This document shows, one piece after another, positions 1 to 60,528 of a stretch of DNA of 60,528 nt. This stretch comes from Sporichthyaceae bacterium. GTDB taxonomy: Bacteria; Actinomycetota; Actinomycetes; Sporichthyales; Sporichthyaceae. A program made the position numbers and the translations under genes. The notes below the pieces were generated by a model. The model did not search any database and was not told the origin of the DNA. It saw only the letters and a list, made by a program, of their open reading frames with translations. The DNA lies in NCBI GenBank assembly GCA_036493475.1, contig DASXPS010000025.1:1-60528 (forward strand). Reading direction: 5' to 3'. How positions within the stretch are numbered: the stretch's first letter is position 1; each line of letters starts with the position of its first letter.

Positions 1-174
1 CTCGGTGAGCAGATCCAACCCGAGGAACTGCAACTGGGCGAGCGCGAGGTGTTGGCGGCGGAGCAGCTCCACCACGTCGTGCTCGGGCAACTGCCACAGG
101 TTCTCGAAGGTCTTGCGGACCTCGCACAGCGCGGACTCCAACTCCGCGAATGCCTGCACCGGCCCGGTGTCCAT
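1..174 (-). CDS. DUF222/HNH-type endonuclease family protein, N-terminal part (cut by window edge)
   Basis: Reading leftwards from an ATG at 174, 58 codons stay open to the window edge. The product begins MDTGPVQAFAELESALCEV and continues as Leu/Arg/Gln-rich helices (LLRRQHLALAQLQFLGLDLL). This helical start resembles the N-terminal DUF222 region of the actinobacterial 13E12/HNH endonuclease family, but the HNH part would lie outside the window, so the family call is tentative. The gene is divergent from the deacetylase gene that follows. Seen: open frame and codon bias. Inferred: family. Confidence 0.5.
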   Translation of the reverse strand, partial: MDTGPVQAFAELESALCEVRKTFENLWQLPEHDVVELLRRQHLALAQLQFLGLDLLTE

Positions 175-556
175 GAGACGAACCTACGCGGCACCACCGA
201 CAGTTCCGGACCTGAATTCTCATCCCCACAAGGAATCTGACAAAGGGTCAGTCAAAGATGATCACCGGCCGCCCCGACGTCGCGCTCCCGCCCCCACCGA
301 CCCGTCTCGACTTCGCGCACCCGCCCCCACCAGCCCGCACCGACCCCCGTGGCGCACCCGCCCCCACCTCCAGGCCGCCCTAACCCGCCACCAACCCGGG
401 CGTAGAACCCCCCATCCTCCAGGCCGCACTAACCCGCCACCAACCCAGCCACAGAACCCCCACCCACCGGCCACATTCCGATAACGTCCAAACGATCTTG
501 ACCAGTACCCCGCGATGTTCTGACCACACCCGGCGCTGGCGTTAACCGCTTGGGAG
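175..556. other. 382-bp divergent intergenic region, C-rich, no gene seen
   Basis: This lies between the divergent endonuclease-like gene and the deacetylase gene. It is extremely C-rich on the + strand, and its open frames translate as Pro/Arg low-complexity without a ribosome binding site, so I call no gene. It holds a 49-bp imperfect tandem duplication (listed separately). The promoters of both flanking genes should be here, but no clear -35/-10 pair stood out. Confidence 0.6.
367..464. repeat. Imperfect 49-bp tandem duplication
   Basis: The unit starting CCTCCAGGCCGC at 367 recurs at 416 with a period of 49 bases. Both copies continue with TAACCCGCCACCAACCC after one substitution and then diverge in the last third. 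It lies in non-coding C-rich DNA. It is probably a recent slippage or duplication product; no function is evident. Confidence 0.7.
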
Positions 557-1495
557 GTGACACGCAACCGCCTCCGGGCATTGGATTTGATCATGGACGT
601 CCGGCGCGCATTCGGCCTCCTGGGCCTCACCGGCCTCGTCGGCGCGATGCCGCTGTTCCTCTGCTCTGCACCCATCCGCCCCCCCGCCCACGCCCGGCCG
701 AACGCGATCGCCCTGACCTCCGTCGCCCGGGCGCTCTACACAACACCCGACCTCCGCGCCCTACCCGACGTCACCGCCGACGTCCCCGTCGTCCAAGCCC
801 AACCGCACCCCGACTGCCTGGTCCTGCGCTGCGTCGCCCTCACCTTCGACGACGGCCCCGGCCCCTACACCACGCGCCTGCTTGGCCTGCTCGCCGCGGC
901 CAACGTACGCGCCACGTTCTTCCTCATCGGCGAATCCGCCCGGGACTTCCCCGACCAGGTACGCGCCGAGCAGGCGCAGGGCGAAGAGGTGGGCGACCAC
1001 AGCTGGTCGCACCCTCAGCTCACCCACCTCGACGACCCGCAGGTCGCCGACCAGTTCAACCGCACCGCCGACGAGATCGCGTCCCTGGACGGACAGCGCC
1101 CGACCCTGATCCGCCCGCCGTACGGCGCAGTGGACGCCCGGGTGAACTCCGTGCTCGGCGACCAGGGTGCACCGGAAATCCTCTGGTCCGTGGACACCCT
1201 GGACTGGCTGCACCGCAACCCGGACTCGGTCTACGAGCGCGCCATGCACGACGTGCGGCCCGGCTCGATCATCCTCATGCACGACATCCACCCGACCACC
1301 GTCGACGCCGTGCCGCGCCTCATCGACGCACTGAAAAGTCAGGGGTACACCCTTGTGACGGTCAGTCAGCTATTCGGCGGCACCCTGGAGCCCGGTAAGC
1401 TCTACTTCGGCCGCGAAAAAGAATGGACTGAGCACAACCAGCCCGAGCAGACGCCATCGCCGGACCCGTCCATCGCCGCGGCACTGACTGAGTAG
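557..1495 (+). CDS. Secreted/anchored polysaccharide deacetylase (NodB domain)
   Basis: A carbohydrate esterase 4 enzyme, likely removing N-acetyl groups from cell-wall or extracellular glycan. Residues about 13-45 form a signal peptide or membrane anchor. The NodB fold follows: metal and catalytic Asp pair in LTFDDGPGPYTTR (D98, D99), the metal-binding HSWSH (H148, H152), RPPYGA, and the late ILMHDIHPTT motif carrying the catalytic His. All expected motifs are present, so it should be active. The start is uncertain: GTG at 557 sits directly on a GGAGGTGA sequence, while ATG at 593 gives a normal signal peptide but has no good ribosome binding site. Substrate unknown. Confidence 0.88.
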   Translation: MTRNRLRALDLIMDVRRAFGLLGLTGLVGAMPLFLCSAPIRPPAHARPNAIALTSVARALYTTPDLRALPDVTADVPVVQAQPHPDCLVLRCVALTFDDGPGPYTTRLLGLLAAANVRATFFLIGESARDFPDQVRAEQAQGEEVGDHSWSHPQLTHLDDPQVADQFNRTADEIASLDGQRPTLIRPPYGAVDARVNSVLGDQGAPEILWSVDTLDWLHRNPDSVYERAMHDVRPGSIILMHDIHPTTVDAVPRLIDALKSQGYTLVTVSQLFGGTLEPGKLYFGREKEWTEHNQPEQTPSPDPSIAAALTE

Positions 1496-1496
1496 C

Positions 1497-1709
1497 TCAC
1501 CCCACATTGCGGCCCGCGCCGCCGTCTCCGGGAACTCCTGAATACGCCGGGCGATCCCCGCGAGCGCCGCCCGGTCCTGTTCCTCGCGCACCGCGATGGA
1601 GAACTCGATATCGGTCACCACGTCCCACCGCGTGGATGTGCAACGGTGTCTGCGGCGTGCGCAGACCCGGGTCCACCTTGCCCAGCGGCAGCAGCGTTTC
1701 GAGGTGCAT
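1497..1709 (-). pseudogene. Possible decayed N-terminus of an LLM-class F420-dependent oxidoreductase
   Basis: From an ATG at 1709 the minus strand reads MHLETLLPLGKVDPGLRTPQ, which resembles the LLPLGKVDPGLR opening of one F420-dependent luciferase-like monooxygenase subgroup. After about 29 codons the sensible reading shifts frame near 1622 and continues DIEFSIAVREEQDRAALAGI for another 40 residues before running antisense into the deacetylase gene. It lies just downstream of an intact LLM gene on the same strand. I read it as a frameshifted remnant. A small unrelated gene starting GTG at 1621 is the alternative. Confidence 0.35.
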
Positions 1710-1721
1710 CCCGCCAGACTG

Positions 1722-2543
1722 TCAGGCCAGCTCGAGCGCCTCGGCCAGTGCCCGATGCCCGGCGGACAGCTCGTCGCCGAGCACCTGAATGCTCACGTGG
1801 TTCGCGCCCGCCTCGGTGTGCGCGCGTAGACCGGCGGCGACGGTCTTTGCGTCGCCGTGCAGGGCGAGGGCGTCGACCAGTCGATCCGAGCCGCCGTTGG
1901 CCAGATCGTCCTCGGTGAAGCCAATACGCAGCAGACTGCGCCGGTAGTTCACCAGTTGCAGGTAGAACTGGACGGTGGGTCGGGCCAGCGCGCGCGCTCG
2001 CTCCGGGTCGGTGTCCAGCACGACCTTGTGCTCGGGGGCGAGCAGCACGTTCGGGCCCACAATCTCCCGTGCCTCGGCGGTGTGCCGCGGCGTGGTCAGG
2101 TAGGGGTGGGCGCCCGCGGTGCGCTGGGCGGCCAACTTCAGCACCTTCGGCCCGAGCGCGGCCAGGCACATCCGGTCGGCCGGTACACCCTCGGCCGCGC
2201 AGCGCTCGAGGTACTCCACGGTGGTCTGGTACGGGTCGCGGAACTGCGAGGTCTTCTCGGGGTGCCCGATGCCTACGCCGAGCAGAAACCGGCCCGGGTG
2301 CTTGGCCTCCAGGCGGTGATACGACGCGGACGCGTCCTCGGCCGGCACGGCCCAGATGTTCACGATGCCGGTGGCCACCTTGATCCGCTCGGTGGCGTCG
2401 AGGATGTCCTCGACCTCGGTCAGCTTCGCCGCGGGTGATGCGCCCACCCAGATCGAGCCGAAGCCCAGTTGTTCCGCCTCGACCGCGACGTCCGGGGTCG
2501 CCTTCGCCGTGGACTGCCAGATGCCATAGCTGCCGAGATCCAT
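1722..2543 (-). CDS. LLM-class F420-dependent oxidoreductase
   Basis: A 273-residue TIM-barrel enzyme of the luciferase-like monooxygenase family that probably uses coenzyme F420. Family features are the N-terminal barrel strand with EAEQLGFGSIWVG, the region KVATGIVNIWA, HPGRFLLGVGIGHPE near residue 90, and a C-terminal stretch matching the F420 subgroup. A good ribosome binding site (AAGGAGAG) precedes the ATG. It lies last in a minus-strand run after the cholesterol-oxidase-like and lipoprotein genes. Substrate is not predictable; related actinobacterial enzymes act on hydrophobic ketones or alcohols. Confidence 0.85.
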   Translation of the reverse strand: MDLGSYGIWQSTAKATPDVAVEAEQLGFGSIWVGASPAAKLTEVEDILDATERIKVATGIVNIWAVPAEDASASYHRLEAKHPGRFLLGVGIGHPEKTSQFRDPYQTTVEYLERCAAEGVPADRMCLAALGPKVLKLAAQRTAGAHPYLTTPRHTAEAREIVGPNVLLAPEHKVVLDTDPERARALARPTVQFYLQLVNYRRSLLRIGFTEDDLANGGSDRLVDALALHGDAKTVAAGLRAHTEAGANHVSIQVLGDELSAGHRALAEALELA

Positions 2544-2617
2544 GCCGCTCTCCTTTAGTTGCCGCTCCTACCCAACCAGCGGCAACACAAGGGGCTCAAC
2601 TCGGATTCCGCACACGG

Positions 2618-3046
2618 TCAGGACTTCGGGCAGCCGCCGGTCTTGCCGTGCCCGCCGATCGAGCCGGTGTCGTAGTTCGCCCAGGCCCCGTTGTCGTTCT
2701 GTACGCACATGCTCCATTGCTTGGTCTTGGGGTCGAACTTGTACGAGGCCAGGGAGTCCGACGGGTCCATGTACAGCCCGCCCTGCGTCATGGACTTGGC
2801 CAGCCCGGCGAGGTCGGTGGGGTAGCCGTGCGCGGCGAAGTACCCCCCCAGCCTGGGCGCGACCTGGTTCACGTCGGCCATGGCGATGGCCTCGGCTGCC
2901 TCCGGCGACAGCGTGGCGGTCGCACCGGGCGCGGCGCCGGTGGTGCCCGACGGCTTCCCCGAGTCAGTGTTGGACTTCCCACCACCGCAACCGGCCAGCA
3001 GTGCGGTGGTGGTGGTGAGAACGAGAACGAGCGCGGAAGGCTTCAC
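2618..3046 (-). CDS. Lipoprotein with pilin-like C-terminal domain
   Basis: A 142-residue lipoprotein. The signal peptide ends in the lipobox LLAGC (C20), followed by a Gly/Ser/Thr linker and a small domain from about residue 50. YFAAHGYPTDLAGLAK followed by paired Cys (MCVQ and GGCP) resembles the globular part of type IV/type II pseudopilins, where the same YPTDL signature and C-terminal disulfide occur. No prepilin peptidase motif is visible, so it is not a standard pilin. It starts with GTG and lies 27 bases after the GMC oxidoreductase gene, probably in one operon. Function unknown. Confidence 0.75.
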   Translation of the reverse strand: MKPSALVLVLTTTTALLAGCGGGKSNTDSGKPSGTTGAAPGATATLSPEAAEAIAMADVNQVAPRLGGYFAAHGYPTDLAGLAKSMTQGGLYMDPSDSLASYKFDPKTKQWSMCVQNDNGAWANYDTGSIGGHGKTGGCPKS

Positions 3047-3073
3047 CGGACCATCGTCACCGATTTGCCGCGC

Positions 3074-4645
3074 TCAGATGACCGAATCGACGTCGTGTCG
3101 CACCAGGTTGTCCAGCGCACGCTCGGCGACCGCGGCGATGGTCATCGACGGATTGCACGCCGCGGTGGTGCCGGGCATCAGCGCGCCGTCGAGCACATAC
3201 AGCCCGCGTTGGCCGTGCACCCGCCCGTCGAGGTCACACACGGGGCCCAGGCATGCCCCGCCCAGCGGGTGCCAGGTGGTGGTGTCCAGCGTGGTGGTGT
3301 TCAGCAGCAGCGACGTGGCTCCGGCGATGCGGGTCAGCCGTTCGTGGATGCGCCGGGCGACTGCGGCATCCGACCCGGCCGGGAAGTCCAGCAGGGCCTC
3401 GTCCTTGCCGCTGTCGTAGCGGAAGGTGCCGCGTCCGGCGCTCACCCCGTAGCCGACGAGCATGGTGGTGCGGTCATTGCCGGGCACCGGCGGCACCGAG
3501 GCCTGGATGACCGTGGTGGCGTTGGCCGGTTCCGCCCACTCCTTGCTGGAGTAGATGACCGGGCCGCCCTGCGGCGCACCGAACGACTCGGTCAGGTCGG
3601 TCCAGGTGTAAATCTGGTCGCCGTTGGAGCCCCAGCCCGCGCCGACGCCGTCCGGTAGGTCGGTGATCTGCCCGCGCCCAGCCGCCTGCACCAGCAGCTT
3701 GGTGGTGTTCGCGCTGCCCGCGGCCAGTATCAGTGTGCGGGTGCTGATCAGCTTGGTCTCCTGCACCGTGCCGCTGGTGTCGATGCGTTCGACGTGCACG
3801 GTCCAGCCGTGGCGCTCGCGCGCGATATCGACCACGTGGTGCAGCGGAGCGACCTCGACCAACACGGTCGCCTCGGCCTGCTTCAGGTAGGTCACGTCGA
3901 CGGTGTGCTTGCCGCCGTTGTTCACCCCGAGCGCGCAGTCGCCGTTGGTGTAGGACGGCTTCATGTCCCCGTGCAGCTCGCGCAACGCATACGACCAGTC
4001 GATGGGCATCGGCACCTTCTCGACGCGGTATCCCGCCGCCCGCGCGTGGCTCGCAAACAGCCGGGCCGCGGCGTAGTTGTCGTTCTCGATCAGTGCATCG
4101 GGCGCGGTGGCCAGGCCGAGCATGCGCGCCACCCGCGGGTAGTAGACACGGTCCATGCACTCGTATTCGATGCCGGCCGGGAAGGTGGCGGCGAACAGTT
4201 CGGCCGTCGGTTGCAGGCTCATGCCCTGGTAGGCCAGCGACCCGCCGCCCACGCCGGCCGCGCACATGATCGCCATGCCGGAGCCCTGCACCCGCTCCAG
4301 TAGCCCGGTGTACCGGCGCGGCGAGGTCGGCAGGTCGAAGAACAGCCCGGAGTTCATCCAGGAAGCCCGTTCGTCCAGCGAAGCGATGCCGGGGAAGGTG
4401 TTGGCGTTCGGCCCGGTGGGCCAGCGCTTGCCCCGTTCCAGCACCAGCACCGGGACGCCTGCCTGCGCGAGGCGCAACGCGGTCACCCCGCCGCCGAAGC
4501 CGGACCCGACCACCACGACGCGTCGGGTGTCTCGACTGAGCGGAATGCGGCGGGTGGCGGCCGCGGCCCGCGGCGTGCGCAGCAAGGGGGTGACGGAGGC
4601 CGCTGCGGCCAGCGTCCCCGTCAGGAATGCCCGACGGCTGTACAT
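3074..4645 (-). CDS. Secreted GMC-family oxidoreductase, cholesterol-oxidase-like
   Basis: A 523-residue FAD enzyme resembling secreted actinobacterial cholesterol oxidases, which oxidise and isomerise 3-beta-hydroxysterols. A Tat-type signal (MYSRRAFLTG, then Ala-rich) precedes the FAD-binding GSGFGG at 47-52, the AGVGGGSLAYQGM segment, and the C-terminal HPLGGACLG (H459) and ACNPSMTIAA (N498), equivalent to the catalytic His and Asn of cholesterol oxidase. I chose the third in-frame ATG (4645) because it gives the Tat motif and has a G-rich ribosome binding site; the frame is open to 4690. A 15-bp palindrome lies 46 bases upstream. Sterol specificity is inferred from similarity. Confidence 0.85.
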   Translation of the reverse strand: MYSRRAFLTGTLAAAASVTPLLRTPRAAAATRRIPLSRDTRRVVVVGSGFGGGVTALRLAQAGVPVLVLERGKRWPTGPNANTFPGIASLDERASWMNSGLFFDLPTSPRRYTGLLERVQGSGMAIMCAAGVGGGSLAYQGMSLQPTAELFAATFPAGIEYECMDRVYYPRVARMLGLATAPDALIENDNYAAARLFASHARAAGYRVEKVPMPIDWSYALRELHGDMKPSYTNGDCALGVNNGGKHTVDVTYLKQAEATVLVEVAPLHHVVDIARERHGWTVHVERIDTSGTVQETKLISTRTLILAAGSANTTKLLVQAAGRGQITDLPDGVGAGWGSNGDQIYTWTDLTESFGAPQGGPVIYSSKEWAEPANATTVIQASVPPVPGNDRTTMLVGYGVSAGRGTFRYDSGKDEALLDFPAGSDAAVARRIHERLTRIAGATSLLLNTTTLDTTTWHPLGGACLGPVCDLDGRVHGQRGLYVLDGALMPGTTAACNPSMTIAAVAERALDNLVRHDVDSVI

Positions 4646-4690
4646 CGGCGGCCCCCGTTTCCCCATCCCCGACAGGGAGAAATGTCCCAA

Positions 4691-4705
4691 CTTACAGCGT
4701 AAGTG
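4691..4705. promoter_or_regulatory. 15-bp perfect inverted repeat upstream of the cholesterol-oxidase-like gene
   Basis: ACTTAC-AGC-GTAAGT is a perfect inverted repeat in the divergent region between the GMC oxidase gene and the protease gene. Its position is right for an operator of the minus-strand gene. The regulator is unknown. Confidence 0.45.
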
Positions 4706-4868
4706 TCAAGGCATGTGTCCGCTTTGGGAGGTATATACATTTCCTGTGCGCTACATATGAATCGGCATCCTTCGCTAGATTCAGGGACCATCGCTCTGCC
4801 TGTCGACGTTGTGATCAACATTGGCGCCGCTCCGACGCCCGCCGTCACAACTAAGGAGTGTGAATTCC

Positions 4869-5765
4869 ATGCCTTCGCACCGTCGTCCACGCGTCCGCAG
4901 GTCCCGCATCGCCGCCGTCACCACCGGTGCCGCACTGGCCCTGAGCACTGTCGCTGCAGTCGCTCCCTCGGCCTCGGCTGCGGACAACCCCGGCGGCCCA
5001 CTCGGCGCGCTGGTCGACCCGGGCGGAAAGTGGGCGCCGGCCGCCACGGCGACCGTCCACCCCGGCGTCGTCACGCTGACCAAGGACGCCCAGTGCACCG
5101 CCAACTTCATCTACACCGCCAACGGCCACACCTATCTGGGCCAGGCGGCGCACTGCTCCGGCACCGGCCAGTCCACCGATACCAACGGCTGCACCTCGAA
5201 GTCCCTCCCGCTGGGCACGCCGGTGAGCATCGTGGGTACCAACGTGGTCGGAAAGCTCGTGTACAACTCCTGGCTGACCATGCAACGTGACGGGGAGAAG
5301 GACCCGAACGTCTGCGCCTACAACGACCTGGCGTTGATCGAGATCCCGTCCGCCGCGGTGTCGCAGGTCAACCCGTCGATCCCGGTGTTCGGCGGTCCCA
5401 ACGGGCTGAACACCACCGGGACGAAGGCCGGGGACCCGGTGGAGTCCTACGGCAATTCCCCGCTGCGCCACGGGATTGCCGTGCTCTCACCGAAGACCGG
5501 CGCCAGCATCGGTGACGATGGTGACGGGTGGACCCACTCGGTGTACACGCTGACTCCGGGTATCCCGGGGGACTCCGGTTCGGCGTTCCTGGATGGTTCC
5601 GGGCGTGCGCTCGGTGACCTGTCGACGTTGTCCATCGCGCCGACCCCGTTGAGCAATCAGGTCAGCGACCTGGCCCATGAGCTGGCCTACGCCCGCGCGC
5701 ACTCCAACCTGAAGAACCTGCGGTTGGTGGCCGGCACCGAGAAGTTCACCGGCGCAATGCTGTAA
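4869..5765 (+). CDS. Secreted trypsin-like serine protease
   Basis: A 298-residue exported protein. The Arg-rich signal peptide ends after APSASA near residue 38. The chymotrypsin-fold triad is visible: H95 in GQAAHCSG, D153 in YNDLALIEI and S236 in PGDSGSAF, with Cys pairs around the active site. I chose ATG 4869 because AAGGAG sits 10 bases upstream; the frame is open from 4821. It lacks PDZ or other C-terminal domains, so it is probably a free extracellular protease. It converges on the 2OG-oxygenase gene, with a strong terminator between. Confidence 0.85.
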   Translation: MPSHRRPRVRRSRIAAVTTGAALALSTVAAVAPSASAADNPGGPLGALVDPGGKWAPAATATVHPGVVTLTKDAQCTANFIYTANGHTYLGQAAHCSGTGQSTDTNGCTSKSLPLGTPVSIVGTNVVGKLVYNSWLTMQRDGEKDPNVCAYNDLALIEIPSAAVSQVNPSIPVFGGPNGLNTTGTKAGDPVESYGNSPLRHGIAVLSPKTGASIGDDGDGWTHSVYTLTPGIPGDSGSAFLDGSGRALGDLSTLSIAPTPLSNQVSDLAHELAYARAHSNLKNLRLVAGTEKFTGAML

Positions 5766-5776
5766 GCGACGGCGGC

Positions 5777-5811
5777 GGCGGAGGTGCCTCGGGGCACCTC
5801 CGCCGTTTGCT
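5777..5811. terminator. Bidirectional intrinsic terminator
   Basis: A perfect 12-bp stem (GGCGGAGGTGCC with GGCACCTCCGCC) and a 4-base loop, followed by the T-rich GTTTGCTGTTT. It lies between two convergent genes and probably terminates both. Confidence 0.85.
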
Positions 5812-5814
5812 GTT

Positions 5815-6549
5815 TCAGGGCGCGTCGTGGAACAGGATGCCCAGCGCGACCCGCCGTCCGCTGCGCACCACCGACACCCCGTGCCGGACCGGAGACGCCG
5901 ACCAGCCGCGGGCCGAGCGCACCGGCCGATCCCGGGTGGTGAACACCAGGCCCCGGCCGCGGGGCAGCGCCAGCACCGTTGCCCGGGATTGGGCCCGCGG
6001 ACGCTGCTCAACGAGCACGAACTCGCCGCCGGTGTGGTCGACCTCCGGGGTGGTCAGGTTGATCACCACCTGCAGCGGGAACACCAGGTCCCCGTACAGG
6101 TCGCGGTGTAACGCGTTCCAGTCGCCGGGGCCGTACCGCAGGATCAGCGGCGTGGGCCGGGTCTGCCCGGCGGCGTGACACTGCGTCAGCCACTCGGTGA
6201 AGTCGTCCGGCCAGGGCGTCGGGCGGCCGAGCTTGGTGTACCAGTCGCGCGCGATCGGCAGCAGCCGCGGATACAGACTGCGGCGCAACTCCGCCACAGC
6301 CGCCGGCAGTGGATTCGCGAAGTAGCGGTACTCGCCCTCGCCGAATCGGTAGCGACGCATGTCGATGGTGGACCGGAAGGCGTCGTCGCAGTCGTAGCCA
6401 TCGATGAGGTGCTCGGCCTCGGTGGCGCCGAGCAACCCACCGGTCAACGCGCACCCGTGCTCGTCGAGCTCGGCGGCGATGGCGGACCAGTCGTTGTCCG
6501 CCACCCGCTCGGCGTATGCGGCGGCGCGATTCTTGGTGGCGGGGCTCAT
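5815..6549 (-). CDS. 2-oxoglutarate/Fe(II)-dependent oxygenase
   Basis: A 244-residue protein with the double-stranded beta-helix iron site: HRDLYGD (His-x-Asp), the strand FPLQVVINLT, HTGGEFVLVEQRPR, a distal His in RHGVSVV, and an Arg shortly after for 2-oxoglutarate binding. It follows the alkyltransferase gene on the same strand, so a role in nucleic-acid or protein dealkylation is attractive but unproven; it is not a recognisable AlkB. I chose ATG 6549 to leave a 34-base gap to the upstream gene. The frame stays open to 6630, which would overlap ogt. Confidence 0.8.
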   Translation of the reverse strand: MSPATKNRAAAYAERVADNDWSAIAAELDEHGCALTGGLLGATEAEHLIDGYDCDDAFRSTIDMRRYRFGEGEYRYFANPLPAAVAELRRSLYPRLLPIARDWYTKLGRPTPWPDDFTEWLTQCHAAGQTRPTPLILRYGPGDWNALHRDLYGDLVFPLQVVINLTTPEVDHTGGEFVLVEQRPRAQSRATVLALPRGRGLVFTTRDRPVRSARGWSASPVRHGVSVVRSGRRVALGILFHDAP

Positions 6550-6583
6550 TGGTGCACCATCCCGCCCGGGTGCTCCACGGGGC

Positions 6584-7195
6584 TCATGCGGCGGCCTCCA
6601 GATCAAGCAACTGCCGTTTGATCTGCGCACCGCCGAGGTACTCGCCCATGCCGCCGTCGGCCCGGATCACCCGATGGCACGGGAGAAGCAACGGCAGGGG
6701 GTTGGTGGCGCACGCGGTGCCGACCGCGCGCACGGCCCTCGGGTTGTCCACGCCGGACGCGACGCCGGCGTAGCTCGCGGTGTGCCCGTAGGAGATCAGC
6801 GGCAGGTACTCGAGCACCCGTCGCCGGAAGCCGGTGGCCAGCGCCAGATCCACGGGCACGTCGAAGCGTTTCCGCTTGCCGGCGAAGTACTCCTCGAGCT
6901 GGCGGGCGAGCGGATCGAGCCGACGCGGTGCGGTGAGAATCCGCGGGCTCAGCCTGGCGGCCAGGATGGTCAGCACGTCGTCCAGACCCTCTCGTTCATA
7001 GGCGACGCGGACGGCCCCGGCCGGCGTCGCTGCCAGCAGCAGGGTGCCGACGGGGGAGTCGACGGTGCGGTAGGCGATGTCCAACAGCCCGGCGTGCTCG
7101 GCAGCCTCCGACAGCCGCACCCGCAGCGTGTCGAGATCGGCCGCGGTCGGAGCCGGGACGTTCAGCAGGTCGATGTCGTGCTTCTTGGCGTTCAT
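6584..7195 (-). CDS. ogt: Methylated-DNA--protein-cysteine S-methyltransferase
   Basis: A 203-residue suicide DNA-repair protein that takes O6-alkyl groups from guanine onto its active-site Cys. It shows the family core LPCHRVIRADGGMGEYLGG (C173), a helix-turn-helix region FRRRVLEYLPLISYGHTASY and the N-terminal ribonuclease-like domain. It overlaps the sigma-factor gene by 4 bases (ATGA), indicating translational coupling. Its first four residues (MNAK) repeat those of the sigma factor. Confidence 0.93.
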   Translation of the reverse strand: MNAKKHDIDLLNVPAPTAADLDTLRVRLSEAAEHAGLLDIAYRTVDSPVGTLLLAATPAGAVRVAYEREGLDDVLTILAARLSPRILTAPRRLDPLARQLEEYFAGKRKRFDVPVDLALATGFRRRVLEYLPLISYGHTASYAGVASGVDNPRAVRAVGTACATNPLPLLLPCHRVIRADGGMGEYLGGAQIKRQLLDLEAAA

Positions 7196-7659
7196 CTCAA
7201 TCCCTCTGTCTTGCGCAGGTTGGCGATGCCGTCGGCCGCGGCGCGGCGCGCAGCGGCTGCGGTGCCGCCGACGATCTCGGCCACCTCGCCGTAGGGCAGG
7301 CCGATCAGGTAGTGGTAGACGACGCAGAACCGTTGTTTGTCCGGTAGGGCGGCCAAGGCGTTGTGCAGGTCCAGGTCGCGGGTGACCGTGTCGGCCGGAA
7401 CAGCAGGCAGGTCAGGCACGGGTGTGGCCTGCCGCGCCGCCCGGCGCAGCAGGTCGACGACCTTGCGGTGGGCGATGGTCACCAACCAGGCCTCGACGTT
7501 CGCGTCGGCCGGCAACTTCGGGTAGGCCTCCAGCGCGGCCAGGAACGTGTCCGCCCAGGCGTCGTCGGCGTCGGCGGGACGCAACGCGGCTCGACACACC
7601 CGCAGGATCGTGGGGCCGTGCGTGGTGACCACGGCATCGAAGGGCTGTTTGGCGTTCAC
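7192..7659 (-). CDS. RNA polymerase sigma factor, ECF-like (sigma-70 family)
   Basis: A 155-residue protein with region 2 around residues 15-70 (WADTFLAALEAYPKLP then AWLVTIAHRKVVDLLRR) and region 4 in the last 55 residues (ALAALPDKQRFCVVYHYLI, LPYGEVAEIVGGT). Two-domain size fits ECF sigma factors. No anti-sigma gene adjoins it. The next genes are ogt (4-base overlap) and a 2OG oxygenase, so it may be the first gene of an alkylation-damage operon, possibly autoregulated. Specificity cannot be read from sequence. Confidence 0.85.
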   Translation of the reverse strand: MNAKQPFDAVVTTHGPTILRVCRAALRPADADDAWADTFLAALEAYPKLPADANVEAWLVTIAHRKVVDLLRRAARQATPVPDLPAVPADTVTRDLDLHNALAALPDKQRFCVVYHYLIGLPYGEVAEIVGGTAAAARRAAADGIANLRKTEGLR

Positions 7660-7770
7660 CTGAGGTAGACGCTACGGGAGCGGCATACGTGAGGTGCGGT
7701 CCTCAGAGCGCTTGCAGGAGCTCGCGCAGGGGTGGCAGCCGATGCGCCCCACGCCGGATGGTGTCAGGGC

Positions 7771-8598
7771 TTACCCGGTGGTGATGGACTGCACGATGCT
7801 CATGGCCCTGGCGATGGGGATGGCGAACGCTGCGGTGGCGGGCTTGCCCGGTGCGGGGAACGTGCCGGCCGTGTCCACGCCGAGGACCTGGCCGGCCGTG
7901 TTCACCAGGGCCCCGCCGGAGTAGCCGGGCACGATCGGGGTTGTGGTCTGCAGCATCCCGGTGAGTGACTCCGAGGACTTGACGTGCTCGTTGGTGGCGT
8001 TGACCGAACGGCCGGTATCGGTCACCGATCCGGAGGCCCAGGCCGTGCCGCCGCCGCCGTTGGCATTGCCGATCGCGAACACGCTCTGCCCCATGGTGGC
8101 CGCCTTGTCGGCCAGCTGCGCGGTGGGCAGGCCGGTGGCGCCGGTCAACTGGAGCACCGCGATGTCCTCGGTGGCGTCGTGGCCGACCACGGTGGCCGGG
8201 TAGCTGCGCCCGGTCCCGATGTCGGTGGCGATGATCCGGGTGGCTCCGCTGATCACGTGGTAGTTGGTCAACACCTCACCGGTGGGGGTCAGCACGATGC
8301 CGGTGCCGGCCTTGGGGCCGGTTGCGGTGTCGGCGAGCACGTCGACGAGTGCCGGGGCGACGGCGTCGGCGGCTGCGGTGGCCAGCTTCTTCGTGGCGGC
8401 GAGGCTCAGCGTGGGCATCGCGGCCGGGGTCGGCTTCGCGCTCGTCTTCGTACTCGACGCCCTGGCCGGGGCGGCGGTGGCCTGGGTCGTGGACGCAACC
8501 GGCGGGATGGCCCGGGCGGTGCCCACGTCCGCCACGGTGCCGACCAGTGCTGTCGTGACGGCGCATATCGCAACCCCGATGACCCACTTCTTGGACAT
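7771..8598 (-). CDS. Secreted trypsin-like (S1C/HtrA-type) serine protease without PDZ domain
   Basis: A 275-residue exported protease. The signal peptide ends near TARA (residue 30), followed by an Ala/Thr/Pro linker. The triad is H114 (TNYHVISG), D145 (TEDIAVLQ) and S227 (PGYSGGAL; the usual Asn before Ser is Tyr). No PDZ domain follows. It starts at ATG 8598 behind a strong GGGGGAG site; the frame is open further upstream. It is divergent from the PhyH gene. A periplasmic or wall quality-control or processing role is inferred. Confidence 0.85.
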   Translation of the reverse strand: MSKKWVIGVAICAVTTALVGTVADVGTARAIPPVASTTQATAAPARASSTKTSAKPTPAAMPTLSLAATKKLATAAADAVAPALVDVLADTATGPKAGTGIVLTPTGEVLTNYHVISGATRIIATDIGTGRSYPATVVGHDATEDIAVLQLTGATGLPTAQLADKAATMGQSVFAIGNANGGGGTAWASGSVTDTGRSVNATNEHVKSSESLTGMLQTTTPIVPGYSGGALVNTAGQVLGVDTAGTFPAPGKPATAAFAIPIARAMSIVQSITTG

Positions 8599-8815
8599 GG
8601 CAGGGCTCCCCCTCGGCCGTGTGCCCTCGAGACCCCCCCGTGGCAACCGGCGCAGAATCGATTATTCCCGCAGTAACTGCGCTGTCCCTGAGGATGGACT
8701 TGGTCGTCTCTGTGAACGTTCGCAGTCGAGGCGGCCCACCTCTTTTCCTGCAGTGCCTTGACGATCTCGGCAGGATTTCCGTGGGATTGTCCGACGAGGT
8801 GGGAAGGAGAACGTT

Positions 8816-9739
8816 ATGACCGTCGAGGAGATCCTGGCCGCCGAACCCCGGGTGCTCACCCGCGCGCAACAGGAGTCGTACTTCTCCAACGGCTACCTGC
8901 TCGTCGAGCGGGCCGTGCCGCAGGAGTGGCTCGACCGGCTGCGCAGCGTCACCCGGGAGATGGTCGACCGGAGTCGGGCGTTGGCCCGCTCCGATGCGAT
9001 CTTCGACCTGGAACCCGGCCACACCGCGGAGAATCCCCGCCTGCGGCGGCTGACCAGCCCGGTCGACCAGCACCCGGAGTACTGGGAGTTCGCCTCCGCC
9101 GCGGACTCGCCGCTGCCCGACATCATGGCCGACCTGGTCGGGCCGGACGTGAAGTTCCACCACTCCAAGCTCAACTTCAAGTGGGCCGCGGGCGGTGAGG
9201 AGGTCAAGTGGCATCAGGACATCAGCTACTGGCCGCACACCAACTACAGCCCACTCACCGCGGGGCTCTACCTGTATGACTGCGGCCCCGACCAGGGCCC
9301 GCTGATGGTGGTGCCGGGCAGCCACAACCGCGAGCTCCATTCCCAGTACAACGAGCGCGGCGAGTGGGCGGGCTGCCTGTCCGAGGCCGACGTCAAGGAC
9401 GCGCGGACCGAGACGGCCGCGGAGTTGGAGGGGCCGGCCGGTTCCATCACCATCCACAACTGCCGGGTCGTGCACGGCTCCCGGCCGAACCTGTCCGACC
9501 AGGGGCGCCCGCTGCTGCTGAACGCCTTCTCGGCCGCCGACGCCTTCACCTACACGGCCAACCCGCTGAACAGCAGCCACGCCGGCGCCATCGTGCGGGG
9601 CCGACCGGCCCAGTGGGCGCGACACGACCCGCGGCCGTGTCAGATCCCGCCGGACTGGTCCGGCGGGTACACGTCGCTGTTCGCGTTGCAGCAGGGCGAG
9701 CAGTGGGAGGCCGACCAGTACAGCAAGGGCGCCAGGTAG
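8816..9739 (+). CDS. Phytanoyl-CoA dioxygenase (PhyH) family protein
   Basis: A 307-residue Fe(II)/2-oxoglutarate oxygenase. The iron site is WHQD (H133, D135) with distal H220 in VVHGSRPN, and R223 a likely 2OG ligand. N-terminal FSNGYLLVERAV is typical of the family. GGAAGGAG precedes the ATG. It converges on a P450 gene with no spacer: its TAG ends at 9739 and the P450 stop begins at 9740. Substrate unknown; a hydroxylation of a lipid or secondary metabolite is likely. Confidence 0.88.
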   Translation: MTVEEILAAEPRVLTRAQQESYFSNGYLLVERAVPQEWLDRLRSVTREMVDRSRALARSDAIFDLEPGHTAENPRLRRLTSPVDQHPEYWEFASAADSPLPDIMADLVGPDVKFHHSKLNFKWAAGGEEVKWHQDISYWPHTNYSPLTAGLYLYDCGPDQGPLMVVPGSHNRELHSQYNERGEWAGCLSEADVKDARTETAAELEGPAGSITIHNCRVVHGSRPNLSDQGRPLLLNAFSAADAFTYTANPLNSSHAGAIVRGRPAQWARHDPRPCQIPPDWSGGYTSLFALQQGEQWEADQYSKGAR

Positions 9740-10996
9740 CTACCGCACGGTGAACTCGCACGGCATGCGCTTGATGCCGTTGATGAAGTTCGACTGCAAC
9801 CGCTCGATCGGCCCGGTGATCTGAAGGTCCGGCAGATTGCGGAAGATCTCGTCGAACAGCACGTGGATCTCGCGTCGGGCCAGGCTGGCGCCCAGGCAGT
9901 AATGGCCGCCGCCGGCCCCGAAGCCGATCATCGACGCGGCGTTCTCCCGTTCGATGTTGAAGCTGTTGGCGTCGGTGAACACCGTCTCGTCCCGGTTGGC
10001 CGACCAGTACCACATGACGACCTTCTCGCCGGCCGCGACCTTGGTGTCGCCGACGACGGTGTCCGCCAGCGCCGTGCGCCGCATATGGATGACCGGGGAG
10101 GCCCAGCGGACGAACTCCTCGGTGGCCCGCGGCGCCATGGCCTCGTAGTTGGCCTGCAGTCGGGTGCGCTGGTCGGGGTGCTCGGTGAGCTGCTGCATGC
10201 CCCAGGAGATGGCGTTGCGGGTGGTCTCGTTGCCGGCGATGGCCAGCAGCACGAGAAAGCAACCGAACTCGAACGGGTCGAGGCGTTCGCCGTCGATCTC
10301 GGCCTGCATCAGCCGAGAGCTGAGGTCATCGCGGGGATCCTCGGCGCGCTGCACCCCGAGTTGCGCGGCGTACTGCAGGAACGCCGTGGCGGCGTCGGTC
10401 AGCGCGGTGAGGTCGGGGGTGAACTCCGGGTCGCCGATGCCGAGCAGGACGTTGGTCCAGTGAAAGACCTTCGCCTCGTCCTCCGCCGGGATGCCGAGCA
10501 TGTCGCAGATGACCTGCAGCGGCAGCGGAGCGGCGAAGGCCTGCACGAAGTCGCAGGAGCCCCCGGTCGCCTTGGCTGCCTCGATCAGGTGGTGAGCCCG
10601 CTGCTGCACGGACTCCTGCACCGACTGCAGCGTGCGTGGGGTGAACGCCTTGGCCACCAGGCGACGCAGCTTCACGTGCTTCGGGTCGTCCATGACGATG
10701 ATCGAGCCGACCGCCAGGTAGCCGGGGTCGGGTTCGGTGGAGATGACTCCGGAGGCGGAGGAGAAGTTCGGGTTGTGGGTCGTGGCGCGCACGTCGTCGT
10801 AGGTCACCGCGGACCAGTAGCCGGGGCCCACGAAGGCCCCGCCCATGGGTGTGACCTCCTCGTGGAAGCACATGCCGCCACCGCGCCGGGTGTCCTCCCG
10901 CAGCGCGGCGAACGCCTCGTGCCGCTCGGCGAGCGGCCGCCGCCAGAACTCCACGTCACCGAGGAAAATGTCGTTGACGGTTCGGTAAGCAGGCAC
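9740..10996 (-). CDS. Cytochrome P450 (bacterial class I, CYP125/142-like region)
   Basis: A 418-residue soluble P450. The I-helix oxygen-binding motif is AIAGNETTRNAIS, the K-helix region EEFVRWASPV, and the haem loop GFGAGGGHYCLG with ligand C367. Motifs resemble actinobacterial P450s that hydroxylate steroid side chains or fatty acids, but this is family-level only. I start it at GTG 10996, where VPAYRTVNDIFLG gives a normal P450 N-terminus behind a GGGAG site; the frame stays open far upstream through non-gene sequence. Redox partners are not adjacent. Confidence 0.88.
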   Translation of the reverse strand: MPAYRTVNDIFLGDVEFWRRPLAERHEAFAALREDTRRGGGMCFHEEVTPMGGAFVGPGYWSAVTYDDVRATTHNPNFSSASGVISTEPDPGYLAVGSIIVMDDPKHVKLRRLVAKAFTPRTLQSVQESVQQRAHHLIEAAKATGGSCDFVQAFAAPLPLQVICDMLGIPAEDEAKVFHWTNVLLGIGDPEFTPDLTALTDAATAFLQYAAQLGVQRAEDPRDDLSSRLMQAEIDGERLDPFEFGCFLVLLAIAGNETTRNAISWGMQQLTEHPDQRTRLQANYEAMAPRATEEFVRWASPVIHMRRTALADTVVGDTKVAAGEKVVMWYWSANRDETVFTDANSFNIERENAASMIGFGAGGGHYCLGASLARREIHVLFDEIFRNLPDLQITGPIERLQSNFINGIKRMPCEFTVR

Positions 10997-11085
10997 GGCT
11001 CCACGCTCCCTCGGCGCCCCCGGTGCCGGGGCACACGGCGCCAGCGTAGGCAGGGCGGGTTGCGCCGCGGAAGGTCCCCTGCAGA

Positions 11086-11376
11086 TCAGTCCTCCGGCGG
11101 CTCGGCGGGTTGGCCGCAGATCGCCTTGGCGGCATCGGGGTTGTCCTTCACCGGGGGCTTGGCGTCCTTCGCGATCATCGCGGCGCAGTCGTCGGTCTTG
11201 CCCGCCTCGCCCTGCTCGCAGGCCGAGGTCGCGTCCGGCTTGTGCAGGCCCGCGTGGTGGGCACCCTGCAGGCAGGTGTCGTAGTCGTTCGCGAACGCCG
11301 CCGGTGCGGCCAGCACCCAGGTGCCCGAGGCCACCACCATCGCGCCGAGAAACGACGTCATTCGAGCGATCGGCAT
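11086..11376 (-). CDS. Small secreted four-cysteine protein, paralogue of the 17.5-kb protein
   Basis: A 96-residue exported protein. The signal peptide (to AAFA, about residue 29) is followed by a 65-residue mature part with four Cys spaced C-x17-C-x10-C-x22-C. A second gene at 17511-17858 has exactly the same spacing and shares AG-hydrophobic-HK and K-x-PVKD. I do not recognise the family. Four Cys suggest two disulfides outside the cell. The start region (MPIARMTSFLGA) also aligns with the paralogue (MRTTRIASFLGA). Confidence 0.75.
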   Translation of the reverse strand: MPIARMTSFLGAMVVASGTWVLAAPAAFANDYDTCLQGAHHAGLHKPDATSACEQGEAGKTDDCAAMIAKDAKPPVKDNPDAAKAICGQPAEPPED

Positions 11377-11511
11377 GCTGCGTCCCTTCCGTCACCAGCT
11401 CGATGACGCAGCCTGTTCTGCCGGGCCCCGTGCCGTCATCGGCCCGCAGCCGACGTTCGCCGGAAGTTCCCGTGCGCGTTGCAAGCGCGCAACCGGCGTT
11501 CCCGCGGCGGA

Positions 11512-11826
11512 CTACCGGTGGGCGTGGTGACCGCCGGCCCCCCTCGAGTCGGCGGTCGTGCGCTTGCCCTGGTCGGTCACCGGGGTGCATTTGCCGTCCG
11601 GGCCGCAGTAGATCAGCGGGGTGCCGTCGGTGGGGGCGTCGGTTCCGGTGCATCCGGACAGATGCTGCGGCGTGCACGGGCCGGCCTGGTACGAGACCGG
11701 CACGAAGGTGCTGTCGCCCGCGGACGCCACGGGGAGCGGGCGCGTCATGCCGAACGCGGCCATCGCCACCAGACCCAGGACGTACAGACCCATCCGACGG
11801 GATCGGCGGGTTCTGGGCATGCGCAT
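11512..11826 (-). CDS. Small exported hypothetical protein
   Basis: A 104-residue protein with an Arg-rich N-terminus and one hydrophobic segment (LYVLGLVAMAAFGM), ending at a possible signal cleavage near PVASA. The exported part has four Cys (GPCTPQHLSGC, YCGPDGKC) and a His-rich tail (GGHHAHR). I do not recognise the family. The preceding gene on this strand is not close, so it is probably monocistronic. Confidence 0.55.
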   Translation of the reverse strand: MRMPRTRRSRRMGLYVLGLVAMAAFGMTRPLPVASAGDSTFVPVSYQAGPCTPQHLSGCTGTDAPTDGTPLIYCGPDGKCTPVTDQGKRTTADSRGAGGHHAHR

Positions 11827-12107
11827 GACAACTCCTGGCAGCTCAATGGCTTCGCGCGCCCTCGCGCGCCGGTGCGACCTCGAATCGCGCAGGTCTGGGA
11901 TCTACCCGCTCGGCCCCGGCGCTACGCGCCGAATCGATGTCGCGTGATCGTTTGGACGGGCCGAACGGTGGATGCGGTTCCCCGAATAACAACTTATTTC
12001 TCGAACTGTCAGCCGATAGCGCGACATGTGTTGATGAACCCGCGCTCGCTGCGGCTCACTCCTGCGCCGGTCGGACCCACCCGGATGCGCCCCGGCAACC
12101 GGCACCC
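11827..12107. other. Intergenic region between a small exported protein and a leaderless gene
   Basis: About 280 bases with no convincing gene. It holds the promoter of the minus-strand exported-protein gene. A short AT-richer stretch (ATAACAACTTATTTCTCG near 11983-12000) stands out from the GC-rich background. I see no repeat or RNA gene in it. Confidence 0.5.
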
Positions 12108-12142
12108 TTGACAGCGCAGCGTTGATTACATGTAATCAACCT
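12108..12142 (+). promoter_or_regulatory. Leaderless promoter overlapped by a 20-bp perfect palindrome
   Basis: A consensus -35 TTGACA (12108-12113), a 17-bp spacer and -10 TGTAAT (12131-12136) place the transcription start about 7 bases downstream, at the ATG at 12143. The -10 box lies inside a perfect 20-bp palindrome, GTTGATTACA/TGTAATCAAC (12121-12140). The arrangement is that of a leaderless mRNA whose promoter is blocked by a dimeric repressor, most simply the protein encoded immediately downstream. Confidence 0.75.
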
Positions 12143-12634
12143 ATGGCCGAGGTAGCGAGTTGGTTCAGTGGGCGGCTTCCGGAGTGGTTCGACGGCGCCC
12201 CGCAGGTATGGGTCGATCGCGACGAGATCCTGGTCGTGGGCACGCTGCCGCGTCCGGAATTGACGGAGGGTCAGCAGGTCGACGCGGTCGAGGCCGGCCG
12301 CATCGCGCGGTTCCGCGAGGACACCCGCGCCGAGCGCATGCGGATCGCCGATGAGGCCGAGGCCCGCTTCGGCCGCAAGATTGCCTGGGGTGCGCGCTGC
12401 GGCGACACCCAGCAGATCTTCACCTCACTGGCCGTGCCGGTGATGACCCGGCTGCGCCAACCCGAACGCCAGGTACTCGACACGCTGGTAGCGGCCGGCG
12501 TCGCGCGCTCCCGGTCAGACGCATTGGCCTGGGCGGTGCGCCTGGTGGGCAAGCACGAGGCGGACTGGATTGAGGGCATGCGGGCGGCACTGGAGGCTGT
12601 CGAACAGGCCCGAGCGGCGGGTCCGGCGGCCTGA
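12143..12634 (+). CDS. Putative autoregulatory DNA-binding protein with RHH-like C-terminal domain
   Basis: A 163-residue soluble protein. The N-terminal 75 residues are an unrecognised domain (VDRDEILVVGTLP, then a charged helix). A conserved-looking segment GRKIAWGARCGDTQQIFTSL follows. Residues about 97-136 (VPVMTRLRQPERQVLDTLV, then RSRSDALAWAVRLV) look like a ribbon-helix-helix: one strand then two helices with the R-S-x-A-hydrophobic pattern. The ATG lies only 2 bases after a perfect palindrome that overlaps the -10 box, leaving no Shine-Dalgarno; translation is probably leaderless. Function inferred: repressor of its own promoter. Confidence 0.7.
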   Translation: MAEVASWFSGRLPEWFDGAPQVWVDRDEILVVGTLPRPELTEGQQVDAVEAGRIARFREDTRAERMRIADEAEARFGRKIAWGARCGDTQQIFTSLAVPVMTRLRQPERQVLDTLVAAGVARSRSDALAWAVRLVGKHEADWIEGMRAALEAVEQARAAGPAA

Positions 12635-12725
12635 CGTACCGTCAGTCCCGCACGGACGCGTGGCGTTGTCCCGGCGGGGTAGATGGCTGGTCCGGGCGAG
12701 TTGCTCGGCAGGTGAGGAGGTCGAG

Positions 12726-12890
12726 ATGGACCCGAAGAAGATGACCCCGTCCCCCGGAGAGGACGAGTCCGTTCTCGACCAGGCCGAGGATGCGCTGGTC
12801 GGTGACCACGAGGACGGGCAGCACCCCGGCGCCGAGGACAAGCACGACCATGAGGACACCCGAGACAGGCCGTTCCTGAAAAGTCCGTGA
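12726..12890 (+). CDS. Small acidic hydrophilic protein
   Basis: A 54-residue protein rich in Asp, Glu and His (for example VGDHEDGQHPGAEDKHDHED), with no hydrophobic segment and no Cys. It is supported by a strong GAGGAGG ribosome binding site directly upstream of ATG 12726. Its TGA (12888-12890) coincides with the first base of a segment duplicated from the HMG-CoA lyase promoter region. Possibly intrinsically disordered or metal-binding; no family recognised. Confidence 0.55.
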   Translation: MDPKKMTPSPGEDESVLDQAEDALVGDHEDGQHPGAEDKHDHEDTRDRPFLKSP

Positions 12891-13075
12891 CCCGTAGGCT
12901 GCCCAGCGCAGGACGTGCGCCCCGCGAAGGGTCCGCGATGGTGGGTCTCCCCAACAGCGTCCAGATCGTCGAGTTCGGTCCGCGGGACGGCCTGCAGAGC
13001 CAGCCGGTGCCGGTGTCGACGGCGAGCAAGGTCGCGCTCATCGAGCAGGCCCTTGCGGCAGGCCCCGCCAACTGA
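12890..13075 (+). pseudogene. Truncated duplicate of the HMG-CoA lyase 5' end
   Basis: The stretch 12890 to about 13066 is a diverged copy of 14108-14278, covering the upstream region (ACCCGTAGGCTGCC, AGCGCAGG, GAAGGGTCCGCGATG) and the first 40 codons of the lyase. It reads MVGLPNSVQIVEFGPRDGLQ and stops after 45 codons in GPAN. Catalytic and metal residues that lie later in the enzyme are absent, so it cannot be a lyase. Either a decayed partial duplication or the scar of a recombination event. Confidence 0.85.
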
Positions 13076-13147
13076 CTTCCTTGAATGGTGTGAGCGGGAT
13101 GATGTCCCGCAACTCCGAGGAGTTCTGTCAGTTCGCGAGGAGAGGCC

Positions 13148-13555
13148 ATGTCCGGAGTAGATGCCGTAGTCCCCGCTGAACACCCCGTGTGGGTGGCGAT
13201 GCACGCCCGCCGTGCCGCTGACGTCCAGCTGAGGATCGCCGATGCGATCACCAAGTTCGCCGGGTCCATGGCGTTCGTCTACCTGCACGTCGCGATATTC
13301 GCGGTCTGGATGGTGCTGTTCGAGAAGAGCCCCTGGCCCACGTTGACCCTCGTCGTCTCGCTGGAGGCGATCTTCCTTTCCACGTTCGTGATGATCGGTC
13401 AGAACCGGGCGGCGGCGTTCCAGCAGGCCAAGGCCAGTCACGACTTCATCGAGCAGGAAACCGAACTCAAGACCAATACGCAGCTCACCCGAGAGATCCA
13501 CGTGCTCACCACCGAGCTCTATCGGCGCCTCCCCAACGCCGGTTCGACGTCGTAG
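13148..13555 (+). CDS. DUF1003-family membrane protein
   Basis: A 135-residue protein with two transmembrane segments (SMAFVYLHVAIFAVWMVLF; TLTLVVSLEAIFLSTFVMI) followed by QNRAAAFQQAKASHDF. The LSLEAIFLSTFV-x-x-x-QNR pattern is characteristic of DUF1003. It is preceded by a GAGGAGAGG site. It overlaps the convergent minus-strand gene by 37 bases at the 3' end. Function of the family is unknown. Confidence 0.82.
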   Translation: MSGVDAVVPAEHPVWVAMHARRAADVQLRIADAITKFAGSMAFVYLHVAIFAVWMVLFEKSPWPTLTLVVSLEAIFLSTFVMIGQNRAAAFQQAKASHDFIEQETELKTNTQLTREIHVLTTELYRRLPNAGSTS

Positions 13556-14046
13556 ACGTCGGCGGCTGGGGCGGCGCGCAGTCGGTCGGACACCTCGGTC
13601 TTCAACGTGGTCAGCCGGGCCTCTTCGGTGTCGGTACGACTCTCCCGGCCGGCGAGGTCGAGGAATTCGTCAGGAACGAAGCCGTCGCGCAGCACGGCCG
13701 TCACCACCACGTCGCGGTAGGTGAGCCGGAAGACGAAATGCGCGAAGGCCGGCCCGCGTTGCGGGCGCCCCAGCGACAGGTCAATCACGAAGCGCTCGTC
13801 GGTCACCGCGCGGGTAACCAACTCGAAGGAGTCGCGCCCGCCGGGGCCGCGGAAGGCCGTGCGCACGCCGATCTCGCGCCGTTGGGGAGGTCCGTCGGGG
13901 TCGAGCAGGGGCAGCGTCCGCTGCATCGCCTTGAAGGCATGGGCGACACCGGCGGCGGAGCCGCCGCCGTTGTAGTTCAACAACTCCGCGAAGGTGAACC
14001 GCAGCAGTTGCGATCCCTCCCGAACCTCCAGTGCCGCGTCCGTCAT
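13519..14046 (-). CDS. Conserved actinobacterial hypothetical protein
   Basis: About 175 residues with GGGSAAGVAHAFKAMQRTLP near residue 30 and RTAFRGPGGRDSFELVTRAV near residue 70, which I remember as a recurrent actinobacterial pattern without known function. No signal peptide or membrane segment. I start it at ATG 14046; the frame is also open to a GTG at 14109 adjoining the HMG-CoA lyase promoter, and neither start has a strong ribosome binding site. It is divergent from the lyase gene and overlaps the DUF1003 gene tail to tail. Confidence 0.65.
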   Translation of the reverse strand: MTDAALEVREGSQLLRFTFAELLNYNGGGSAAGVAHAFKAMQRTLPLLDPDGPPQRREIGVRTAFRGPGGRDSFELVTRAVTDERFVIDLSLGRPQRGPAFAHFVFRLTYRDVVVTAVLRDGFVPDEFLDLAGRESRTDTEEARLTTLKTEVSDRLRAAPAADVYDVEPALGRRR

Positions 14047-14153
14047 CTGCCCATACAAGCGCCAATGCGTTCCCGCGGGAACGTTTTCGTGGGAGCTGGA
14101 ACGGTTCACCCGTAGGCTGCCGAGCGCAGGCGCGCTCAGGTGAAGGGTCCGCG

Positions 14154-15053
14154 ATGGGTCTCCCGAACAGCATCCAGATCGTCGAGGTTGGCCCGCGGGA
14201 CGGGTTGCAGAATCAGCCGGTGCCGGTGTCGACGGCGGACAAGGTCGCGCTCATCGAGCGCGCCATCGCAGCCGGCGCCCGCCGGGTGGAGGCCACCGCG
14301 TTCGTGCATCCGAAGTGGGTGCCGCAGATGGCCGACGCCGAAGCGGTGATGGCCGCCGTGTCCCGTCGAGCCGACGTCTCCTACATCGGCCTGGTGCTCA
14401 ACCGGCGCGGCTTCGAACGCGCCGTCGAGGCCGGTGTCGACGAGGTACACATGGGCGTGTTCGCCACGGACACCTTCAATCAGAAGAACCAGGGCAAGAG
14501 CACCGAGGAAAGCCTGGCGGATTGGATTGAGATCGCCGGCTTGGCGCATCGGGCCGGGGTGCGGGCCAGTGTGAGCATCGCTGCCGCGTTCGGTTGCCCG
14601 TTCGAGGGCGAGGTGGCGGCGGCTCGGGTCATCGAGTTGGCCCGACGGCTGGCCGATACCGGACCGGCCGAGATCGGTCTGGGGGACACCATCGGCGTGG
14701 GCGTGCCGACCCAGGTCGGCGAGCTGATCGGCGGCATCCAAGAGGCCGTCGGGGCGATGCCGTTGCGCTGCCATTTCCACAACACCCGCAACACCGGCTA
14801 CGCCAACGCAGCCGCGGCGGTCGCCGCCGGGGTGGCCGCCCTGGACGCCAGCGTCGGTGGCCTCGGCGGATGTCCGTTCGCGCCCTCGGCGACCGGGAAC
14901 ATCGCCACCGAGGACCTCACCTACCTGCTGGAACGCATGGGTGTGTCCACCGGCATCTCGCTGGACACCATGGCCCGGACGGGGCTGTGGATGGAGGAAC
15001 TCGGCCTGAAACCCGAAGCCCTGCTCGGCCGCGCGGGACCGTTCCCGCGCTGA
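14154..15053 (+). CDS. mvaB: Hydroxymethylglutaryl-CoA lyase
   Basis: A 299-residue TIM-barrel enzyme splitting HMG-CoA into acetyl-CoA and acetoacetate in leucine breakdown. Signatures: VEVGPRDGLQNQ at the N-terminus (metal-binding Asp in PRDG), HFHNTRNTGYANA (metal-binding His pair and Asn), and GLGGCPFAPSATGNIATED, the family signature with the catalytic Cys. Complete length for the family. GAAGGG lies upstream of ATG 14154. A truncated copy of its first 40 codons and promoter lies 1.2 kb upstream. No other leucine-pathway genes adjoin it. Confidence 0.92.
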   Translation: MGLPNSIQIVEVGPRDGLQNQPVPVSTADKVALIERAIAAGARRVEATAFVHPKWVPQMADAEAVMAAVSRRADVSYIGLVLNRRGFERAVEAGVDEVHMGVFATDTFNQKNQGKSTEESLADWIEIAGLAHRAGVRASVSIAAAFGCPFEGEVAAARVIELARRLADTGPAEIGLGDTIGVGVPTQVGELIGGIQEAVGAMPLRCHFHNTRNTGYANAAAAVAAGVAALDASVGGLGGCPFAPSATGNIATEDLTYLLERMGVSTGISLDTMARTGLWMEELGLKPEALLGRAGPFPR

Positions 15054-15089
15054 GAGCGGTGACGAGCCGGCGCGCCACGCCGGGTCGGG

Positions 15090-15176
15090 TCAGCCCTTGC
15101 CCTGAAAGGCCTCCAGCAGAAACACGAGGACGGCGCCGAGGAGGAGGATCAGGAAGACCTGTCGGGTGGTGGTCAC
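15090..15176 (-). CDS. Possible 28-residue single-span membrane peptide
   Basis: From GTG 15176 the frame reads VTTTRQVFLILLLGAVLVFL, then LEAFQGKG and a stop: a Thr/Arg start, one membrane segment and a short charged tail. Such tiny proteins occur in actinobacteria, but there is no clear ribosome binding site here and I recognise no family. It lies between convergent genes. Confidence 0.25.
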   Translation of the reverse strand: MTTTRQVFLILLLGAVLVFLLEAFQGKG

Positions 15177-15259
15177 CGCTTGTTTGTATACCCATCCGTC
15201 CCACCGTGACCATGCCCAAACCGTTCTCACTGCAGGTCGCGACCACGAGGCGCGGGGCG

Positions 15260-16240
15260 TCAAGGGCGCCGCTTCTTCATCGCGTGCTGGTATTCCTCGA
15301 ACCAGATGCCCTGACACGGCCCGAACCCGATGACCCCGGCGTCGGTCTCCCAGCGGTAGACGCTGTCGTAGGCGAAGGCGTGCGGCCAGGCCACGATGGG
15401 GGAGGCCGCGATCGCCCGACCGGTCATCGCCAGCACGTTGTGCTCGCTGTCCTCGGCCTCGATCCGCTGCGCCAGCGGGAAATACAGGCTCGGATGCGTC
15501 TGGGTGACGGTGCGTTCGACCCGGATGAGGTTGCGGATCTCATCGCCGCGGCCGAGGAAGGCGAACAACGGGTCCGCCGCCTCGAAACCCACCTGGTTGA
15601 AGTACTGCCCGTCGTCGAAGTACACCGGGGTCCAGCACACCGGTGCATCGAAGCGACCGCGGCGGTCCTCGTTGCGGTCCTGGTTCCAGGACCGGTCCCG
15701 GATGGTGTTGCAGTCGATGTCGTATGTCCGGCCGTGCAGGGTGAGTTCGCCGACGCAGTGCATGAACTGCTCGCTGCCGCCGGGCTGCATCGCGCGCAGG
15801 TGGTCCTCGCCGGGAATCACCGCCGCGCGGCCGACCAGGGGGCTGAGCGCGGTCTGCTCCACCTCGAACGCGGCGCGCCCGTCCGCGCTGAGGTAGCTGA
15901 TGCGCACCTTGCGGCCGAGTTCACCGAACTCGATGCGGTACCCGCGGCAGGTCGAGATGGTGGCACCGTCGACCCGGGGCCAGGGCAGCGTCATGGAGTA
16001 GTCGAGGTGCGCCATGTCCAGCACGCAGGTGTTGTCCATGCCCTGGAAGATCTGCACGCTGCCCTGCATCAGCGGGAAGTACGGCTGGTAGCGGATGTAG
16101 CTGTAGCAACCGATCTGCGCTTCGGGGATCTGGAACCCGAAGTAGTGGGTGTGCGTGGTGTGCGGCTGGTAGCGACCGGCGTGCTCGGCCGGGTCGAGCC
16201 CGATCAGATCGCTTTCCGGGGGTGCAATGTGATGGGGCAT
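15260..16240 (-). CDS. DUF7064-like beta-rich protein paired with a phosphotransferase
   Basis: A 326-residue protein without signal peptide or membrane segment. Its aromatic-rich beta pattern (THTHYFGFQIPEAQIGCYSY; RDRSWNQDRNEDRRGRFD; HAFAYDSVYRWET) matches the actinobacterial DUF7064/7065-type group that commonly lies beside phosphotransferases and lipid-degradation genes; the label is from memory. Its ATG overlaps the stop of the upstream phosphotransferase gene, so the two are translationally coupled. A lipocalin-like or isomerase-like role on a hydrophobic substrate is possible but unproven. Confidence 0.7.
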   Translation of the reverse strand: MPHHIAPPESDLIGLDPAEHAGRYQPHTTHTHYFGFQIPEAQIGCYSYIRYQPYFPLMQGSVQIFQGMDNTCVLDMAHLDYSMTLPWPRVDGATISTCRGYRIEFGELGRKVRISYLSADGRAAFEVEQTALSPLVGRAAVIPGEDHLRAMQPGGSEQFMHCVGELTLHGRTYDIDCNTIRDRSWNQDRNEDRRGRFDAPVCWTPVYFDDGQYFNQVGFEAADPLFAFLGRGDEIRNLIRVERTVTQTHPSLYFPLAQRIEAEDSEHNVLAMTGRAIAASPIVAWPHAFAYDSVYRWETDAGVIGFGPCQGIWFEEYQHAMKKRRP

Positions 16241-17337
16241 CAGCGGTGCCCGGCCCATCCGGTGACCGGCTCGGTGGGCGCGGGCACGTCCAGGTAGTCG
16301 GCGAGCATCGCGGCGGCCGGGTTGCTCAACCACATCGTTGAATCCGCCGGCAGGATGCCGGCGTCGACCATGAGGTGCCCGGCGCGCAGCACGGCGATGG
16401 CGCCGAACACCGCGGCGTAGCGCTCGTAGTAGTCCAGGTGCCGCACCGCGTGCCCGGACAGTTCGGTGAATTGATCGAGGATGGCCGCGCGGTCCGGGAA
16501 TCCCGGCGGGCTCGGTGCGCGATAGCCCTGCGACCACAGGCGCAGCGCGTAGAGGAAGTACGCGATGTCCGCCTCGGGGCTGCCGATGCAGGCCAACTCC
16601 CAGTCCAGTGCTCCGGCGACGGTGAGGTCCTCGGCGAAGATCATGTTGCCGATCCGGGCATCGCCCCAACACAGCGCGGACCGCTCGCCGGTCGGTGCCT
16701 TCGCGCGCAGGTACTCCAGCCCGGCCTCGATGACCGAGTGGGCCAGGCCGCGGTTGCCGGTGGTGTACAGCCCGTCCAGATACTCGACCCCGGCGGCGGT
16801 CCCGTGGCGGTCGAGGCGCAGATCCCGCCGGTCGGGGTCCACGCGGGAGACGGCGGCGATCGTGGACACGGCGTTCTCGATCAGCCGTCGTTGCTGGTCG
16901 AAGGAGCACTCCAGAACCCAGCCGGTCAACGAGTACGGCGGATCGTCGGCCGGGATGCGCCCGTCGATGTGCTCCATGACCAGGAAGCGGCCGCCGAGGG
17001 CAGCCGGATCGAGTTCGACGCCCACCACGCGGGGAGCGGGCACTGGGGTGTGCTCGGCCAGCGCCCGCATAATCCGCGCCTCGGCGTCCAATCGGTAGTG
17101 CGGGAACAACCCCCTGCCGTCCTCGGGCGCCACCCGGGCCACGAACCTGCGCCGTGCCCGGGCGCCGTCCTGCAGCCAGTCCGCGGTGAACAGCATCGTC
17201 TCGCAGGACAACCCACTTGCGCGCGGGACCGTGATGTCGGAGACGGTCACCGCCGTTGCCGCGGGCAGCCGCGGGGCGAGCCAGCGCTGCAGGACGGGGC
17301 CAATTCGGCCGGGGTCGAGGCGATTGTGCAGAGCCAC
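16240..17337 (-). CDS. Phosphotransferase family protein (APH/choline-kinase fold), WGD variant
   Basis: A 365-residue kinase-fold protein. The N-lobe includes RFVARVAPEDGR and a VMEHIDGR hinge. The catalytic loop reads CWGDARIGNMIF, so the usual His of H-G-D is Trp while catalytic Asp and Asn remain; DWELA supplies the metal-binding Asp. This WGD form is common in actinobacterial relatives near lipid and steroid catabolism genes. I chose GTG 17337 because GGAG lies 8 bases upstream; the frame extends to 17412 but through repeated operator-like DNA. Two copies of a repeated element lie 25-76 bases upstream. Substrate unknown. Confidence 0.8.
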   Translation of the reverse strand: MALHNRLDPGRIGPVLQRWLAPRLPAATAVTVSDITVPRASGLSCETMLFTADWLQDGARARRRFVARVAPEDGRGLFPHYRLDAEARIMRALAEHTPVPAPRVVGVELDPAALGGRFLVMEHIDGRIPADDPPYSLTGWVLECSFDQQRRLIENAVSTIAAVSRVDPDRRDLRLDRHGTAAGVEYLDGLYTTGNRGLAHSVIEAGLEYLRAKAPTGERSALCWGDARIGNMIFAEDLTVAGALDWELACIGSPEADIAYFLYALRLWSQGYRAPSPPGFPDRAAILDQFTELSGHAVRHLDYYERYAAVFGAIAVLRAGHLMVDAGILPADSTMWLSNPAAAMLADYLDVPAPTEPVTGWAGHR

Positions 17338-17361
17338 GTCGCTCCGATCATGAACCACGGC

Positions 17362-17376
17362 ATTGTGTAGTGGCAC
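17362..17376. promoter_or_regulatory. Operator-like element, copy 1 (TTGTGTAGTGnCAC)
   Basis: ATTGTGTAGTGGCAC shares 13 bases with two other sites, at 17399 and 19069. It lies 25 bases upstream of the phosphotransferase start. Its core AGTGnCAC(T) is a short palindrome; this copy lacks the final T. It is a probable target of the TetR protein encoded at 19089. Confidence 0.6.
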
Positions 17377-17398
17377 ATCACTATGGGCACCGTAGCAG

Positions 17399-17413
17399 TT
17401 GTGTAGTGCCACT
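17399..17413. promoter_or_regulatory. Operator-like element, copy 2 (TTGTGTAGTGCCACT)
   Basis: The element contains the perfect 11-bp palindrome TAGTGCCACTA. It lies 37 bases from copy 1, upstream of the phosphotransferase/DUF7064-like operon. The same 15-bp pattern precedes the TetR gene at 19089. Confidence 0.65.
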
Positions 17414-17450
17414 AGTCAATGGCGGAGCCGGAGACGTCCCGCTCAATACC

Positions 17451-17485
17451 GATGGCGCCCCGGTGATGCGAGCCGGGGCGCCATC
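17451..17485. terminator. Intrinsic terminator, 13-bp perfect stem
   Basis: GATGGCGCCCCGG pairs perfectly with CCGGGGCGCCATC across a 9-base loop. It lies 25 bases past the stop of the minus-strand small secreted protein gene and upstream of the phosphotransferase promoter, so it insulates one from the other. Confidence 0.85.
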
Positions 17486-17510
17486 GGACGGGCGTTGGAA
17501 CGGGTGGAAC

Positions 17511-17858
17511 TCAGGGGTGCATCGGGCCGCCGTCGCTGTCGCCGTCGTCCCCGTCGGGCTTGTTGGAGGAGTCGGCGGAGTCGGCGCCCACCGCGCTCTT
17601 GCAGATCTCCTCGGCCTTGTCCTTGTCGTCCTTCACCGGTGCCTTGGCCTTCTGCGAGATCAGGTCGATGCACTTGTCGATGTCGCCCGAGCTGGCATCG
17701 CCACAGGCCTCCTTGGCGGCCTTCTTGTGCACACCGGCGGACTTGGCGTCCTTGACGCACGGGTCGGCGGCGGCGAACGCCGACGGCGCCCCCACCACGA
17801 AGGTGCCCGCGGCCAGCGTCACTGCGCCGAGAAACGAAGCGATTCGAGTGGTTCGCAT
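17511..17858 (-). CDS. Small secreted four-cysteine protein, paralogue of the 11.1-kb protein
   Basis: A 115-residue exported protein. The signal peptide ends near AFA (about residue 27). The mature domain has the same C-x17-C-x10-C-x22-C pattern as the protein at 11086-11376, with shared AG-V/L-HK and K-x-PVKD, then an acidic Asp/Ser/Gly tail missing in the paralogue. ATG 17858 sits behind GGGAGGG. Upstream flanks of the two genes also show short similar blocks. Family not recognised; an extracellular disulfide-bonded helical protein is inferred. Confidence 0.78.
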   Translation of the reverse strand: MRTTRIASFLGAVTLAAGTFVVGAPSAFAAADPCVKDAKSAGVHKKAAKEACGDASSGDIDKCIDLISQKAKAPVKDDKDKAEEICKSAVGADSADSSNKPDGDDGDSDGGPMHP

Positions 17859-18035
17859 GGTGCCCTCCCTAGGGGAATGTCCTGACGCCGCAGCTTCTGT
17901 CCGCAGGGCGACACGCGCATCCCACGCCGCGCCGCAATTCACCGGACGTTCCGCGGGATGCTGCCGACCACGCCCGGACGTTCAGGCAACGGACACCGAA
18001 TCGCTGTTGCGGCGGATAACTGACTATGGGTCAGC

Positions 18036-19022
18036 TCAGGTGACCTGCTTGCGCGGCTCGAAGTCGGTGGTGACGGTCTCGAAACCCTTGAACTGGGCAG
18101 CCGCGGCGTGCATGGCGTAGACGCGGCGGTCGACGTCGGTCAGGTCGACGTCGTCGGTGAACGGGGTCAGCAGGGCCCGTGGCCACAGCCGTTGGTTGAC
18201 CACCACGTTGACCTCGGCGGCCAACATGACGGCCAGTGAGACGAGGTAGATCCAAGCGATCAGGGCGAGCACCAGCGCGAAGCTCCCGTAAAGAGCATTG
18301 GCGTTCTGCACCTTGCGGGAGAGGTATGGCCCGGCGAGCACCTGCAGCAGTTGCCAGATCGCGGCCGTGATGACCCCGCCGACCGCGACGTCGCGCAGTC
18401 GCAGATCGGCGGAGGTGAGCAGCTTCATCGCGACCGCGAACAGCGCGGCGTTGGCGGCCACGGCGACGGCGTAGATCAGCACCTGCAGGCCGGTGTTCCA
18501 GCCGACGGTCAACCCGGTGGTGTGCGCGGCCAGCACGCTGACCACGGCCGAGACGATCAGGCCGGCGCCGAGCACCAGCAGCAATCCGAGGCTGCGCAGC
18601 CGGGAGCGGATGGGGTTGGGTTGCCGGTTGCGCGGCACGGCGTAGATCTGGTTGAAGCCGGTCTGTGCGGCCTGCATCACGCCCATCGTCCCGTAGACGG
18701 TGCCCAGCGAGCCGACGACGAGCGCCCAGCCGCTGCCGTGCAGCCCGCGCAGGTTGTCCCGGATGCTCGGCCCGAGGCCGGGGAACTGATCGAAGATCGA
18801 GCGCAGCAGGTCATCGCGCAGTCCGGGGTGCCCGTCGAGCACGAACGCGGAGACGGTGAGCAGCACCAACAGCAGCGGGAACAGCGAGACGAACCCGTAG
18901 TAGGCCACCGCGGCGGCCAGATAGGGCGCGCGGTCCTCAACGGCCTTGTAGATGACCGCGATCGGCAATCCCAGCGCCGTGTGTCGGCGCTGGGCGTGGT
19001 CCAACCGCGCGACGGCGCTCAT
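18036..19022 (-). CDS. YihY/BrkB-family inner-membrane protein
   Basis: A 328-residue multi-pass protein. AAAVAYYGFVSLFPLLLVLL near residue 40 is the hallmark first-helix pattern of the YihY/BrkB family. Five further hydrophobic segments follow, including GVITAAIWQLLQVLAGPYL and YGSFALVLALIAWIYLVSL. Function is unknown for the family. I start it at ATG 19022 (MSAVARLDHAQ); the longer frame to 19082 translates operator-like DNA. It is divergent from the TetR gene, and the shared element at 19069 lies between them. Confidence 0.87.
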   Translation of the reverse strand: MSAVARLDHAQRRHTALGLPIAVIYKAVEDRAPYLAAAVAYYGFVSLFPLLLVLLTVSAFVLDGHPGLRDDLLRSIFDQFPGLGPSIRDNLRGLHGSGWALVVGSLGTVYGTMGVMQAAQTGFNQIYAVPRNRQPNPIRSRLRSLGLLLVLGAGLIVSAVVSVLAAHTTGLTVGWNTGLQVLIYAVAVAANAALFAVAMKLLTSADLRLRDVAVGGVITAAIWQLLQVLAGPYLSRKVQNANALYGSFALVLALIAWIYLVSLAVMLAAEVNVVVNQRLWPRALLTPFTDDVDLTDVDRRVYAMHAAAAQFKGFETVTTDFEPRKQVT

Positions 19023-19068
19023 CACCGGGGTACTTCCCCAGCAGACCCCGGGAACGCATCGCCGGCAA

Positions 19069-19083
19069 TTGTGTAGTGTCACT
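19069..19083. promoter_or_regulatory. Operator-like element, copy 3 (TTGTGTAGTGTCACT)
   Basis: This shares 14 of 15 positions with copy 2 at 17399 and ends 5 bases before the TetR start codon. The palindromic core is AGTGTCACT. Position between divergent yihY-like and tetR-like genes fits autoregulation by the TetR protein. Confidence 0.7.
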
Positions 19084-19088
19084 GGTTA

Positions 19089-19697
19089 ATGAAGAGACCA
19101 CGCCGCGCTTCGACCGATGTTCGTGAGCTGCTGCTGCGGGCGGCCCGCGATGAGTTCCTGACCAAGGGCTACAGCGGCGCGACCACCAAGGCGATTGCCG
19201 CTCGGGCCGAGGTGTCCGAGACGGTGATCTTCAATCAGTTTCAGGACAAGTCCGGGCTGTTCACCGCGGCGTTCCTGGCACCGTTCGCCGAGGTGGTGAC
19301 GGAGTACCTGGAGGCCCGTAAGGACCCGGCGCACTCCTCGGAGCGGCAGCGGGTGGAGCGCTTCGTCGATCACCTGTCCCGGCTGGCGCGGGAGTACCGG
19401 CCGATCCTGATCTCGGCGATCGCGCAGCGGGTTGACGGCACGTCAGCGCCCGCGGATGACCTGCTCGACCATGTCTCGGCGGAACTGCAGAAGATCCTCG
19501 GCCTCGGCGAGCTGACCGAGGTCCCCGGGTTCGGCCCGGTCGGCCCGGCCACCCGCGCCGGCGCCGCAGCGATGGTGCTCGGCATGGCGCTGCTGGATGA
19601 CCTGATTTTCCCGCGCGATGCGCGCCGACCCAGCGACAACAGGCTGGCGGCCGAGATGACGACGATGATCCTGTGCCGACTCCGCGCCCCGGCCTGA
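19089..19697 (+). CDS. TetR-family transcriptional regulator
   Basis: A 202-residue regulator. The N-terminal DNA-binding domain (residues about 13-60) contains DEFLTKGYSGATTKAIAARA and the recognition helix region VSETVIFNQFQDKSGL; the rest is an alpha-helical ligand domain. Its ATG follows an operator-like element by 5 bases, so little or no leader exists. The same element occurs twice upstream of the phosphotransferase/DUF7064-like operon at 17.4 kb, suggesting it controls that operon, itself, and possibly yihY. Ligand unknown; an acyl or steroid CoA thioester is a guess. Confidence 0.88.
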   Translation: MKRPRRASTDVRELLLRAARDEFLTKGYSGATTKAIAARAEVSETVIFNQFQDKSGLFTAAFLAPFAEVVTEYLEARKDPAHSSERQRVERFVDHLSRLAREYRPILISAIAQRVDGTSAPADDLLDHVSAELQKILGLGELTEVPGFGPVGPATRAGAAAMVLGMALLDDLIFPRDARRPSDNRLAAEMTTMILCRLRAPA

Positions 19698-19786
19698 GCC
19701 GGGCCGCTGGGGGAGACGCCCCACCCACGTTTCCCGGCCGCTGAACCAGCAATAGCCTGTGCGCACCTGGCCAGAAGGGATCGCAC

Positions 19787-21277
19787 ATGAGCCTCACCGA
19801 CGACGTCCGCGATGTGCTGCACAGCCCGGACCGCTTCTATATCAACGGCGAGTGGGTCACGCCCAGCGCGGACACCACGTTCGAGGTGATCGACTCCGGC
19901 ACCGAGCAGCCGATCTTCCGGGTCGCCGAGGCGCAGGCAGCGGACATGCAGCAGGCGATGCACGCCGCGAGCGTGGCGTTCGAGCGGGGCCCGTGGCCGC
20001 GCATGTCGCACGCCGAGCGGGCCGGCTACATGCTGCGCTTCGCCGAGGCGCTGTCGGCGAAGATGGCGGGGTTCTCCAACATCTGGCCGCGCGAGTCCGG
20101 GGTGCTGCACTCGATCGCGTCGTTCATGTCCCCGCAGATCCCGGACCTGTTCCGGTACTACGCGAGCCTGGCCTCGACCTACCCGTTCGAGGAGGTCGTG
20201 CCGGCCATGCCGAGTCCGATTTGGGGCGAGAGTTACGGCCTGCTCGTCCGCGAACCCGTCGGTGTGGTCGCCGCGATCGTGCCGTGGAACGGCCCGCTGG
20301 ACCTGGCCGCCCTGAAACTCGCCCCGGCCTTTATTGCGGGCTGCACCACGATCCTGAAGATGTCGCCGGAGGCGCCTGCGGCCGGCTACGTGCTGGCCGC
20401 TGCGGCGGACGAGGCGGGCCTGCCGCCGGGTGTGCTCAATGTGGTGACCGCGGACCGTGAGGTCTCGGAGATGTTGGTGCGCGACCCGCGGGTGGACAAG
20501 ATCGCGTTCACCGGTTCGACCGCGGCCGGGCGGCGTATTGCGTCGTTGGCCGGTGAGCGGATTGCTCGGGTGACGTTGGAGTTGGGTGGTAAGTCGGCCG
20601 CGGTCATCCTCGACGACGCCGACATTGCGCAGGCGGCGGCCACGTTGGCCGGCGCGGAGTGCTTCCTGTCCGGGCAGGTGTGCGCGTCGCTGACCCGGAT
20701 CGTGGTGCCACGGGCGAAGCACGACGAGTTCGCCGAGGCCTTGGCCGCGGCATTCTCCGCGGTCAATGTCGGCGACCCGTTCGACGCTGCCACACAGATG
20801 GGTCCACTCACCTCGGCCCGGTTGCGCGATCGCGTCGAGGGCTACATCGCCAAGGGGGTCGACGAGGGTGCGCGGCTGGTCACCGGTGGCGGCCGGCCCA
20901 AGCACCTGGACACGGGGTACTACATCGAACCGACCGTGTTCGCCGGGGTGAACAACAAGCAGGTGATCGCGCAGGAGGAGATCTTCGGCCCGGTGCTCTC
21001 GGTCATCCCCGCGGACAGCGAACAGGACGCGATCGACATCGCCAACGACACGGTCTACGGCCTGAACGCGGCGGTATTCACCCCCGACAACACCCGCGCC
21101 CGCGACGTCGCGGCGCGGCTGCGGTCGGGGACGGTGGGCCACAACAACATGAAGATCGACTTCAGCATCGCCTTCGGTGGGTTCAAGCAGTCCGGCATCG
21201 GCCGCGAGGGCGGTACCGAGGGTCTGCGCTCCTACCTGGAGATTAAGACGGTGTTGCTGGACGGGCCGCCGGCCTAA
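19787..21277 (+). CDS. Aldehyde dehydrogenase (NAD(P)+-dependent)
   Basis: A 496-residue enzyme with the full ALDH core: VAAIVPWNGPL for cofactor binding, FTGSTAAGRRI, LELGGKSAAVIL (general base E265), GQVCASLTR with the catalytic thiol C299, EEIFGPVLSV, and FGGFKQSGIGREGG near the end. Family length is normal. AAGGGA precedes the ATG. It follows the TetR gene by about 90 bases on the same strand and overlaps the next (convergent) TetR gene by 4 bases. Aldehyde substrate unknown. Confidence 0.92.
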   Translation: MSLTDDVRDVLHSPDRFYINGEWVTPSADTTFEVIDSGTEQPIFRVAEAQAADMQQAMHAASVAFERGPWPRMSHAERAGYMLRFAEALSAKMAGFSNIWPRESGVLHSIASFMSPQIPDLFRYYASLASTYPFEEVVPAMPSPIWGESYGLLVREPVGVVAAIVPWNGPLDLAALKLAPAFIAGCTTILKMSPEAPAAGYVLAAAADEAGLPPGVLNVVTADREVSEMLVRDPRVDKIAFTGSTAAGRRIASLAGERIARVTLELGGKSAAVILDDADIAQAAATLAGAECFLSGQVCASLTRIVVPRAKHDEFAEALAAAFSAVNVGDPFDAATQMGPLTSARLRDRVEGYIAKGVDEGARLVTGGGRPKHLDTGYYIEPTVFAGVNNKQVIAQEEIFGPVLSVIPADSEQDAIDIANDTVYGLNAAVFTPDNTRARDVAARLRSGTVGHNNMKIDFSIAFGGFKQSGIGREGGTEGLRSYLEIKTVLLDGPPA

Positions 21278-21855
21278 TTGACCTGACTGAGCATCATCTG
21301 AACCCACACGTCGACGAAATCCTGGTCGTCGACCTCGACCGGGTCATGTCCCAGCAGAAGACGGAGTAGCCGCGAGGAGAACAGGGCGCCCAGTCCGACC
21401 GCGGCGAGGACCTCGGCCCGTTGCGGGTCGAGGTCCGCTCTGTTCTGTAGCCAGCCCGCGAAACTGACGTAGGTGGTGGCGATCAGGGTGTCCACGGCGC
21501 TCTGCACGAGGTCGGGGTGGGCGCGCGCCTCGGTGAGGACGATGCGCAACAGGTCGGCCTCGTGGTCGAGTTCGGCGATGGCGTAGCGGGCGAGCACGGT
21601 CAGTTCGGCGCGCAGGTCGCCGAGGCCGGTGAGGATCGCGCGAATGTCGCGCAGCGCGTCCAGGCGCCCGAGGTGGCGTTGGATGCCCGCTTCCAGCAGG
21701 GCTTGTTTGGTGGGGAAGTGGTGGTAGATCCCACCGGCGCCGGCGGTGAGGCCGGCCGCCTTTTCGATCGCGGTGATGCTCGTGCCCTTGTAGCCGTTGT
21801 GCGCGAACAGGTCCATCGCGACGTCGAGGATTCGGTCCCGAGTTGACACTGACAT
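21274..21855 (-). CDS. TetR-family transcriptional regulator
   Basis: A 193-residue regulator with a classical start RDRILDVAMDLFAHNGYKGT, then a helix-turn-helix through GGIYHHFPTKQALL. It is divergent from the ABC1-kinase/P450 operon with a 53-base spacer that holds a 16-bp inverted repeat (CTAAGT-N4-ACTTAG) next to its own start codon. The most likely targets are itself and the ABC1-kinase/P450 pair. Ligand not predictable. Confidence 0.9.
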   Translation of the reverse strand: MSVSTRDRILDVAMDLFAHNGYKGTSITAIEKAAGLTAGAGGIYHHFPTKQALLEAGIQRHLGRLDALRDIRAILTGLGDLRAELTVLARYAIAELDHEADLLRIVLTEARAHPDLVQSAVDTLIATTYVSFAGWLQNRADLDPQRAEVLAAVGLGALFSSRLLRLLLGHDPVEVDDQDFVDVWVQMMLSQVN

Positions 21856-21858
21856 GAG

Positions 21859-21874
21859 CTAAGTAAACACTTAG
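21859..21874. promoter_or_regulatory. TetR-type operator, CTAAGT-N4-ACTTAG
   Basis: A perfect 6+6 inverted repeat around AAAC in the 53-bp divergent spacer between the TetR gene (start 21855) and the ABC1-kinase gene (start 21909). Location and symmetry are typical of a TetR operator controlling both directions. Confidence 0.75.
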
Positions 21875-21908
21875 GTGGTCGGAGAAGCCATATCCGAGGG
21901 CGGTTTCG

Positions 21909-23309
21909 GTGGACGAGTCGAACCAGCAGCCGCGCGTCACGGGCGGACGAGTGGCCCGGGTCGCGCCGTTGGTCGGGATGGCCGGACGGACCGCGGGCGA
22001 GGCAGTGGCCGCGTCGCTGCGCAAGCGCCGGAACCCGGACGTTGATCTGACGGACTTTCATACCGTGCAGGCGCGTCGGTATGCGGAGCGGCTGGGGCGC
22101 TCGCGCGGGGTGCTGATGAAAGCCGGGCAGATGCTGTCCTTCATTCCCCTCGACCCCGCAGTGGAGACCCCTTATCGGGGCATCTACCAGGCCGCGTTCG
22201 CCCGGCTGCAGGACGACGCGCCGCCCATGCCGCCGCAGTTGGCAGTGGACACGATCACCGCCGAACTGGGGCGAGCGCCTTCGGTCTTGTTCGCCGACTT
22301 CGACGCCCACCCGCTGGCGGCGGCCTCGATCGGGCAGGTGCACGCCGCGACATTGCACGACGGGCGGCGCGTCGCGGTCAAGGTGCAGTACCCCGGCGTG
22401 GAGCAGGCGATCCGGGCCGATCTGAAGAACACCGAACTGTTGGCCACGTTCTTCCAACTCGTGTTCACCGTGACGCCCGGATTCTCCCGGATCAACGTGC
22501 GCGAGATGGCTCGCGAGGTGTCCGAGCGGATCGGGGAGGAGATCGATTACCGCGTCGAGGCGGCACACCAGCAACGGTTCGCCGACAGCTACGAGGGCCA
22601 TCCGTTCATCCACGTGCCGCAGGTGCTGCCCGAGCTGTCCGCTCGCCGGGTGCTGACCATGGAACTTGTCGAGGGTCTGCGCTACGCGAAAGCCCTGTCC
22701 GCCGAGCAGTCGCTGCGCGACCGCTGGGGCGAGGCGGTCTTCCGCTTTCACTGGGCCAGCTTGTTGCAGGGGGGTCTGTTCAATGCCGACCCGCACCCGG
22801 GCAACTACCTGTTCCATCCCGACGGCTCGGTCACGTTCCTGGATTTCGGCTGCGTCAAACGGTTCACCCCCGACCAGAAGACGCGCCTGGCCGAGTACGC
22901 CGACGCGCTCGTCGCCCAGGACGCGCAGCGGTTCCTGCACGCCTCCATCGGCATAGGAATGTTCGACCCTTCCGACCCGCCCGAGGCCGAGGCGTTGCTC
23001 GCCCTGTTCAACATCTTCGAGCCGGCCTACATCGCCGCGCAGCCGTTCACCTACACCCCGCAGGTCGTTGCCGAGGCCCTGCGACACGGGGCATCGCTAC
23101 GCGGCCCGTTCGGCCCCATCGCGCGCAAGCTCACCGGAGGCGGGGAGTACACCTTCGTGTCCCGGGTCGAATCCGGCATCACGTCGGTCCTCGGCGGGCT
23201 GTGCGCCACCGGCCATTGGCGGGCGATCCGCGAGGAATACGGCTGCGGCGCCCCGCCGGCCACCGAGTACGGCGCGGCCGAAGCCGCCTACCGGCAGGCC
23301 GACCGATGA
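21909..23309 (+). CDS. ABC1/UbiB atypical kinase-like protein
   Basis: A 466-residue protein of the ABC1 (ADCK/UbiB) family. Hallmarks: MKAGQMLSF (KxGQ motif replacing the Gly-rich loop), PLAAASIGQVHAATL (Ala-rich loop), VKVQYPG with the invariant Lys, NADPHPGNYLF (catalytic loop) and FLDFGCVK (DFG). The family acts in lipid and quinone metabolism; targets are unclear. The start is GTG 21909. Its TGA overlaps the ATG of a P450 gene (ATGA at 23306), so both are made together, an unusual pairing. Confidence 0.88.
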   Translation: MDESNQQPRVTGGRVARVAPLVGMAGRTAGEAVAASLRKRRNPDVDLTDFHTVQARRYAERLGRSRGVLMKAGQMLSFIPLDPAVETPYRGIYQAAFARLQDDAPPMPPQLAVDTITAELGRAPSVLFADFDAHPLAAASIGQVHAATLHDGRRVAVKVQYPGVEQAIRADLKNTELLATFFQLVFTVTPGFSRINVREMAREVSERIGEEIDYRVEAAHQQRFADSYEGHPFIHVPQVLPELSARRVLTMELVEGLRYAKALSAEQSLRDRWGEAVFRFHWASLLQGGLFNADPHPGNYLFHPDGSVTFLDFGCVKRFTPDQKTRLAEYADALVAQDAQRFLHASIGIGMFDPSDPPEAEALLALFNIFEPAYIAAQPFTYTPQVVAEALRHGASLRGPFGPIARKLTGGGEYTFVSRVESGITSVLGGLCATGHWRAIREEYGCGAPPATEYGAAEAAYRQADR

Positions 23310-24436
23310 CCGCCGCCGCGCTGACCGGCGGTGTGCACTGGGACGCCGAACTCGGGGCGTTCCGGATTACCTCGTTCGACGTCGCCTCCGCCGTACTGCG
23401 CGGCGAGGGTTGGAGCAGCGATCTGCGGCGCAGCCCGTTGGTGAACGAGGAACTTAAGGACTTCCCGGTCGGTGGCCTGCTGTCGGCGGACCCCCCGGAG
23501 CACACCAGGCTGCGCCGTCCGATCGGCCCCGCGTTCACCCCTAAGGCCATCGAGGCCCTGCGTCCCCGTATTGCGGCGATCGTCGACTCCGTCCTCGACG
23601 AACTCCACGGCGAAGCCGGGTTCGACGTGCTGGCCGACGTCGGTTACCCGGTGGCGCTGGCCGTCATCAGTGAACTGCTCGACGTCGGCACCGAGGGCGC
23701 ACAACTGTTCGCCGACCTGACCCCGGCGTTGGCCCGGGGCATCGAGTTCGACGCAACGCCTGAGGACCTGGCGGCCGCCGCGGCCGCGTCGATCGAGATG
23801 ACGCTGTTCCTGACCCCGGTCCTCGCCGAACGTCGGCGGAACCCCGGCGTCGACTTCATCAGCGCCCTGCTCGCCCTGGAGGGCGAGGAACCCGAGGCCT
23901 TGTCTCTCGGCGAGGTGGCGACCATGTGCCTGCTGCTGTTGGTCGCCGGCCACGAGACCACCGCCAACCTCGTCACCAACTCCACCCTCGCGCTGCTCCA
24001 GCGCCCCGATCAGATCCCGGCATTGCTCGTCGACCCGGTGCGCGCGGTCGAGGAACTCCTGCGCTGCCACGGCCCGGTCAAACTGCTGATGCGTACCGCG
24101 CTGACTGACCACGTCATTGCGGGCCATCAGGTTCGGGAGGGTGAGACGATTCTGGTCGACGTCCGCGCGGCCAATCGCGACCCAACGCGCTTCGTCCGAC
24201 CCGACATGATGGACCTGGCCCGGGAACCGCTCGGCCACCTGGGCTTCGGTGCCGGTATCCACTTTTGCCTCGGCGCCGCGCTCGCGCGGCTGGAGGCGAC
24301 CGAGGCGCTCACCCGGCTGTTCGCCCGGCATCCCGGTATGACCCTCGCCGGTGCGGGAACCCAATGGCGCGGCTCGGTTGCGCTGCACGCCCTGGAGGTA
24401 CTTCCGGTCACTCTCATACGCGCAGCGTCATTTTGA
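23306..24436 (+). CDS. Cytochrome P450, short form
   Basis: A 376-residue P450, about 30 residues shorter at the N-terminus than usual bacterial P450s. It has the I-helix motif LLVAGHETTANLV, the K-helix EELLRCHGPV and the haem loop HLGFGAGIHFCLG with ligand C321. It is translationally coupled to the ABC1-kinase gene (4-base ATGA overlap), which fixes the start. It is probably under the divergent TetR regulator. Substrate unknown; lipid-like in view of the partner. Confidence 0.9.
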   Translation: MTAAALTGGVHWDAELGAFRITSFDVASAVLRGEGWSSDLRRSPLVNEELKDFPVGGLLSADPPEHTRLRRPIGPAFTPKAIEALRPRIAAIVDSVLDELHGEAGFDVLADVGYPVALAVISELLDVGTEGAQLFADLTPALARGIEFDATPEDLAAAAAASIEMTLFLTPVLAERRRNPGVDFISALLALEGEEPEALSLGEVATMCLLLLVAGHETTANLVTNSTLALLQRPDQIPALLVDPVRAVEELLRCHGPVKLLMRTALTDHVIAGHQVREGETILVDVRAANRDPTRFVRPDMMDLAREPLGHLGFGAGIHFCLGAALARLEATEALTRLFARHPGMTLAGAGTQWRGSVALHALEVLPVTLIRAASF

Positions 24437-24486
24437 GGCCCTCCGCCGCCCAAAAAATGACGACCCGGGTATGACAGAGCACGCTG

Positions 24487-24502
24487 CGCTCATGAATGAG
24501 CG
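24487..24502. terminator. Short hairpin between convergent genes
   Basis: CGCTCAT-GA-ATGAGCG forms a 7-bp perfect stem between the P450 and the deacetylase genes, which converge. There is no T-tract, so terminator function is only plausible. Confidence 0.4.
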
Positions 24503-24551
24503 AGGAGCGCTGCGCGCCCAGCCCCACCGCAGCGAGGGCCCGGGCCCCGGC

Positions 24552-25559
24552 TCAGCAGTGGTGGTCCGTGCTGCGCCAGTCCGGGTTGAACTGCGCCTGC
24601 TCGGCCGGCGGGAACGAGATCGTGTTCGGGTCCCCGTCGGAGACGTAGAGCCGTTCGGGGTGCAGGCGCAGGGACTCCAAGAGGTTGTCGGCGTCGACGG
24701 TGCCGACCCGAGGGATCCAGCCGGGGTCGAAGGTCGACCAGTACGGCGGGTGCGCGGCGATCACGTCCACGCCGAACGCCCCGGTCAGGCAGTAGTTCGA
24801 GCCGTTGTACACACCGCGCAGCGCCAGCGCATGATCGACCGGGCGCAGGCCGTACGGGTAGGCCAGCGTGGTCACGGTGTAGCCGGGGACCGCGGCCTGC
24901 ATCTCGGCGAGGTTCGCACCGATCTCCTCCTGCACGCCCTGCGCGTCGAGGTGGTGCAGGTCTGCGTGGCTGCGGGTGTGCGCGGCGATCTCGTAGCCGT
25001 GCGCGACGAGCCAGGGCATCACCTGCTCGTCGACGAACGGTGGGGGGTAGGTGTTGATGAAGAACGTCGCGGTCGGGTGGAAATCGGGGTGCTCATGACC
25101 GAAGGCCTGCAGCATTCCGAGGGCGGTGTCCGGGAGCGGTTCGCCGTCGGAGCCGATGCGCGCCTGACTGACGGTGGAGTCGTCGAAGGTGAGCACCACC
25201 GGGTGCATCCCGACCGGCACGTCGATCCGGCCTGCGACGAGATCGGTTGCGGTGATCGGGCGGAAGCCGCGGTCGTAGAACATCTGCAGCTGGGCCCGGA
25301 ACCGCTCCGGGGTGCGGTCGTCGCGGCCGGGCCGGGCGATGATCTGGTGGTACATGACCACCGGGATCTCGCCGAGCTCATTGGCCCCGGCCACAGTGGT
25401 GTCCACGCTGGACGTCGCCCGCGCCGAGGGGCTCGCCGAGGCCTGCACGCCCGCCGGGACCGAGGCCTCGTGCATCGCGAACCCGTGCGGGCCCGACCCA
25501 CACCCGGCGAGCAGCGATCCGCACGCCAGCGCCGGAACACAGAAGCGCAAGGGACCCAC
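24552..25559 (-). CDS. Lipoprotein polysaccharide deacetylase (NodB domain)
   Basis: A 335-residue lipoprotein. The lipobox SLLAGC (C20) is followed by a Ser/Thr/Ala linker and a NodB domain: IPVVMYHQI, VVLTFDDSTVSQ (D-D pair), HTRSHADLHHL (metal His pair) and LAYPYGLRP. All key residues appear present. The MYHQI start places it with extracellular deacetylases acting on wall or capsule glycans. Start is chosen as GTG 25559 because it gives a compact lipoprotein signal; no strong ribosome binding site is visible and the frame is open to 25703. Confidence 0.82.
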   Translation of the reverse strand: MGPLRFCVPALACGSLLAGCGSGPHGFAMHEASVPAGVQASASPSARATSSVDTTVAGANELGEIPVVMYHQIIARPGRDDRTPERFRAQLQMFYDRGFRPITATDLVAGRIDVPVGMHPVVLTFDDSTVSQARIGSDGEPLPDTALGMLQAFGHEHPDFHPTATFFINTYPPPFVDEQVMPWLVAHGYEIAAHTRSHADLHHLDAQGVQEEIGANLAEMQAAVPGYTVTTLAYPYGLRPVDHALALRGVYNGSNYCLTGAFGVDVIAAHPPYWSTFDPGWIPRVGTVDADNLLESLRLHPERLYVSDGDPNTISFPPAEQAQFNPDWRSTDHHC

Positions 25560-25729
25560 ACCGGGAGTCTGCGGCCGAACGGATCGGCCGGATGTTCCGT
25601 TTGCGCAAAAGGTCGATCTTTTTCCCCTCGTCTCACGCCCGGCACCGGGCGCGGGCCGTCGTGCGCGTGCACGTCCCGTTGCCGGGGTAGTCACTCCGCA
25701 CATACCGGAGCGCTGAGGGAGCTGGATAG

Positions 25730-26290
25730 ATGCCGCAGACGATGGGCACGTCGCAGGACGTGGTCGCCTTCCTGAAGGAACAGCACGAGCAGATCAAAGC
25801 GATGTTCCAGCAGGTCGCCGACACCGCGGGCGAGGATCGGGAGAAGGCGTTCCTGCAGTTACGGCGGCTGCTGGCCGTGCACGAGACGGCCGAGGAAGAG
25901 ATCGTCCACCCGCTGGCCCGTGAGGCGCTGGCCGAACGGGGGCCGGCCGTGGTGGCCGAGCGACTGGAGGAGGAGCGCCGGGCCAAGGAGGTCTTGCGCG
26001 ACCTGGAGGACCTGGGCGTCGATACTGCCGAGTTCGGGGCACTGTTCGACGAACTGCGCGGCGCTGTGTTGGCGCATGCCGAGGCGGAGGAGCAGCAGGA
26101 GTTCGCTGCGCTGGCCCGGGAGCTGGACGACGCTGAACTGCAGCGGACGCGTCGGGCGGTGGAGTTCGCGGAGAAGACCGCGCCGACCCGCCCGCACCCC
26201 GGGGTCGAATCCGCGGTCGGGAACATGGTGGTGGGCCCGTTCGCGATGATGCTCGATCGTGCGCGCGACGCGATCAGCGGCAAGGGTTAG
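25730..26290 (+). CDS. Hemerythrin HHE-domain protein
   Basis: A 186-residue helical protein. Metal ligands expected of a hemerythrin-like di-iron site are present: H19 (KEQHEQI), H51 and E55 (AVHETAEEE), H60 (IVHP), H116 and E120 (LAHAEAEE). Such proteins bind O2 or NO or sense oxidants. Helices about 5-130 form the domain, and the C-terminal 50 residues are extra. It is 36 bases ahead of a small membrane-protein gene on the same strand. Neighbouring cytochrome bd and DUF2249 genes fit low-oxygen/NO stress. Confidence 0.88.
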   Translation: MPQTMGTSQDVVAFLKEQHEQIKAMFQQVADTAGEDREKAFLQLRRLLAVHETAEEEIVHPLAREALAERGPAVVAERLEEERRAKEVLRDLEDLGVDTAEFGALFDELRGAVLAHAEAEEQQEFAALARELDDAELQRTRRAVEFAEKTAPTRPHPGVESAVGNMVVGPFAMMLDRARDAISGKG

Positions 26291-26325
26291 GACGCGCCAG
26301 GTTTCACAATCCGGAGGGTGCAGCG

Positions 26326-26544
26326 GTGAACAAGCGACGGTGGCGGGATCTCAGCGGGACGCAGCAGAAGGCGATCCTCACTGCGGCGGCCGTGGAGGCA
26401 GCCTGCAAGATCGTCGCGCTGGTGGACCTGCGGCGTCGACCGGCGAGCGGGGTGCGGGGACCGAAGGTGTTGTGGGCGACGGCGATTGTCGTGGTGAACA
26501 CCGGCGGACCGCTGGCCTACTTCACCTCCGCCCGTCGACGCTGA
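26326..26544 (+). CDS. Small two-span membrane protein (PLDc_N-like)
   Basis: A 72-residue protein starting at GTG 26326. The pattern ALVDLRRRPASGVRGPKVLWA, then VVVNTGGPLAYF, resembles the short PLDc_N/DUF5652-type membrane proteins common in actinobacteria. Two hydrophobic stretches flank an Arg-rich cytoplasmic loop. It follows the hemerythrin gene closely and is probably co-transcribed. Function unknown. Confidence 0.65.
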   Translation: MNKRRWRDLSGTQQKAILTAAAVEAACKIVALVDLRRRPASGVRGPKVLWATAIVVVNTGGPLAYFTSARRR

Positions 26545-26554
26545 GGTTTCCTGC

Positions 26555-26944
26555 TCACGCGTCGAGGTCGACCCGGATGGAAAGCAGGTCGCTGCCGACC
26601 GTCTTGACCGCGGCGCTGTTGAGCCGGGGCAGGGAGCGCAGCCGAGCGCGGGCATCGTCGTCGGGCAGCAGGTGCGCGGTCCCCGTGTGCCAGCGGCCGC
26701 GGACCCGTACCCGCACCATCGGGTTGGCCTGGATGTTCTTCACGTACTGCGAGTTGGTGCCGAACTCCGACACCAACCAGAACTCCGCACCGACCTTGCG
26801 GCCGCCGATCGGGGTGCGGCGCGGCACCCCTGAACTGCGCCCGGTGGTCTCCAGCAGGGTCTGGATCGGGACGTTGCGCATCAACGGATTGGCGACGTAC
26901 TTCTGCACCTTGTTGACGACCCGTTGGCGGCGGCTGACGGCCAT
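26555..26944 (-). CDS. Deazaflavin (F420)-dependent nitroreductase-family protein
   Basis: A 129-residue split-beta-barrel protein of the DDN family. Signatures: LLETTGRSSGVPRRTPIGG near residue 40, then FWLVSEFGTNSQYVKNIQANPMVRV, the usual cofactor-binding region. Members bind F420 or a flavin, or lack a cofactor, and reduce quinones or nitro compounds. ATG 26944 has a strong GGAGGAG site. It converges on the small membrane-protein gene with a 10-base gap. Confidence 0.87.
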   Translation of the reverse strand: MAVSRRQRVVNKVQKYVANPLMRNVPIQTLLETTGRSSGVPRRTPIGGRKVGAEFWLVSEFGTNSQYVKNIQANPMVRVRVRGRWHTGTAHLLPDDDARARLRSLPRLNSAAVKTVGSDLLSIRVDLDA

Positions 26945-27119
26945 GGTGCTCCTCCGGTGGGGAGGCTTCAGCATGGCCCTCGGTCGCCGCGTCGATCAAG
27001 GTGGATCACGCGCGGTGGCCCCGATGGAACTTTCGTCCCATATTGCGACATCGGCTCATCCGGTAAGAAAGTTCGATTTGTCGGGAACCGTTCGGCTTCA
27101 CGCCGACGTCGAAGCGCCC

Positions 27120-27425
27120 ATGGACCAGACCATTCCTGCCCCGCGTACCCGGCCGCGTTCCACCGACGAGCGTTCCGTGGGCCCCGATGAGTGGTACCGG
27201 CAGGACGAGTGGGCCGCCGCGGCGGCAGCGGCGGAGGACGTGGCGGAGACCGGGCTGTGGATCCGGCGCATCGTCCTCGGGCTGCTCGTGCTCGCCTTCC
27301 TGTTCCTCGCCGACACCGCCGGCTTCGATCTCGGCCCCGCGGGCAGCCACCGCGCCGCGTGCGCTGCTACCGGTGGCCACGAGATCGACGTCCTGCTCCT
27401 GCACCGGTGCGCGCCGGCGAGCTGA
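27120..27425 (+). CDS. Small single-span membrane protein
   Basis: About 101 residues. A charged N-terminal half (PDEWYRQDEWAAAAAAAEDV) is followed by one strong membrane segment (IVLGLLVLAFLFLADTAGF) and a short tail with two Cys. ATG 27120 has only a weak ribosome binding site, and the frame stays open upstream. It converges on cydB with a 10-base gap. No family recognised. Confidence 0.45.
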   Translation: MDQTIPAPRTRPRSTDERSVGPDEWYRQDEWAAAAAAAEDVAETGLWIRRIVLGLLVLAFLFLADTAGFDLGPAGSHRAACAATGGHEIDVLLLHRCAPAS

Positions 27426-27435
27426 TTCCGCCGCG

Positions 27436-28431
27436 CTAGTGGTCCCCGAGGGTGTCGCGTTGCTGCAGGACGTACAGCAGCACGAAGGACGGGCCGATCA
27501 ACGCCGCGGCCACCCCGGTCACCACGAGCAAGCTGACCATCGACGCGCTCGGCGCTGCCACCTCGTCGAGGCGGGCATGGGTGCCGAGCAGGTAGGGATA
27601 TTGCGCCACGCCCCAGCCGCTCACCAACGCGGCAACGGCAGCGCCGGCCAGTACCCGCACCAGCACCGGATTGCCCCCGCGCATCAACGCCAGCGCCGCG
27701 AGGCCCGCGGCCGCGGAGGCGACGGTGAACGGCAGGGCCTTGCTGGTCAGCTGATCGAACAATCGCGGCGCATCGTGGTGGGCGATGAGCAGGTCAGTCG
27801 CGGCGACCACACCGGTGAGGGCGGCGGTCAGCGTGGCCCGTCGGCCGAACCACACAAGCAGCTCGGCATCGGCGGTGCGGTGCGCGTCGGCGGTGAGGAA
27901 CACCGCGGCGAGGTAGGCGCACACGGCCACCGCGAGCACCCCGGTGGTGATCGAGCTCGGGTTCATCCAGCTGCGCAGCGCGTCCCCGTGGCCCTCGGTG
28001 GGCACCCGGCCGGAGGCGATGCCGCCGATGACGGTGCCGAAGAAGAACGGCGTGATCACTGAGGACAGCGCGAACATCGCGCCGTTCACCCGCTGATGTT
28101 CGGTGCGCACAACCACCTTGCGGAAGGCGAATGCGCTGCCGCGCAGCACGATGCCGAGAACCGCCAGACCCAGCGGGATGTACAGCGTGGTCATGATCGC
28201 GGCGAATGCATCGGGAAATGCGGTCCACAGCACCACCAGGCAATAGATCAGCCAGGTGTGGTTGGCCTCCCACACCGGGCCCAGGGAGTGGTCGATGAGC
28301 GCGCGTGGTCGCCGGCCGCGCTCGGCGCCACCGGCGGTCAGGTCCCAGAACCCGGCGCCGAAATCGGCGCCGCCGAACACGGCGTAGGCGACCACGCCCA
28401 CCAGCAGGGCAGCGGCCACCGCGTCGGTCAT
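27436..28431 (-). CDS. cydB: Cytochrome bd-type quinol oxidase subunit II
   Basis: A 331-residue multi-pass membrane protein. VAYAVFGGADFGAGFWDL at the N-terminus and GPVWEANHTWLI are family signatures, followed by FRGSAFAFRKV-like sequence (RGSAFAFRKVV). It pairs with CydA to reduce O2 to water with quinol and no proton pumping, serving at low oxygen or under NO/H2S. Its ATG overlaps the cydA stop (ATGA). No cydDC genes lie in the window. Confidence 0.93.
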   Translation of the reverse strand: MTDAVAAALLVGVVAYAVFGGADFGAGFWDLTAGGAERGRRPRALIDHSLGPVWEANHTWLIYCLVVLWTAFPDAFAAIMTTLYIPLGLAVLGIVLRGSAFAFRKVVVRTEHQRVNGAMFALSSVITPFFFGTVIGGIASGRVPTEGHGDALRSWMNPSSITTGVLAVAVCAYLAAVFLTADAHRTADAELLVWFGRRATLTAALTGVVAATDLLIAHHDAPRLFDQLTSKALPFTVASAAAGLAALALMRGGNPVLVRVLAGAAVAALVSGWGVAQYPYLLGTHARLDEVAAPSASMVSLLVVTGVAAALIGPSFVLLYVLQQRDTLGDH

Positions 28432-29837
28432 GATCGACCTCCTGCCGTGGTGACCGTGTCGGGACCGTAGGGCACGTCGAGAATGTCGCGGTCGTCGTCC
28501 GCCCATCGTCGGCGCATTCCCCGCAGCACGAGGATCGCGCCGATGCCGACAGCGGTGTAGATGCTCAGCGCCCCGGCGAAGAAGGCCCACACGTTGCCCG
28601 AAGTGGTGACCGCGTCCCGGGTGAGCAGCAACCCGTGGACGGTCCACGGTTGTCGACCGACCTCGGTGGTGACCCAGCCGCACTCCAGCGACACGATCGC
28701 CACCACCCCGGCAATCGCCGAGCAGCGCAGGAACCATGCGCTGCGCGGCAGGTCGCGACGCCGCCACCAGACCAGCGCGAACCACAGGCTCAGCGCGAGC
28801 AGCGCGAACCCGGTGCCGACCATCACGTCGAAGGCCCAGTGCACGACGTTGACCAGTCGCGCCGCGGGGCGCACGTCGGCGGGGATCGCGTCCAGGCCGC
28901 TGATCCGCGTATCGGTGCGCATGCCGGACAGCAGCGAGGCGCCATCGGGGAGCTGCACGCCGTAGCGGACCTTGCCGTCGATCTGCGCGCCGCCGAGCAC
29001 CTCGGGCACATGGGTCGAGGTGTGCGGCAGCGCTTCGATGGCCGCGAACTTGGCCGGCTCGTGGTGGAACACTTCCCGGGCAGCGACGTCCCCGACGAAG
29101 ATCTGAGCCGGCATCACCACCGCCGCGGTGATGAAACCGATGAGGAAACCGAGGCGGTGGTAGCGATCGCGGCGGCCCTTGAGCATCCCCGCGGCGTAGA
29201 CACCCGCGACCACGAACCCGGCAACGATGTAGGCGGCCAGGAACATGTGCAGGGCCTCATACCAGAACGCGTGGTTGAACAGCACCGACCACACCTCGAC
29301 GTCGGTCACCCGCCCGTCGCGCATGGTGATGCCACCGGGTTGGTTCATCCAGGAGTTGGCCGCGACCACCGAGGCGGTGCCGCCCAAGCCCGCGAGGGTG
29401 ACGGGGACACCGGACCAGAAGTGTGCCCACGGACCCATCCGCTTCCAGCCGTAGATGTAGATGGCGACGAAGATGGCCTCGAGGAAGAAGAAGACGCCCT
29501 CGATCGCGAACGGGATGCCGTACGCGGCGCCGAACCTGCCCATCAGGCCCGGCCACAACAACCCCAGCTCGAAGGACAGCACGGTGCCGGACACCGCGCC
29601 CACCGCGAACAACACCGCGGCCACCTTCGACCACCGCTGCGCCAACAGCAGCGCCGTCTGGTCGTTGTGGCGGATCCCGCGGTAGTTGGCCACCAACATC
29701 AAGAACGTGAACGCCACCCCGAACGGCACCAGGATGATGTGGAAGCCGAGCGTGAACGCCATTTGCTCCCGGGCGGGCAACAATTGCGGCGGATCGGTGG
29801 CCGCCGCGAAAGCCTCAGCTGGAAAGCTCAACCCCAT
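28428..29837 (-). CDS. cydA: Cytochrome bd-type quinol oxidase subunit I
   Basis: A 469-residue membrane protein. Haem ligands lie in GFHIILVPFG (His, b595), EALHMFLAAYIV (His, b558) and VHWAFDVMVG (Met, b558). The GRQPW motif is present and the Q-loop is short, as in the CioA type. First gene of the cydAB pair, with a 4-base overlap into cydB. Regulation is not visible in the short upstream gap before the ferredoxin gene, which lies on the same strand, so a longer operon is possible. Confidence 0.94.
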   Translation of the reverse strand: MGLSFPAEAFAAATDPPQLLPAREQMAFTLGFHIILVPFGVAFTFLMLVANYRGIRHNDQTALLLAQRWSKVAAVLFAVGAVSGTVLSFELGLLWPGLMGRFGAAYGIPFAIEGVFFFLEAIFVAIYIYGWKRMGPWAHFWSGVPVTLAGLGGTASVVAANSWMNQPGGITMRDGRVTDVEVWSVLFNHAFWYEALHMFLAAYIVAGFVVAGVYAAGMLKGRRDRYHRLGFLIGFITAAVVMPAQIFVGDVAAREVFHHEPAKFAAIEALPHTSTHVPEVLGGAQIDGKVRYGVQLPDGASLLSGMRTDTRISGLDAIPADVRPAARLVNVVHWAFDVMVGTGFALLALSLWFALVWWRRRDLPRSAWFLRCSAIAGVVAIVSLECGWVTTEVGRQPWTVHGLLLTRDAVTTSGNVWAFFAGALSIYTAVGIGAILVLRGMRRRWADDDRDILDVPYGPDTVTTAGGRS

Positions 29838-29899
29838 CGGACCATCTTGGACCCCGGCCGTGGTGGGCCTCGCACCCAGCAGCCCCCGTGACTGCGCCC

Positions 29900-30274
29900 C
29901 TACTCATCATCCCAGTCCGCGACCGGCTCGATCGGCGGCGCCGGGGGCAGTGCAGCGACCGTGGGGACGTCGGCGCCGATGGCGCCGATGTCCTCCGCGC
30001 CACCGGGGGAGCCCAGCGGGGCATCGCGACCGGGTAGGACCTCGGTGAAGAAGCGTTCGTTCTCGGCGGCGTAACCGGACCATTGGTCGGGGAGGTCGCC
30101 CTCGTAGTAGATGGCCTCCACCGGGCACACCGGCTCACACGCGCGGCAGTCGATGCACTCCGTGGGGTGGATGTAGAGCATGCGGCTGCCCTCGTAGATG
30201 CAGTCGACGGGGCACTGGTCCACGCATGCCCGGTCGAGAACGTCCAGACAGGGTTCCGTGATCACGTAGGTCAT
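29900..30274 (-). CDS. fdxA: 7Fe-8S ferredoxin (FdxA type)
   Basis: A 124-residue ferredoxin. N-terminal Cys at 9, 17, 21 and 25 and the second cluster CIDCRACEPVCP fit a 3Fe-4S plus 4Fe-4S protein. ACVDQCPVDCIYEG is the FdxA hallmark. The C-terminus has a Pro-rich acidic tail. ATG 30274 follows GAGAAGG. It lies 62 bases upstream of cydA on the same strand. Actinobacterial FdxA genes are often induced by hypoxia or NO, which suits the neighbours; a role as P450 electron donor is also possible. Confidence 0.92.
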   Translation of the reverse strand: MTYVITEPCLDVLDRACVDQCPVDCIYEGSRMLYIHPTECIDCRACEPVCPVEAIYYEGDLPDQWSGYAAENERFFTEVLPGRDAPLGSPGGAEDIGAIGADVPTVAALPPAPPIEPVADWDDE

Positions 30275-30347
30275 GACCTTCTCTCGCCTTTCACGATGGC
30301 CGCCGCGCACAGGTTGGGTTCCACGAACGGCTGCACCACGGTCGCGC

Positions 30348-30980
30348 TCACCGGGTGGGGGTGGCGGCGCTGGTTTGCAACACGAGTGCCTGCCTGCGCT
30401 GATGAACCGTCAGGTACCGCAGGCCCGCCTCGCCGGCGGTGAACCGGCGATGCGAGCGGCGCGGCATCCAGAGCAAAGCGTCGGGCGTGAGCGGGATCGT
30501 GCCCAGTTCTGTGGCCAGCTCGCCCTCACCGGCCAGCACATAGATCAGAACGTCCAGATCGGGTCCCGCGTGCGCCTCGATCACGCCACCCGGCGGCAGC
30601 GCAATGACGTTCGAATCCAGGTCCCGCTCGCGGGCCTGCAGCTTCCACACCGCTCCCGACACGTCGTCCGTGGCGGCGGCGGCGGTGACCGTCCGGGTGT
30701 TCAGGAGGACCTGCGGCAGGGGAGTGCTGGCCAGCTTGGTGATTCGAATGCGCCAGTCGCGCATCTCGCGGTTGAGGTAGTCCCACCGGTAACTGCTTGC
30801 GTGGTCGGCCTCGAACTCCTCGCGCAGGTGTTGCGGGTCGTGGTCGTTGATCAACACGAAGGACGCGCCGACCGACAGGGCCGAATAGGTGGCGAAGATC
30901 GTGGGGTGCTTGTCCGGCTTGCGCATCCCGCGCACGTCGAGGACGTGTTCCCCGGCTGGGCTCGGATGCTCCGCTGACAT
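30348..30980 (-). CDS. DUF2249 plus cupin protein
   Basis: A 210-residue two-domain protein. Residues 1-95 are DUF2249-like: VLDVRGMRKPDKHPTIFATY, then SFVLINDHDPQHLREEF and WDYLNREMRDWRIRITKL. Residues about 110-210 form a cupin barrel (VIALPPGGVIEAHAGPDLD, LYVLAGEGEL-like strand YVLAGEGELATELG). DUF2249 proteins often accompany hemerythrin and NO-response genes. ATG 30980 follows GGGAGGG. The upstream 25 bases are AT-rich (GATACGAAAATTATTTGGC near 30996-31014), a likely promoter in this GC-rich DNA. Confidence 0.82.
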   Translation of the reverse strand: MSAEHPSPAGEHVLDVRGMRKPDKHPTIFATYSALSVGASFVLINDHDPQHLREEFEADHASSYRWDYLNREMRDWRIRITKLASTPLPQVLLNTRTVTAAAATDDVSGAVWKLQARERDLDSNVIALPPGGVIEAHAGPDLDVLIYVLAGEGELATELGTIPLTPDALLWMPRRSHRRFTAGEAGLRYLTVHQRRQALVLQTSAATPTR

Positions 30981-31140
30981 GGCCGCCCTCCCGATTGATA
31001 CGAAAATTATTTGGCTGAACCCTAGCTTGGCGCGGGTCACGGTCAGCCTGGTCTAACCGCCCGGAACGTTTGGCATCGGGCGAAGATGTGCAGGGTTGAG
31101 TCATGAATACCGCCACACCGGTCTGCGACGCGAAGAAGTG

Positions 31141-31605
31141 ATGCACCGTCAGCGAGGCGCCGGACGGTATGCACCTTTCGCGTCCGGACGTTCGTTGCGT
31201 CCGCCGGGGGAGATCCAGCGGCAACTCGACGCCGCCCACGCCTATGCGCCGGTGGTGGCCGGCCTGGAACCGACATCGCACCGCTACACCGCCGGGCAGG
31301 CCGCGACCCTCGCGTGGCTGGTGGGCCTGGCCGGTGACCCGTTGCCGACCAACCCCGGCGTCTGGCCAACCGTCTCTCTGGACATCGAGGGCACCATCGC
31401 CACCGCGGCCCCGACCGCTGCCGACGTACGTCGGCTCAAGCGGCAGACACGAGAATTTCTCGGCAATACCCGCGTGCTGCCCGAGAACGTTGACGATCCG
31501 GACCCCGCCGAGGTCCTCAGCCACTCCTACGTGGCGGGTGTGGCCCACGTGTGCGACTGGGCGTTGCGCTACACGCCGACTCCGCCCTTCCGTATCGCTC
31601 CGTGA
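31141..31605 (+). CDS. Hypothetical protein
   Basis: About 154 residues, soluble, with no family recognised. It contains HRYTAGQAATLAWLVGLAGD and a C-terminal half with VSLDIEGTIATAAPTAADV and RTREFL-like helix (KRQTREFLGN). I start it at ATG 31141; the same frame opens at TTG 31096. Its 3' end overlaps the convergent rhomboid gene by 89 bases, so one of the two tails may be wrong. Confidence 0.55.
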   Translation: MHRQRGAGRYAPFASGRSLRPPGEIQRQLDAAHAYAPVVAGLEPTSHRYTAGQAATLAWLVGLAGDPLPTNPGVWPTVSLDIEGTIATAAPTAADVRRLKRQTREFLGNTRVLPENVDDPDPAEVLSHSYVAGVAHVCDWALRYTPTPPFRIAP

Positions 31606-32329
31606 ACGGAAGCGGGTAGGAAACCCCGGCGGGCATCGAGGGCGGTCGACCCATGGGCATGCCCGGCGGCGTCGGTCTACCCACCCACAGCGCGGTCAAC
31701 GTCAACCCCACGGCGAGGCCGACGACGTGCGCGGGGTAGGCGACGTTGCTGCCCGCCTGCCCGACCAGCCACGACGGGCCCGGGAACGGCACGAGCAGCG
31801 GGATCGCGAGCAAAGGGATGACGGGGTCCCGTGGCCGTAGCCAGATGTGCGCGGCGACCACGCCCGCGATGGCCCCGGACGCGCCGATCAGCGGGCTGGT
31901 GTCGTTCGGCGCGCTGAAGGCGAAGCCATACGCCGCGGTGTACCCGCACATCAGATACAGCGCGGCGAAGCGGGCCGACCCCATCCGGCGTTCCACGGCG
32001 CACCCGGCGGCCAGCAGCACGATCAGGTTGCCGATCAGGTGGGCGGCGCTCGCGTGCACGAACATCGAGGTCAGCGCCGACACTGCGGGGTTCTTGTCGA
32101 AGTCCGGCGTCGGGCAGTGGACAATTCGCCCGGCCACGGAGGCGACCGGGTCGACGGACGATGCCTGGTTGTGCGTCAACTCCCAGGGCACAGCCCCGTA
32201 GCGCTGCTCGAAGACGGCCCGGGCACACTCGGCCGAGCCCCCCTGCGCGTTCGCCCGCGGCCCGAGCAAGTACACGGCCGCGTTCACCCCGATCAGGGCA
32301 AACGTGACCAGGGGGATGCGCCGCTTCAT
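31517..32329 (-). CDS. Rhomboid-family intramembrane serine protease
   Basis: A 270-residue multi-pass protein. The catalytic Ser is S151 in LIGASGAIAG and the catalytic His is H201 in YPAHVVGLAVG; FVHASAAHLIGN provides the conserved His/Asn of the second helix. The short N-terminal helix starts at ATG 32329. An extracellular loop of about 60 residues with Cys pairs follows helix 1. The C-terminal 35 residues are Arg/Pro-rich and overlap the convergent gene. Substrates unknown. Confidence 0.88.
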   Translation of the reverse strand: MKRRIPLVTFALIGVNAAVYLLGPRANAQGGSAECARAVFEQRYGAVPWELTHNQASSVDPVASVAGRIVHCPTPDFDKNPAVSALTSMFVHASAAHLIGNLIVLLAAGCAVERRMGSARFAALYLMCGYTAAYGFAFSAPNDTSPLIGASGAIAGVVAAHIWLRPRDPVIPLLAIPLLVPFPGPSWLVGQAGSNVAYPAHVVGLAVGLTLTALWVGRPTPPGMPMGRPPSMPAGVSYPLPFTERYGRAESACSATPSRTRGPHPPRRSG

Positions 32330-32581
32330 CACCCACACCCTGCCGGGGAAAGTCGACCTGCGCAGGGGGTTCGGGCAAGAACACAGGACGCCCACAGCAC
32401 ACAGCTGAACGCCGCCGCAGCGACCACCCATCGTGATGGCGACCTTCTCCGACCGGCCGGGTCGCGACGACACCTCCGCCGACAAGCTGATCGCCCGGGC
32501 GCCGCCGACGCGGTGCCGGAGCTGCAGTAAGACTGCGACTGAAGCGGGCTGTCAGGAGCTTCGCTCGGATCCGGAGGGACC

Positions 32582-33241
32582 ATGGGAGTTCGCGACGGCG
32601 TCGACGTGGTGGGATGGCGGAACCGGGCGGTGGGTTGCCCGGTGGCGGTAGCCCGTCGTGGTCGGCTGCGGGGTCGCCTGCCGCAGCTCGGATCGGCGGT
32701 GTTGATCGCGGTTCTCGGGTGTTCCGGGGTGAGTGGGTGCGGCGGTGGATCGGGGACGGCTGCTGCGGTCACCCCGTCGGGGACGGGCACGGTCGATGTG
32801 AGTGCTTTCCGGGCGGCGTTCTGTCAGGCCCGGGCGACGTTCGGCGCCCGGATGTCCGCCGATGCGGCGGTGGTGGCCAAGGGTGCGACCGGCGCGAGCG
32901 GGGTGAGCCGGACTAGGGCGGTAGCGCTGGGCAACGTCGATGCGCTGGTGCGGGACTTCAATGCGTTTGCGGCCGCGCTGAGGGCGGCGGGGGTGCCCAG
33001 GGTCGCCGGTGGCGATGCGGCGGCGGCAGCTCTGTCCCGGACCATGCAGGACGCCACCTCCGCGCTGGGGTCGGCCAGGGCGACCTTTGTTGCCGCGAAG
33101 ATGAATGACGTCGCGGCCTATAACAAGGCCGCGGCCGCACTGCGGTCCGGGGAGCAGAACGCGGCGCTGGGCCTGGAGTCCGGCTTGGCCGGGGTGGTTA
33201 CTGCCTCACCGGCGCTGGACAAGGCCATCTTCTGTTCCTGA
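32582..33241 (+). CDS. Lipoprotein, unknown function
   Basis: About 219 residues. After an Arg-rich n-region the hydrophobic segment ends in the lipobox GVSGC (C53), then a helical Ala-rich domain (FRAAFCQARATFGARM; ALSRTMQDATSALGSARATF) with a terminal FCS. ATG 32582 has a GGAGGG site 5 bases upstream. The n-region is long; an internal GTG near residue 21 would give a more normal signal. Helices suggest an extracytoplasmic helical bundle. Confidence 0.65.
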   Translation: MGVRDGVDVVGWRNRAVGCPVAVARRGRLRGRLPQLGSAVLIAVLGCSGVSGCGGGSGTAAAVTPSGTGTVDVSAFRAAFCQARATFGARMSADAAVVAKGATGASGVSRTRAVALGNVDALVRDFNAFAAALRAAGVPRVAGGDAAAAALSRTMQDATSALGSARATFVAAKMNDVAAYNKAAAALRSGEQNAALGLESGLAGVVTASPALDKAIFCS

Positions 33242-33338
33242 TCTGGGCCGTCGCTCGGTGATGAGGTGATGGCCGCGATCTGGGCGCGCTCGCCGGACCC
33301 GCCGGATCTCCGCCGGGTGAACAGGAACTGACCCGACG

Positions 33339-33818
33339 TCAGACCAGTGCTGCCCGCGCGGCGTCGAGCCGGTACTCCTCCAGACTCGAGCGTTGCTCGT
33401 CAGCCCGGCGAGCGAGGGCCTCGAGGTCGAGGTCGATCTCCAGCCCGGCCTCCCGGGCGGTGATCAGAGCTCGCCACAGCTCACTCTTGCCCACGATCCC
33501 GAGGGAGAGCATCTCCAACTGAAGCAGGCGCTTGAGGTCGGTGTTTCCGTGGAATGTGTCCGTCAGCTTGATGCGACTTGCCTTCTCGGCCACCCAGGCT
33601 CCGGCCTGCTTGAGCGGGTCCGGCTTCACCCCCAGGCGCTCCATCAGGCCCTCCAGGGTTTCCCTGTCGTGCTCGACCTGCCGGGAGAGGTCCGCGAGGA
33701 AGGCACCCAGCGGTCCTGCGGCATTGTCGGCACTGAGCTTCGCGGCGAGTTCGCTGCCTCCGGTGGCTCCCGCCAGGTGATCCTTCAGGTAGACGTCCAA
33801 GCCGCTGCTCACGCTCAT
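33339..33818 (-). CDS. Hypothetical helical protein (possible ferritin-like bundle)
   Basis: A 159-residue, almost wholly helical soluble protein. It contains LDVYLKDHLAGATGGSELA and HDRETLEGLMERLGVKPDPLK, then LLQLEMLSLGIVGKSELWRAL. The D-H-L, H-D and E-x-x-x-L-G spacing resembles uncharacterised four-helix bundle proteins in actinobacteria; no metal site is assured. It converges on the lipoprotein gene. Function unknown. Confidence 0.6.
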   Translation of the reverse strand: MSVSSGLDVYLKDHLAGATGGSELAAKLSADNAAGPLGAFLADLSRQVEHDRETLEGLMERLGVKPDPLKQAGAWVAEKASRIKLTDTFHGNTDLKRLLQLEMLSLGIVGKSELWRALITAREAGLEIDLDLEALARRADEQRSSLEEYRLDAARAALV

Positions 33819-34232
33819 GATTGCGCTCCATTCAAAAGGTGGCCCTCACTGCTGCGCACTTCCCCGTACCGGGTGGCGCAACCGGGGCGGCGGGAGGAGG
33901 ACGCGTGGGTTCACTTGGCACGCCCGTCCGGCTTGTGCCACACCGCACTCCGCCCGGGGCCGAGCCGGCGATCTTGAAACCCTTCGAAAGGGGCTTCTGA
34001 CCTGCGGTTTTGCGTGGAGTGGGCGACCGGGATCGAACCGGCATGACCAGCTGCTTGCGCGGGGCGCGGGACTACCTCACGCAGGACGCCACGCACCGCG
34101 TCGGTGGACACCGGGTCGGAGGTCACCGGACAATTAGGCTGCGGATTCCCGCGCGACACGTTGCAGCATTCGGTAGGGCCCTTGATGGTGCTGGTCTCCG
34201 CCGGGTTCTGACCACATGGCGAAGGAAGTGCA
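33819..34232. other. 414-bp gene-free region carrying a tRNA-Gly 3' fragment
   Basis: No protein gene is convincing here; the short frames encode Arg/Gly-rich sequence, and one of them is simply the antisense of a tRNA. The region contains a tRNA-Gly 3' remnant (34015-34052), a small hairpin just beyond its 3' end (CCCTT-CGA-AAGGG around 33980-33993) and an inverted repeat TGGCAC-N13-GTGCCA at 33916-33940. It looks like a recombination or integration scar. Confidence 0.6.
34015..34052 (-). other. 3' fragment of a tRNA-Gly gene, probable attachment-site remnant
   Basis: On the minus strand 38 bases read as the 3' half of a tRNA: anticodon-stem strand AGCTGG, variable loop, T-arm GCCGGTTCGATCCCGGT, acceptor strand and encoded CCA. 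I remember this as the 3' end of actinobacterial tRNA-Gly (TCC/CCC type). Upstream of AGCTGG the sequence no longer fits a tRNA: no anticodon stem partner, D-arm or 5' acceptor is found. Such 3' fragments are left by integrative elements that recombine in tRNA genes. No integrase is in the window. Confidence 0.75.
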
Positions 34233-34544
34233 ATGGAGACTGTGCACGGCGTGCGGGCCGCGTTGGCGCTTGACGACTGGGTCGTCTTTGGTGATGACGT
34301 GATCCAGGGGATGGCCGGCACGACCGTTCACTTGTTCGTGACCACGACTGACGGTGAGGAGCACGACCTGGGGAGCACGCGGATCACCGAGGTCGAGATC
34401 ACCGACGCCGGGGGTTGGGTGACCTTCGATTGGCCGACGGGTGCCGAGGCTGACCTGCTCGCCCGGGCGGGTCAGTTCGACATCTCGGGCGAGGCCGGCC
34501 TCATCGGCCACGTGAAGCTGCCACTTCACCCCCACGTGTCCTGA
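34233..34544 (+). CDS. Hypothetical protein
   Basis: A 103-residue soluble beta-rich protein (TTVHLFVTTTDGEEHDLGST, VTFDWPTGAEADLLARAGQF) with no signal peptide and no known motif. GAAGGAAG lies just upstream of ATG 34233. It is next to the tRNA-Gly fragment and could belong to inserted DNA, though base composition does not stand out. Confidence 0.6.
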   Translation: METVHGVRAALALDDWVVFGDDVIQGMAGTTVHLFVTTTDGEEHDLGSTRITEVEITDAGGWVTFDWPTGAEADLLARAGQFDISGEAGLIGHVKLPLHPHVS

Positions 34545-34694
34545 ACCACCGCCAGGGTCCGGCTGCCGCGCCCGGTGTTGGAGTTGAGCGGGCATGGCCC
34601 TTCCGCACCCGCCGACCAATGCCCGGTCCAGGTCGCGCGCACCTGACAGGTGGATAACAGCCACTGGTACGTCTCCTCGCCGAATACGTGGTAC

Positions 34695-36311
34695 TCAGTT
34701 CGGGGCGGGTACCAACAACTCGACAGTGCCGGTCGACCCGTCGACGCGGCAGCGGTCGCCCGTTCGCAACGCGCGGGTGCCGTCGCCGGTGCCCATCACA
34801 CAGGGGATGCCGATCTCCCGGGCGACAACGGCGGCGTGGCTGATGATGCCGCCGATGTCGACGACGAGGGCAGATGCGAGATACATCAGCGACGCCCAGC
34901 TCGGGTCCGTGGAATGGGCGACGAGGATGTCCCCAAGATCGATGTCCACGTCGCTGGGGTCCGTGACGACCCGCACAATTCCTTCGACGACCCCGGGGCT
35001 CGCCGGGGTGGCCTGGAGTCGTACATCTCGCGCGGCGGTGCTCGGTGTGAGAGCTTGCGGCAGTGGCTCGGGATCGAGGTTGCCCTGCCAGTAGTTGGGG
35101 ATGTCGAGCGCCAGGTAGTGCTGCCGCCGTTCTTTCCGCTGATCGACCAGCGTCCGAGCCTCCTGGGGCGGGGTTGAGGTGATCTCCTCGGCGGTCAGGT
35201 AGAAGACGTCGTCGATCTCGTCGATCTGATTGCGCTGAACCAGATGTTGCCCGATGCGGCGGGCACTGGCTCGGGCTATGTCGAGAGGTTGGAGGTAGGA
35301 CACCTTTCCGACGCCCCGCAGTGGCAGGTAGGTGTGCGCGAGGGCCAGGACGGCGCGGGCCCCGGGTCGCCGGTGGCGGGGCAGACCGGCGATGAGCCGC
35401 CGTTCGAGTTCGGCGCGCTCGGTGGCCTGTCCACGTTGCAGTTGGGTTGGCTCACGGTCTTCGGGCAGCGCCCGGTAGGACTCGATGAGCTTGATGACCG
35501 GGTCGGGCGACTCGCGCCACACGTGGGCTTGGATGGAGCCCTCTTCGGGGCCGTGGTAGCCGTGTCGCTGCAGGAACGTGTCCAGGTGCATCCTGTCGCG
35601 GGAGCAGGCCCACAGGTCCTCGATCATCGCGGCTTCGGCGTGTGACCCGTACCCGCGCATCAGTGCGGTTGCGCCGGACTCGTCATTCCCGAAGGTGGTG
35701 GTGGCCAACTTCTGCAGCTGTTCGTAGACGGGCTGGAACCCACACATGACCGCGATCGACTGGGGCGCGGTGTTTGCCATCAGCACGTCCCGCGCCCGGC
35801 TGAATGCGCGTTGTGCGCCGGGCAGGTCCAGGCCGGAAACGCTGGTGATCTCGTTGGCGTACCAGGATTCGGTCTGCCGCCTGATCCGGCGAGCGCGTCG
35901 CGGGATGGCGACGAAGGTGGCGGGCATCTGCACGGCGACGACGGGGTAGCGGCGGCGCGAGCGTTGGGTGGTCAGATTGGGGGGAACGAAGTCGAGCAAG
36001 TTGCGGACAACTGCCTCGCCGCTGGTGCCGGGCATGCTCTCGCCCATGCGGAAGAAGAAGTCGACATTGAGCGCGATCCGACCGTAAAAGATGCTGTACG
36101 CGCGGTCCTCGGCCCGGTCCGGCGGTCCGATCTCATTGCGTGGCAGTGCGCCGGTCGCGGCGAAGGCGCGTCGGCACGCGTGCTCGCACACCGGACCCCA
36201 CACCGACCAACCGAGCGGAGTCAGGACTCCGGGCATCGCCTCGGCGACATTCGTGCGGCTCCAGTACGTCGCAGGATCTGACGGGTTGCTAAGCGCATCG
36301 GGTTCGGTCAT
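34695..36311 (-). CDS. PEP-utilising swivel-domain protein lacking ATP-grasp domain
   Basis: A 538-residue protein. Its C-terminal 90 residues are the phosphohistidine swivel domain of PEP synthase/rifampin phosphotransferase enzymes: STDPSWASLMYLASALV, then GGIISHAAVVAREIGIPCVMG with H492. The preceding 400 residues resemble the helical middle (substrate-binding) part of rifampin phosphotransferase, but the N-terminal ATP-grasp domain that would phosphorylate the His is missing. A kinase must be supplied in trans, or the protein has another use. Its start overlaps the upstream gene stop (ATGA). Substrate unknown. Confidence 0.78.
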   Translation of the reverse strand: MTEPDALSNPSDPATYWSRTNVAEAMPGVLTPLGWSVWGPVCEHACRRAFAATGALPRNEIGPPDRAEDRAYSIFYGRIALNVDFFFRMGESMPGTSGEAVVRNLLDFVPPNLTTQRSRRRYPVVAVQMPATFVAIPRRARRIRRQTESWYANEITSVSGLDLPGAQRAFSRARDVLMANTAPQSIAVMCGFQPVYEQLQKLATTTFGNDESGATALMRGYGSHAEAAMIEDLWACSRDRMHLDTFLQRHGYHGPEEGSIQAHVWRESPDPVIKLIESYRALPEDREPTQLQRGQATERAELERRLIAGLPRHRRPGARAVLALAHTYLPLRGVGKVSYLQPLDIARASARRIGQHLVQRNQIDEIDDVFYLTAEEITSTPPQEARTLVDQRKERRQHYLALDIPNYWQGNLDPEPLPQALTPSTAARDVRLQATPASPGVVEGIVRVVTDPSDVDIDLGDILVAHSTDPSWASLMYLASALVVDIGGIISHAAVVAREIGIPCVMGTGDGTRALRTGDRCRVDGSTGTVELLVPAPN

Positions 36312-37378
36312 CGGAGTTCCTTCGCGAGCGTCGACGTGGTCATCGTCAGGTCGCGCAGCGGTCGGCAGCGTTCGATCCAGCCGTAGGCGGATTCGCCGTC
36401 CCAGGTGTACCGGGCGGCGCCCTCCACCGCAATGAGGGTGGATGCGTCGACGTCGACGACACCCGGCAGGAACCCGGTCGGCCGGACCAACGTGTAGGGA
36501 AGTCCGTTCAGCACGGTGGTGGTGATGCCGACTGATGCCGAGTCGGTTTCCAGCTTGATCTCGAATTCAGCCGGGCGTCCGAGCGTGTCGAACAAAGGCA
36601 CCGGGTCCAGCCGGCGGACCTCCGAGGTTCCGTTGCCGTCGCGGATCACGCCGCTGAACCACACCGCGCCATCGGTGTGCCACGTCTGCAGCAGGTCGAT
36701 GCTGCGGCCGCTGGGGAAGGTGCAAGTAGCCCACCACTCGCCGGCCAGCGTGGTGAAGTCCCGCGGTCCGCGGGTGTGGTCGCGGCCTCCGGCGAAGTCC
36801 ACCGCGACGGTGCGGGAACCGAACTTGACGGTCCCGCGGATCCGGCCGAGTTGGTGGATGTGCAGCGTGCCCCAGTCCTGCCCGGAGACGTCGGTGTCGT
36901 GCACCGGACTCGTGCCACTGAACTCCAGGTCGACGCGCAACGGCTCGTAGGGGTCCCTGGGCGCGGCGGAGGTGCCCGGTCCGTGGACCAGGGACACCGG
37001 TCGCGCGCCGGTGTCGGCCAGGGCGATGCGCTGGGCGACGCCGTCGAGGTGAATCGCCCAGCGCTGCGACGGCTGGGTCGGCTCGTAACGAATCTGGGCC
37101 GTGGCGGGCGTCAGGACCGACCGGCCGATGGAACGGTGGCTGAGCACCGAACCGTCCGGAAGATAGAGCGCGAAGATGCCTTCCCAGATCGAGCCGTCCG
37201 GTGCGAGCCGGCCCATGTGCGACCAGAAGGACAAGCCCGTGTTCGGGTCATGACCGAAGAACACCAAGTTCTCCGACTCACCGGGTATCGGCGGAATCGG
37301 TGTGTCGATCAACGGGTCGACGCGGGCGTATCCGACGGCCGCACCGGCGCTCGGAAGCTGTCCGTTCCTCTGCACCAT
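36308..37378 (-). CDS. DUF7064/7065-like protein coupled to the swivel-domain protein
   Basis: A 356-residue soluble beta-rich protein: NLVFFGHDPNTGLSFWSHMG near the start, GQDWGTLHIHQLGRIRGTVK, and GGRDHTRGPRDFTTLAGEWW in the middle. The H-x-x-Q-x-G and RDH-x-x-G-x-RD pattern is that of the DUF7064/7065 group (from memory), the same broad type as the protein at 15260. ATG 37378 has a GGAGG site. A 4-base overlap couples it to the swivel-domain gene. It is divergent from the LuxR gene. Possibly a binding or isomerising protein for a lipid-like compound. Confidence 0.7.
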   Translation of the reverse strand: MVQRNGQLPSAGAAVGYARVDPLIDTPIPPIPGESENLVFFGHDPNTGLSFWSHMGRLAPDGSIWEGIFALYLPDGSVLSHRSIGRSVLTPATAQIRYEPTQPSQRWAIHLDGVAQRIALADTGARPVSLVHGPGTSAAPRDPYEPLRVDLEFSGTSPVHDTDVSGQDWGTLHIHQLGRIRGTVKFGSRTVAVDFAGGRDHTRGPRDFTTLAGEWWATCTFPSGRSIDLLQTWHTDGAVWFSGVIRDGNGTSEVRRLDPVPLFDTLGRPAEFEIKLETDSASVGITTTVLNGLPYTLVRPTGFLPGVVDVDASTLIAVEGAARYTWDGESAYGWIERCRPLRDLTMTTSTLAKELR

Positions 37379-37442
37379 TACCTCCACTGCGGGATTCGGT
37401 GCCTCCAGCACACCGGCTGGCGTCGGCCGCCCACATGAGTTC

Positions 37443-37458
37443 CACTTACTCAAGTGGA
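37443..37458. promoter_or_regulatory. Inverted repeat CCACTT-N4-AAGTGG in the divergent spacer
   Basis: A perfect 6+6 inverted repeat between the DUF7064/7065-like gene and the LuxR-family gene, 44 bases upstream of the latter. Dyad spacing suits a LuxR-type or other dimeric regulator. It may coordinate both divergent transcripts. Confidence 0.5.
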
Positions 37459-37502
37459 CGGCGCATTGACCTGAGTAGGCTGCTCGGGCCGGAGGAGGCG
37501 CG

Positions 37503-40106
37503 ATGGCTGCCAAGTGGCCCCTGCTCGGCCGGGACGGCGACCTCGGCCGGGTCCAACGGGTGTGGTCCGCCGGCCCCACCAGCGTCGTGGTGGCGGGGCC
37601 GCCCGGGGTCGGCAAAACCGTGTTCGCCCGGGCTTGCCTCGACCAGGCCCGATCCCGGGGTTGGCACACCGAACTGCTCATGTCACCGGCCGCGACGGCC
37701 GCGTTGGATGCAACCGGGGCCCCGATGCTCGTGGCGCTGCTCGACCGTCTGACCGCCAACGAGGGCACCACGGTCCTGCTCGTCGACGACGCGAACCTGC
37801 TCGGCGAGGCCGAGGCGGCATTGGTCTATGACGCGGCGGTCCGACGCGGCATCGTGGTGCTCGCCACCCTGCGCAGCGAGGCGCCGACGCCCACTGCGGT
37901 CACGGCCCTGTGGAAGAACGAGGTCGCGCTGCGCCTGGAGCTGGCCGCGCTGAGCGAGGACGACGTCTCGCGACTACTCACGACAGTGCTCGACGGTCAG
38001 GTCGAGCGGGCCACGGCCGCGAGGTTCGCCGAACACAGCGAGGGCAACGCGCTCTATCTGCGGGAACTGGTGCTGGGCGCGCGGGCGGACGGCACGCTGC
38101 GGCGTTCCCACGAGTTGTGGCGTCTGGTGGGTGCACTGCGGCCGTCGGACCGCCTGGCGGAACTGGTCGCCGGCGAGCTTCACGACCTGCCGGCCGTCGA
38201 CCGGCGGGCGCTCGAGGTCGTGGCCTACGCCGGCACATTGACCCACGAGAGCCTGCAGCAGCTGGTGGCCGCCGAGGTGATTGACAACCTGGAACGAACC
38301 GGTCAGCTGATCAGCACTCGTGCGGGTGATCATGTCGAGCACCACCTCCGGCACCGGGTCCACCAGGACGTGCTGCGCGCCGGGTTGTCCCCGGCCCGGT
38401 CGAGGACGATCTCGCGGCAGCTGATCGACGCCGTCACCGCCACGACCGCCGCGCAGGACGATCAGCTCCAGCTGGCCGAGTGGAGTCTGGACGCTCATGC
38501 CGGCACCCCGGCCGAGCTGCTCACCGCGGCTCGTACCGCACGATGGCGTTACGACTTCGCCCTCGCCGAGCGACTCGTGGCCGCGGCCATCCTGGTCGGC
38601 GGCGGTTTTGAGGCCGAGCTGCTCGCGGCGCAACTGGCCGGGCTGCAGGGCCGCAACGCCGACGCGGAACGGCAACTGGCCGAACTTGCCCACCGGGCCA
38701 CGACCGACGCCGAACGTGGCCAGGTGGCGGTCGGCCGGCTCGACAACGGCGCGATCTTCCACGGGGAGATTGAGTCGGGTTTGCGGATCGCCGAAGACGC
38801 CGAACGCACCATCACCGACCCGCGGTGGCGCGACCACGTCCGCGCCGCGAAGCTCACCCTGCTGCTGGCCGGCCGCGGGCCGCGGGCCGCCGCGGACGCG
38901 GCCGAACCGCTGCTGCGCAACGCCGGCGGACTGGTCCTGGTGCGCGCCTGCGGTAGCGCTGCGTTCAGCTTCGTGCGGACCGGGGCGATCGATAAGGCGC
39001 TGCGGGCCAGCGAACTCGGACTTGCCGCGCATCGAGACCTCGACGAACCCACCGATCGCTACCCCTGGTTCCACGTGCTCACCCGGTGCATGGCGCTGGC
39101 GCAAGCCGGGCGCCTTCTCGACGCCGAGACCGAAGCCCGCGAGCAGCACGCCCGGGGCGTCGCCGAATCCTCGCCCGAACGACAGGCGTTTTTCTCCTGG
39201 CACCTTGCTCGAGTGGTCGGCGATCGCGGCCACATCCGGGAGGCCATCCAGCACGGCCGGGAGGCGGTCAGCCGCTTCCGCGAGCTCGGCCATGTCCAGT
39301 ACGCGCGCGAGGCCCAAGTGGCGTTGGCGCTTGCGCTCGCGTTGGCAGGCCGTGGGACGGAGGCCGAGGCCCTGCTGCACGAACTTGACGAGTTCGAGGC
39401 GCCCGCGTTCTTGTACACCGCGGCGGACCGCGACATCGCCCGCGGTTGGACGCTGGCGGCCGGCGGCGACCTGCCCGGGGCCGTAGAGGCATTTCGGTCC
39501 GCCGCTGCGCTCGGTATCGAGATCGGCGACCTCACCGCCGCCACCGCAGCGCTGCACGCGATCGCTCGCCTCGGTCACCCCGACGACGTCCTTGATGAAC
39601 TCGTGGAGATCAGCGCCGCCGTGCAAGGTGAACTGGCGGGCGCTCGGGTCGCCCACGCCAAAGCCATCAGCAGCGGCGACCCCGACGAACTGAACCGGTG
39701 CGCCCGCCTGTTCGAGACGCTGGGCGCCGATCTTCTCGCGGCCGAGGCGTCCGCCGATCACGCGGAAGCGTTGCTGCGCGCGGGACGCCGCCGGGACAGC
39801 AACGCCGCTCGCCGGCACGCGGAGGAACGACTGGCGCGCTGCTCGGGGGCCGCGACCCCGGCCTTACGTCGCCTCGACATCCACGCCTCGCTCACCCGGT
39901 CCGAGTACGAGATCGCCCTGCTCGCGGCCGGCGGTGCCACCAGCACGACCATCGCCGAGCAGCTCGGCCTGTCCAGCCGGACCGTGCAGAACCACCTCCA
40001 GCACGCCTACGACAAGCTCGGCGTACACAGCCGAGCCGAGTTGTCCGATGCGTTGGGCGGGACCGCCCCCCGACGGCCTACTCAGAAACTCCATTCGCGA
40101 ATCTGA
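37503..40106 (+). CDS. LAL-type LuxR-family ATPase regulator
   Basis: An 867-residue regulator. Walker A GPPGVGKT (32-39), Walker B VLLVDDAN (DD at 95-96), an AAA/STAND ATPase to about 300, a long helical TPR-like middle with many short Ala/Leu repeats, and a C-terminal LuxR helix-turn-helix (TRSEYEIALLAAGGATSTTI, then SSRTVQNHLQHAYDKLGV). GGAGGAGG precedes the ATG. It lies just upstream of the transport/catabolism run and divergent from the DUF7064-like pair, so it probably activates one or both in response to a substrate signal. Confidence 0.9.
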   Translation: MAAKWPLLGRDGDLGRVQRVWSAGPTSVVVAGPPGVGKTVFARACLDQARSRGWHTELLMSPAATAALDATGAPMLVALLDRLTANEGTTVLLVDDANLLGEAEAALVYDAAVRRGIVVLATLRSEAPTPTAVTALWKNEVALRLELAALSEDDVSRLLTTVLDGQVERATAARFAEHSEGNALYLRELVLGARADGTLRRSHELWRLVGALRPSDRLAELVAGELHDLPAVDRRALEVVAYAGTLTHESLQQLVAAEVIDNLERTGQLISTRAGDHVEHHLRHRVHQDVLRAGLSPARSRTISRQLIDAVTATTAAQDDQLQLAEWSLDAHAGTPAELLTAARTARWRYDFALAERLVAAAILVGGGFEAELLAAQLAGLQGRNADAERQLAELAHRATTDAERGQVAVGRLDNGAIFHGEIESGLRIAEDAERTITDPRWRDHVRAAKLTLLLAGRGPRAAADAAEPLLRNAGGLVLVRACGSAAFSFVRTGAIDKALRASELGLAAHRDLDEPTDRYPWFHVLTRCMALAQAGRLLDAETEAREQHARGVAESSPERQAFFSWHLARVVGDRGHIREAIQHGREAVSRFRELGHVQYAREAQVALALALALAGRGTEAEALLHELDEFEAPAFLYTAADRDIARGWTLAAGGDLPGAVEAFRSAAALGIEIGDLTAATAALHAIARLGHPDDVLDELVEISAAVQGELAGARVAHAKAISSGDPDELNRCARLFETLGADLLAAEASADHAEALLRAGRRRDSNAARRHAEERLARCSGAATPALRRLDIHASLTRSEYEIALLAAGGATSTTIAEQLGLSSRTVQNHLQHAYDKLGVHSRAELSDALGGTAPRRPTQKLHSRI

Positions 40107-40190
40107 GCAACTACTGCTCACGCCTCCGGCGTCGATGTATCGGTCAATTGCCCGAGATCGACGTGCAGATCCACGTGCAGGAGGTGCCCG

Positions 40191-40514
40191 GTGAGGACAG
40201 ACATCGTCGGCTGGCTCCGTCTGCAGTGGGACCGCGTCGCGGCCTGGGCGTGCGTGCTGGCCGGTGCCGTCACGTTGTTCGTCGGGTGGCTGGGGGTGAG
40301 CGCCACCGTGTTCACGGTCAAGCAGATGCCCTACATCGCCAGCAACGGACTCGGCGGACTGTTCCTGCTGGGCACCGGCGCGATGCTGTGGTTGTCGGCG
40401 GATCTGCGCGACGAGTGGCGCAAACTGGACTCGATCGAGGCCGCCATCCGGGAAGCCGGCCTCGGCACCCGCGGTACCGGTGAATCGCTGCCGGCGACCG
40501 GGGGAGCATCGTGA
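40191..40514 (+). CDS. Small two-span membrane protein
   Basis: A 107-residue protein starting at GTG 40191 behind AGGAGGTG. Two membrane segments (AWACVLAGAVTLFVGWLGV; GLGGLFLLGTGAMLWLSA) are followed by a charged helix (DEWRKLDSIEAAIREAG). First gene of the transport run; its stop overlaps the next start (ATGA). Family not recognised; the spacing suggests an accessory of the transporter. Confidence 0.65.
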   Translation: MRTDIVGWLRLQWDRVAAWACVLAGAVTLFVGWLGVSATVFTVKQMPYIASNGLGGLFLLGTGAMLWLSADLRDEWRKLDSIEAAIREAGLGTRGTGESLPATGGAS

Positions 40515-40957
40515 GCGCGTCCCCGTGGACGCGTCGCGACGTCCTCGCATCCGCCGCGGTGATGGCCGTCGGGACGGCAATCTGGATCGTCGGGTGGTAC
40601 CGGGTCGCCGAGCGTGCCTCCATGCAGGGGCAGCGGGGCCCGTTGAACCTGGCGGCGGCCGGGGTGCTCGTCATCGGCGTCGGACAAGCGACGTGGTTCC
40701 TGTCCGGTCGACGCCACATCCGGAATCGGTACGGCTTACTGCTGGCCGCCGTTCCCGAAGGGGTGCGCGAGCGCGCCGGCCGGGCAGCCGCGGTGCGCTG
40801 CGCGGAACCGGGCGCTGATGAGGACCGGTACGTCGGCAGCGAGCGCTACTTCCACCGTGCGCATTGCCCGATGGCGAACGGGCGCCCCTGGGTGCCCTCC
40901 CCGCGATCCGAGCAGCTCGAGGCGAACCGAGCCCCGTGCGGGATGTGCGCCCCGTGA
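40511..40957 (+). CDS. Membrane protein with Cys/His C-terminal motif
   Basis: A 148-residue protein with two membrane segments (VLASAAVMAVGTAIWIVGWY; LAAAGVLVIGVGQATWFL) and a cytoplasmic C-terminal part ending SERYFHRAHCPMANGRPW, then CGMCAP. The FHRAHC and C-x-x-C arrangement resembles small Ada-like metal-binding modules. Its ATG and stop overlap both neighbours (ATGA at 40511, GTGA at 40954), tying it firmly to the transporter genes. Function unknown. Confidence 0.65.
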   Translation: MSASPWTRRDVLASAAVMAVGTAIWIVGWYRVAERASMQGQRGPLNLAAAGVLVIGVGQATWFLSGRRHIRNRYGLLLAAVPEGVRERAGRAAAVRCAEPGADEDRYVGSERYFHRAHCPMANGRPWVPSPRSEQLEANRAPCGMCAP

Positions 40958-42978
40958 AGGGGCGCTGGGCACTGCTCGCCGCCCTGCTGACGGTCGTCGG
41001 GGTGCCGCTGGCCAACGCGCGGGGCATGTGGCCCTTCGTGCTCACCGGGATCGCCGACGGAGCGGTGTATTCATTCGCCGCCCTGGGGTTGGTGCTCACC
41101 TTCAAGACCTCGGGGATCTTCAACTTCGCGATCGGCGCACAGGCCGCCGCGTCGGCCTATCTGTTCTACTCCTTGCGAATCGAGGCAGGTCTGCCGTGGC
41201 CCATCGCGGCCCTGGCCGCGTTGATCCTCGTCGGACTGCTCGGCTCGCTGCTGCTCGAGCGCATCGCGTTCTGGTTGGAGGAGGCACCACCCGTGATGCG
41301 GGTGGTGGCGATGATCGGTCTCATCGTGCTGCTGCAGTCGGTGCTCACCGCGCACTACGGAACGGCCGCCCTGCAGTTCCCGCCGTTCCTTCCGCAGAAT
41401 GCGATTTCCATCGGTGGGACACGGATCCTCGCCAGTCAGTGCATCGTCGTGGCACTGGCCCTGGCGGCGACCATCGGGCTCACCGTGTTCTTCCGCCGAA
41501 GCCGGATCGGCGCGGCGATGCAGGCCTTGGTCGACGATCCCGACCTGCTCGCCTCGCAGGGCACCAGTCCGGCCGTGGTCCGACGGTATGCCTGGGCCAT
41601 CGGTTCGTGCTTCGTGTCGATCTCCGGCATGTTGATCGCGCCGATCCTCGGCATCGACGTCGGCCTGATGCTGCTGCTGTTCATCACCGCGTTCGGGGCC
41701 GCCGCCCTTGGTGCCTTCGACAGCTTGCCGGTGACCTTCGGCGCGGCGATTGCCATCGGCATCGTCACGAATGTGACGGGTAATGAGCTCGCCCGCTTCC
41801 ACAGCGCGTGGGTGAGCGGCCTGTACACCCAGGTGCCTTTCGTGGCCCTGGTGGGCGCGCTCGTGCTGGTCCCGCGGGCCCGGCTGACCGAGCGGGGTTC
41901 CCGGCGCGTGCGCAAGATGGCGCCTGTCCGTGCACTCCCGGCACGGTTGAACGTGTTGGTCGCCGCGGGGACACTCGCGCTGTTCCTCTCGTTGCCGATG
42001 TTCGTGCCGGGCACCGATCTCGCGCAGCACGCGAGCGGGCTCGGCTTTGCGCTCGTGCTGCTGTCGCTGGCGCTGCTGCTGTGGACGTCCGGTCAGATGT
42101 CGTTGTGTCAGATGGCCTTCGCCGCTATCGGAGCCTCGACGTTCGGGCACCTGCAGCAGTTGGGGCTGCCCTGGGCTCTTGCCCTGATGCTCGCGGGTCT
42201 GGCCGCCGTCCCGGCGGGGGCTCTGGTGGCGATCCCGTCCTTCCGGCTGTCCGGGGTCTATCTGGCCGTTTCCACCTTCGGCTTCGGCCTGTTGATGCAG
42301 AACCTGATGTACACCTCGCCGGCGATGTTCGGGATCGAGAACCATGTGCCGATCCAACGGCCGGCGCTGCTCGGTCTGCACACAGCTTCGGACAGCGGCT
42401 ACTACTACGTCGTCCTGACCGTCGCCGGAATCTGTGCCGCCCTTGTGCTGCTGGTCCGTCGCAGCCGGCTCGGACGCATCCTGGCGGCGCTGGCCGATTC
42501 GCCGGCTGCCCTCGAGGCCCATGCCGTGCGCACCAAGGTCACCCGGCTGTCGGTGTTCTGCTTCTCGGCGTTCCTGGCTGCCATCGGCGGCGCCCTGATC
42601 GGCGGGGCATCGCACGGGGCCGGTGGCGACCCGGCCGGCCCGTTCAGCTACTTCAACTCACTCGCTCTCGTCGCGGTGTTGGCCTTCTGCGGCCGGCGAC
42701 CCGTGCTGGGGCCGGTCGTTGGGGCGTTCCTGTTCTTCGTGGCCAAGATCTACCCACCCTTCGACGGCGAGTTCCTCACGCACTACCGCGGTGCCTTCTT
42801 CGGCCTGCTGGCACTTGGCGTCGCCGTGTTCCCGGCAATCCGGTTGCCGCAACTGCGCGAGCGGGGTGCGCAGCGATCGGGACGCTCGCCGGTCGCGGCA
42901 CGCCGGCGCATACCGCACGGCCGCCCGCCCCGGGCGGCGATCCGCAGCGAGGCGAGCGCGGTGGGGATTGTCCGATGA
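40954..42978 (+). CDS. Fused branched-chain-type ABC permease (LivH-LivM)
   Basis: A 674-residue permease joining both HAAT-family membrane subunits in one chain. The N-terminal LivH-like half has GIADGAVYSFAALGLVLTFK and the LGAFDSLP loop; the C-terminal LivM-like half has LSLALLLWTSGQMSLCQMAF and GRILAALADSPAALEAHAVR, the EAA-like loop. An Arg-rich cytoplasmic tail ends it. The start is GTG 40954, overlapping the previous stop. Imports through the inner membrane with LivG/LivF-like ATPases next door. Substrates of this family in actinobacteria include aromatic, terpenoid and steroid compounds. Confidence 0.9.
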   Translation: MKGRWALLAALLTVVGVPLANARGMWPFVLTGIADGAVYSFAALGLVLTFKTSGIFNFAIGAQAAASAYLFYSLRIEAGLPWPIAALAALILVGLLGSLLLERIAFWLEEAPPVMRVVAMIGLIVLLQSVLTAHYGTAALQFPPFLPQNAISIGGTRILASQCIVVALALAATIGLTVFFRRSRIGAAMQALVDDPDLLASQGTSPAVVRRYAWAIGSCFVSISGMLIAPILGIDVGLMLLLFITAFGAAALGAFDSLPVTFGAAIAIGIVTNVTGNELARFHSAWVSGLYTQVPFVALVGALVLVPRARLTERGSRRVRKMAPVRALPARLNVLVAAGTLALFLSLPMFVPGTDLAQHASGLGFALVLLSLALLLWTSGQMSLCQMAFAAIGASTFGHLQQLGLPWALALMLAGLAAVPAGALVAIPSFRLSGVYLAVSTFGFGLLMQNLMYTSPAMFGIENHVPIQRPALLGLHTASDSGYYYVVLTVAGICAALVLLVRRSRLGRILAALADSPAALEAHAVRTKVTRLSVFCFSAFLAAIGGALIGGASHGAGGDPAGPFSYFNSLALVAVLAFCGRRPVLGPVVGAFLFFVAKIYPPFDGEFLTHYRGAFFGLLALGVAVFPAIRLPQLRERGAQRSGRSPVAARRRIPHGRPPRAAIRSEASAVGIVR

Positions 42979-43784
42979 AGCTGATGCCGGATCTCACCAT
43001 CACCGAGCTGTCGGTTCGCTTCGGTGGCCTCAACGCCGTGCAAGGTCTGTCGCTGCATGCGGCGGCCGGCACCATCACCGCTCTCATCGGGCCCAATGGC
43101 GCCGGAAAGACCACCACCTTCAACGCGTGTACCGGGGTCGTCCGACACACCGCCGGCCAGGTTTATCTGGGTCAGCGACACCTCGACCGACTTTCCACTG
43201 CGGCACGGGCCGCAGCCGGTCTCGGGCGGACCTTCCAGCGGATGGAGCTGTTCGATTCGATGTCGGTGCAACAGAACGTCGCAATGGGCCCGGAGGGTGT
43301 GTTCTCCGCGCGTCGGCCGTGGGGACAGTTCTGGGCGCCGTCAGCCGAACGAAGCGAAATCGGCGCGCGGGCCGCACAGGCGCTGCGCCGGTGCGGGCTG
43401 GACGGCATTGCCGACCGCCGGGTGCGTGATCTTTCGACGGGACAACGTCGACTGGTGGAGCTCGCCCGTGCCATGGCCAGCCCGTTCCGGTTTCTCCTGC
43501 TGGACGAACCGTCATCGGGCCTGGACGTCCACGAGACCGAGGAATTCGGCGCGGTGCTCTCGCAACACGTCGCGGACACCGGCATCGGCGTGTTGCTGGT
43601 TGAGCACGACATGGCGTTGGTCGCCCGGGTCTGCACGCAGGTCTACGTCCTGGACTTCGGTCGATTGATCTGGTCCGGTCCCACGGCCGAGGCGCTGGCT
43701 GCGGAGGCCGTTCGTGCGGCGTATCTCGGCGGGGATGTCGAGGACTGTGCCACCGATCCGACTCAGGAGCGGGTCAATGCTTGA
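42975..43784 (+). CDS. ABC transporter ATP-binding protein, LivG type
   Basis: A 269-residue ATPase. Walker A GPNGAGKT, the LivG-specific LGRTFQRMELFDSMSV, signature LSTGQRRLVELARA, Walker B FLLLDEPSSGLD and the H-loop VEHDMALV. The usual signature LSGGQ is varied to LSTGQ. The ATG overlaps the permease stop (ATGA). It energises import together with the LivF-type subunit that follows. Confidence 0.93.
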   Translation: MKLMPDLTITELSVRFGGLNAVQGLSLHAAAGTITALIGPNGAGKTTTFNACTGVVRHTAGQVYLGQRHLDRLSTAARAAAGLGRTFQRMELFDSMSVQQNVAMGPEGVFSARRPWGQFWAPSAERSEIGARAAQALRRCGLDGIADRRVRDLSTGQRRLVELARAMASPFRFLLLDEPSSGLDVHETEEFGAVLSQHVADTGIGVLLVEHDMALVARVCTQVYVLDFGRLIWSGPTAEALAAEAVRAAYLGGDVEDCATDPTQERVNA

Positions 43785-44478
43785 GCTTCGGGACGTCAGC
43801 GCCGGCTATGAGACCGGACTCGTGCTGCGCGACGTGAACCTCAAGGTCCCGGCTGCCTCGGTGGTGGCCCTGCTGGGAGCGAACGGGGCGGGCAAGACGA
43901 CGCTGTTGCGCGTCGCCTCCGGCCAATTGCGGCCGACCCGCGGACGGGTGACCCTCGACGGCAAGGACGTCACTAACCAGTCGCCGGAACGGCTTGCCCG
44001 GCGCGGCGTGTGCCACGTGCCCGAGGGCCGCGGGGTGTTTCCCTCCCTCAGCGTCGCCGACAACATCCGGTTGGCGGCCTCTCCGGGGATGGATCGGCGT
44101 TCCGCGATCGCGCGAGCCACCCGCGCCTTTCCTCGTTTGGGTGAACGACTCGAGCAGCGCGCCGGATCGATGTCCGGCGGCGAACAGCAGATGCTCGCGT
44201 TGGCCCGGACCTACCTCTGCAATCCGCGAATGATCCTGCTTGATGAGGTCTCGATGGGTCTTGCGCCGCGCGTGGTGGACGAGATTTTCGTGCATCTGCG
44301 CGCACTCGCCGGTACTGGCCTGTCCCTGCTCGTGGTGGAGCAGTACGTGTCTCGAGCCCTCGACCTCGCCGACTACGTCTACATCCTGGATCGGGGCCGG
44401 CTGACCTACGTGGGCGAGCCGTCCGAGATCAGCGAAGAAACCGTAGCGCATTCCTACCTGGGAGGCCTCGCATCATGA
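43777..44478 (+). CDS. ABC transporter ATP-binding protein, LivF type
   Basis: A 233-residue ATPase. Walker A GANGAGKT, CHVPEGRGVFPSLSVADNI (LivF hallmark), signature MSGGEQQMLALAR, Walker B MILLDEVSMGLAP and H-loop VVEQYV (Gln for the usual His, as in LivF proteins). ATG 43777 overlaps the livG-like gene by 8 bases. Its stop overlaps the next gene (ATGA at 44475). Confidence 0.93.
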   Translation: MLELRDVSAGYETGLVLRDVNLKVPAASVVALLGANGAGKTTLLRVASGQLRPTRGRVTLDGKDVTNQSPERLARRGVCHVPEGRGVFPSLSVADNIRLAASPGMDRRSAIARATRAFPRLGERLEQRAGSMSGGEQQMLALARTYLCNPRMILLDEVSMGLAPRVVDEIFVHLRALAGTGLSLLVVEQYVSRALDLADYVYILDRGRLTYVGEPSEISEETVAHSYLGGLAS

Positions 44479-45842
44479 CGTCACGTCACTCTCGTCGCGG
44501 CCGCGCGCGAACTGCCCGTCGCGGCATGGCGTTCGGTGCGGCCGCGACCCTGGCCGTGGGAGCGAGTGCGCTCATCCCGATCAGCCGGGCGTACGCCGCC
44601 GCCGGGCCACAGATCTTCAACATGTCTGCCCAGGCCGTCGCACTGCAGTCGACACTGACCGACCCGGGGATCCCGTTCGGGCTGCCATTCTCGGTGGGCT
44701 CGTACGGCGCGAGCTCTGCGCTGGACTCCAACGGGGGCAGCACCGCCGACGCAGGCGCTCCGTACGCACCGCTGGTATCCACATTGCCGAGCACGGGCAA
44801 CGGGACCCTGCGCAGTTCCGCAGGGTTCGGCATTCCGGTGGTACCCGCCTTCCCCGGCTACGTCATCGCCAGGGATCCAATCGCTCCCTCGGCGTGGCAG
44901 AGCGCGGGTGGTTACGACCTACGCGCGAGCGCGCTGCCCAGCCGCGCGCTCGGCGAGGTGAGTGTCGGGGCCCAGGGTGGCTTCTCCCCGGAAAACAACG
45001 CCTTCGCCTACGCCAAGAGCCTGCGAACCGAATCGGGCGTGCGGTCCGAGGGCGCCGCAGGCGTCCACGCTCTCACCTTGGCGGGCATCCTCGACCTGGC
45101 CAACGTCTCCTCTTTCGTCCGGCTGGCCAAGGACGGCGACGGACGCACGGTCGCGGTGGCGACGACCGATCTGGGCACGGTGTCGTTCGCGGGCGTCACC
45201 ACCGGCGTCACCCGCGGGGGCATCGGGCTGCTCGGTGCCGCGCCGACCCCCGTGTCGCCCGACAGCCTGGCCGCCATCAACGACGCGCTCAGACAGGCCG
45301 GGATCACCGTGACCTACGTGCCCGCGCACTACACCTACACCGACGGCAGCGTGGGTATCGGTCCGGCGGATTCCAAAAAGGAGGTCGCGGCGTTGACCTC
45401 GGCAGCGTTGCGGGTGTTCCTCACCAACACCTCCGAGCGCGGGACGACTACCCAGACGGTGAACATCGGGCAGGTGACCGTCGGTCTCACCGCAGTCGAC
45501 CTCAGTTCCGAACCGGCACCCGGGCCCAGCGTCGGCGCGAGCACCACCGTCGAACCCGGAGCTCCAACACCGGCCGGTGACGGCGATGCGACTGTCCAGA
45601 TGGCCGCCGCGCCCCTGGCTGTGCCGGCAACGACGGCGATGGGGACCGCGTCGGGCAGTGGTGTTCCGGTTGATGCCGTTGCAGCACGGCGGCTGTTCCG
45701 TCCGGCCTCGGCGCCGGTGGCGCTATTCGCTCCGCGGGACGCGACCTCGTTCGAGGATGCGTACCTGATCCTGGCCGCTACCGCCGCCGTCACATTCCTG
45801 GTGGGACAGGCGATCCGCGGGCTCGCCGTCCGCCGCCGCTGA
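44475..45842 (+). CDS. Exported, C-terminally anchored protein of unknown family in the transporter operon
   Basis: A 455-residue protein. A twin-Arg-containing signal peptide (RGMAFGAAATLAVGASALIP) ends near AYA at residue 41. The mature part is Gly/Ala/Ser/Thr-rich and beta-prone (VAVATTDLGTVSFAGVTTGV, TQTVNIGQVTVGLTAVDL), then a Pro/Thr/Ala linker, one membrane span (AYLILAATAAVTFLVGQAI) and RRR. It is probably held on the outer face of the membrane. It overlaps livF by 4 bases and precedes livK, so it is likely part of the uptake system. I do not recognise the family. Confidence 0.75.
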   Translation: MTSRHSRRGRARTARRGMAFGAAATLAVGASALIPISRAYAAAGPQIFNMSAQAVALQSTLTDPGIPFGLPFSVGSYGASSALDSNGGSTADAGAPYAPLVSTLPSTGNGTLRSSAGFGIPVVPAFPGYVIARDPIAPSAWQSAGGYDLRASALPSRALGEVSVGAQGGFSPENNAFAYAKSLRTESGVRSEGAAGVHALTLAGILDLANVSSFVRLAKDGDGRTVAVATTDLGTVSFAGVTTGVTRGGIGLLGAAPTPVSPDSLAAINDALRQAGITVTYVPAHYTYTDGSVGIGPADSKKEVAALTSAALRVFLTNTSERGTTTQTVNIGQVTVGLTAVDLSSEPAPGPSVGASTTVEPGAPTPAGDGDATVQMAAAPLAVPATTAMGTASGSGVPVDAVAARRLFRPASAPVALFAPRDATSFEDAYLILAATAAVTFLVGQAIRGLAVRRR

Positions 45843-45900
45843 CCGCATCCACCGGCCGAGGCGCTCAGCGCCGAGGCGCAGACAGAAGAGGAAGCGCCCA

Positions 45901-47406
45901 ATGTCATCGCCATTGCTCGTTCAGCGCTATCGCACACCGTGTCGGGTGGCCGCGGTTGTGGTCGCCGGCGCACTCGTCATGTCCGGCTGCGGTACTCGCG
46001 CGTCGGACCAGGAAATCATCGACGGCCTGCGCGCTGCCGCAGCCCCGGCCGGCGTCGGGCAGAGCCAGCTCGCCGATTCCGTCGACAGCTCGTCGAGCGT
46101 GGCACCGGACGGGGGCGCGTCGCTCGCTGGCAGCACCGTCCCGACGGGCGCGCAGGGTGCACCGACCGGTACGCACTCGGGGGCCGGCACAGCCCCGGCC
46201 GCGGCCGTCGCGCCGGGCGCCCGCGCCGCCCACCCCGTGGTGCACTCGATCGTTTCCGCAACCTCGGCCGGCGCGGATGTCCCGAAGGACTCCGCGGCGA
46301 TACCGGGGGCCAATGCGCCCACGGTGGTGAACAAATTGCCGATCCGAATCGGCACGCTCGGTTCGTTCTCCGGGGTCATCGGCGCGGTCACCGAGGGCTC
46401 GCCGAAGTCCCTGGGCGCCTGGGTCGGCTACACCAACGCTCACGGTGGACTGGGGGGCCACCCGATCAAGTTGATCGTCGCCGACGACCAGGGCGACGCC
46501 GCGACATCGCTGACGCTGGCCAAACGGTTGGTGGAGACCGACCACATCGTGGCCATGGTGGCCAATGTCACCGTGTTCGGTTTCTCGCAGGTCGAGGAGT
46601 ACGCCCGCGCGAAGAACATTCCGCTCATCGGTGGCGATGCCGTCGACGGCGGCTGGACCAAGTCGACCGTCGCTTTCCCGGTATCGCCCGGGGTCTCGGT
46701 CCAGGTCATCCAGGGCCTGCGGATGATGATCAACGCGGGCATCCACAAGTTGGGCATGCTGTACTGCCTCGAGGTGAGCGCGGTCTGCACCTACCTGGCG
46801 AACGAGGCGCAGAAGTCCGATGTCGGCAGGTACCTCCTGGAGAGCACCCAGGTCTCGCTGGTCGCGCCGAGTTACACCAGTCAATGCCTGCGGCTGAAGC
46901 AGGAGGGTGTGCAGGCCGTGTCTTTGGTGATGGATACCGCCGGCGCCGCCCGGGTGGCCAAGGACTGTGCAACCCAGGGCTACCAACCCAAGATCATGCT
47001 GCTCAGCATCGACGCGACCAAGGACATGCCCCGCACGCCCGGTCTGGAGAGTGCCCTTATCCCCGGCGGAACGGTCTCACCGGCGGCCCGGGGTGTGCCC
47101 GGCTTGGACAAGTACCGCGAGGTCATGCGGACGTATGGATCGAACGTGGGAGACAGCGGCTTCGGTCTGCTGGCCTACGCGGCCGGTGAGTTGCTCCTGC
47201 TGGCAGCCAAGAACCTCTCCGACAACCCCGCGCCCGGCGACCTGTTCCAAGGTCTGTGGCAGATCAAGAACGAGACCCTGGGCGGTCTGACGGTGCCGCT
47301 GACCTTCGCGAAGGGGCAGCCGCCCGCTGCGAAGCCGTGCATCTTCGTCTGGGGCGTGACCGGCGGTCACTTCTCCGCCCCCCAAGGCGCCGAGCAGAAC
47401 TGCTGA
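45901..47406 (+). CDS. Branched-chain-type ABC substrate-binding lipoprotein (LivK type)
   Basis: A 501-residue lipoprotein with lipobox LVMSGC (C30), an unusually long Ala/Ser/Pro linker to about residue 135, then a periplasmic-binding-protein type 1 fold: IRIGTLGSFSGVIGAVTEGS, GLGGHPIKLIVADDQGD, MVANVTVFGFSQVEEYARA. Cys pairs probably form disulfides. Family members of this length bind aromatic, terpenoid or sterol-like ligands. It lies 58 bases after the anchored protein and supplies the permease. Confidence 0.9.
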   Translation: MSSPLLVQRYRTPCRVAAVVVAGALVMSGCGTRASDQEIIDGLRAAAAPAGVGQSQLADSVDSSSSVAPDGGASLAGSTVPTGAQGAPTGTHSGAGTAPAAAVAPGARAAHPVVHSIVSATSAGADVPKDSAAIPGANAPTVVNKLPIRIGTLGSFSGVIGAVTEGSPKSLGAWVGYTNAHGGLGGHPIKLIVADDQGDAATSLTLAKRLVETDHIVAMVANVTVFGFSQVEEYARAKNIPLIGGDAVDGGWTKSTVAFPVSPGVSVQVIQGLRMMINAGIHKLGMLYCLEVSAVCTYLANEAQKSDVGRYLLESTQVSLVAPSYTSQCLRLKQEGVQAVSLVMDTAGAARVAKDCATQGYQPKIMLLSIDATKDMPRTPGLESALIPGGTVSPAARGVPGLDKYREVMRTYGSNVGDSGFGLLAYAAGELLLLAAKNLSDNPAPGDLFQGLWQIKNETLGGLTVPLTFAKGQPPAAKPCIFVWGVTGGHFSAPQGAEQNC

Positions 47407-47487
47407 GCCGCCCACGCGGTTCGCGTCCACGAATCACCGCCCACGACCGCTTCCGGCGGTCTCACGAGCAGAAAGGGGTGCATTGGC

Positions 47488-48732
47488 GTGGCCGATTACG
47501 TCGAGGTGCATTGCGACCACAACGGTCCGGAGTTCGCCGCCGATCCCGCCGGTACGTTGAACGTCCTGAGGGACAAGGCGCCGCTGGTGTACAGCACCGC
47601 CTATGGCGGGTTCTGGATGGCGCTGGACTACGAACTGGTGGCGGCGGCGTCCCGCGACCACACCACTTTCTCGACCTCGCGAGAGGTACACGGCAAGAAC
47701 GCTCTGTCGATGATCATCCCGCTGGAGTGGGAAACCGAGCCGCTCACGCCCATCGAACTCGACCCACCCCTGCACACCCCGTACCGCCGCATGCTCATGT
47801 CGGTGCTGTCCAAGACGGCGATTGAACGGGACCTGCGTCCGAAGCTCGAGGCGATTACCGACTACTGCATCGATCGATTCATCCGGACCGGCCGCGGTGA
47901 CCTGGTGAACGACGTCTCCGGCCCGGTGCCGACGATTCTCACGTTGTCCTGGCTGGGCATGCCCACACAGCACTGGCCCCGGGTGGCGAAGATTCAGCAC
48001 AACATCGTCGGGTACCACCCGACCTCGCCGGAGTTCGGAGAGGCAATCGCGGACCTGGCATGGCAGAACGACCTGATCACGCAGACCATCACCCAGAAGC
48101 GTATCGAACCGGCCGACGACGTCATCACTTTCCTCACCCGCCAGGAAATCGACGGACAGCAGCTGTCGGACAAAACGATCCACGAGATGGTCACCCTCAT
48201 CATCGCCGGCGGGGTCGACACCACCACAGCACTGATGGGTCAGGCTTTCAGCTACCTGGAGGGCCGTCCGGAGCTGCATCGGCAATTCCTCAGCGACCCC
48301 GAGTTCCGGGAGACCGCCATAGACGAGTTTCTTCGCTACTACACGCCGAACACCGCCCACGCGCGCACCGTTACCTGCCCGGTGGAGTTCGGCGGCCAGC
48401 AACTGAAGCGCGGTGACCGCGTCCTGCTCTGTTGGCTCGGCGCCAACCACGACCCGAAGGTGTTCGAAAGCGCCGATGAACTCGTCCTGGACCGAACGTC
48501 GAACAAACACGCCGCCTTTGGTCTGTCCGTGCACCGCTGCGCCGGCGCCAACCTGGCCCGGCTCGAGATCGACGTCATGTTGTCGAAGGTGTTGGAGCGG
48601 CTGCCGGACTACCGCATCGACCGCGACAAGGCACACCTCTACCCGTCTCAGGGCGGGACTTCCGGATGGTCGTTGATGCCGGTGAGCTTCCCGCCCGGCG
48701 AATCGATCGGTGACGGTGACCTCCCCTCTTGA
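47488..48732 (+). CDS. Cytochrome P450
   Basis: A 414-residue P450. The I-helix IIAGGVDTTTALMG, the K-helix DEFLRYYTPN and the haem loop FGLSVHRCAGANLARLE with ligand C351; the loop is FGxSxHxC rather than FGxGxHxC, as in CYP families acting on terpenoids and related compounds. The start is GTG 47488 behind GAAAGGGG. Sits between the transporter and the SnoaL/SDR genes, so it probably hydroxylates the imported compound. Redox partner not adjacent. Confidence 0.9.
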   Translation: MADYVEVHCDHNGPEFAADPAGTLNVLRDKAPLVYSTAYGGFWMALDYELVAAASRDHTTFSTSREVHGKNALSMIIPLEWETEPLTPIELDPPLHTPYRRMLMSVLSKTAIERDLRPKLEAITDYCIDRFIRTGRGDLVNDVSGPVPTILTLSWLGMPTQHWPRVAKIQHNIVGYHPTSPEFGEAIADLAWQNDLITQTITQKRIEPADDVITFLTRQEIDGQQLSDKTIHEMVTLIIAGGVDTTTALMGQAFSYLEGRPELHRQFLSDPEFRETAIDEFLRYYTPNTAHARTVTCPVEFGGQQLKRGDRVLLCWLGANHDPKVFESADELVLDRTSNKHAAFGLSVHRCAGANLARLEIDVMLSKVLERLPDYRIDRDKAHLYPSQGGTSGWSLMPVSFPPGESIGDGDLPS

Positions 48733-48746
48733 GAATGGAAAATGTC

Positions 48747-49226
48747 ATGACTGACCATCAGATTCTTGCCGACCTGCACCAGGTCGTGACCGCGTTCTGC
48801 CGGGGAGTGGACCGGCGCGACCCGGAGATCCTGGCGTCGTGCTTCACCCCGGACGCCACCGACAACCACGGCGTCTACCGCGGTTCCGCGGCCGGCTTCG
48901 TCACCTGGGTCACCGAGGCCACCGCCGCCATGGGGTTCATGCAACACGCGGTGTCCAACCTGCACGTGCTCAGCGCCCAAGACGACCGGGCAACCTCGGA
49001 GACCTACTACCACATGCGCTGTGTTGGTACCGACGGCGAGATCGCTGCGGTCTTCGGCCGGTACCTGGACACCTGGGCGCGCCACGACGGTCGGTGGCTC
49101 ATCGCCGACCGCCTCTGTCTCGTCGAATGGTCCTCGCCGAACTCGGGGTTCCCTGCCGATCTGTTCGAGAACGGTGCCACCGACCGGTCCGACCCGTCTT
49201 ACTCGCTCACGCCCAGCCACGCCTGA
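48747..49226 (+). CDS. SnoaL-like (NTF2-fold) protein
   Basis: A 159-residue protein of the cone-shaped alpha+beta NTF2 fold. DLHQVVTAFCRGVDRRDPEIL is the usual first helices, CFTPDATDNHGVYRG the following loop, and RYLDTWARHDGRWLIADRL the late strands. Relatives are isomerases, dehydratases or binding proteins for polycyclic or hydrophobic substrates. It starts 14 bases after the P450 stop. The catalytic residues cannot be assigned with certainty. Confidence 0.83.
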   Translation: MTDHQILADLHQVVTAFCRGVDRRDPEILASCFTPDATDNHGVYRGSAAGFVTWVTEATAAMGFMQHAVSNLHVLSAQDDRATSETYYHMRCVGTDGEIAAVFGRYLDTWARHDGRWLIADRLCLVEWSSPNSGFPADLFENGATDRSDPSYSLTPSHA

Positions 49227-49269
49227 GCCGGCGCTGCCGTTCCATCGGCCGAACCAGTAGGGAGTCATC

Positions 49270-50046
49270 ATGCTCGCAGGACTTGCCGGCTCGACAGCCG
49301 TCGTCACCGGTGCCGCCGGGGGAATCGGGCGCGCGATATGCGCACGACTGTCCGCCGAGGGCGTACGCGTCGTCGCGGCCGATCTGGATGTCGCCGCGGT
49401 GGAAAAGGTCGTCGCCGAACTCCCCACCGAGGCCTTGCCCCTGCATGCCGACGTAACCGATGAGGACAGCGTTCGGTGGATCGTGGAGTGCGCGGTTTCC
49501 GCGTTCGGCCGGGTCGACATGATGCAGATCAACGCCGGAATCGAGTCGGCCGCGCTCCCCGTCGCGGAGTTCGACATCGTCGACTACCGCCAGGTCTTCG
49601 ACGTCAACGTGCTCGGCGCTTTCCTGTGCGCGCGCGCCGCCGTCCGGCAGATGTCCAGCCAAGCGACCGGCGGCCGAATTCTGTTCACCGCGAGTGTCTC
49701 GGCACTCAAGGGCGATCCCGGAGTCTCCGTCTACGTCGCGTCCAAGCACGCCGTGCTCGGCCTGGCCCGCTGCCTGGCCAAAGAGACGGCCACCGCGCCG
49801 ATCCGGGTCAACACGCTGTGCCCGGGACTGGTGGACACCCGGATGATGCGCTCACTCGAGGAACGCATGGGCGCCATGACGCAACTGAACCCCCAGCAGA
49901 TGAAGAGCGCCCTGGAAGGAATCGTCCCCAAGGGACGCTACGCGTGCCCCGAGGAGGTTGCGGCGATCTCCGCCTGGATCCTCAGCGACGAAGCGTCCTA
50001 CTGTCACGGCGAGGTCTTCACCGTCAGCGGTGGCCTGGCCCCGTGA
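49270..50046 (+). CDS. Short-chain dehydrogenase/reductase
   Basis: A 258-residue SDR. Cofactor loop TGAAGGIGRAIC, Asp-containing AADLDVAAV (NAD preference), INAGIES in place of NNAG, active-site Ser in FTASVSALKG, YVASKHAV (Y and K), and GLVDTRMM. The C-terminal VSGGLAP is typical. The stop overlaps the GTG of the molybdopterin gene (GTGA at 50043). Likely oxidises an alcohol produced by the P450 or a later intermediate. Confidence 0.9.
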   Translation: MLAGLAGSTAVVTGAAGGIGRAICARLSAEGVRVVAADLDVAAVEKVVAELPTEALPLHADVTDEDSVRWIVECAVSAFGRVDMMQINAGIESAALPVAEFDIVDYRQVFDVNVLGAFLCARAAVRQMSSQATGGRILFTASVSALKGDPGVSVYVASKHAVLGLARCLAKETATAPIRVNTLCPGLVDTRMMRSLEERMGAMTQLNPQQMKSALEGIVPKGRYACPEEVAAISAWILSDEASYCHGEVFTVSGGLAP

Positions 50047-52298
50047 TCGCGGATCTGGAACCGGACATGGGCAACGAGACCGTCGTGCACACGGTGTGCC
50101 GCATCTGCGCATCGTCGTGCGGCATCGACGCGACGGTCGACGTCGACCGGAACAAGGTGTTGAACATCGCGCCCGATAGGCACAACGTGCAGGGGTGGCG
50201 CGACTTCTGTCGGAAGGGCCAGACCGCGCACGAGGCCGTCGATCACCCCCGGCGGATCCGTCGACCGATGCGTCGGGTCGGCGATCGGTACGTCGAGGCC
50301 TCCTGGGCGGAGGCCACCGCGGATATCGCCGATCGACTGAACGCGATTATCGATCGCCACGGCCCGGATGCCGTCGGTTCCTACAGCGGCAACCCGATGG
50401 GGATGGCTTTCGGGGTCACGGCGTTCTACACCGGTCTGCTGGACGCGATCGGCACCCAGAACCGTTACTGGGTCGGGTCGATCGATCAGAACAACGTGCA
50501 CGTGGTCGCCCGCGCGCTCTACGGCAGCGAGCTGATCTCCCTGGTACCCGACATCGACAGCTGCGACTTCTTCCTGCTGATCGGCATGGACCCGGGCGTC
50601 AGCAAGTTCGGCTGGGTGGATTGCGTCCAAGAGGGTTGGCACCGCATGCTCGCCCGACAGCGCGAAGGCGCGCAGGTCGTCGTGGTGGACCCGCGTCGCT
50701 CCTTCACCGCGCAACGGGCCGACCTACACATCGCACCGGCGCCTGGCTCGGACTGGGCGCTGCTGCTCGGCCTGGTCAAGACCGTCCTCGACGAATCCCT
50801 GCAGCGACCGAACCCATCGCTGCCGCTGAGCGGGCTGGAGGAGATCCGACGGTTGGTCGACCGGGCCGACCCGGCGGATCTGTCCCGCCGCTGCGATGTT
50901 CCCCTCCCGGTGATCCAGGACCTGGCCCGACGGTTCGCCGCAGCCCCGCGCGCGATGTGCTTGACCCACACCGGCGTCGCGCACAGCGAACACGGAACCC
51001 TCGGCGAGTGGCTCGGGCAGGTGCTGAACCTCCTGACCGGGCGCATCGATGCCGCCGGCGGTCGTCGACACGAACGCGGCGTGGTCGACGCCGGCATGGT
51101 GGCCGCACTGTTCACCCCGCAAAACCCGCACCGGACGCGGTTGCGTGACCTGCCGGCCATCGCAGGCGCGCACTCCCTCGCCGAGCTGCCCGACGAGATC
51201 ACCACAGCCGGCCCCGGCCAGATCAGAGCCTTGCTGATCGGGAACGGTAATCCGGTCACGTCGGGGCCCGACGGATCGGCGTTGGACGATGCCCTGAGCA
51301 CGCTGGAGCTGCTCGTCGTGTTCGACCTCGTCCAACGAGAGAGTCACCGCCACGCGCACTGGCTCATCCCCGGGACGCATTGGCTCGAGCGTGGCGAACT
51401 GCACCCATTTCTGTGCAGCGTCTCGGAACAACCGGTCGTCCAGTACGGACGCCAAGCCGTACAACCGTTGCCCGGAATCAAGCCCGAATGGGAATTCTTC
51501 ACCGATCTCGCGCTCGCGATGGACCGCAACCTGTTCGGCAAGCCCGGCGTGAACCGCATCATCCGCGCCTTGCGTCGGCTGGCGAAAGTGATCGGCAGAC
51601 CAGGACTGCAATTCAATCCGGAATGGATCAGCCGACTCATGGTGCTGGTCGGGCGGCGAGTGCGCTGGCGCGACATCCTGGCCGCGCAGCACGGCCTGCG
51701 CTACAGCGAGCGTCGCTACGGCGACCTCACCCGAGCGTTGCGGACCCCGGACCAACAGGTGCACCTCGCGCCGGCCTCCTTCGTTACGGCCTGCCTCGAC
51801 GCCCTGGCGCAACCGGCGGAGCGCTCGGCCGAATATCCGTATCTGCTCATCAACCGTCGCCACCGCGAGTCGATGAACTCCTGGCTCAACGATCTCCCCG
51901 GCCTGCACCGAAACCACCGCCGCAACGTCGCAGAGCTGCATGACGCGGACGCTGAGGCCATCGGCGTCCGCAATGGCGATCTGCTCGAAGTCGCCTCGGC
52001 GACCGGGTCGTTCGTGGTTCCCGTCGAGATCTCCGACGCCGTGCGCCGCGGCGTCGTGTGTGTCCCGCACGGATGGGGCAGTCGCACCTTCGACCCACAC
52101 GGCGAGCGTCCACCCGGAGTGCACGGGTCGAACCGGAATCTCGTGGTCAGCAATCGGGCCATCGATCGGCTCTCCCAGACTCCGGCCTTCAATTCCACGC
52201 CCGTGTGCCTGCGACGTGTCGACCCGTTCTCCGATGCCGAGGCAGCCGTCGAAGACGGTACGGCGCTGCGGGGGCTTCGATCTGCACAACGTGTCTGA
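50043..52298 (+). CDS. Molybdopterin oxidoreductase (DMSO-reductase family)
   Basis: A 751-residue enzyme. The N-terminal [4Fe-4S] motif has C19, C22, C26 and C56 (CRICASSCG, FCRKGQ). MGD-binding segments follow: YSGNPMGMAFG, LLIGMDPGVSKFG, VVVDPRRSFTA, and the C-terminal NRRHRESMNSW domain. At the place of the Mo ligand I see VGSIDQNNVHVV with no Cys or Ser, so the metal ligand is unclear. No signal peptide: cytoplasmic. The GTG start overlaps the SDR stop. It likely does a hydroxylation, dehydrogenation or hydration on the imported substrate. Confidence 0.85.
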   Translation: MIADLEPDMGNETVVHTVCRICASSCGIDATVDVDRNKVLNIAPDRHNVQGWRDFCRKGQTAHEAVDHPRRIRRPMRRVGDRYVEASWAEATADIADRLNAIIDRHGPDAVGSYSGNPMGMAFGVTAFYTGLLDAIGTQNRYWVGSIDQNNVHVVARALYGSELISLVPDIDSCDFFLLIGMDPGVSKFGWVDCVQEGWHRMLARQREGAQVVVVDPRRSFTAQRADLHIAPAPGSDWALLLGLVKTVLDESLQRPNPSLPLSGLEEIRRLVDRADPADLSRRCDVPLPVIQDLARRFAAAPRAMCLTHTGVAHSEHGTLGEWLGQVLNLLTGRIDAAGGRRHERGVVDAGMVAALFTPQNPHRTRLRDLPAIAGAHSLAELPDEITTAGPGQIRALLIGNGNPVTSGPDGSALDDALSTLELLVVFDLVQRESHRHAHWLIPGTHWLERGELHPFLCSVSEQPVVQYGRQAVQPLPGIKPEWEFFTDLALAMDRNLFGKPGVNRIIRALRRLAKVIGRPGLQFNPEWISRLMVLVGRRVRWRDILAAQHGLRYSERRYGDLTRALRTPDQQVHLAPASFVTACLDALAQPAERSAEYPYLLINRRHRESMNSWLNDLPGLHRNHRRNVAELHDADAEAIGVRNGDLLEVASATGSFVVPVEISDAVRRGVVCVPHGWGSRTFDPHGERPPGVHGSNRNLVVSNRAIDRLSQTPAFNSTPVCLRRVDPFSDAEAAVEDGTALRGLRSAQRV

Positions 52299-52326
52299 GA
52301 AATCAACCGATGAGGGAGGTCTGACG

Positions 52327-53103
52327 ATGAGCCTGGACGAGAAGGTGGCCGTCATCACCGGTGGTACCGGCGGGATCGGCTTCGGTATTGCCCGTGCCTT
52401 CGTCGACGCCGGGGCCAAGGTGCTGGTTACCGGGCGCGACGTCGAACGGGGGGAGAAGGCGGTAGCAGAACTCGGGGGAGAGTCCCGAGCCGGCTTCTTC
52501 GGCGGCGACGCGATGGATCAGGCCGCCGTCGAAGCGTGCATCGACCGCGCCGTCGATGTGTTCGGTCGACTGGACATCCTGGTCAACAACTCCGGCGGGG
52601 CGACGCAGTTCGGGCTCGTCGCCGACCTGCCCGACAGCGCCTGGGAGCAGGCGATCCGGTGGAACCTGACATCACCGTTCTGGGCCTGTCGGCGGGCGCT
52701 GAAGTATCTGGTGCCGCAACGCTCCGGGCGGATCATCAACATTTCCTCGGTCGAGGGCAAGCACGGTCGCCCCGGGATCGCGCAGTACGTGGCGGCGAAG
52801 CACGGCGTCATCGGCCTGACGAAGGCGCTGGCCCAGGAGGTCGGCACGCTCGGCATCACGGTGAACGCCATCTGCCCCGGGCTGGTGATGACTCCGTTGA
52901 TCCGCGCGCAGTCGGCCGGCCCCGCCGCGCTGCAGAACATGAGCCCGGAGGAGTTCCTGCAGGGCTATGCCGACGATGCCGCAATCAAGCGGTTCATCAC
53001 GACCGAGGAGGTCGGGGCGATGGCCGTGCTCATCGCCTCCGACGCCGGCTCCGGTATCACCGGCGCGGCCCTGAGCGTGGATGGCGGCACCGCCGGCTAC
53101 TGA
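52327..53103 (+). CDS. Short-chain dehydrogenase/reductase
   Basis: A 258-residue SDR. TGGTGGIGFGIA cofactor loop, VTGRDVERGE, NNSGGATQF, active-site Ser in INISSVEGKHG, YVAAKHGV (Y and K) and VNAICPGLVMTPL; the C-terminus ends in VDGGTAGY. GGGAGG precedes ATG 52327. It differs clearly from the SDR at 49270 and probably acts at another step. Confidence 0.92.
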   Translation: MSLDEKVAVITGGTGGIGFGIARAFVDAGAKVLVTGRDVERGEKAVAELGGESRAGFFGGDAMDQAAVEACIDRAVDVFGRLDILVNNSGGATQFGLVADLPDSAWEQAIRWNLTSPFWACRRALKYLVPQRSGRIINISSVEGKHGRPGIAQYVAAKHGVIGLTKALAQEVGTLGITVNAICPGLVMTPLIRAQSAGPAALQNMSPEEFLQGYADDAAIKRFITTEEVGAMAVLIASDAGSGITGAALSVDGGTAGY

Positions 53104-53138
53104 GCCGGTCACCCACCGGCCCCACTGAGGAGCATCGG

Positions 53139-54242
53139 ATGTTTCCAGGCGCGATCGACCGAATTCCCACCACTGTCGAGGATCTCGACCCGGCCTGGCT
53201 CACGCGAATCCTGCGGCAGAGCGGAGCGCTGGGCGTCGACGCGGAGGTCACCGGCCTCGTCCCCACTTCACTGGGGGTGGGCGTCGGGATGATGTCGGGC
53301 CTGGTGCGCCTGGGCCTGCGCACGGACGGTCCCGGTGATCGCCCCAGCCTGGTGTTCAAGTTCGCCAGCCCGAGCGAGACCAATCGCGCGGTCGCCGAGG
53401 GTTTCCGGATGTACGAGCGAGAAGTGCGCTTCTTCTCCGAGGTGGCGCACACCTTGGGCGACGCGGCGCCTGCCTGTTATCTGGCCGTCCACGACCCGGT
53501 GACCGGGGCCTTTGCTCTGCTGCTGGAGGACCTGGGCGACTATCGGGCGGGGGATCAGGCATCCGGATGCTCCCTCGCCGACGTGGAGCGCGCGGTCGAG
53601 CGGGTCGCGCGGCTGCACCTCGGGACCTGGGGAGCCCGCGGCAATCCGGCATACGCCGCCTGGCCCACCTGCGACGGCCCGTTGTACGTGCAGGGCCTCG
53701 GCGCCGGGGTCGCAGCCGGATTCGACACGGCGATGGCCGCCTTTGACCACGTCCTCGCGCCGGAGATCGCGAAGGCCGGTGATCGGTTCCGATCCGGCAT
53801 ACCCGTGTTGCACGCGCAGATGGCCGAGGGACCCCAGGCACTCGCGCATGGTGACCTGCGTGCGGACAACCTGATGTTCGCCACGGCGGAGCATCACCGC
53901 CCGCTCGTCATGTTGGACTTCCAAGCCCCGATTGTGACCAAGCCCGTGCACGACCTCGCGTACCTGCTCACGCAGAGCGTGGATGTCACACTCCGGCAGG
54001 CCGAAGAGCGTCGTGTTCTCCAGGAATACGCCGCGATGCTGCGTCAGGCGGACCCCGGCTACTCCGACGAGCAGTGCTGGCAGGACTACCGCCTCGCCGC
54101 CCTGCACTGCTTCGAGTACGCCGTGGTCGTCGCCGGCACCCTCGACCCGAGCAACGACCGCGGGCGGGCCTGGATATCGGCGATGATGGAACGGTCGAGC
54201 GCCGCGATCATGGACCTCGGTCTGCTCGCGCTCCTACCCTGA
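53139..54242 (+). CDS. Phosphotransferase family protein (APH/EcKinase-like), HGD form
   Basis: A 367-residue kinase-fold protein. N-lobe VFKFASPSETNRAV (Lys), hinge LLLEDLGDY, catalytic loop LAHGDLRADNLMF with the full H-G-D and Asn, and LDFQAP metal Asp. Such kinases phosphorylate small or steroid-like hydroxyls in insects and actinobacteria. GAGGAG precedes ATG 53139. Last gene of the run; a hairpin terminator follows at 54372. Compare the WGD-type kinase at 16240. Confidence 0.85.
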   Translation: MFPGAIDRIPTTVEDLDPAWLTRILRQSGALGVDAEVTGLVPTSLGVGVGMMSGLVRLGLRTDGPGDRPSLVFKFASPSETNRAVAEGFRMYEREVRFFSEVAHTLGDAAPACYLAVHDPVTGAFALLLEDLGDYRAGDQASGCSLADVERAVERVARLHLGTWGARGNPAYAAWPTCDGPLYVQGLGAGVAAGFDTAMAAFDHVLAPEIAKAGDRFRSGIPVLHAQMAEGPQALAHGDLRADNLMFATAEHHRPLVMLDFQAPIVTKPVHDLAYLLTQSVDVTLRQAEERRVLQEYAAMLRQADPGYSDEQCWQDYRLAALHCFEYAVVVAGTLDPSNDRGRAWISAMMERSSAAIMDLGLLALLP

Positions 54243-54371
54243 TGGCCCGGCGTCCCAGCCGTCGCGAGCACATCATCTTCGTCAGCTTGCCTCCGGCGAC
54301 GGTGAACGGTTCTGTCGCCGTTTTCGGCTGCTTGTTCTCTCCACGGGTGGTGGTCATGGGTTTGCTGGGAC

Positions 54372-54394
54372 GACCCCGGGGCGTGCCCCGGGTC
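54372..54394 (+). terminator. GC-rich hairpin after the catabolic run
   Basis: GACCC-c-GGGGC pairs with GCCCC-GGGTC around a 2-base loop with one bulged C. It lies 130 bases after the phosphotransferase stop. No T-tract follows. A likely terminator. Confidence 0.55.
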
Positions 54395-54462
54395 GGGGCG
54401 TAGATTGCCTCGTGGAGCTGACGACACCTCAGAAATGGGAATCACCGGGTTGTGCGACACCG

Positions 54463-54480
54463 CGCGACTTCGAAATCGCG
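54463..54480. repeat. 18-bp imperfect palindrome
   Basis: CGCGAcTTCGAAaTCGCG is symmetrical except at one pair. It sits just before the convergent protease gene's stop. It could form an anticodon-arm-like stem, but no tRNA fits around it. Operator or terminator function unknown. Confidence 0.35.
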
Positions 54481-54486
54481 TGGAGT

Positions 54487-55572
54487 TCAGCACGCGGCTT
54501 TCTTCGACGTCCATTTGGGCAGGAGGGCGATTTTGTGCTTGCTGATCGGCGGATCGAGCGGCCGGCCGTGAGCACGCAGGCAGGTGGTGACGGAGTGGGA
54601 TTTGATGGGCCGCAGGATGCCGTCGTCGTCGACGAGGTACTTCTTGCCGGAGGGGCCCTCGACGATGTGGCCGGGGAGGGCCTGCGGAATTCCGGCTTTC
54701 TTGCGTATCCAGGCGGCGGTGGCTTGGTTGAACACGGTCTCGCCCACATTGATGACGTTGAGCAGGTTGTAGGTGGGCCCGCCGGTTCTCTCCAGGGACT
54801 GAACGAATGCCGCGACCCGGTTCCCCTTGTCCAGGGCGAGGGTCACCGGTGCCCCGGAATCACCGTGGGTGAGGACTGAGTACGCATTGAGCCCGCCGGC
54901 GACCGGGAGGATCTCTTTGGGTGTGGCGCAGGCGACGCCGTCGGTGATGGGTTGTGTGCTGCCGTAGATGCCCGCGCAGTTGAGCAGGAGTCGGTTGGTG
55001 TCGTGCTGCGCACGCAATGTCTGCGCGCCGTCGCCCTGGTTCGTCCCGTCGATGTCACCGAAGCCGTAGCCGCGGGTCGTGCGTCCGGTCGTGGCCAGGC
55101 CCGGTCGCTGCAGTAGCCACAACGGGTCACGGGAGGTTGCCTTGGTCAGGTGGATCAGGGCGATGTCGTTGTCGAAGTGTTCGAAGCCCTGCTCGGACAG
55201 GGCGATGTTGCCGACGGTGATGCTGGTGGCCCGGTATTGCCTTCCGTCCTCGCCCTTGGATCCGAGGTAGATGCCGAAGGTCTTCACCGGGCGTTTGGTG
55301 TAGTGCAGCTGGTGATCGGCCACGGTGTAGTTGATGACGCAGTGTGCTGCGGTCAGCACCCACGTGCGGGCGACGAGTGCGCCGGAGCAGATTGATTGCG
55401 GCGTGTGACCGTTGGGTTCGTACTCGATGAGGGCGGCCCATGAGGCGTTCGGAGTGTCGCTTTTCGCACCGATGACGGCGCCGGCAGCCGGCGCGTGTAT
55501 CCAGGATGTGGCGGTGATCCCCGCGACGAGTGCGATCGCGCTCAGCCGCCGGCGCTTCGAGACGTGGTGCAT
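54487..55572 (-). CDS. Secreted trypsin-like serine protease with extra C-terminal segment
   Basis: A 361-residue exported protease. The signal peptide ends near GAV (residue 33). The S1 triad is H77 (LTAAHCVI), D136 (DNDIALIHL) and S239 (THGDSGAPV). Cys pairs flank the active site. Beyond the protease, about 60 residues (IVEGPSGKKYLVDDDGILRP, then LLPKWTSKKAAC) form an unrecognised tail. ATG 55572 follows a G-rich site. No PDZ. Convergent with the catabolic run. Confidence 0.88.
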   Translation of the reverse strand: MHHVSKRRRLSAIALVAGITATSWIHAPAAGAVIGAKSDTPNASWAALIEYEPNGHTPQSICSGALVARTWVLTAAHCVINYTVADHQLHYTKRPVKTFGIYLGSKGEDGRQYRATSITVGNIALSEQGFEHFDNDIALIHLTKATSRDPLWLLQRPGLATTGRTTRGYGFGDIDGTNQGDGAQTLRAQHDTNRLLLNCAGIYGSTQPITDGVACATPKEILPVAGGLNAYSVLTHGDSGAPVTLALDKGNRVAAFVQSLERTGGPTYNLLNVINVGETVFNQATAAWIRKKAGIPQALPGHIVEGPSGKKYLVDDDGILRPIKSHSVTTCLRAHGRPLDPPISKHKIALLPKWTSKKAAC

Positions 55573-55750
55573 CGCTGTACCCCCCGGGTCCGGAACGATC
55601 TTTGTGAACCGTAGGGAGCCGACTCGATGCGCAGGCGCAGTTTTTCCGAGGGTTTACGGGCGGCCCGACATGGTCGGAAATTCGATTGTTTCCGGCGTCA
55701 TCGGTGTCGTTGTAGGGACGCTTCGCCCCCCGTGATCGGGGTCCTTTGGC

Positions 55751-56356
55751 TCAGCCGGTCGGCTTGCCGGTGGGCCAGGTGATGCCGGCGTCCGGGTGGA
55801 GCAGGTCGTTGATGTCGACCTGAACCCCGACGATGGTCTCGTCGTAGATGTGTTGGTACAGGTGCGCGGCCGGGCTGATCTTCCCGTGCGACCAGGCCGA
55901 GGTCTGCCAGAAGAAGGTGCACGCATCGGCCGCGGCGCACTTGTCGATGACCGCGATACCCCCGTACACGCCGGTGCGTTCCTTTCCCAGCACGCCGGCG
56001 GCACCACGGATGTAGTGCAGCACCGTGTCCAACTGGTGGGCGGTGGGGTCGAAATCCACGGCGAAATACACGGCGGCCCGGGTCAGTCCCAGCGCGGCCA
56101 GTTGCTCGCGGGCGTCCTGCGCGTCCTGCTTGCCGCCGGCTTCGCCGTGCAGGGCCCTTTCGGCGGTGGTCTCGAAGACGATGCCGACCCCCAGGCCTGC
56201 GGCGTGCAGGGCGGTCAGTTCCACGGAGGAGATGTTCTTCGGGTTGCCGGGGTGGCTGAGGTAGCGCATGACGAAGGCGTAGCCGTGCGCGATCAGCGCG
56301 GCCGGGACCGCCGCCGTGTAGCCGGCGGAGTAGTCGACCCCCTGAGTCACCATCAC
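55751..56356 (-). CDS. DUF1906 (Rv2525c-like) glycoside-hydrolase-like protein
   Basis: A 201-residue TIM-barrel-like domain. GVDYSAGYTAAVPAALIAHG at the start, FVMRYLSHPGNPKNIS, GIVFETTAERALHGEAGG, VYFAVDFDP and QVDINDL at the end are hallmarks of the DUF1906/Rv2525c glycoside hydrolase-like family linked to peptidoglycan. No signal peptide is seen, so export may use another route or it acts in the cytoplasm. It is 23 bases downstream of a putative zinc-peptidase gene on the same strand. Confidence 0.87.
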   Translation of the reverse strand: MMVTQGVDYSAGYTAAVPAALIAHGYAFVMRYLSHPGNPKNISSVELTALHAAGLGVGIVFETTAERALHGEAGGKQDAQDAREQLAALGLTRAAVYFAVDFDPTAHQLDTVLHYIRGAAGVLGKERTGVYGGIAVIDKCAAADACTFFWQTSAWSHGKISPAAHLYQHIYDETIVGVQVDINDLLHPDAGITWPTGKPTG

Positions 56357-56378
56357 TTCGCTCCCTGGTTGTTCGCCG

Positions 56379-57128
56379 TCAGACGATGGCCTTGAGGTGC
56401 GCTGTCAGGTAGGCGTCCAGGTCAAAGATCGTGGCCGGGATGTCGCGCGGGAACCACGAGGTGTCGCTGTTCGGGGTGTGCTTGCCCGCCAGCCCGAAGG
56501 CGTGGTGGTAGTAATCGCCGATCTGCGAGGAGGTGGTCTTCTTGCCCTGGGTCGACCAGCCGCCGTCGACGTACTTGCCCACTTTGAAGCCGGCCGTCTT
56601 GAAGTCGTCGTTGACGTCGCGGCCCTCCCGGGGCGGCAGGGTGAAGCCGTGGATGTGGTTGCCGAACGCCGGCGGGTGGCGGTACCAGCACCCCAGTCCA
56701 TTGGCGCGGAAGAAGCGCTGCTGATCCCACCACCCCTCCCCGGGGATGTGCAGGTCGACGCACATGTCGAAATCGTGGGTGCCCACCGAGGCCGCCACCC
56801 CGGTGTTGAACGCGGGCTGAATGATCTCGATGCCGTGGCCGTACTTGGTCGTGGCGAGTTCGTTGAGTCGGCTCAGGTGGCAGATGTGGCGCAGCGACCC
56901 CTTCACCGCGCGACCCTGCACGTCCTTGCGCGTCCACTTGACCAGGACCGTCGACAGCAGCGTCGTGGCGAGGTTGAGCACCGCCCCGTCGAGGTGCACC
57001 ACATCAAGTCCCGAGCCCGCTGCCGGACGCGCGCGATAATTGTTGACCAGCGTCGGCTCGTCCGCCGCCACGTCCAGGCAGGCCTCTACCTCGCCCGGGA
57101 TGCCGTGGTCGGGGAACTGCCCGGGCAT
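56379..57128 (-). CDS. Putative M15-like zinc peptidase (unrecognised family)
   Basis: A 249-residue protein. SVGTHDFDMCVDLHI (H118, D125) and NHIHGFTLPP (H158, H160) resemble the Ser-x-His-x6-Asp and His-x-His zinc-site motifs of M15 D,D-peptidases/endolysins, but I cannot identify the glutamate base. Strong GGAGGAGGTG before ATG 57128. Placed with a DUF1906 protein, it suggests a cell-wall-active pair or a phage/bacteriocin-type module. No signal peptide. Confidence 0.6.
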   Translation of the reverse strand: MPGQFPDHGIPGEVEACLDVAADEPTLVNNYRARPAAGSGLDVVHLDGAVLNLATTLLSTVLVKWTRKDVQGRAVKGSLRHICHLSRLNELATTKYGHGIEIIQPAFNTGVAASVGTHDFDMCVDLHIPGEGWWDQQRFFRANGLGCWYRHPPAFGNHIHGFTLPPREGRDVNDDFKTAGFKVGKYVDGGWSTQGKKTTSSQIGDYYHHAFGLAGKHTPNSDTSWFPRDIPATIFDLDAYLTAHLKAIV

Positions 57129-57417
57129 CGCACACCTCCTCCCGGTCCTGGCGCAGAAGTCCCGGTGCCCCGCTCGCACTTTCCCACGGTTGCGGTCCGC
57201 GCCTTTGGTCCGGTCCAGCGTGCACACGCAGCATGCCGCGCTGTGCCAGGACGTGGAAACAAGGGCGGGAGTCATCGCGACGCCCGTGACATCGTCATGG
57301 ACGCCCGGGGAGTGCGGGCTTTCCGTGGCCCGGCCGCGGCCCGGGTGCAAAGCTTGCCCGGGTGTCTCGGCCGGGTGGGCCGGACGTCGCCCCGTCGCCT
57401 CCCCGAGGTGGGCTCAC

Positions 57418-59934
57418 ATGAGCGCAGTTGAGCTTCGCGTGCACGGTGTGTCGGGTACGCCGCCGCAGTCGCTGCTGGACCGCCCGCTCGTCCATCAGGT
57501 TGCCGGGGACCGCATCGCCGGGTTCTACGTGCCACGGCTGGCCGCGGAGTCCACCGACGCGGCACCGAGACCGGGCGCGCCGGAACAACCCGATGCGCCG
57601 GAGTTGGTGGGGTACTGCTGGGGCGGGTTGACCTCCGGCTCGCCGGGACGCGCATTGTGGTTGTTGCTGTTGCCGTTCACCTTCCTCAACGTCGCGCCCC
57701 GGGCCCGCCCGGCCACGACGACCGACAGCCGGCCATTCCGCACGGTGTGGTGGATCTGGTACCTCTCCCGGCTCTTGGCGTTGAGCCTGACGGTGCTGTT
57801 CACCCTCACCGGGATCGGCGTCGGAGTAGACCTGCTCGGCTGGCAGTGCGCCGGGACCACGGTGTGCCAAGGGACCGCGCCGGACTGGCTCGTGCAGCAG
57901 GACATCACCGTGGAGGGCACGCTGCTGCTGGGCGCGCTCGTGCCGATGGCGGTCCTGGGGCTGCTGTGGCTGGTGTCCTATCGCACCGCGAACCGTTACG
58001 AGTCAGCCGTTGCCAACCTGGCGGGCTACCGACCGCACATTTCGGCGGAGGGTCATCCGCAGGAGAAGGCGTTGGAGGTGGGGTTGCCCTCGCCGCTGAT
58101 GTGGCACAACGCGGCCCCGGTGCGCCGCCTGCGGGCCGTGCACATGCAGTGCGGTTTCGCCACGATTCTCGCTGCCGTGCTGGCCCCCACCGACATGTGG
58201 TCGTTGACCGTCGCGTCTGCAGTGGTCCTCGCCTACGCATTGGTCGTGCTCGCCTCGCCGTCGTTCACCGGGCACGGCGCATCGAGGAAGTGGCGCTTCG
58301 CCTCCTGGACTGTGTGGGTTGTGCTGACCGGATCGGGTGTCGCCGCGGCCGGGTGCTTGGTCGCCGGCCGGCGACACGTCCGGGCGCCCTACCTCGGGTT
58401 GGTTGCGGACGGGCGTCGCGAGGGGTTGCCGTTCTTCGATGCGTTCGTGTTGGCGGACTCCGCCGCAGCGGTCCTCCTGCTCCTCGCGTTGATCGCGGTG
58501 GTGGGGATCGCGGGCCGCGCCCGGTCGCCGATCCCGTCCTCGGGTGGACACGCGCCGCTGGCGCCGGGCCTGGGCGGTTTCGCCTGCCCCGCGTTGGCGG
58601 CGCTGGGGGTGTTCCTGGCCGCGGCGTTCACCGCCGGCACGTATGTGTACGCCGCGACGGTGCTGCACACCGGATCGGTGAAACCTTCCTTCCATGAGCT
58701 GACCACCATCTACGCCTTCGTCCGGGTGCCGAACACGGTGGCCGTGGCCACGCTCGCCTACACGATTGCCATGCTCGCCCTGGCCGCAGTGCTGCTCATC
58801 GCGATCGGGTACGTGGGGCTGAGGCTGTGGCTGTGGCCCGGCAATGCCGATCGGGCAATGACCGACTACGCCTCGCCGCCCGAAACGCCGGATGGCGCGA
58901 AGCGCTCCCGGCAGATCCGCCGGGCGATGCTCTCGGGCACGCTGGTCGATGCCGCACCCTGGCTGCTCGGCCCGCTGGTGGGCATCGGCTTGGTGATCGT
59001 GCTGGGCTGGGGTACCTGGTTGGGCTTTCACACCGGGGCGTCCCCCCGCTGCGCACGGCCGGACCGGCATTGCGCGAGCGTCTTCGGTTCCGCCAACGAT
59101 GTGCTCTCACGCAACTATGCCTCCGGGCTCGGGGCGTATCTGGCGGTGCTGACCCTGCTCGGACTTGTCGCAATCGGCGCGGCCGCATTCCGGGTCCCGG
59201 CCACGCGGCGCGGCGTGGGGATCCTGTGGGATGTGGCGTCGTTCTGGCCGCGGGCCTGCCATCCGCTGGCCGCGCCGTGCTATGCCGAGCGCACGGTGCC
59301 CGATCTGATCACCTATCTGACGCACCGTCGGGTGGCTGCCCCGGACACCGCGGTGGTGTTGGCCGCGCACAGCCAGGGCAGCGTGATCAGCGCCGCCACC
59401 ATTCTGCAGCTGCACACGTACGACACCGCGGCCGATGAGGACGCCGGGGCGGGTGACCATCAGGTGCGGGTGTTGCCGCGGGTGGCGTTTCTTTCCTTTG
59501 GTTGCGTGCTGCGCCGCCTCTACGGCCGGTACTTCCCGGTGTACTTCGGAGCCCCGCAACTGGAGCGGTTTCAGCAAATCCTCACCACCGGCGCCGACCC
59601 GGACCGGCCCATCGATCCCGCGGCGGCGCCGCGGTGGATCAACCTGTGGCGCTACACCGACTACCTCGGCGGCCAGGTCACCGCCGGACCACCGCAGCGC
59701 CTCGCCCTGCCGGATCGCCCCCCGGACGCGTCGTTCCCGATCCGCTATCCACCGACGACCGGTCCGACCGAGTGGGAGTGGCACGCCCCCGACCCGCCGC
59801 GTTTCGATCGCGCCCCCGGCGACACGACGTACTCCCGGCCGCAACGGCACTCGAATTACTGGGCCGACGAGTCCGGGTACTTCCAGCTCGCCGTGCACCG
59901 CCTCATCGAGCAGATCGAGGGGCAGGGCGTGTGA
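57418..59934 (+). CDS. Alpha/beta-hydrolase-like protein with inserted multi-pass membrane domain
   Basis: An 838-residue protein. The N-terminus begins ELRVHGVSGTPPQSLLDRP, like a hydrolase first strand with an HG oxyanion motif. About 500 residues with roughly ten membrane segments follow. A second soluble part then contains VVLAAHSQGSVISAATI with the nucleophile Ser (S652) of a G-x-S-x-G-like elbow (HSQGS), then a C-terminal basic region. I infer a lipase or esterase fold interrupted by a membrane insert. The catalytic acid and His are not assigned. ATG 57418 has a GAGGTGGG site. The C-terminus overlaps the convergent gene by 79 bases. Confidence 0.7.
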   Translation: MSAVELRVHGVSGTPPQSLLDRPLVHQVAGDRIAGFYVPRLAAESTDAAPRPGAPEQPDAPELVGYCWGGLTSGSPGRALWLLLLPFTFLNVAPRARPATTTDSRPFRTVWWIWYLSRLLALSLTVLFTLTGIGVGVDLLGWQCAGTTVCQGTAPDWLVQQDITVEGTLLLGALVPMAVLGLLWLVSYRTANRYESAVANLAGYRPHISAEGHPQEKALEVGLPSPLMWHNAAPVRRLRAVHMQCGFATILAAVLAPTDMWSLTVASAVVLAYALVVLASPSFTGHGASRKWRFASWTVWVVLTGSGVAAAGCLVAGRRHVRAPYLGLVADGRREGLPFFDAFVLADSAAAVLLLLALIAVVGIAGRARSPIPSSGGHAPLAPGLGGFACPALAALGVFLAAAFTAGTYVYAATVLHTGSVKPSFHELTTIYAFVRVPNTVAVATLAYTIAMLALAAVLLIAIGYVGLRLWLWPGNADRAMTDYASPPETPDGAKRSRQIRRAMLSGTLVDAAPWLLGPLVGIGLVIVLGWGTWLGFHTGASPRCARPDRHCASVFGSANDVLSRNYASGLGAYLAVLTLLGLVAIGAAAFRVPATRRGVGILWDVASFWPRACHPLAAPCYAERTVPDLITYLTHRRVAAPDTAVVLAAHSQGSVISAATILQLHTYDTAADEDAGAGDHQVRVLPRVAFLSFGCVLRRLYGRYFPVYFGAPQLERFQQILTTGADPDRPIDPAAAPRWINLWRYTDYLGGQVTAGPPQRLALPDRPPDASFPIRYPPTTGPTEWEWHAPDPPRFDRAPGDTTYSRPQRHSNYWADESGYFQLAVHRLIEQIEGQGV

Positions 59935-60528
59935 CCGGTCAGGGCAGTCAGTTCCGCGATGCGGTGCAGCGCCGCTTTCGCGTCGTCGGGGGAGGAACGG
60001 CCCGGGCCGCAGGTGGTGGAGATGTCGACGGTCCGACGGCTGAGACGTTCGATGCGGTCGCGGATGGCTCGCTGTTCGTTCAGTGCCTGCCCGGGGTGGG
60101 CGAACCCGGCAACGAGGCGCACGTGGTCGGGAAGCTGGAGTTTGTTCAGCGCGCGGTACCAGCCGGCGTCCGAGGGGGGCGCAACACCGGCGGCGCTGAA
60201 CGGCACATGGATGTACTCCAGCGGCGATACGGCGGTGGGCCATCGGCGGGCGATGGCGTTGGCCAGGCGCACGATGGGTCCCGCGTCGGTCATCCGGATC
60301 AGCGACTTGTGGTTCATGTCGCCCACGCAGAGGTGGATTCCGAATCGTGCTCCGGCGGGGGCACGGGCAACGAGATCGGTGATTCCGCCGGCCATGAGCA
60401 TGGCCATCAGTGGGCGCAGCGGCGGTGGCATCCTCGCGACGAAGACCTGCTCCACCGGTGCCTCGATCTGGAAGACGACGTCGCGGCCCGCCCGCTGGTG
60501 GACCTCGCGGATCTCGTTGAGGGTGGCC
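59856..60528 (-). CDS. Hypothetical protein, MetE/UroD-like TIM barrel, partial (cut by window edge)
   Basis: About 224 residues of the C-terminal part are visible; the start lies beyond the right edge. FGIHLCVGDMNHKSL, YIHVPFSAAG, LVAGFAHPGQALNEQRAIRD and DISTTCGPGR are arranged like the late strands of the cobalamin-independent methionine-synthase/uroporphyrinogen-decarboxylase superfamily, but the metal-binding His/Cys pattern is not the MetE one, so function is unknown. The last 26 codons overlap the convergent hydrolase-like gene. Confidence 0.6.
   Translation of the reverse strand, partial: ATLNEIREVHQRAGRDVVFQIEAPVEQVFVARMPPPLRPLMAMLMAGGITDLVARAPAGARFGIHLCVGDMNHKSLIRMTDAGPIVRLANAIARRWPTAVSPLEYIHVPFSAAGVAPPSDAGWYRALNKLQLPDHVRLVAGFAHPGQALNEQRAIRDRIERLSRRTVDISTTCGPGRSSPDDAKAALHRIAELTALTGHTPCPSICSMRRCTASWKYPDSSAQ

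Follow-up and report, generated by a model that had tools for sequence, protein, structure and literature searches.

A conserved octad array ahead of a probably leaderless abmR gene as a likely autoregulatory operator in a Sporichthyaceae bacterium

The stretch of DNA analysed here, called the window in the following, comprises 60,528 nt from a Sporichthyaceae bacterium. It contains an open reading frame of 163 codons, counted from the ATG at position 12143, behind a promoter that overlaps two contiguous copies of an 8-bp word (Table 1). The product matches the NCBIfam model NF058631 (ATP-binding transcription factor AbmR) over its full length: residues 3-162 align to positions 4-166 of the 167 positions of the model, and the score of 246 bits compares to a curated cut-off of 160 bits (E 1.4e-73). 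This match identifies the gene as the abmR of the Sporichthyaceae bacterium, orthologous to M. tuberculosis Rv1265. The first-pass annotation had assigned the protein to a little-described family; this view has to be given up, as the AbmR family is already known and the gene in the window is a further member. Among 60 relatives, 38 have the gene; across the class, it was found in 140 of 297 genomes. An in-frame TTG located 21 bases upstream of the ATG is also open, but the homology starts at residues 1-7 of the product as read from the ATG. Sequence searches of the PDB, both single and profile, returned nothing significant for the product, a search of PHROGs gave no match, and the Pfam families ParD and DUF5959 matched only below their cut-offs. 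The idea that the protein is the antitoxin of a toxin-antitoxin pair was rejected because no partner gene was recognised and the match to AbmR is full-length.

Table 1. Features of the abmR locus in the window
Feature	Position	Strand	Basis
-35 hexamer TTGACA	12108..12113	+	Sequence; TTGAC[AGT] 17-18 bp from TGTAAT recurs in relatives
Possible degenerate third octad CGCAGCGT	12115..12122	+	In register; matches TGTAACGG of most homologues; weak
Perfect 20-bp palindrome GTTGATTACATGTAATCAAC	12121..12140	.	Sequence; single genome copy
Octad 1, TGTAATCA on the minus strand	12123..12130	-	Octad array analysis
Octad 2, TGTAATCA, holding the -10 hexamer TGTAAT (12131-12136)	12131..12138	+	Octad array analysis
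abmR orthologue, 163 aa + stop, probably leaderless	12143..12634	+	NF058631, E 1.4e-73; translation
N-terminal domain, residues 1-95, KH-type-II-like, probable ligand/oligomer domain	12143..12427	+	AlphaFold2 pLDDT 91; VIA-align Z ~6
Ribbon-helix-helix DNA-binding region, residues 98-137, VPVMTRLRQPERQVLDTLV..GVARSRSDALAWAVRLV	12434..12553	+	Near-invariant; RHH antitoxins are structural neighbours

The product of the gene just downstream of abmR looks like a hydroxymethylglutaryl-CoA lyase, and a 125-bp direct repeat (12942-13066 and 14155-14279; 86% identical, 1213 bp apart) represents a second, truncated copy of this gene's 5' end. Moreover, the minus strand encodes two small proteins (11086-11376 and 17511-17942) whose N-termini resemble signal peptides; they look like paralogues of each other.

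The promoter of abmR consists of a TTGACA hexamer, a 17-bp spacer, the hexamer TGTAAT and six further bases in front of the ATG, which is not preceded by a purine-rich Shine-Dalgarno sequence; all these elements lie where the first-pass annotation had placed them. TGTAAT is an unusual -10 hexamer since it lacks the usual A at position 2, and for this reason the promoter is missing from the list produced by a consensus scan. The arrangement of TTGAC[AGT], a spacer of 17 or 18 bp, TGTAAT, and four or six bases before the ATG recurs in several genera and in other families (loci L003, L009, L061, L062, L066 and L137), and this supports the leaderless layout that had been proposed. The palindrome overlapping the -10 box was confirmed as well. 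It is the only perfect 20-bp palindrome of the window, and no second copy with up to three mismatches was found in the 4.27-Mb genome. By itself it is mildly surprising: dinucleotide-shuffled windows contain 0.15 perfect 20-bp palindromes on average, and 9 of 60 shuffles had one. What carries it beyond chance is its half-site: all 130 homologues tested have it upstream, recurring in an 8-bp register, and a chance palindrome was rejected on account of these conserved octads.

The simple palindromic operator that had been envisaged did not survive the comparison with homologues, a test that the first-pass annotation had itself set, whereas the octad reading holds: the palindrome itself is not conserved, and the upstream regions contain GTAATC repeats rather than palindromes. 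The exact half-site was found in 120 of the 130 distinct upstream regions. Pairs of the word TGTAATCA (at most one mismatch) 8 bp apart were present as direct repeats in 64 regions, as direct repeats on the other strand in five, and in the two inverted forms in three and four regions; pairs 6, 7 or 9-12 bp apart were absent from all 130 regions, and shuffled regions yielded no pairs. The best adjacent octad pair reached at least 12 of 16 positions in 130/130 regions, which are related rather than independent, as compared to 1/390 shuffled ones. According to the profile, a degenerate octad TGTAACGG precedes two good octads. The octads are direct in 112 of the homologues and inverted, as in the window, in 18, and at least ten changes of orientation are required on the protein tree, a count that is a rough guide only given the 160 residues of the tree. 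Since the nearest relatives with the gene, a congener (G001) and a family member (G004), carry direct octads whereas the window has inverted ones, the palindrome is one arrangement of a more general octad array. In two Modestobacter loci (L071, L089), the direct octads lie on the other strand (GATTACatGATTAC), a mirror image of the usual array. The array overlaps the -10 box and the start codon of abmR. For 89 of the 130 homologues, the first in-frame start lies inside the array or at most 8 nt from its end and lacks a Shine-Dalgarno sequence. The commonest layout, judged by these starts and the recurrent TGTAAT-ATG spacing, is therefore leaderless expression with the -10 box located within an octad. 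As judged from the SD-like starts in 33/130 homologues, it is not universal. At five loci (L070, L079, L120, L128 and L140) the first in-frame ATG upstream of the abmR match sits within or at the end of the array, and the longer annotated N-termini of mycobacterial orthologues therefore deserve a check.

The array also follows the gene from genome to genome. In counts compiled by hand from tables, a direct array with at most two mismatches was present in 101 of 140 genomes with abmR but in 38 of 157 without it; when family f25, a small-genome, AT-rich family with many scattered array matches, is excluded, 13 of 130 genomes without abmR remain. A pattern search, the sole means by which other arrays were sought, found no second array in the genome of the window, and in twelve further genomes every match with zero or one mismatch falls within the abmR locus. 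This distribution points to a local rather than a global autoregulator, and the conserved array that accompanies the gene supports the earlier proposal of self-control via an upstream site.

The architecture of the protein was predicted by AlphaFold2 with 48 homologues (mean pLDDT 91). In the C-terminal part, the motif PVMTRLR is followed by helices spanning residues 106-117 and 124-137 and then by a long helix. A Foldseek search with the whole model gave no match under E 0.001, the list being dominated by the N-terminal domain. With residues 94-163, the top 13 of 13 chains were RHH antitoxins, with weak E-values (best 0.36). VIA aligned 68 residues of this segment to 5ceg (Z 5.6, rmsd 5.4), and NikR, another RHH regulator, came next in its list (Z 3.4). 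The models are monomeric single chains, and the ribbon strand does not form in them. These results suggest that residues 94-163, approximately, belong among the ribbon-helix-helix antitoxin folds, in agreement with the RHH-like C-terminal region that had been recognised from the sequence. T102, R103, L104, S123 and R124 are among the residues that are invariant in the homologues; if the register of the strand is the usual one, R103 and R105 would face the DNA. The N-terminal domain has the order helix-strand-strand-helix-helix-strand-strand. Its neighbours in VIA-align include many KH domain chains of ribosomal protein S3, tied with unrelated plaits at Z ~6; this likeness to KH domains is suggestive only. 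The alpha-beta-beta-alpha-alpha-beta order of KH type II domains fits, but there is no GXXG between the helices at 46-60 and 62-76. The first-pass annotation had seen here an unrecognised domain with a G-x-x-x-W-G-A-R-C-G-D-T segment: the WGARCGDT segment is indeed a conserved feature, a beta-hairpin of this domain, whereas the family is not unrecognised but AbmR. Sensing of a signal by the N-terminal domain is plausible by analogy, solely through what is known of Rv1265 and ATP.

For Rv1265, binding of both ATP and DNA has been reported, as have an effect of ATP binding on DNA binding and, in M. tuberculosis, the induction of Mcr11, a divergent small RNA (PMC8628891). The roles of Rv1265 may be broader, since a 2026 study found the protein near PacL1 effluxosomes (PMC13043812). 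The window protein shares the full-length family match with Rv1265, and the octad array lies ahead of the mycobacterial abmR genes as well; the named loci that were compared do not include M. tuberculosis itself. According to Girardin and colleagues, who are said to have termed it a novel class of DNA-binding protein in 2018, Rv1265 is reportedly auto-inhibitory, its DNA binding is enhanced by ATP, and its C-terminal arginines are needed.

A precedent for the arrangement of the operator is the omega protein (ParB) of pSM19035, of which one RHH dimer binds one 7-bp WATCACW heptad, pairs of dimers accepting direct or inverted words (PMC9499535). Both systems combine an RHH-type protein with short non-palindromic words that adjoin each other in direct or inverted orientation and lie over promoters (PMC9499535). 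The omega operators are characterised by contiguous short words in one register and free orientation, and the same is true for the octads, with the 8-bp register in 130/130 regions. It is for this reason that we propose one AbmR dimer per octad and autorepression. The AbmR words differ in length (8 rather than 7 bp) and in number (two or three rather than seven to ten); moreover, AbmR has one locus, no known ParA partner, and an extra N-terminal domain. MetJ is an RHH repressor that acts on contiguous 8-bp met boxes together with a small-molecule corepressor. The period of the octads recalls that of the met boxes; however, met boxes are palindromic words and MetJ controls a regulon whereas one array was found here. 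The antitoxins of the ParD/PrpA type are the best structural neighbours of residues 94-163, but AbmR has a separate domain in front of the RHH region, and no toxin gene was recognised adjoining abmR in the window.

Taken together, AbmR is likely to be an autorepressor whose RHH dimers each read one octad and shut off their own leaderless gene, with an N-terminal domain that would respond to a ligand. In this model, the C-terminal RHH domain would dimerise, each dimer would read one word TGTAATCA in either direction, and adjacent dimers would pack on contiguous words, so that two or three of them would lie over the -10 box. In the window, the dimers would occupy two octads in head-to-head orientation, which lie over the -10 box and end four bases before the start codon. 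Occupancy of the octads would exclude RNA polymerase and thus switch off abmR transcription. By analogy with Rv1265 and ATP, a small molecule would act through the N-terminal domain to adjust DNA binding. For this organism, we infer the binding of AbmR to the octads, the repression, the stoichiometry of the dimers and the effect of the ligand.

The mycobacterial loci provide a different setting. The Rfam family RF02341 (ncrMT1302, the sRNA between MT1302 and MT1303) was detected in five of them on the opposite strand, with its 5' end at a distance of 112-149 bp from the array. This RNA, Mcr11, was not found by an Rfam search of positions 11000-13800 of the window, and the sole match in this interval, a sub-threshold one to sX9, was taken as chance. 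The divergent Mcr11 is a trait of the mycobacterial members rather than a criterion for the AbmR protein family. A TTCGC-N5-GCGAA box with 9 or 10 of 10 positions was present in 53 of 130 regions as compared to 4 of 390 shuffled ones, mostly starting 40-41 bp before the octad array; L070, L082, L096, L116, L136 and many other loci have it upstream of abmR. This sequence has the form of a ClgR site (PMC2905415, PMC3613350). At three mycobacterial loci, 108-111 bp separate the centre of the box from the 5' end of the RNA model, matching the position of the CRP site proposed 107 bp upstream of the start of MTS0997 (PMC3207917). abmR may be a target of ClgR or CRP. The box was not found in the window, which differs from the mycobacterial loci also by its TTGACA -35 hexamer and its inverted octads, those of mycobacteria being direct.

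Other readings of the locus were weighed against the proposed autorepression. One two-fold operator occupied by a single AbmR dimer, with the octads elsewhere being a separate matter, would be in line with the perfect symmetry of the site in the window and with the 18 homologues that have inverted octads; the large majority with direct octads in the same 8-bp register, the congener and the family member among them, makes this reading unlikely. Slightly less probable still is that the array serves a different transcription factor, one that is widely shared and controls abmR, and that AbmR is not bound there. Such factors are indeed at hand in M. tuberculosis, where Cmr binds upstream of rv1265 (PMC5499769) and a CRP site has been proposed in the intergenic region (PMC3207917). 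However, the octads do not resemble the Cmr site as quoted, TGTCAGCGTGCTGACA (PMC5499769), contiguous short words suit an RHH protein, and an array that tracks the presence of abmR and is nearly confined to this gene points more to an autoregulator than to a shared factor.

Finally, the main duty of the array might be the activation of the divergent Mcr11, with the control of abmR being secondary. The position of ncrMT1302 on the other strand at the five mycobacterial loci and the induction of Mcr11 by AbmR in M. tuberculosis (PMC8628891) speak for such an arrangement. Yet the scan of the window and of non-mycobacterial loci found no such RNA, and the array nevertheless occurs in them and overlaps both the -10 box and the start codon of abmR, so that we regard this possibility, too, as improbable. 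Autorepression through the octads is the reading that we prefer for the window. Whether it can be extended to the whole class is, in our judgement, evenly balanced: the AbmR proteins might generally be RHH autoregulators that act on orientation-free octad arrays, mostly at leaderless promoters and at what is essentially a single target locus in each genome, and that carry a KH-like nucleotide-sensing domain, and mycobacteria would later have coupled this system to Mcr11.

A text search of the open literature for the octad pair retrieved no relevant paper, and no paper linking Rv1265 with ribbon-helix-helix proteins was found there. The open literature searched, from which the two Girardin and McDonough papers on AbmR were absent, contained no account of the AbmR operator or of the RHH assignment; the anatomy of the octad operator seems to be the new part, its novelty being provisional. 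In M. tuberculosis, AbmR governs a small RNA that is abundant, and the octad word and the RHH assignment provide directly testable bases for its contact with DNA, with R103, R105 and S123-R124 as predicted key residues, and predict which bases are important. The presence of the octad array in lineages in which Mcr11 was not detected suggests that self-control is the core of the system.
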